Source: Dysidea avara
Taxonomy: Eukaryota > Porifera > Demospongiae > Dictyoceratida > Dysideidae
Reading direction: 5' to 3'
Assembly (NCBI RefSeq): GCF_963678975.1
Contig: NC_089281.1
Coordinates: 8,829,277 to 8,893,276 of the forward strand
Length of the DNA stretch: 64,000 nt
Positions 1-64,000 of the stretch are shown one piece after another. The position numbers and the translations under genes were made by a program. The first letter of the stretch is position 1, and the number at the start of each line of letters is the position of its first letter. The notes below the pieces were generated by a model. That model was given only the letters and a program-made list of their open reading frames with translations, did not search any database and had not been told where the DNA came from.

Positions 1-1
1 A

Positions 2-13292
<13,291 letters not shown>

Positions 13293-13400
13293 AACTTTTC
13301 TTACTCCTATCAATCCCTCTCTCTTTACAGATCGAGGTTAATGAGACCTTTAACCTGCACGTGGGGCAAGGCTAGAACACGTTTGATCACGTGAAGTCAG
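13293..13400. promoter_or_regulatory. Putative promoter of UGP2 copy 1 with paired E-boxes
   Basis: CACGTG occurs at 13358-13363 and 13388-13393, 66 and 96 bp upstream of the ATG at 13292. The equivalent region of copy 2 (29164-29300) lacks an exact CACGTG. Confidence 0.5.
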
Positions 13401-13762
13401 TACCCACTGCAAGTGCTTTACGTGCAGCTATCCTGAGGTCATACCATCTAGTGTGTTCAACTCGTGCTCCAAGAATGGGGTAGCCAGACCGCTACTTTTT
13501 CTTTGTGTGTGTGGCCAGCTAAGCACTATAAATCTTAATGACTGGATCAGTATATAGCTAGTATAGCTCTGAAGGGAATGTATGCATACTAGCTTCCTGT
13601 AGTTGTGCTGATGAGCTGAAAACAATGCCAGTACTGAATTTTAGTGGTACTAATCAATCACTTTATTTAATTATACATTCAAGCTATAAAAGACCCTGTG
13701 AAAGTTTAAGGTAGCTATTGATCATGAAAAACTCACATTTTCATAGGATATTCATCATGGAA

Positions 13763-14570
13763 CAGGGGCGTAGCCAGGATTTTTTGAAGGGGGGTTCCAG
13801 CACCAGCATTGAGTTACTAGAAGCAGGGGTCTGGGGGCGCAGCCCCCAGCCGCTGAGAGACTTTCAATATTTTAATAAATCAAAACTCAGCAAATTGCTA
13901 TATATTATGCAAAAAGTACACTAATTATGATGCATTAAGTGCCCCTGGGATGAAGGTAGTACTAGATAAAGTCACCTAGTGGAAACAGACAGCATAACAC
14001 ATAGAGACACATATAGTAATCTGTAAGTGATGGTTATATCTCACTGTGGTATAGGAGCCATGAATCCACTGATACAAATGACAATCAAAACAATATAACT
14101 ATACAAATATGCATAGCATGAATTCATTTTGCATAACACAAGTGATAAATTACTTGAGTTCTATATCTTTAAACACTGCACACCAAAGCTATAGCAGTAT
14201 AAGGTTATGCTAAGTTTTGCATTTAATGCTGGAATGTCTGAAAAACTTCATATGGACATGGATATTTACAGGCATGTTCTATTAGAGTATACCTGACTGC
14301 TCTATTAGAGTATATACGTGACTGCTCTATTAGAGTATATCGATCTTTTTAACAAGTTTTGAAGAGGGCTCATGTTATCTCTGTAAATCCTTCCCTGAGA
14401 GATGAATGTAAGTTTTATCAATTGTGGTGCTGTGCCATTACACTATATTGCTCACTCATTTTGTCCTGCCATACTAAATGGTGTGTTAGGATCCTGCTTG
14501 CAGAAGTCTAAACTTTACAGGGGGGGGGGGGTTCCTGAACCCCCCGGAACCCCCCCTCCCTACGCCCCTG
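13763..14570. mobile_element. Non-autonomous element with CAGGGGCGTA ends and 5-bp duplication
   Basis: Ends CAGGGGCGTAGCCAGG and the complement of CAGGGGCGTAGGGAGG, flanked by TGGAA on both sides (13758-13762 and 14571-14575). The ends are hAT-like, and a 5-bp duplication would fit the hAT5-type group. It holds three copies of the 19-nt word at 14276-14338 and a long G run at 14521-14531. No transposase is present. Confidence 0.8.
14276..14338 (+). repeat. Triple copy of the dispersed 19-nt word
   Basis: Three copies of TGACTGCTCTATTAGAGTA or close variants at 14276-14290 (partial), 14294-14312 and 14320-14338. The same word occurs at many other places in the window, on both strands, often inside hAT-like elements. 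Confidence 0.9.
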
Positions 14571-15533
14571 TGGAAAGTAACTGATCAGTGACTCGAAAAC
14601 CCAATGAAAATGCTTTGAAAATAGCTCGGAAAATAGTCAATGCCGGAAAAGCCAATAAAAGGTCAATGAAATCACTCGGCTTTTTCATTGAGTTTTCATC
14701 AGGTTGCATGATAAAAAATGTAATTTTTCACTACATTTTCTTCACCAATGATGAAAGCTACCCAAATGAAAACTTCCGCATTCATTCATTTGTGCCGGTA
14801 AGAAGCAGACAAGATAACTAAACTGCAGAGAATTAGTTGCAACATGAGACTTTGAAAAGGTGTGTTGGTGGTACCACTTTGCACAAGGGTGCCTTCCATG
14901 ATAGCTGTATGTGGCTTGTTCATTCATCATGAGTGTCACTCTATCACAGGTGTCAGGTCCTACTTCAACACATTCAGTATTGTACAGCTGATATCCTGTC
15001 AGAGAAGTCTATCCTGACCACTCTACAGCACAGTAAGGATGAGGAACAGTTTGAGTTGATCGGTAGTGTTGGGACAGTTACTTGGTAAAAGTAACTAGTT
15101 ACATATTACATATTACTTGCAACAGAACTATTTAATTACAGTACATATTACCCAAAAAATAAAGTATACTTTATTTTTTGGGTAATATGTAACATAATAT
15201 TATGTAAAATTATCAGGGCCGCCCAGAGAAATTAAGGGGCCCAGGGCAAAGAGTTAAAGTGGGGCCCTTCACCCAAGTTGTAAGGTGAAGACCAAAAAAA
15301 AAAAAAAACAAGTTGATGTTGTGCTACTTCTAAAAACCAGGCGCCATGCAGCTAGCTAACTCATCTGGAATAACTATAGACAGTATATACTACTATGAAT
15401 TAACCAACTATGTATTACTACTTTACCATATGGTAGTTTGGGTTGTGCAATAATATAATTAGCTATTTCTCGTAATTCATGAAATATTCGTAATTCATTC
15501 AATTACGTTGCTATGCACTGCTAAGGAAGCGTT

Positions 15534-16361
15534 ATGATTATGATTATGATTATGATTTGATACTGGAAAGACAGCACTCAGTGCTGGTTACATCCAGGAG
15601 GGGGGGGGACCCTCAAAACAAAAAGGAGGTTAATTACAACAAATCTAGTCCAAAAATACAATTATTAAACTGTTCTAGTGACTCTGTATCGATGATGTGA
15701 TTAGGGAGGTTATTCCATTGCTTGATAGTTCCTGGAAAGTAACTCTGTTGGTAAGCAAGTGTTCTAGTTGGAGGAATTATATATCTGTATTGGTGATGCA
15801 ATCTAGTTGGATATGAAGTAGGCTTGAAATACTCAGGGAGCTGGATAGATGGCAAAGCGTGATGTAATACTCTATATAGTAAGTTCAAACGATCAATACA
15901 TCTTCTGCTCTGTAGGCTCTTCCAATGCAGTTGATCCAACAGGTAAGTGACACTACTCATTGGATTGTAATCCGATGCTACCCATCTTGCAGCACGACGT
16001 TGTATCTTCTCTAAAGTATTAATTAAGTATAGCTGGTGAGGGTCCCAGACACAACTAGCATATTCCAGCAGAGGACGTATTGATGTTAAATAGGCTGTTA
16101 TCTTAACTTCTTTGGAGCATTTACTTATATTACGTTTAAGAAAGTTGAGACTTTTAGTTGCTTTGCCGCAAAGATGATCGATGTGGTGGGACCAAGACAT
16201 TGATTGGTGGAATATGACCCCTAGATATGGATGCTGACTCTTCAGTTCCAGAGCTTTATTGTCAATGCTGTAGGTGGTGAGCATGGGAGTTTTGCTTCTT
16301 GAACAACGTAGAAAAACACACTTTTCAACATTTAGTTTCATTTGCCAAGTTTTAGCCCAGT
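15534..16361 (-). mobile_element. 5'-truncated LINE with reverse transcriptase C-terminal region
   Basis: Open frame 15634-16341 (235 codons) resembles the thumb and C-terminal part of CR1/Jockey-type non-LTR reverse transcriptases: WQMKLN(V)EKC start, PYLGV, LEYASCVWDP, LEKIQRRAARWV and a late WNNLP motif. The 3' tail is an ATAATC microsatellite (15534-15560). A 9-bp duplication GGAAGCGTT (15525-15533 and 16362-16370) flanks the insertion. The catalytic YxDD part is absent, so it is dead on arrival by 5' truncation. Confidence 0.85.
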
Positions 16362-16860
16362 GGAAGCGTTTGTTAAATAAACCGCTTTTACCAACATATT
16401 ACGCACAAAACTATCTTCTAAACTGTTTTATAGTGTGACTAACGTGTTTTTTCCCACAAATTCTCTCAACAAAGCCTCAAAGCTGCTCTTCATTTTCGTT
16501 CGCGTACGTAAGGGATACGCCCCCTTTCAACTCGAAGCGATAGGCTATTCCTGGCAGTGTACGAGGCCTGCACCGTTGTTTTTCAGTTGCTAAATGCCTG
16601 AAAACCTCAAGGGGAAGGTAGTCTGAGGAAAGTCACCACACCCGTATTTCAGTCCGCCGAAAAGAAACCACCTCAGAGCAAATTTCACCTGTGCAGAAGT
16701 TTAATACAGACTTCATTTCACTTTTACTTCTTACGTAAAAGCTGCTTTCACCGTTATTAAACGATTTTGCTCACGTGGGTGCGTACGGACAAACATAGGT
16801 AGATAGGTACATAGGTAGATAGATAGGTACACACACACACTTTTAAGGAAACAATTACAG

Positions 16861-16919
16861 TAAACCAGGCGCACGCCCACAGCCGGCCTTCGGCCGGCTG
16901 TGGGCGTGCGCCTGGTTTA
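16861..16919. repeat. Perfect 28-bp inverted repeat with 3-nt loop
   Basis: Two 28-bp arms, starting TAAACCAGGCGCACGCCCAC, pair perfectly around TTC. It is very GC-rich against an AT-rich background and sits inside the inner hAT element. It could extrude as a cruciform; function unknown. Confidence 0.95.
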
Positions 16920-17728
16920 AAAAGAAGGTCACAACCTGCTGGCAATGACAATAACTACCCATCACCAACCATATCTCCTTATCTATAAGCTTGCTACACT
17001 GCTCCTCTGAAGAATACTGTGACTGCTCTATTAGAGTATTTAGATCTGACTGCTCTATTAGAGTATATTGATCTTTTAAACAGGTATTCAGGGGGCACTT
17101 CATGGGGCCTCCTGGGGCCCCTTTCAGGCTGGGGCCTGGGGCAAAATGCCCCAGTTGCCCCCCCCTGTGGGCGGCCCTGAAAATTATTATAGTTATAATA
17201 ATATTACAAATATATTACTTTGTGTCCACAGCCTTAAGCTGTCACGTGTGAAACTACCACCTTATCACATGACATGATTGCGTTGTTTGGCAATGTGCAA
17301 ATCTTGGAAACTGGTGAATTAGTTTCATTCAGTAGGCTTCATTACTTCGTTGTGGCTAGGCGTTACTCATTACTCAGTGGATTACTAACAAGATTAGTAA
17401 CTTCGTTACTTGTAGCAATAATATTACATAATATTAGACTCGTTACAGTAACTATAATATTACTTAGGTAACGCGTTACATTTGTAAGTAAAGTAACTTG
17501 AGTTATATTATGAACTCTTGATATTACCTATTTTTATAGTGTATTTCGTTATATTACTTAGTTACCACAAAAGTAATAATATTATGTAACAATAAGTAAC
17601 GCGTTACTCCCAACACTGTTGATCGGCTGCTATAGGTATGAAGTTTCATGCATTAGAGCCAAGTTAGAGGAATATTATTACCAATTAATACACACAAAAG
17701 TAAAGTAATACAATATAGTAAGTCATGA

Positions 17729-29163
<11,435 letters not shown>

Positions 29164-29544
29164 CTTGCCGATTATATGGCTGCTTTCCACTACACAATCG
29201 ATCGAGTGAAAATAACGGATCCTTTTGGTTAATCAAACGGCTGTGATACACCAACTTGTTGAGTGTTGGTGGGGCTAAGACACCAACTTGATCATGTGAC
29301 TAGGCGTGCGCGCAGAAACTCCCCTTTGTCAAAAGTAAGGGGCGGGCGGTGCCCGACTACAACTTTCCTTAATTTACTGAACCACATCAGGCAATCAAAA
29401 TCTAGATGTACAAACTACAAGTCAATAATGAACTGTATAATAAAACTGTACAATTGGTGAAATGTAAATCTTAAAACACACACTTTGTATGTACAATATA
29501 ATACAATTGTATGATAAGACTATACAATATATACAAATGGAAGT

Positions 29545-34792
<5,248 letters not shown>

Positions 34793-34934
34793 CTTGACAC
34801 TTTTCTCTCCTTAATCTGGCTGCTTGTCACCACACGAACGGGTATTAAAGAGAGGAGTATAGGATCCCGTGTGGTCGTCACGGCTTTTATACATTGACCC
34901 ACGTGGATGCTGTTCACGTGCAGGACTGCAGGAC
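34793..34934. promoter_or_regulatory. Bidirectional promoter region UGP2 copy 3 / NAA80
   Basis: Only 142 bp separate the two divergent start codons, so both 5' UTRs and core promoters must lie here or overlap the genes. Two CACGTG E-boxes are at 34900-34905 and 34915-34920. Confidence 0.7.
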
Positions 34935-36789
34935 ATGACGTTCAAGTTGACAACTCTACACGATCAGCCTGACCTATTAGAAGAGGCGGCACTTCTGCTG
35001 ATTACGGAGTGGCCACGTTCTCTTGAAGCAAGGTGAGGTGTAACACACGTGTCTTGTCACAACTGGCTTGTTTGTCTGAGGTAGTAAATCAATTTTTCTG
35101 TACTTTGTCTGAAAACAACATGACGTTATGTATACATGTCATTGCCAACTGTCAAGATAAAGAGCAGGTGAGACATCATGACACCTGCATCAACAATGGT
35201 AACAGTTGATAAACAAGGGGTACTCACTTTCATACTGCCAGTTGATACACTTGCGGCCGGGATCAAGAATTTGATTGTCGAAATTTTGCCTTGATTGCTT
35301 GATTTCATCTATAGAAGAGCATTGATTCCTGATCATCTATCGTAAAAGCCTAGTAAATTCTCGTGCTGCTAAATGTTAGCTTTCAAAGGTGCTTGATTGT
35401 CAGTTTTGCGGATGTCTTGATCACTTGATCCACTGTTTAAAAGCCCCCTTGATTGCTTGATTGAATCTTGATCCCGGTCGTGTTTCAACAGGCAGTATGG
35501 AAGTGACTACCCCTTTGTGAACAAGGCCAATTTTAACACAGACAACTGGTCAAGTCTTTTTACATCAAAATGATTATAATGAAAATAAATTAAATTGTTG
35601 ATGATCAAGGCAAAAAACGGTCAATGTTGAAAATGCAATCTTGACCTATTTGGATTTGTTATATGGTGGTCATTGGTACAACACTCCTTGAATGCTAATG
35701 TAGTCATTCAAGAGACTTGGTTACAGCCTTCCTGTGAGGTACCAGGTAGAATTGCTCACACACAAGTGAGAAGTGCCAGTTTTAATTGGCTGCATCTAAA
35801 AGTTTTGTTTGTGTGTGTGTTGTATCAAGAGTTTATAATTATAAACTCTTGGTTGTATGTATCTGTCTATGTTTGTGCATGCATACATGTGCATGCGTGC
35901 ATGCGTGCGTGTGAGAGAGTGCGTGTGTGTGAGTGCATGCATAATTCCCAGCACTCATGTGATGCCATGCCCTACACACATATAATATAATGTATCTGAT
36001 CATAAACCCCAAGAATTTTGTAGGTCAATATTTAATACAAAGGTCAACATTTTCTTTGCTAACCATGTGCAACCTTGCATGTGACACAGTGATCACTTCT
36101 TTCTTATTGCATTATACAAACTTTTTACTACATATATAGGAAGGCGAGTATTGAAACATCCAAGAGTACTTTTCCTTGTTCAATTCTCCTAGTAGATGTG
36201 AGTGACAGAGATAAGGTAATCGGCTTTGCTCGTCTGCTTGAAGTAGTTGGAGACAAAACAGCTGCTCTAGTAGAATCAGGTGAGCAAGAATAATATTATT
36301 TCATCATCATTGAAGATTATCATTTCTTCAGTTGTGGTGGATCCCAAGTTAAGGGGTCATGGTTTAGGTAGAAAATTAATGGAGGCATGTGAAAACCATG
36401 TGACTAGTTTGGGTATGAATTCACTACACCTATCAACTCATGATAAACAACACTTTTATTCTCATCTTGGATACAATGATGGTCCAATTGTATCAGGGGT
36501 TCGGCATAGTGCAAAATCCATACAAGAGAGTTTGGTTAGCTAATTATAGTTTTTGTAGTGTGTATTTTATTTCCTTCGTGATACATAGGTTTCAGTGGTA
36601 GGTTTGGCAGAGAATGTTAGTACTGCAAATGATGCATGTGCTGATGTAAAGCAAGGGGAATCTATGGAGATTGTCAATCAGGTTGCTCCACCTCCACCAC
36701 CCCCTCCTCCAAAACTTCCTGTAGTTAGTGGCAACAGTATATTAAGCATGACATGGATGGTAAAATATTTCAATCAAAATTTAATCTGA
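34935..36789 (+). CDS. NAA80: Actin N-terminal acetyltransferase NAA80 (NAT6/FUS2 family)
   Basis: GNAT-fold acetyltransferase; the family acetylates the processed acidic N-terminus of actin in the cytosol. Four exons: 34935-35032, 36140-36279, 36332-36534 and 36589-36789, total 642 nt (213 aa), phases consistent. The N-terminal LTTLHDQPDLLEEAALLL and TEWPRS match the family. The acetyl-CoA loop LRGHGLGRKLME and the HLSTHDKQHFYSHLGY block follow. Exon 4 encodes eight consecutive prolines, the counterpart of the profilin-binding region of human NAA80, then a C-terminal SMTWM similar to the family's W-M end. Intron 1 (about 1.1 kb) contains a MITE at 35216-35514. Exon 3 reads into a stop just past its donor, so retaining the 54-nt intron 3 would give a form without the proline tract. 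The exact C-terminus is less certain than the core. Confidence 0.92.
35216..35514. mobile_element. MITE in NAA80 intron 1
   Basis: Inverted ends of about 48 bp starting AGGGGTACTCACTTTCATAC, with the complementary copy at 35466-35514. The interior is rich in GATTGCTTGAT words. No coding capacity; target duplication unclear. Confidence 0.75.
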
Positions 36790-37720
36790 AATTTTTAGTA
36801 TCTATGCATGGTAGAATATCTATGCATGGTAGAAGTGATTACTAGTAGGTCTTCTCATGACTATTGTTCTAATTGTGGATGTTGTTTCTCCAACCTACCA
36901 AGCTCTATCAATGGGTACTAATGTTGAATGAAGAGGCCAACAGTTCATATAACTTGAGGTTCAGGTGGGACTTGAGACTCAAACCTTTACCTATGAGACA
37001 TGGTACAGCCTCCTACAGGGTACTAGTCCTGAGAATCTGTATGTACGACTGCTGTCCTGGTCATTGTATTAGAGTGCCTCGTGGTAGTGCTGAGCAATGA
37101 CAATATTTTAATTAAACCGCGGTATCTGCTTTTGATACCGTCCAATTTTTTAACTACCGCAAATATTGTGAATTCGAAAGCACAAGTCTTTTAGTAGCTA
37201 AAATAACATCCTGTGTGAAGAAGTCTACTTACAGCACATATGAATGGATATGTTCTGCAGTAAATATATTGCAATTGGCTTTCAACAAAATTCTGTTGTT
37301 AACTGAAATTTTTAGGGTTATTTCTGTGTCTAAATCTAGTACTGCAGGTCTAAAATAGCATCAAACTAAGGTATGCCAATAACATTAGTCATACTGCAAT
37401 ATCAAGTTGACAATACCGTACCGTCTATGAAATATCAAAACCACTCAGCACTACCTCATGGTAGCTATGTAACTTGGCCAGTAAGATTGCTACAAGTGGT
37501 CCACTCATTTTCTTCTAAGATGCATCTTGTCCCATATGTCACCATTGGTGCTGTCCCAGTACAAATCTATGATGATACACTGTCCCCCAGTACAAGTGCC
37601 ATCAATGCTTAACATCACATTCATTTATATTATTACATTGTCAATTCTACAAGTCACACTAATATATATAAAACAAAATAAAATAACCAAATTGTTCCAA
37701 CAACTATATGTGATAATCAA

Positions 37721-39954
37721 TTAGAACTTTGACACAGATACTCCCAATTTCTCAATCACCTGTTGTTTGGTAGTATAAAATTACGAAAGATACACAAATA
37801 TTGTACCTTGATTCCCTTCTCTTGATATTCTTTTCGTGTCATCCAGAATTCTTCCTTATCCTTCATGATATCTGCTAATACTGCTCCACCCAAGAAGACC
37901 ATATGTTTACGGCGTGGTGGATCCTCAATACGGATCTTGAATTTCTACAGACAAAAGATGCTAATACTAACATGTGAAAATGGGTGTTTGCTTTACTGAT
38001 AATTTTCCAGTGTCTCCCCTCAGGACACGTTCCAAATAAAGCTGTTTCACTTCTCTTTCAAGTCGTGATGGTAATCCAGGATACATGGTTGATCCACCAG
38101 ACAGCACAATGTGCTTATAAAATTCTGAACGAGTGTCAATATCTGCAGCCTGCAGGGGAAAAGAAGTATCATTTGTGAAGTGTAAATATTGAAAATACCT
38201 GAATTGTGTTGAAAAGCAATTCGGCTACACCCACACCTTCAACACCGATCAAATGAGGCTGGAACAAAGCTTCTGGTGCTTCAAATCGTTCACCACCGAG
38301 TTTCACCACACGGCCATCAGGCAACTAGAATGAAACAAAACTAAAAGATGAAACTAAGACCAAATCCAACCAACCGTATAGCTCTCCACAAGTACGGTAG
38401 TTTCTCGTGCCAATCTCTGTTCTTGTTCAATATTATATCTAGAGTAATACATCATCATGAAAAGCAATTACATTATTAATAGCATACATACTCACCCAAC
38501 ATAACACAATTTCTCTTTCATCATTCTGACAGTCTCAAAGTCTGCGCTGTGATTGAAAGCATATCCTCGTAGCAACAACAACTAAAATTGAAAAACACTC
38601 ATTAATGTCCATCACCAATAGTTTATATGGATGCACACCTTAATGAGGTATTTTGTGATGTCTCTTCCAGCGATGTCGAGCCTACGGGTTAAGTGAGGAA
38701 GGGAAAACCCCTCATAAACAGGACAAATGTGTGTTACACCGTCACCAGAGTCAATAACAATACCAGTCAGAAGACCTGCAGATCAGTACAATTACCAATA
38801 AACATTAAATATCAATTTCCTAACTACATTCAAGTACATATATAGCAATATAAACAGCATGCCATGCACAAACAGAGCAAAGCCTTTATCTGCTATTGCA
38901 TGTCAACTCTATTACACTAGTAATCAGGTTCTGTCAGTCAGCACAGGAAAATTATCAGGACTAGTATGTTTCACGGGTGATTGTGTGGGTACCTGCTCCC
39001 CAGTAACTACATTACATATACACTACACACATTACATAACATACAAAATACCTTGTGCATATAAAGTAAGAACTGCCTGGATTGCTATGTATACACCCTC
39101 AAACTGATACTGCTCAAACATTAGCTACAAAAATTAACACATCACAAAATAAAATATACACTAGAGGTAACAGCAAACTAATGGTCAGGACCTCATGGAC
39201 AAGTGGTGGTACATATCATATTATACATGTAGTTTTGCTATTTACCATCAAGAGCCTAGAGACTCTTGTAAGCACTGCATACTTCCAGAGGACATAGCCA
39301 AAATGATTTCAAATGTTACCACCACACTTGCCATACAGAATACACAACTCTTTACCTCAACCATCTTTTCTCTGTTCTTCATGGGGTTCATCGGTGGCTC
39401 GGTCAACATGACTTTACATTGTCTGGGATCCTCTTTCAACTTCTCATTAAATGTGTAATCCCAGACTGACTTCATGTCCTCCCAGTTACGTACAACACCA
39501 TTTTCCATCGGGTAATTCACTTCTAACATCGATCGTAATTGGCTAGCTTCATCTCCAACCATAAGATCCTTAATTTATGACCAAATAAAGTAACAGTAGT
39601 GTGTCACAGTTGAATGTTGCGCTTACCTTCACTTCAATTCCTCCGACCTTAGCACTTGACCTGATGATTGGTCTGCCAACTAATGAAGGGAAGATGTGCG
39701 ATGGAAAGTTGCTTCCAGCATAACCCACTTTCACGAACTAAACAGGCATTAATAAGAATAAAATTGCAATACACCATCAAGCACAACACTAGAGCACTCA
39801 ATTATTGCTAATCATTAATATCACACAATAATACAGCCAAATCGTCGTTGTGTTTACTAAGCTTGGAAGAAAATGGCAGTAGGGCGTTGACCATTCAACT
39901 TACCCCTGTTCCATTATCGCACACAAGCACTTTATGTCCCTGCGAGTCAGTCAT
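37721..39954 (-). CDS. ACTR2: Actin-related protein 2, Arp2/3 complex subunit
   Basis: Nucleotide-binding subunit of the Arp2/3 complex, which nucleates branched actin filaments. Eleven exons: 39904-39954, 39627-39737, 39356-39568, 39052-39124, 38639-38775, 38496-38581, 38375-38438, 38199-38324, 37997-38149, 37807-37944 and 37721-37759. They sum to 1191 nt (396 aa; human 394), all in phase. The protein is strongly conserved: [19 protein letters not shown] (phosphate loop 1), the Arp2-specific [36 protein letters not shown] (phosphate loop 2), [20 protein letters not shown] and the C-terminal [10 protein letters not shown]. Introns are mostly 50-110 nt. The start codon is 90 bp from that of ITPA on the opposite strand. 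It converges on NAA80, whose stop is about 0.93 kb away. Confidence 0.97.
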
Positions 39955-40044
39955 TGTTAACGATGATCGTCTACCTAATAACCTGACGGACGAGACGGTC
40001 AAGAAGCTCAGGTGGTCGGGATCACGGTCGAACTACAAAACAAA
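39955..40044. promoter_or_regulatory. Bidirectional promoter region ACTR2 / ITPA
   Basis: Ninety bp lie between divergent start codons; no TATA box is evident. A palindromic TGACGTCA (CRE form) lies nearby in ITPA intron 2 at 40215-40222. Confidence 0.65.
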
Positions 40045-42014
40045 ATGGCTGCCAGAAAGACGCTCACGTTTGTGACCGGAAATCCTCGGAAACTTGAAGA
40101 GGTGCAGAACTTTAGTGGTTATATCGCTTCTGTATTATCCGTTTTGTGCAGTTATTGAATATTGTAGGTAGCAGCTTTCCTTTTGAAATCGTCTTAAAAT
40201 CAGTCGACTGTGAGTGACGTCATTTTGCGTCATTCACTCCATGTGTGTTCATCATTCACAGTACCAGAACTACAAGGAGAACCACAAGATATAGCCAAGG
40301 AGAAGTGTCTACTAGCAAGCAAGGAGGTATGAGTACAGAGAATGTTACTGTCTGCAAGCAACATTGTAGACAGTCACAAGAACACACACCCACTTGTTGC
40401 TCCAACAATTAAGCTATATAATGTTATTTGTATTGAGGCTAATGGTGTAGACCTGCAAGACCTTTTGAAATTATATTAAGAAAGCTTCAAGAGTTTAATG
40501 CTACTGAACACCAGGTACCTCTGATCCACATAATTACATATATTTCCGATTGTAAAAGTTTATTCACACAAGTGAGCATCCCTTGATGCAACATGTACAT
40601 AAATGTGGACCATCCAAATTTTTATTCTATTGCCCCACCTACCCCCACACTTAGAGTACATGCATGTAAGGCTTTTCTAGTTACAACATTGGATCTCATT
40701 TTTATGAACATTTAGGAAACATTGATGCTCAGTATACATTCCACTAATTGTTGTTACTATACATTTCTATTAGATCAAAGGACCGTTGATCATTGAGGAT
40801 ACCTGCCTGTGTTTCAATGCATTACAGGGTCTACCTGGCCCATACATGTAAGACTGTTTTTTACAAGAGTGTGTGTGAATTTTTATCTTTGTTAGCAAAT
40901 GGTTTCTGCAAAAGTTGGGCCACCAAGGTTTGTTAATATCATATGATGGGAAAATTTGGCAGGGGAGAACAGTTTTATAGATTTAATAAATAAGTAAACC
41001 CTCCTACTGTATTTCCAAATATAAAAGCTTATTTCCTTCCCAGCATTATTTCCTGCCCAGTAAACGAATAGGGCCTTAAATTATTTGAGACCATGGATAG
41101 GTGTGAGTGATACCCAGCATTCAAATTGTAGTGGAACATCATTGATTTGTAACGGCAAGCATAGAGACCTTTGTTACTCTGTTAACAAGCGTAGTGAAGG
41201 CCTAAAATGATTGGTAAACAGTTGTATGATCATATCTGCATGCATGCAGACTCGCTCTGACCACTCATACAATTACTGATAGCACTTTTATCCTTCAGAT
41301 GGTTCTAAGCTTAATACCGATAAGTTTGAGGAAACAGCAGTAGCAGCAACGGAAAGAAGTAAAGCCACTAACAGTAGACTCCACTATTAGCCTGGCCTAT
41401 ATGCATTTATTTTCCCAATGCACTGAAAAACCTCTGAAATATAATCAAGATTGGTGTTTATTTGAATGTGGCTTCTGAATTCACTATTATCCATCTCAGT
41501 ACCAATTTCTCCCACCAAACTTTCCTACAATACAGTGCTTACATATACACATCCATCCCATTGTTTCAGGACTGAATAATCTGTTGACTGCATATGAAGA
41601 CAAGAGTGCATATGCTCTGTGTACTATTGCCTACCATTCTGGACAGAGTGATAGTAGTGTAGTATTGTTTGAAGGAAAGACCATGGTGAGAAAGGATCTT
41701 CCAAGCCATGTTGATGTACTATGTTCCCATAGGGAAAAATTGTGCCGGCACGTGGGCCTAACTACTTTGGATGGGACCCGGTGTTCCAGCCTGATGGATT
41801 TGATCAGACGTATCCTTTGAGTTTAATACATATGAGTATGCCTTTGACTAAGGATTAAAGCTATGCAGAAATGGACAAGGCAATCAAAAACACCATCTCT
41901 CACAGATACAGAGCTATTAAAAGCATGAATGAATACTTTAGCTCACTGAAACGACGTACACCATCAGAAGAACCTGCTGAAGATGACAACAAAAAAAGTA
42001 AACTGGAAAAATAA
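40045..42014 (+). CDS. ITPA: Inosine triphosphate pyrophosphatase
   Basis: Cytosolic HAM1-family hydrolase converting ITP, dITP and XTP to monophosphates, cleaning the nucleotide pool. Eight exons: 40045-40117, 40168-40209, 40262-40326, 40774-40847, 40896-40927, 41570-41685, 41733-41809 and 41861-42014, total 633 nt (210 aa; human 194), phases consistent. Visible motifs: [13 protein letters not shown] (substrate loop), [63 protein letters not shown] and [14 protein letters not shown]. The extra length is a charged, lysine- and glutamate-rich tail. Several introns are only about 50 nt. An AATAAA overlaps the stop codon. The promoter is shared with ACTR2; the 3' end faces AIDA with 28 bp between stop codons, so their 3' UTRs probably overlap. 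Confidence 0.96.
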
Positions 42015-42042
42015 AAACTTTTGATATAAAATTATACATACG

Positions 42043-43871
42043 TTATCTTGTTACTGGTAATTTATTTAATGATAAAGTTAAGTGAAGATATAACGGCTTT
42101 ACTGATAAAAGGAGTAATTTCTTTTTCTTGAAATCTGTCGGTTTCTTATATCTGGAAATCGAATTGTCACAACACATACACACTTTACAATGCTGTGGCT
42201 TACATTTCGAGACATGCAGGTCCATCTTTGATTTCATCCAGTTCCATGAAACTGAAGCATCTGGTGCTCACACGAAGCTTCTTTTTGGGCTTGTAGTGTT
42301 TGAGTTCAAAAAATATTGCACCTCCTAGATGGTGAATAATGTACTTGAAAGATGTTGAGAAAGACAGCAATATCATGACAATGAAGGGTCAAGCAAAGTG
42401 TAATCCACACCTAGAAGTATGGACACCTTGAATATCATTACATTTGTCCGTGGTCCCGTTGCATACACTTTTAGATCCCTGAAAGCAGCAGCCTTGCTGT
42501 GATAAGGATCAAGTATTTATCAGAAGTCAAGTGTATCAATAACACTGCATATCTGACATTCCGAAACTACTTTTAAATGCACTGAAATAACGTATTCACA
42601 AAACACTATAACAGTAGATACAAATAATAACCCACCAAAATTTTCCTCACAATATGGTTCCCACATCCATAGGTAACATACCTACTGGTAAATCTTCCAC
42701 AGGTGTCTGAATGTGTACGTCAACATCGAACACAAAGTAGGTGATTTCTCTACTACGAGAAACAGGTGTCTGTTGTATGGGTTCACAGTCATAGGCTGTT
42801 GTGTCTATTGGAATAGAAAGTATTGATCATTGTATTGAGATTTAAACACAAGATGAAACCCCTCAATTCTTGACAAATGGGACATCCTGACAATTAAACG
42901 CTCTGATTTCAGGGGACATAGCTAACAATAGGACACTTAATAATAGTAGGTGTTAGTATTCAGGGTGGCCCTTTTGAGAGGTTCCACTGCACCATTACCT
43001 TTAACAGAAATTCTTAAAAATGGTTCAATATAATTGTGAGGGTCTTTGATACCAATTTTATGTACATGTATGATGAGGTAAGTCCGACCGCTCTCATAGG
43101 ATGGCTGGGGAAGCAAGGTACCCTGTGTGGTGTGAGGGATGGCTTGATCTTCATCGTCATCCTCATCATCAATAACAACTTCATCATTTCTGTGTGTAAA
43201 ATAAGGTGTATGTCACTTTTCTATACTGACCACTCTTAAATGTGTCATTCTGGGAGGTCAAACCTATAACTAACCAAGGCTAGAATAGCTAATCACTCCT
43301 CCATTACGAGGTATGTAAGTACAGCAATATATAGTCACGTACTTTAGTGGAATCTTGACAGGTGAACTGAATTGACATACCGCCTCCTTCCCAGCTTGTA
43401 GGGCTTCAAGAACTACAGTGCGAGGGAGTAGTACATCACTTCTTCAAAACAGATTAAACACCTACAACTCTTTATGTCCTTAAGGTCTGTGTTATCCAGC
43501 TCATTCGTGGGGTCTGCAGCTAGTTTCGCTCTGTGGTCTAGGGTAGCGGACAGTTTAGCTAACTGCCTCTATTACAACAACCAGTGCGAATAATATGTAA
43601 TTACTTTGCAGCACTGGAAATATTTCACACCTTGTTCGCTTCACTTATTGGAATATTATCCGATACAGCAGTCCGTATTGCCTTGCTTAGCCTGTAGAAA
43701 TGCGTCACCAACTGATGCGCTAGTGTTTTGTGCAGAAACAATATAGCAGTACTTTTTGTAGAGGTCTGAAGCTTCTACGGGCTGGCCCCAAGACTCGTGG
43801 TCTGCCGCCTGGCTCAAATTCGTCAGCCAAACAGTAACCAGCTTACCGACTTCTCCCCCGCCAATCGCCAT
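42043..43871 (-). CDS. AIDA: Axin interactor, dorsalization-associated protein (AIDA)
   Basis: In vertebrates AIDA binds Axin, blocks Axin-driven JNK signalling and, through its C2 domain, contacts membranes. Exons: 43753-43871, 43631-43691, 43462-43568, 43343-43441, 42999-43189, 42682-42804, 42204-42324 and 42043-42151. With these boundaries the total is 930 nt (309 aa; human 306). The N-terminal helical part has SWGQPVEASDLYKK and an acidic run VVIDDEDDDED. The C2-like part contains GTLLPQPSYESGRTYLIIHV, a GAIFFELKHYKPKKK block, and the C-terminal YKKPTDFKKKKLLLLSVK followed by PLYLHL, nearly the human sequence. Oddity: exons 3 and 4 are separated by only about 20 nt (43442-43461), yet removing this is needed to keep frame. 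The first donor (AAAAA/GTACTG) was chosen because it restores family similarity. Confidence 0.9.
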
Positions 43872-43959
43872 CACAAATAATAAAACATTACGCGCTTAGA
43901 CTGTGAGCAATTTATTCATATTATTATAGCAATTTATTATAGTCTAAGGACTCCTGTCA

Positions 43960-44296
43960 CAGGGGCGTACGGAGGGGGGTTTCCAGGGGTTTCAGGAAAC
44001 CCCTTTGGATTTTACACAGTACTTGAAACATTAAGAAATTGATACTTCAGGTTTCCAGAATCTGGACTGAATCTGTCATGCATGGAACAGGACACATTTT
44101 AAACTTTTATCTTAGTTAAATAATAGTTTCTAACATGACAGCAACACTTATAGCATTGTTCTGAATTGTGATTTTGGTGAAAAGATCGAGATACTCTAAT
44201 AGAGCAGTCAAGCAATATAAACTACTCTAATATAACAGTCACCCCAGGCTTAGCTGTAGTGGAAACCCCTTTTCAAAATTCCTGCGTACGCCCCTG
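43960..44296. mobile_element. Short relative of the CAGGGGCGTA-end element
   Basis: Ends CAGGGGCGTACG and its exact complement. It contains two copies of the TACTCTAATAGAGCAGTCA word near its right end (44192-44241). Flanks CCTGTCA and CCTGTAT hint at a 5-bp duplication CCTGT, offset by two bases on the left. It lies just upstream of AIDA. Confidence 0.75.
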
Positions 44297-44425
44297 CCTG
44301 TATATTATCAATGGCTTGCTGAGACAAACAGTTGAGACAATTTCATCTATGCTGAAACAGTTTCATGTATAAGCTACTGAGCTACATGAAACTGTCACTG
44401 ATCTAGCCAGCTCCACTGAGCATAT

Positions 44426-44830
44426 GATCAGATTTGATTTGATTTATCGGCACAATGCCATTCCTCCTTGTTGGAGTGATACAAAAACTAACTAAGCATA
44501 CAAGAATATACAAGATAAACACAAAGCAAGACAATAGCATACATTACATCACCCACACATACAAGTACACAAATAACACTGAATTACTGGCATAGTTGAC
44601 AAAAAATGGCTTTTCGCACAGCCATGAAAATCTCTAAATGAATGAAGTTCTTTAATATCAGATGGCAAGGAATTCCACAAATGAGTGGCTTTGTATCGAA
44701 AAAATCTTTGCATAAATGTTAAATTACACCTGATTGTGTTGGCAAAATAAGGAGCAGTCCTAGTGTTGTAATTGGTCATTGATGTTGGGCATTGATGTGG
44801 CTTAGCTTTACTATGACGTTGAGTGGTCCA
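44426..44830 (-). mobile_element. LINE 3' fragment
   Basis: A minus-strand frame at 44549-44779 contains FFRYKATHLWNSLPSDIK, the C-terminal signature of CR1/Jockey-type reverse transcriptases, followed on that strand by a short ATCAAATC-type tail (about 44430-44445). Strongly 5' truncated. Confidence 0.75.
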
Positions 44831-47021
44831 GTTTTAATTCAGTGAGTCATCCAGTTATGTATGACCCATACATCCAATACATGCACTGAATGCTGTATAA
44901 TAGCCGGGTTGTCAAGTGTGACAGTGTATTAGATAGGAACCAGCTATAGCCTCAGTTGTTTAATGTTTACCCATGCAATATCTGCTTTTTGCCTCAGCCT
45001 CCATGCACTTTCTAATTATAGCAATTTTTGCTTTCCAGTCCAGCAGTGCTGGAGCCATAATTGTTTATAAGTAATGATATCGTTGTCACCTATGGAAATC
45101 ATTTATCTCTACAGTGAAATTTGTATAGCTAATAAGAACACCTTGGGAAACTGTCCTGATTTTCTACATGCTAAGGGATACTTTGGGACTGTTACCAAGT
45201 GTCCAAGTTATGCAAGCCGGTGTCCTTAGTTTCAAATGTCCTGACTACGGGCACTGTAATACAACAGTTATTTATAGTTATTGATTATCTTTTCTTGACG
45301 TGCAATGCAGTGATGCTCTTCACGTGCAAAAAGAATGCTCAATGCTATTAGCTATGTGCTCAAAATGATGTCATTATTGGCATGCAGCATAACAAGCTGT
45401 GCCTAATATTAATATACCTATAGTTATGGCTCACCTTGGATTGCAGGACAGCTCACAAGGATAATTAGCATAGGGAATGTTATATATTCAGTGGTGACTG
45501 TTCTATTAGAGTATCTCAGTCTGGTGAACGTACTATACGTGTTTGTATTTCTTTTAGGGATGCTAAGCTGGTCTTGACATAGGACAAATCGTGACATAAA
45601 ATCCAAAAGTACTGATGTTTTGTGTGAAATTCACCAAAGGGAAAACATGTTTGCCAGGTTTTTTTCTAGAGCAAGTTATGTCGTGACACGTGGTATCCCT
45701 GACTTGGATTTAGAAGATAAGGGAGTGAGTGCAACATATACCCTCTGCCTCTTAAAAAGAGAACGATTATTAAAGTAGTATAGATGAATTCTATAATAAG
45801 GCATAAGCAAGTAATAAATGTAAAATTGTTTAAATTTGCCCATTATCTATATATTTTATATATATATATATATATATACCATACAACAGGAAATTTTAGT
45901 GGAAGGAAAAAAGAAAATTTCCCTACCTGACCTTAAACACACAAGAAAAAGGTGGTCTGGGCATGAGACTAGGGAACAACTACACACTTTAACTCCCTCT
46001 CTTTCACTTAATAAAGCCATAATTACTGCAATAGACAAATCTCTATTTGCCCCCCTAGCAACCTTTAAAGTATATCTCTCCCACGGATTATAGTAAGTAT
46101 GCTGGGCAATAACTGATTGATAATATCAAGATATTGTGACATTTATTGTCAAATTGTATTGTGGTATTAGCTTACACTATCATGATGGATATATAACGCT
46201 TCCATTCATGTACCATAAACTTGCTTCTTCACAACAAAGGTGCAGTATCAGTAGTACATGGCTGTTCACTTTACAATGCAACTACCAGTACTATCATGAC
46301 ACATGTGATATTGTATTTCACTATCACCCAGCACTAAGTATACTATAGGTCATAAGTAATAACAGTTTTTGACAGTTGTTAAATTTGTCAATGTTTATAA
46401 TGTTAAAATAAAATAGGTGTTTAGATGTAATTAAGATATTTCTGGACTTTCAACATTTAATCCATCAAAGCATGGATTTGCCCACCCATCCAAACACAAA
46501 AGAAAAGTGTCCTGGGCAGAGACTCTTGATTCCTGTGCACCCCCTACAATGATCAATTGATCATCTATCATTGATGTTGATGATCAATTGATCATCTATC
46601 ATTGATGTTGATGATCAATTGATCATCTATCATTGATGTTGCTTTGTTGTACTCTGAACATTAACTTCCTTTCAGCCAAGTGCTCATACAACAACAAGTC
46701 TATTATTACAACAGCTATAGCTTATTGTAATGGCTAACAATGTAACCTGAGTCTACTCAGTGACTCAGTGAGGACAGCCACACAAGACTGTACAGCCAAA
46801 GACTTCAGTACAAATAGTTCCGTGAACTTAAGAGTACTAAAAATAATAAATGGCAAATATTTTTCAAAAGGGATTTAAAAGCCTTTACTTGTTGGCAATT
46901 GGTACTGCATAGAAGTTTGGGGTTAACACAGACTGTTGAAACAAAGACTGTATTCGTTGTCAGCAAATCAAATTTTTACAATTAACCTAGACACACAATC
47001 CACAAACAGAAAAATGCACTT
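44831..47021. other. Intergenic region between AIDA and WARS1
   Basis: Contains a TA microsatellite (45855-45880), one copy of the 19-nt word (45495-45513) and the 31-bp tandem repeat. An open frame at 45836-46093 follows an acceptor-like CAACAG, but no family is recognised. Confidence 0.6.
46551..46640 (+). repeat. 31-bp tandem repeat, three copies
   Basis: Three units beginning GATCAATTGATCATCTATCA, identical as far as they go. Each contains the palindrome GATCAATTGATC. They are about 380 bp beyond the WARS1 stop codon. Confidence 0.95.
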
Positions 47022-50000
47022 CTAGAAAGAAAATTTCAAATGTCTTGGTGTCATAAATTCTTTTACTACTTCATCAGTAAGTTTCTTCCTTTGTTCTCGA
47101 TATTCCTCCACCATTTTCTGTAGCTCACCAATCAGCTCACGTTTTAGTTCACCCGTCAGCATTTTCCCTGATTCATAATCCTGAAAATAACGTGACAAAT
47201 AAAACAATAATTAACCATCACTTTTTAATTCTTCCATAAAACTGTTATGTTGTAATACCAACAGTTCATAACGACTTTATACAGTTCTTAGAAAATGGTA
47301 TTATTAGCAATGCTTTGAAGTTCAATTAAAATTGAACACCAAGAGACTACAACTCAAGTCTCTTAGTACTAATTACTAAGAAACTTGGTGTTTAATTATC
47401 ACTATATGCACACAAGAATTTATTGTTAACCACTGATATACTGAGCACGATTAGCCTAGTAGCTAGCTAGTGCATGTTCTTCTCCACCTTATACCAGAGT
47501 GCCAAGGCCAGTCATTGGTGTCTTACTTTCCTATAAAATCAGTGGACTGGATTGCCACAACATGACAAGTGACATTACAGTATAAATGCCGCTAGCTATA
47601 TGATTCCACTTTCACTTCTTTTGTACGAGGCATGGTGAAGCCAATCCATTGAGTCTCGCTTGTGGTAGTCACCTTTGACTTGCCTTAGTCTTCTAGCTGG
47701 TACGGCACCAATACAACTATATACAGCACTGTCCAAGGTACTCATGTCGCTATTTTTTGACACATTTCTCCTACTCAATACTTGTTGATAAGCAATGTGT
47801 ATCACCAGTAAAAATGCCGTCTCAGCGGCTGAGCCTTGAGAGGCCATTAAATTTTCAAGTGGAGTTTCCCGTGCAGCCTTTCATATACTCTTCACTAGCA
47901 ATGGCAGGAGGCATAGCTACAATGTTCTTTCACTGCCAGCTGACCATTTTCTAATACAGTTAGACACCAAACACAAGCGTCTTCGAGGTATAAATGCTTC
48001 ATAGGTGGTATTAGAATGATGCAATAGAAACCTCAGCGTATTGATATCTAACTATAACATAAAAAGTAATATCAAAACCAGCTTCTTACTATTTGGTAAT
48101 ACCATAGATAATAGACACCCCATACTGGATTGGAAACTTCTAAGCGCCACTTAATCTATCCGCGCTTCGCGTCCCTTTTACTGTACACAGTACCGGGGTA
48201 TATTTTATAAGAACATGTTTTGCTTACTGGTGAGTAGTAAACCTACCGCTATGGAATATAAGGTTTGGCCTATTCATAGTGGGTGTACTGATGTGTATTA
48301 GCTAGAAGTTTGACAAGCGCGAAAGGTTGATACTTGACTAAACTGGAGCAAATATACCATGAAACACATACCAGTACACGTAGCATTAGTTAGTAATAAG
48401 CATCAGCCTTAAACTAAACCTGTTCACCCCACCATTTTCACAAACAAGTTCAAATACTTTTTATACAGAAAGTGTCTATACCAGTAGTAGGCCAATCGCC
48501 ACCCAAGAAACAATCTACTAAACTTACTAGTTAAAGCAACCGAGCTGTATCCAGACAGTAAAACAGAATCTTCAAATGAAAAAGAGTGTTTGAAAACTTC
48601 AGGCGCGAAATGCGGATAGAACCGTAGTTTTGTATGGGCACTATACGTGTGCTTCCAATCCAGGTAGGGGTGTCTATTATCTATGGTAATACCATCATTC
48701 ATATTTCTTGTTTTAAACAGTACAGATCTCCTCCAAAACAAAGGGTTCAAATTAACATTTTTTAATACACTACAGTAGTTTGGTTTGTTTTGTCATATAG
48801 TAGAGGTATCAAATACAAGTGTGACCGACTGTTTTATTAGAATATTTTTAGAATATTGTATATGACTGTTGTATTAGGGTGACTGCTTAATTAGAGTACT
48901 GGCATTGGTATCTGCCCTATGTGCAGGCAATTTTAGATACCACATTCACCGCAATAACATCAGCCATAAAGCTATGATGTAAAAATGTATGTTATAACCT
49001 TATGCTATCCTACAAGTAGTGATGTGTGACATGCCTGAAAGAATACATCTAACAGCTGTGTACTGACTGACCAATAGAACACATGACATGGCACATTTTT
49101 GTAGACACACACTAAGTGATATTAAATGCATGGGAAGCTATAAATTTTCATAGCTAAGTACCAGCCATACCCATTGCATTGTTATATGATAAGTTTTAAA
49201 AAGCCAGATACATTGTTATATTGTAAAAATACAGACCTTCATGTAATTGAATGCATAGGCAGTCGATAATTTTTCTATTCCACTGCACTGTTAAATAACT
49301 TAGAGAGTCTAGGAAACTGGTAAACAACAAAAGATATGTTGTTAAATTGTGCAAAACCAGACCTTAACATTTCCATGATGGCCAACAAAACTATTGATAC
49401 ACAAGCATGGTATTGGCATCACGATACAGCTGGCCTACTTTATTCCACGGACTGGACTCACGGACTGGACTCACGGACTGGACTCATGGACTGGACTCAC
49501 GGACTGGACTCACGGACTGAGCTGGAAACAGCTTTTAACCAACAATCCAGGTATTATCTATCTCTTGCAACACTGGAGATACCACTATTGAACTACAACA
49601 GCTGGTATTGCTCTTCCTTACCAGTCATGAAAGTAGCGTGTGCACTAATTAATTAGAAGACACTTACGATACATGTGTATTAGCAGTGATATAGCATGAT
49701 AGAGGCTATTGATATAGCGTAGATGTTTTCCTTTGTTGCTTTAGCACTAACTAGTGTTACAGCTATAGAGATGGGCCAGTAATTATTCTTAGCAGGTAGC
49801 TAGGTGGCACCACCAGGCAAGGTGATTGGGCTATGCAAATAAACTGGCTCATCACTACGGCCCTAACTCTAGCTAGTGTTAAGTACTGAAGCAACAAAGG
49901 AAAGCATCTGCGCTACAACAATAACCTCTATCACGCTTTATCACTGCGAGTACACGTGTATTCTAATTAATTAGTGCATGCGCTAGTGTCTATGACTTGT

Positions 50001-53000
50001 AAGAAAGAGCAGTACCAGCAGTTGTAGCTCGATAGTGGTGTCTCCAGTGTTGCAAAAGATGGATAATGCCTGGATTACTGTTTAAAAGCTGTTTCCAGCT
50101 AAGTCCACAAGTCCAGTCCACGAGTCCAGTCCGCGAGTCCAGCCCGTGGAATAAAGTAGGCCGATACAGCAGACATGGGACCAAGTACATTTGGAAGTAC
50201 TTAGTACTTTAGAATTTTCCAAGTATAAGTACAAGTACTCTGGCAACAAACAAGAGAGTACTTAAGTAAAGTACAAGTACATTTTGTTGTGGCAAAATGT
50301 ACACTTATTCAATGTATTGTAGTATGTAAGTGTACCTAGTGGGGTTGGTACTTTCAGGTTTTTGTCAACTATTCACTCTCTTAAACACTTAAAATGCACT
50401 AACTTTAGCAGCAGCAGCATTGTTTTTATTTGCCAGAATTCTATGACATCATTAATTGTGGCTACATGATACATAGTAAGGTTAGGGAAGGCACTAGAAA
50501 AATTGTACAATGCACCTTCATGCAATTACCCACTGTGTACAAACTACGTACAATGTTTGCAGTACTTACAAGTACTTAAGTACTCAAGTACATAGCAAAG
50601 TACTTGAGTAAAAGTACAAGTACACTGGGGAAATCAAGGAAGTATTTAAGTAAAGTACAAGTACTTTCAAATCTGTACTTAAGTGTACTTAAGTATAAGT
50701 ACTCATGTACTTGGCCCCATGTCTGCGATACAGCCAGAGTATCGCAATATTGCAATATACCAAATATGGTATCGCACATCACTACCTGCTGAATATGATG
50801 TGAACATGCAGGGTTAACTAACATGTCAAAACAGGTGCAAACTATGTGGTGTAGTACTTGTCCTACCATGCAAACATTATGTAACATGAATGGCTTTAGT
50901 TTCTGACAGCAAAAAGAAATAATTTGTCGACTAGTTATATACAGCCACACTATTTGCAGTAGAGTTGCAATGGTTTGACTAACACGCAGGTGCACACTTT
51001 CTGACACTCAGGTTAATTATTTAATACCTAAAGTTATGAAAGAGAAGGTACTCGCACTAATAGAACAAGAAGAGCACACAGGGCAGCTACACAGACAAAC
51101 CAACACACATCCAATTGGCTACAAGCTGGATAGGTTCCCAAGAGTCTCATATGCTATGAAGCAATACCAGGATACCATAACTTACCATGAGCAAAAAATG
51201 CAGGACCATTTCAGTTTACACATCAATGCATAGTTATGTTACTTATAAATTTTCATACATGAATCATACGCTATCATGCAAGCAACTGTAAATGATGTGA
51301 ACATGTGGGTAACATGTGGGTAACATGTGGGTAACATGTGGGTAACATGTGGGTAACATGTGGGTAACATGTGGGTAACATGTGGGTAACATGTGGGTAA
51401 CATGTGGGTTAACTAAACAGCAGAATGGCTTGTAAGCTGAATCAATATTAGTTCCTTTCACATAGGCATAAGCAAGTGAACAAAAAGAAATGAATTTGTA
51501 CAAAACAGTATTTAAGGAAATACTATTCGCAGTAGCTATACTGCAAGCAAAGAAAAACAGGGGCACACTTCCTGACACCCTGGTAAATTATTTGTAGTTA
51601 AAGAATTGAAGTTACAAAAGTGAAGGCACTTACTCTAATAGAACACACGGCACAAACACAAGAACATAATATTGCCCTACCCATGCTTGCCCTATATCTA
51701 TCAAATCCACTACTATAATAACTTTTCCAATAGTCCATATGTTGTGAAGCAATACCATGATGCTATGAACTTATTATGAACAAGATGCACCAAAAAGGTG
51801 TATAAATATTTTTTTTAAATCATGCCACTAGCGGGATTTAAATCTGTATCCTATTCTAATCAGGTAGGTGCTGTACCAGCTGAACCATTTGTCCTGTAGT
51901 TTACAATTCAGCTGGAGCTTTTTCTACTTCGTGGCACTGTAGCAGACATGTAGAAAAGTTTGCAATAAACTTTGTGAGGTAGTCAGATGATGAGCATTAC
52001 ATAATTTGTGTTGATACATGCACAGATTGATAAATAAGTAAGTATCGTCAATTTCTGACACATGAAACAAGATGTCACTGAAAAAAAAAGTCACTATGGG
52101 CAGCAACTGTTTTCAGTTAACAGTTCTATGTGCTACCATTATGGCCATTGTCTGTGGTTTTAACAGGAATGTTTTCTCTATACCAACGCCAAAAAGCTCT
52201 GTAGTGAACAAACAAACAAAAAATAATGTGCAGCAATCTACAACAAACTTGGACATGACGAGAGCTTAATTCCACCAAAGTAGACAGACAGACAGCTTTA
52301 CTAGATGTCAACCAGTGGCATAGTAGTCATGTTTGTTTCTACGGCAAAACCAATCAGCAGCTGATTATTAAGGTACACTGTTGTGAAGCCAATCATAAAT
52401 GCAAGTATATAACATGGGTTATTGTAATTGGATTGGCTATCGGCTTGTTTTTGCATATCGGTATTGGATAGGTAACATGTGTAAACAAGCAGAGATACTC
52501 ATATACACAAACATCTATTTATGGCATTGTGCGTATCTACTGTACGTTACTCTGGTTACCAGTCAAATTATTTTGTGGGCACTGTAAGGACTTCAGGAAG
52601 AAATCGTTCCACTGTAATGCATTGCTTTTTCACCCCCATACTCATGCCCTGGCTATAAAGGTACGTACTTTAAACCATAGTCTAAATAGTTAGACACCGC
52701 AACCAATGGGAACCAAGCAATTTAGTGACCCCTCAGACCCTTAGTAGTGCCCTCGCTGTGCTTGGGACACTACAGCCTAGGGCTATCGGGTTACTACAGT
52801 GTAAACTGCTTAGTTCCCTTGGTCTTGGTGTCTAACTATTATTTGGTTATCAGCTAAAAGTCATGTCAGTGCACTTCTAGTTTCAGAAAAGTAACTTGTA
52901 CTGATGAAGTGGACTCACTAGCCCTGTGCACATTGATGTATCTTGTGATAACAAGAAAAGAGTCTTGGTAAGCAAATTATTTTTTTTGTTCTTTGGGTAC

Positions 53001-55797
53001 AAAACACCAAAGCATTATGATGTCAAGTTTTATTTGCCCTATGGTACATATGAAACTTGTCTTGTGTGTATGACTGAACTGGTTCAAGCATCCCAGTGAA
53101 TGTACAATAATAGAACCATACTTCTAGGGGATGTTTTTACTCTATTAACAAACCATTTATGATGCTTTATAAGTGACAGATGCCAAGGAGTTGGCCAACC
53201 ATGCTAAAGTGTCATCCATACATTAGACTAAACAAATGTACATACATTGACACAAATGGAGCCATGACAATGTCCATGCAGAATCATATCATGTGGCAGT
53301 AACACGATGTATACTTCAGGAGTGTATCATAATCAATCCATACTGTATTGACAGATTATAGTACGTTCACGTTGAGCTGAATCCTCAAAAACATTTAATA
53401 ACTCATGGATGCAATTATACATGATCTTGAAATTTGGCTCATTTGTAGTACTGCTTGATCCGCTAAAAATATTTCAAAATCTTTTTGTTCAAATATTTGA
53501 CATACTATTTACGGCCAATCAAAATTTTCACAATACATTTCCTATGGGGAAGCCATATAAGTACAATGTCCATTACAGCCCTTTCCCGAACTTGTAATGG
53601 AGCCAAACCGTACATGTCTGTTGTTGACACCTTGGCTTTTACCAATAATCATCTAGTTGGCTGAAATGTTAACTCTGTTGAGAAAAAATCCACTTTTAAT
53701 TTTTAGCTGTTTTTCAGGATTCAGCTCAACGTGAACATACTATAGTGCTGCAGATTGATGTATCTTGCAATGATGGTGACACCATTATCAAGTTACAACT
53801 ACTAACACTACATGTCATGAAGGTTGTGTGTGCATCAATTTATTAGACTATCTACAAAATGTATAATAGATAGCTTTGTAGCAGGGCTTTGTAGGGTTGA
53901 ACTTTAGCCATAAATAGTAGTGAATGCACATCTGTAGATAGGTATTAACTTACTAGTCAATAATGAGTGGTTAACTACATGGCTAGATGAATAAGAATAG
54001 CCTATCACTGAAGCCTAACCTCCAACACTAGTAACAAAGGAACTAACTACAACAATAGTATCTATTTCTACTAGTACACATGAATTGGAGCACTTGTGAC
54101 TTTTGTGATCTATAAGGAAGAGCAGTATCACTAGTTGTAGCTCGATAATGATGTCTCCTATTCCTAGACTATTGTTAAGAGACTGTTTCTATGAGTCCAG
54201 TATGCAAAATACATTACATTTTTTATATGACCGAAACCACTTTCTACAGCCCATATGAGATAACAAGAAAGGCATATATATATATATACTTTTCTTTTTA
54301 ATGCTTCACCACACAAGTAGCCATCATTCATTACAGCTTATCACTGCCTATACTAAATGGTTTCATGGTTATAGCAAATTCCCACCATGCATATTAGGTT
54401 GTAATGCTAAACAGCAGATGGGAAAGGACAAAGCACTCCAACCATTCAGGGATCTAATACTTTTCACATATCCAGAACAAACAAACAGAAGTCATACCAC
54501 AAAGTTAAAGCCACAAACCTCCTTGATCTTTTGCAGTTTTGCATCATCCTCCAAAAAGAAGCTAAGATACTGATAGGAGACATCTACTTCAGTGTTCCCT
54601 CCATGTTTTCGATGTTCCTCAATCGTATCCCTACCTCCACTAAATGCATATTTATTGATCTGAGAGACTAACAATAAAATCACTGAAATATATTCACATT
54701 TACCTTAGTTTTGATTTCATTGTTGGTATCCTTGAGAAAAATTGAAGTGTTTGGATCACTAGCACTCATTTTCGACTGTGCACCTTGAAGGGCTGGGAAG
54801 AAAATAGAGTGCAATAAAGCTGGCTTGGGATAGCCCAACCGAGGAGCAACATCACGCGTCATCCTAAAGTATGGATCCTAGATTAAGAAGAAAACACACA
54901 GCTGAATTGCGACCGTACACTACACTCACTTGGTCAATTGCACATGGGATCAAACACATGATGTCTTTTCTGTCACCAAATATTTGAGGAAATGAATTGC
55001 TAAATGATGGAGCAGCTTGAATAGCAGGGAAACTGACTTTACCTGTAACACAATGGTTGAGCTATAGACTTTAACACAACTAGAAACACTTACCAATATT
55101 ATCACTGTCACTAAATCCAAATATACGCTTGACTTGGTTGACAAGGACGCACTTTTGAATTTTAAGTATGTTATAGTAGAATGGCATTGAAGAAGTGATG
55201 TATTCAATGTCTGAAAAGATGAAGGTTTTATCTTTATCAAAACCACATGCAATTATATCTTTGGCATTTTCAATGGCAAGTCGGTGTGCTTGCTCTGCTG
55301 ACAAATCTTTCCACAGAAATTTTTCATCATCAGTTAATTGGATTACCAAAGGAACGTCAAATGCTTCTTGCAAGTACCTGTCTGTATCAGTAAAATAAAC
55401 AAAGTTAAACAACAAGTCTTACCTTGTGAATATGAATGGAATAAGATGTCCAAGGTGCATTGACTCTGATGAAGGGCCTCGGCCAGTGTAGAGGAAAAAT
55501 GGCTTTTTGTTTTCAAACGTGTCTAGAATCAACTCCAAGTCACGGTGCGAAAAGAAAACACCTCTACGAAGAAACTGATGTACTGGCTTTCCGGTAGCTT
55601 TCTCAATCCTGTCCAATAAATTCTGGTCAATGCGTTGACTACCAAACTGCTCTGTGAAGAATAAGTTAAATTATCAATCCAACATTTTTTAACGTACTTA
55701 TTAATTTGTCATAATCTATTTTAGTTTCTCCTTCAGCTGCTACTGCAGTCCACGGGTCCACGTGCTGCTCCTTTGACTTAACGTCTGGCTCAGCCAT
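47022..55797 (-). CDS. WARS1: Cytosolic tryptophanyl-tRNA synthetase
   Basis: Class I aminoacyl-tRNA synthetase charging tRNA-Trp. Seven exons: 55698-55797, 55423-55651, 55094-55377, 54930-55042, 54704-54877, 54519-54659 and 47022-47180, total 1200 nt (399 aa), all in phase. Signatures: [18 protein letters not shown] (the HIGH-type motif), [48 protein letters not shown] and the KMSAS loop in exon 5. The C-terminal exon ([18 protein letters not shown] to [12 protein letters not shown]) is clearly the authentic last exon but lies 7.3 kb from exon 6; the intervening intron is filled with repeats. The protein starts [16 protein letters not shown], so no WHEP domain is encoded here, as in the human mini-TrpRS form; an upstream alternative exon was not seen. 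Confidence 0.96.
48101..48687. mobile_element. 587-bp DNA element with 21-bp perfect terminal inverted repeats
   Basis: ACCATAGATAATAGACACCC at the left has its exact complement at the right. It lies in the WARS1 intron. A minus-strand open frame (48424-48750) covers the right half but matches nothing I recognise. Confidence 0.75.
49390..50160. mobile_element. Large fold-back element in the WARS1 intron
   Basis: Left arm 49390-49780 and right arm about 49850-50160 are diverged inverted copies sharing, in opposite orientation, blocks such as GGCCTACTTTATTCCACGG, ATTAGTGC and TGTTGCTTTAG. The left arm contains the 13-bp minisatellite at 49449-49520; the right arm has a short reversed counterpart at 50100-50150. 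A hAT element is inserted at its right end. Confidence 0.8.
49449..49520 (+). repeat. 13-bp minisatellite, about 5.5 copies
   Basis: Tandem units of GGACTGGACTCAC, one with a C-to-T change. It lies inside the left arm of the fold-back element. Confidence 0.95.
50170..50725. mobile_element. Non-autonomous hAT element with AGTACTT repeats
   Basis: Ends CAGACATGGGACCAAGTACA and the complement of CAGACATGGGGCCAAGTACA, with an exact 8-bp duplication CGATACAG (50162-50169 and 50726-50733). Both arms consist largely of AAGTACTTAAGTA words. A fragment of the same family occurs near 32080-32140. Confidence 0.92.
51301..51410 (+). repeat. 11-bp tandem repeat, ten near-identical copies
   Basis: Ten uninterrupted units of ACATGTGGGTA. 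It lies at the start of a segment (about 51285-51800) that is an imperfect direct duplicate of about 50790-51220; the first copy has only a single unit (AACATGCAGGGTTAACTAA), so the array expanded after the duplication. Confidence 0.95.
51825..51905 (-). repeat. tRNA-derived SINE head
   Basis: The minus strand reads TGGTTCAGCTGG (A-box form, 51876-51887) and, about 31 nt on, GATTTAAATCC (B-box form, 51833-51844), with tRNA-like spacing, followed by an A-rich stretch. It is not a plausible functional tRNA because the arms do not pair well. Confidence 0.55.
52685..52840. mobile_element. Small MITE with 36-bp inverted ends
   Basis: AATAGTTAGACACC...AACCAATGGGAACCAAGCA at the left pairs with TGCTTAGTTCCCTTGGTC and GGTGTCTAACTATT at the right. 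Confidence 0.7.
53357..53744. mobile_element. MITE with about 38-bp inverted ends
   Basis: TATAGTACGTTCACGTTGAG at the left end is complemented at 53707-53744. TA dinucleotides at both edges would fit a Tc/mariner-type target, but this is not certain. Confidence 0.7.
53760..54200. mobile_element. Second, diverged copy of the fold-back element
   Basis: Arms around 53765-53890 and 54030-54190 are inverted relative to each other. They share words with the 49.4-50.2 kb element (GTTGTAGCTCGATA, TAAGGAAGAGCAGTA). The 13-bp minisatellite is missing. Confidence 0.65.
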
Positions 55798-58648
55798 TGC
55801 ACAGTTCCTATTATTGCCTACTGTTGCGGAAGTACACTGCCCCCCGAAACGAAGGTAAAATGTCAGGTAAGTATGATGTTTCTTTTTTACGTATAATTAC
55901 CTTGTAAAGTAGTTGTAAACGGTTGCTAATTGCTTTGCTGCTAGATATTATCCTGATTCTACTCCAGATTCTTCCGCAACTCAAAAATAGCATCTGAACC
56001 GTCCGAAAGAAGTTTTGAGAATCGAATACCGATTAGTTTTTTGAACCACTGACTTTGATTCTTATGCATGTGTTTGTGTGCTTTGGCTTTTGTTACTTAT
56101 GGTGTACGTTTAACCACTGATATTAGAGTAGCCGGAGCATTCCCGTGTGCATAGAAAGGGAAACGATTGTATGGTTTCTGAATCGCGTGAATATCTATTA
56201 GGAAATATATGACGTTCAGAAAACAGTAAATTTACAAAACACGGAAACCAACATGTTGATAGTCCGTGTATTAGTATAACTCTCCCGAAATTGTGTACAA
56301 TAGCAAACCAAATTCCTTGACCAGTTATCACCCAGGCCAGTTATGTTATCCCTGGCCTCAAGACACTGGTAAGCGTGTTTTATGATCAGTGCGAGACCGG
56401 CTTAGCTATGATCGAGGCTACGATGAACCTCTCAATGAACTCAACTCGGAACTCAAGTAAGGAATTAGAATCGTGCCAGCGTTCAAGAAAGTTATAAAAT
56501 GGCACTTAATTAAATCGAAAAAAATGGCCCAAAATCTGAGCACTTATGAACTGCATAGCTACTGACTCGGTGACTTTCCAGTCTCACGCCGCCCGCCCCT
56601 ACGCGACTCTAACCCGAGAGACTACTGACTTTCATACATACTTTTAACTGTGATAAGTCTTTCCTTACCGTGACAAGGGGGTGACACTACTGTACTCCAA
56701 TCTTCATCCTTGGTCAAACTCAAAAAATAAGCTTTGACTTGACTTTCACTAAAATCGCACTTGAATCTTGACCAGATTTTAGTAAATTTACTTTTACATT
56801 GCTAATCTGAAAGTATCGATAGTGGTATACACTTTTCAAACTGTGCTTGTCCTTTGACCGACTGTAAAATTTCTAGCTTGACTTTCGCTTTGACCGAGGA
56901 TGAAGATCAGAGTACAGGATATATTGGAGTGTCACCCCCTTGCCGTGATTTCTCCTTTGGTGGTGAGCTCCACTTGTCCAAGTTCACAAACAAAAAACAG
57001 TTGAAATATTAAAATAGCTAGTTCAAGTGCTGGACTAGTTAGTTAAGGTTGCATGCCTCACAGCGAGTGTTGATTTTTTGTGATTTTGGCATTGGGGAAG
57101 CCAAACCCTATGGTTGGTAGACCTCATGTGCGCATACAATTCTATCAGTAGTGCACTGCAAAATTAATCGGTGGAATCTCTGTTGAATAAACAATTTGTG
57201 TGAGATATAATTGGATGTAAATGCATACAAGGACTAGCCGCAATGTAAAAATAAAAATCTGGGTGAAGAAAAATGTTTAAATTAGGGTATATCTGAAACT
57301 GAATATTTCATGGTTAGCTATAGGGCTATTCTTAAAAACAAGGAAATTTCAAAACGAGCTTAAAATAATCTGATAGTATTTCTGCATGTTATTTATGAAA
57401 GTTACACTTTCTGAGATTGAATTTAAAGACAATTTTGAGAGTGCTATTCCGAAAACAAGCTTAGCTAATTGGAATGGTCATCATTATGTACATTTTTTTG
57501 AGTCGTATATGTATTCTAAAAGTTAGTTCATCTGATACTTGATTTGAAAGCATTTTTAGGTAGTGTATGCAATTTTAGCCTGGGAAAATTTTACATCTGA
57601 GATTGAATCTGAGATAGTTTTGTGTGCCATTTTAATAACACGTTTAACCTAAGTATATATATGGAGTGCAGTTGCTTTAGGGGGAGTCTGAAATTTTAGG
57701 GGGGGGGGGAGTTCCCCTAACAGCCCTAGAGTAAACACTGTACTATAACCATAAATTGTCTATGGTTCAACAAAGAGAAGCAGAGGGAATGTCTGAGCAA
57801 AAACAGGAGTACTTGCTCAAAGTATCTTCCATTTTAAGCAAGCGTTGACCCCATGGCACTACAATGTAAGGGTATAATGACATGCCTAGCTTAACAAGTC
57901 TCGATGGTGAAACTGGATATATAAGAAGTGGTATTAATGAGGCATGAAGGCACTATGAGTGAAAGCAGTTAATGCAATGCCTTTGTTACAAAATCTACAG
58001 CGGTCCCAAGGGTAGCTCCAGGAATTTTGGTGAGAGGCTTCCAAATTTTCTGTTCCATGCACACTTAAATCTAGGGGCATGCTCTCCCAGTATTCCAAGA
58101 TAAATTTTTTCACCAAAAAAATGTTTAAGCTGCCATGTTAGGAATTTGCTTGTGCTGGCATACCATCAGGCGCAAGCCATACTATCAGGCACAAGCCAAA
58201 GAGTAAAGAGGTGGAGTAGTGCAAATGCGCATACCCAAATGTGAGCCAATATCATTGATTGTAATTATTTTGTACCCGTAATGCAGTACTGTACAGTCAA
58301 AAATCAGTGACTGTTCTATTACAGTGATTGACTGCTCTATTAAAGTAATTTGATCTGAACCCTTGATACCTTTGCAAATCAATGTAAATTGTAATTGCCT
58401 GAATATACTTCACCAATTTCTGGAAATCTCAGAAACCCACCTGGATTCACACCTTGGTTTGAATTTCCCTCATCAAAATCTCTCACAAAGGCCTAAACAC
58501 TTGCTGTAGCCTGTTGGGATTATTATATATGTTGCTTAGAATAATAATTTTCCATAGTACTTTACAACAGAAGCTACAAATACTTAAAATTGCTTTGTCC
58601 CATTTGAAGTCGTGCATACCACCAGGAGCTTAAAAGCACAAAGACGCA
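55798..58648. other. Intergenic region between divergent WARS1 and the Slo1-like gene
   Basis: Contains the MITE at 56674-56942, a G run at 57701-57709 and degenerate copies of the 19-nt word (58308-58349). The promoter of the channel gene must lie in its right part, but no clear element is visible. Confidence 0.6.
56674..56942. mobile_element. MITE with 6-bp target duplication
   Basis: Ends CAAGGGGGTGACACT and its exact complement, continued by GTACTCC and CATCCT-type similarity, flanked by CCGTGA on both sides (56668-56673 and 56943-56948). It lies between WARS1 and the channel gene. Confidence 0.85.
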
Positions 58649-61600
58649 ATGAGTGTGATACTAGTGGTCGCAAACACTGTCTTTGAAGCCTCAAATCCAT
58701 ATAGGGCAGTTGACTTATATTCACTGCTGATCAGTGGTTTGTTGCATCATCATCTTCAAGCTGCTTATGATGCTGGTTTTTTTAAAGAAGCCATAGCAGG
58801 TCATTTAAGTATTTGGGTGAACAGTTTGAACAGTTTTTCAATATTGTATTAACTAACCATTTTGTAAAGTCTATTTGACAAAAGAACGGACCCTTTTTGC
58901 AGCACCTTGTGGCACTTGTGAGCTCCTGGTAATGCAAATCATATTGTTTCCAGCCCATCTTGCTTTATGTACTCTATTATCTATGTTCAAATCAGTTGGG
59001 TGACACTGTATGCTGTAATAATTACATAGTGCTATATTGTAATTTGTGTTACAGGTAATGGTGCCTGCATACCAGATGATCCAGTTGAATGTGACAAGCA
59101 AGGAGTCAGTGAAAACTACTGGATTTACTTAGTGACATCTGCTGTGGTCCTGATTATCGTCTATGTTCCAGTGTTTGCGTCTTCAACTTCTTTGAGTGTG
59201 TACAGGTTCTTTAAGAAAGCTCAGAGGGAAGCAGAAAAAGTTGAAAAGAATATTTTGCGTCCAGTGAAAATTACGTATGAACGGAGTGGGCTCAAGTTTC
59301 TTAAAGAGTTGGCTTTGGGAGAACACAATATTGGAAATGCCATTATTGTTGGATCCTTGTTAGTGAATGTAGCTTACTTTGCTCTTTTCTGGAGGAGAAC
59401 TTATCTGTTAGCGGAAATATGTCTTGATCAATATGAACCTGAATGGCAAATTGAAGTTGTCTTTACAACATACTTCATTTGCTATTTTTGTTTGCGGCTT
59501 TTTGGCGGTTATAATCGTCGTGAATTCTGGATAGATTTGAAAACGTTTATTGATCTCGTAACTATTCCACACATTTTTGTTTCAGTTGTTGTGGATCGTG
59601 ATTGGATTGGTCTTCGATTCCTTCGAATTCTGTGGTTTAATCATGTCATTGATCTGTTTAGGCAATTTTCAGTTTTTAAGTCCCAAAGATGGATAGATAT
59701 TCTGTCACTGCTTTCTTATTTCATTACATTTTGGATAGCTTCAGCAGGAGCAATTTATGTTCTTGAAGTAACTGGTGATCCTTGGCATGACTTTAACACA
59801 CGTCACTGTACCTTGGCCTTTCCTGACTATGTTTATTTCTTGATTGTCACCATTTCAACCGTTGGGTATGGTGACATCTCACCAAATACTGAAGTTGGAC
59901 GGATCTTTGTTAGCTTTTTAATCATCTTGGGTATTGTCCTTATTGCCTATGCTACTCCAACTATATCTGAGTTGTTTGAAAGTTACTCACAATATTCTGG
60001 CAGCTACACACAAGTTACTGATGCTAAACATGTTGTGGTTTCTGGTCACATCAATTCTGAGAGTGTTAGGTACTTTCTAAGTGACTTTCTTCATCCTGAT
60101 CGGAAAGATCGCTATACTAAAGTGCTGGTTCTTCATCCTAAAGAACCAGATCGTGAACTGAAAGCTGTTATACGAAAGTATTTTCGGCGTGTGAAATATT
60201 TCAAAGGGTCTGTATTAAGCAGCATAGATCTTGAGCGTGTGAAATTAAAAAAGGCATCTGCTGCTGTCATTTTGTCTCCTAATTATTGCCTGAATCCTGT
60301 AAGTGAAGATGAGAGCAATCTGATGAGAGTTGTGTCCATCAAGAATACATGTAATGACACTAAAGTCATTGTCCAGGTACTCCAGGTGCAAAGCTTGCAA
60401 CAACTAGTACGTATCCCAAGTTGGCATCCTTCTGTTGACACTGCAATTTGCAAGAGTGAACTCAAATTAGGTTTGATGGCCCAGAACTGTCTTTGTCCAG
60501 GAATCTCAACTCTTCTGTCTAACCTCATGTACACAACTAGTGAATCAGCTAGTGGTGGTTGGCAATTAGAGTATATGAAAGGTGAGTGTGTACATGTGAT
60601 GTGTATTATTTGTTATACATGTGTACTGTTTTACACAGGAGCTGGTAATGAAGTGTATAAGGAAGAAATACCAGAAGCATTCTATGGCATGCTGTATGAA
60701 GATGTTGTACTACAATGTTTTATGAATCCACAGTTAAAAATGATGTTGATTGCAATTGACGCCTCTCCAATATCAGCAACCTTTAAGCGTAATGCTGAGC
60801 GAATTATCTATCCTACTCCATTTGGTTTTAAGCTTGACAAAGGGATGTATGGATACTTCATAGCTCAAGATGAGGAGCAAGTTTCAGCTCTGCAGAGAGA
60901 GGTATCTCCTGGAAAATTTGTAGCAACTAGGTCACAAAATGGTGCACAGCGATCCAGTCTGCCACATCAACATGACACTCCACTTGTGCAAATCCAGGTA
61001 GAGGCCTCACCTGGACACAACAACTTACAACCACTGTCGCCAACCACCACTTCATCTGTTCTTTATCACAAATGTCCTGATAGAAATATTGAGGAGGTCT
61101 TGCTTCAAGAGTCAACAAATTTGACAGACCATGTAGTTTTGTGTACGTTTAGTGAAAAAGATTCAGATGAATTAAACTTGCACAGCTTTGTATCCCCCCT
61201 GAGATCTTGTACGTTGCAATTGCATGAGCTGAAACCGATTGTAATTATTGGTAACAAAGATTGCATACAGGCTGAGTGGAACAGCATTGCAGAATTTGAT
61301 AAAGTTTTTGTCATTGATGGTAGTCCCCTTGATCAAGATACCCTCAAGGCTGCCAATGTGGCTCACTGCAGTTCTTGTTTGATCCTTGGATCTACTAGAA
61401 GCCTTGATGAAGACCCAGCCCTGATTGACAAGCAGCCAATTCTTTGTTCACTGACCCTTTCAACATTAGATTTTGGTATGCCTGGTAAGGCATTGAAGAT
61501 CAACAAAGTGACAGAGCTCTACCGGGAGGAGAATGTAGAATTTCTGGATCTGGGAGATGATGATGATGCTGCATCATTCATTGCTTCACAGCCATTTGCT

Positions 61601-62023
61601 CAGGGAGAATGTATATCTAGCACTGTCTTTGATTCATTGGTAGCAGTTGCTTATTTTAATCCAGGTGCTACCGCCTTGTTTGAGAAGCTAGTGACAGGTG
61701 GAAGTGTAAACCAAGCCAAAGCTAAACAGATAAGGAAGACACGCCGCTTGACATACACCACCTCAAGTGGGGAAAAGCCATCATTTTATCGGCCTCGGTT
61801 TCTCCTAATCTCTTTGGAAAGGCCAGAATATGAACAGTTTTGTAACCAGATATTCGCTATGCTATTTGAGAGCTTTCTGGAAGAAAAGAAATTGTGCATA
61901 GGTATCTACCGGTGCATTGATCCAGACAAAGCTAGCTCTAAAAGATTTGTCATTACTTTACCTGAGCATGACATGGTTCTGATGCAAAGTGACCAGATTT
62001 TTGTACTCGTTTCTTTCAAATAA
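58649..62023 (+). CDS. KCNMA1: Slo1 (BK)-like calcium- and voltage-regulated potassium channel alpha subunit
   Basis: Plasma-membrane K+ channel. Likely exons: 58649-58808 (or ending at 58799), 59055-60581 and 60639-62023, giving about 1023 aa. An S0 segment follows CIPDDPVECDKQ (near residues 73-97), then S1-S6. S2 has YFCLRLFGG; S4 reads GLRFLRILW; the pore has STVGYGDIS (residues 321-329). RCK1 starts at KHVVVSGHINSESVRYFL; RCK2 includes the TELYREENVEFLDLGDDDD stretch matching the calcium bowl, then the RFVITLPEHDM region near the C-terminus. S0 plus the bowl argue for Slo1 rather than Slo2. Oddities: the third S4 arginine is Trp at about 247; the bowl has four Asp in a row instead of five; RCK1 has N where BK has the first high-affinity Asp. 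The open frame continues upstream of the GTG at 59132, so that is not the start. An additional 5' exon is possible. Confidence 0.9.
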
Positions 62024-62503
62024 CTGTAAATATTATACATATTTTTGCATACTTGTAGGTACAGTATTCAGACACATTTATATCTTTTTGAAATATAACG
62101 TACACGTTATATAAAGCTTTATCTTTTGATACATTTTCCATTACAAATATACAACTTATTGGTTATGTGCATGCACCATGAGAAGATGTCTGTCCCCCTA
62201 CACATTGTTGTATGCATGAGATATTTATATTCTGCATGAATTGATGTGATGTGTCATATGTAGCATTTTAGCTCACAAGAGAGTATACTGTGTTTGCACA
62301 AAAGACCTATAAATTATGGGAACACCCCAGAGATGGATGTATTACCTAATTACTTGTTTAAACTATCCATGCCCACATAGGAGATAGTCACACACCAATG
62401 ACCACTAAAGTAGAAAATGAAACCACACTATAATTATATATTGATAGTGGACCAGTTAGTGTTTCTTCCCTATACACACACACACGCACGCACGCACACA
62501 TAG
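62024..62503. other. 3' flank of the channel gene
   Basis: AT-rich 3' UTR-like sequence and a CA/CGCA run at 62474-62500. No gene. Confidence 0.6.
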
Positions 62504-63600
62504 ATGGTAACATGTAAGTACCCATCCAATTATCGACCAATATCTTTAACTTGTAAATGTTGCAAAACCTTAGAACATATTATTCACACAAATATTATGA
62601 CCCAACTATATAGCATATTCTCAGGTACTCAATTTGGATTTTGCAAAAACTACTCTGCTGAACTTCAACTAATCAAAGTATGCCACGATTTAGCTCATTC
62701 CCTAAATAATAAAGGCCAAACTGATGTCGTTCTTTTAGATTTTAGCAAAACTTTTGATAAAGTTCCACACTATCCACTTCTACTGAAACTACAGCATTAT
62801 GGTATACAAGGTCATATTCTTCTAAACTGGATTTCCGATTTCTTATCTGAACACACTCAACACATATGGTATGCATGTGGTGGCTCCACCTCCAAACCCC
62901 TATCAATGTAACTAGTGGTGTCCCTCAATGAAGTGTATTAGGGCCATTACTATTTTTAACATACATAAATGACATCTCTAATACTTATCATCATCATGTT
63001 GCCTATTTCCAGATGATTGTATTTTGTATAGAAACATCATGTCAGCTACGTCATACTGATGCTGAAATCTTTCAAGAAGACCTAAACAAACTTGCTACCT
63101 TCATGGGTAAAAACTTGGGGTATGCATTTCAACATTGATAAATATATGCATGGTGCTACGTGTTACAATAAAGCAAAATCCTTTTACCACAGAATATTTT
63201 CTGGACAATCAAAAGCTCAGCCCTGCTACTAAAGCTAGGTATTTGGGTGTTATTAATATTTAATCATCATATGGATTCAGTTTGTCAGAAGGCAAATCAG
63301 ACCTTGACCTTTTTACATAGGAATTTTATAATCAAAGAGTAAAACTTGATGCTTATAAGATATATGTTGAACCAATTTTGAACTATGCAGCGACAGTATG
63401 GTCTCCCCATACTCAATATTAACAAACTTGAAAGAATTCAAAAACATGCAGCTCGTTTAAAGACTATCCAAAGGACAAGTAGTGCTTTGCATATGCTCAA
63501 CTCTTTGGGTCTAAAATCTATTTTGTACGTACTATTGATGTTATACAAGATTGTACATAAATTAGTGGAACTCTCCTAGTGGAACCCAGCTATATCTCCA
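62504..63600 (+). mobile_element. Broken LINE reverse transcriptase
   Basis: The frame 62504-62911 shows SNYRPISLTCKCCKTLEHII, TQFGFCKNYSAELQLI, LLDFSKTFDKVPH and YGIQG motifs of a CR1/Jockey-type reverse transcriptase. Further fragments continue in shifted frames, including VLGPLLF at about 62935 and LERIQKHAARLK in frame 63385-63579. Frameshifts and stops, and loss of the catalytic aspartate motif region, mark it as inactive. Confidence 0.85.
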
Positions 63601-64000
63601 AAAATAACAGATCAGGTACACGAGGAAATGAACATAAACTTACACTTCACTGTATGTTGATTCTTACAAATTTAGCTCCAATAAATTTGAGCCAATTACT
63701 AATGATTGTACACTAACTGAATTTGACCACATTTTCTGAGTATATTTTATGAACAGTAATTACTAATCCTAAGATATTGCATTGTACTCAAATTTTTGTG
63801 AGTTTTACAATTATTAATATTATAAGTAAAATGTATTGTATAATTATGCAACATTTTAGTCACTAACTATAGTTGAATGTAAATCCAAACCATGCTTTGC
63901 ATTTCTCTAATATTGTTAGCAACAAATGTTATAATGTATCATTGATGTCTATGTTAGCAATTGCCACACTTTTGTAGTAACATTTAGTAGTTAAATATAT

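Follow-up and report, generated by a model that had tools for sequence, protein, structure and literature searches.

A tandem family of Slo1-type potassium channels with tryptophan at the position of the third S4 arginine and an altered Mg2+ site

Results

A Slo1/BK-type channel gene in the window

The window that was analysed is a stretch of 64,000 nucleotides corresponding to positions 8829277-8893276 of contig C10 in an assembly of 550.8 Mb and 108 contigs. A Slo1/BK-type channel is coded on its + strand at 59055-62023. The stop-to-stop frame on this strand comprises 997 codons (59030-62023); with a short intron left out, 969 codons are read from 59060, stop included, and the reading is Slo1-like. 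The acceptor AG of the first exon listed below was predicted by eye at 59053-59054, and the start codon is placed in an exon upstream of 59055.

59055..60581, + strand, exon 1, with a putative S0, the voltage sensor, the pore and the first part of RCK1 (Pfam Ion_trans, Ion_trans_2, Slo-like_RCK, BK_channel_a)
59858..59875, + strand, K+ selectivity filter TVGYGD (sequence)
60582..60638, + strand, 57-base in-frame intron, GT...AG; its removal gives the Slo1-like reading WQLEYMKGAGNEVYKEE, and phmmer shows an insertion at this place relative to Slo1
60639..62023, + strand, second coding exon, with the remainder of RCK1, RCK2, the Ca2+ bowl, the C-terminus and the stop codon (Pfam Slowpoke_C, sequence alignments)

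The Pfam models Slo-like_RCK, BK_channel_a, Ion_trans, Ion_trans_2 and Slowpoke_C were matched by the frame, and the RCK1, RCK2 and BK_channel_a domains are all present, RCK2 as judged by alignment. The top matches among proteins with solved structures were all BK/Slo1 chains, from Aplysia (E 4.3e-151), slowpoke (3.6e-150) and human (4.7e-149), which agrees with the Pfam matches and with the channel type proposed in the preliminary description of this DNA. Slo1 chains ranked above those of Slo2 and Slo3 in this comparison, which comprised solved structures only. Slo2 (KCNT1) likewise is an RCK-containing K+ channel, but its match was far weaker (102.5 versus 508 bits). The gating ring of Slo3 (KCNU1; 4hpf) aligned with a score below those of Slo1 gating rings (148 versus 203.6 bits for 3u6n), and the Ca2+ bowl is intact in the present gene. 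In common with Slo1/BK/KCa1.1 (KCNMA1) of human, Aplysia and Drosophila, the protein possesses S1-S6, the TVGYGD filter, two RCK regions, a Ca2+ bowl and residues R207, R210, R167 and D186. A hydrophobic stretch that may correspond to S0, YWIYLVTSAVVLIIVYVPV, is located before S1; slowpoke (7pxe) aligned there from residue 8 of the query, but only at E 0.23. Residues are numbered here according to human chain 9czh, whose first aligned residue is L115, and known residues fall on the expected letters. Identity to the human protein over positions 115-514 was 159 of 398 residues. A single-sequence structure prediction of the first exon (mean pLDDT 37.3, pTM 0.23, 486 of 499 residues below 50) provided no usable support.

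Three intact copies and one broken copy in tandem

When exon 1 was used as a query against the genome, eight matching stretches were recovered (11 candidates scored), all on contig C10 within ~37 kb. Three of the stretches are the copy in the window (copy A), copy B (81%) and copy C (76%); the other five are fragments of copy D, which is broken. Realignment with the whole protein showed uninterrupted reading through the two coding exons in copies A, B and C, and stops and frame breaks in copy D.

C10:8897092-8900443, 8908113-8910960 and 8923782-8926717, same strand, intact copies B and C and broken copy D, in tandem downstream of the window and outside it

Pairwise dN/dS values for exon 1 (NG86) were 0.110/0.670 for A-B, 0.150/0.722 for A-C and 0.149/0.791 for B-C, giving ratios of 0.16-0.21, which shows purifying selection on this exon in the intact copies. 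A query with human Slo1 115-514 yielded six stretches (8 candidates scored), all within the array, and Slo1 was not found outside it. Thus, no paralogue with R213 was found by this query that might supply a normal BK current. Relatives of the locus were not found in collections confined to viral and prokaryotic contigs, a result that has no bearing on other sponges.

Residue 213 and the S4 segment

The preliminary description held that S4 aligns to human Slo1 without gaps and that the third S4 arginine is replaced by tryptophan, with codon TGG at 59633-59635. Both points were borne out: S3-S4-S5 was free of gaps in phmmer against human Slo1 chains and in MAFFT with human and Aplysia sequences, and frame, codon and alignment agree. 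As both methods were ungapped over S3-S5, there is no alignment shift that places another arginine at 213, a check that the description itself had named. The codon position was correct, but the span given for the observation began at 59617, where the R207 codon has its third base; the aligned S4 segment is the one given here. The motif GLRFLRILW is coded at 59609-59635.

59453..59455, + strand, glutamate at human D153 in S2 (alignment)
59495..59497, + strand, R167 of S2, kept (alignment)
59552..59554, + strand, D186 of S3, kept (alignment)
59603..59671, + strand, S4, human 203-225, WIGLRFLRILWFNHVIDLFRQFS (alignment to human)
59615..59617, + strand, R207, kept, codon CGA (alignment)
59624..59626, + strand, R210, kept, codon CGA (alignment)
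59633..59635, + strand, tryptophan (TGG) at human R213 (ungapped alignment; tryptophan in all four genomic copies found)
59642..59644, + strand, histidine at human Q216 (histidine in all four copies)
59660..59662, + strand, arginine at human Q222, by which S4 gains a basic residue at its inner end (R, K and R in copies A, B and C; R in D)

The conservative glutamate in S2 and the retained S2 arginine and S3 aspartate also had been described correctly. The S4 sequences of the copies are LRFLRILWFNHVIDLFRQF (A), LRFFRFLWFNHIIDFFKQL (B), LRFLRITWFSHIIDFLRQQ (C) and LQFLRIVWFSHIIDFLRQL (D). Each intact copy retains R167, D186, R207 and R210; in broken copy D, R207 is replaced by Q. Aspartate occupies position 219 in all four copies. 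The three S4 arginines of Slo1 are therefore not all present in any copy, as residue 213 is tryptophan in each of the four (three intact, one broken). W213 is a real, fixed and constrained Slo1 variant. The net charge of S4 over 203-225, counted as K/R minus D/E with histidine omitted, is +2 in human, Aplysia and copies A, B and C; it is unchanged because R/K222 stands in for R213 in the count.

Replacement of Mg2+ ligands and other charged residues

Position 99 was placed by means of the human letters at 99-100, which we assume to be correct. The following replacements were noted outside S4:

59294..59296, + strand, lysine at the presumed position of human D99 (Mg2+ site), two residues past the printed alignment edge; K in all three intact copies
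59396..59398, + strand, arginine at human D133, the S1 partner acid of R207, with reversal of charge (alignment)
59510..59512, + strand, tyrosine at human N172 (Mg2+ site) (alignment)
59984..59992, + strand, YSQ in the C-linker for human RKK 329-331, within the stretch of strongest negative charge shift (alignment)
60119..60121, + strand, lysine at human E374 (Mg2+ site), charge reversed (alignment)
60188..60190, + strand, arginine at human Q397, where K/R mimics bound Mg2+ (alignment; PMC12733198)
60194..60196, + strand, lysine at human E399 (Mg2+ site), charge reversed (alignment)

The substitutions N172Y, E374K, E399K, Q397R, D133R and K234D, together with W213, are identical in the three intact copies. 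The low-affinity Mg2+ site of Slo1 (D99/N172/E374/E399) is absent, with N172Y, E374K and E399K in each intact copy and position 99 probably lysine. Relative to Slo1/BK/KCa1.1, the family thus differs not only in R213 and in these ligands, but also in Q397R, D133R and E321T, in the lack of RKK at 329-331, and in a swapped charge polarity between C-linker and RCK1. The tryptophan is not an isolated change, a point absent from the preliminary description: it is accompanied by N172Y, E374K, E399K, Q397R, D133R, K234D and E321T and by a reversed C-linker, and part of these changes could compensate for it.

Among 267 gap-free columns at which human and Aplysia Slo1 are identical (115-514), 119 retain their residue in every intact copy, 91 have a single derived residue common to the three, and 57 are mixed. 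The fixation of W213 alone is not unusual as it is one of the 91 shared derived residues; the notable part is which functional residues changed. Nineteen of the 31 positions that are acidic in both references are acidic in all three copies, and five are reversed in all three (D133R, D369K, E374K, E388K, E399K). The probability that five reversed positions of 31 would include both named Mg2+ acids is 0.02, a value calculated after the data had been seen. Of 28 basic positions, 14 are basic in all three copies, K234 is reversed, and ten others, including R213, R329, K331 and R342, are lost in all three. Conservation in copy A is lowest in the voltage sensor, which retains 24 of 68 human-Aplysia columns compared with 32 of 62 from the S4-S5 region to S6 and 77 of 137 in the linker and RCK1. 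In S1, one of 20 residues matches the human protein.

Charge pattern of the C-linker and RCK1

Charge shift was expressed as the mean charge per column in copies A, B and C minus that in human and Aplysia. The most negative 17-residue stretch covers the C-linker and the start of RCK1 (327-343, -7.3), and the most positive 41-residue stretch lies within RCK1 (385-425, +11.0). Columns were shuffled in 20,000 rounds and extremes were sought anywhere in 115-514, which yielded P values of 0.0007 (17 residues, negative), 0.0099 (41, negative), 0.0065 (41, positive) and 0.10 (17, positive; not significant) for widths picked after a first look and with adjacent columns taken as independent. The extremes and their P values point to a polarity swap between the linker and the RCK1 face over broad stretches.

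Scrambled C-linkers of human BK provide a comparison. According to passages of PMC7371421, scrambles K0 (Tyr at 330) and K7 (Tyr at 329 with RKK displaced) move V1/2 from 183 to 90 and 49 mV, respectively, K2 causes a slight shift in the opposite direction, and no current was obtained from K3 (Tyr at 329), K5 and K6. The same passages describe simulated human BK in which the C-linker makes no contact with R207, R210 or R213, and the linker change therefore may be unrelated to W213.

Retention of the Ca2+ sensors

Residue D367 is taken here to be a ligand of the RCK1 Ca2+ site, as is E535, whose numbering also is assumed. Similarly, D892 is presumed to be a bowl residue and the numbering of the bowl aspartate run is our assignment.

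60098..60100, + strand, D367 of the presumed RCK1 Ca2+ site, kept (alignment)
60650..60652, + strand, E535 of the presumed RCK1 Ca2+ site, kept (GNEVY aligned to ANEMY of 3u6n)
61541..61567, + strand, Ca2+ bowl FLDLGDDDD, D892 and D895-D898 kept (alignment)

D362, D367, the glutamate of GNEVY (equivalent to E535) and the bowl FLDL[G/E]DDDD are kept in copies A, B and C. In copy C a tblastn gap adjoins the bowl, yet the letters there read FLDLEDDDD. The retained bowl aspartates include D895 and D897, which are described as Ca2+ ligands (PMC4319557).

Discussion

BK channels are the textbook example of a protein that responds to voltage as well as to Ca2+, and the coupling between the two sensors continues to be debated. 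A natural family that lacks a gating arginine and its Mg2+ partner site, and that is kept by selection, constitutes a natural experiment on which charges are needed. The contribution of R213 is reported variously. It is the sole charge-carrying S4 arginine in a review that follows Ma 2006 (PMC4319557). Per-residue values tabulated in PMC12416887 are 0.19-0.34 e per sensor for R213 and, for R210, 0.25 to 0.35 e in three studies and -0.01 in Ma 2006, so that R210 at least equals R213 in three of the four. If Ma 2006 is right, little S4 charge would be left in the present channel; if the other studies are right, R210 would carry a useful part. Neutralization of R213 alone lowers gating charge with R210 intact (PMC12416887), and removes the sensing of Mg2+ but not of Ca2+ (PMC4319557; the loss of Mg2+ sensing also in PMC12733198). 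The Mg2+ site formed by D99, N172, E374 and E399 acts by pushing on R213 (PMC4319557, PMC12733198), and mouse Slo1 with Q397K/R is activated without Mg2+ as though Mg2+ were bound (PMC12733198).

The closest engineered counterpart is the R3Q (R202Q) mutant of Aplysia BK (PDB 9DKF/9DKN), in which the third S4 arginine likewise is neutral and the other two are kept. There, however, a single change was introduced into an otherwise normal channel, whereas the present replacement is natural, aromatic and accompanied by many changes at the interface. The text of PMC12218146 reports that R3Q gave no macroscopic current in zero Ca2+, that the Ca2+-bound mutant structure was open, and that neutralization of R3 reduced coupling to the pore, with Po <0.01 at 0 mV even at saturating Ca2+. 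W213 thus would be costly unless compensated. The S1 acid that pairs with R207 is known from Aplysia D120; the R1-D120 pair (human R207-D133) is termed modulatory, and R1Q moves activation far to the left (PMC12218146). By analogy, D133R may act toward left-shifted activation. Given the behavior of R1Q and of the C-linker scrambles, changes that ease opening, candidates being D133R and the YSQ at 329-331, may offset W213. R213W by itself does not indicate in which direction V1/2 would move.

Judged from the sequence, the channel is probably gated mainly by Ca2+, blind to Mg2+, and reduced in its sensitivity to voltage rather than devoid of it. This is the reading that best fits the literature on R213 neutralization, in which charge is lessened, Mg2+ sensing is lost and Ca2+ still opens the pore, and it accords with the preliminary prediction of weak or altered voltage dependence and possibly predominant Ca2+ gating. 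In known Slo1 channels R213 provides part of the gating charge and is the target on which bound Mg2+, or positive charge placed at Q397, acts to push the sensor up. In the tandem family this R213-Mg2+ module would have been dismantled: residue 213 is tryptophan, the Mg2+ ligand positions are K, Y, K and K, the first of these putatively, and residue 397 is arginine. Mg2+ would then neither bind nor act, the gating charge per sensor would be lower and would derive mostly from R210, and the main opening signal would be the binding of Ca2+ at RCK1 and the Ca2+ bowl. The altered charges of the C-linker and RCK1 probably would reset the resting open probability such that Ca2+ alone opens the pore. 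Weak voltage dependence is more likely than its absence because R210 is retained and R/K222 restores the net charge of S4.

The voltage sensor nevertheless may still work well, given that R207, R210, R167, D186 and E153 persist and that the net charge of S4 has not changed. On this basis ordinary BK voltage dependence could have been maintained by redistribution, with R210, the basic residue at 222 and H216 replacing R213. The net charge of +2 shared by human, Aplysia and the three intact copies, the presence of H216 and a basic 222 in all four copies, the retained countercharges D186, R167 and E153, and the finding in recent work that R210 carries a charge equal to that of R213 (PMC12416887) are in its favor. 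Relative to D219, however, residue 222 is nearer the cytosol and probably beyond the focused field, and neutralization of R213 by itself lowered gating charge when R210 was intact (PMC12416887). Retention of voltage sensing in this manner is considered unlikely but not negligible. It is improbable that constraint was relaxed, the sensor having drifted in an animal without fast electrical signaling and W213 having no special role. In favor of such drift, conservation in copy A reaches its minimum in the voltage sensor, S1 has a single match in 20 residues, the change in the linker may have no connection with S4 (PMC7371421), and some changes may be neutral drift as divergence is large and only 119 of the 267 columns are kept throughout. 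Against general relaxation, W213, H216 and D219 are common to four copies, the broken one included, exon-1 dN/dS is low, no intact copy has lost R207, R210, R167 or D186, and the charge shifts are clustered (P 0.0007, 0.0099 and 0.0065, with 0.10 for the 17-residue positive extreme).

A sequencing or assembly error, a pseudogene or an alignment shift is the least credible origin of W213, and was rejected. TGG is a single base from the arginine codons CGG and AGG, which are used nine and eight times in the gene, but the frame is open for 969 codons, stop included, without the intron, the alignments are ungapped by two methods, and tryptophan recurs in all four copies. As exon-1 dS between the intact copies is 0.67-0.79, this recurrence excludes a base-calling error in practice.

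Within the interpretation of predominantly Ca2+ gating, a more specific proposal can be advanced tentatively. The only Slo1-type channels found in this lineage might have become dedicated to Ca2+ by a coordinated swap of charge at the interface between sensor and gating ring. Basic residues at 99, 374, 397 and 399 would serve as a permanent stand-in for Mg2+, R213, which always would be repelled, would have been removed, and the C-linker would have turned acidic to match a basic RCK1 face. A sponge Slo1 or a natural loss of R213 was not found described in the titles, abstract openings and passages of the open PMC literature, subscription papers falling mostly outside this scope; the words sponge and Amphimedon are absent from the text of PMC12218146, whose cross-species S4 alignment is a figure.

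Other channels and genome surroundings

A Kv1.2 query gave one match in the genome at E <= 1e-6 (9 candidates scored), namely BK copy C; an exon-wise search can miss split genes, and the absence of Kv channels is not proven by this result. Pfam Ion_trans matched 19 stretches of the genome at E <= 1e-5, with one frame read for each and several of the frames short or cut by stops. Four of the 19 frames contain a TxGYGD-type filter, these being the three BK copies and a 197-codon frame at C4:25321059. If the array belongs to a sponge lineage without Kv channels, it would bear on how K+ currents are controlled in nerveless animals. Four further Ion_trans genes, at C9:34416488-34418371, C6:3441701-3442447, C11:11369624-11370142 and C12:26038573-26039352, were classified by eye as a TPC-like two-domain channel, two cyclic-nucleotide-gated-like channels and one CatSper/Cav-like channel.

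Elsewhere in the window, an exon of tryptophanyl-tRNA synthetase was located at 55419-55670 on the - strand (E 4e-35 to a solved cytoplasmic chain). A reverse transcriptase remnant (62504-62908, + strand; RVT_1, E 3.7e-14) starts ~480 bases past the BK stop codon. An Integrase_H2C2 zinc-binding domain at 25598-25993 on the + strand (E 1.6e-10) probably is a retroelement remnant, and a 254-codon frame at 15634-16398 on the - strand resembles by eye the end of a non-LTR reverse transcriptase, its sole Pfam match being unrelated and below the cut-off. In the wider genome, a silicatein query produced 24 matches, and all eight of the loci that were read contain cathepsin-L-like exons. Silicateins carry serine at the position of the catalytic cysteine, and one of the eight loci, the exon at C1:58505718-58505963, has serine at this position (GECGSSWAFS).
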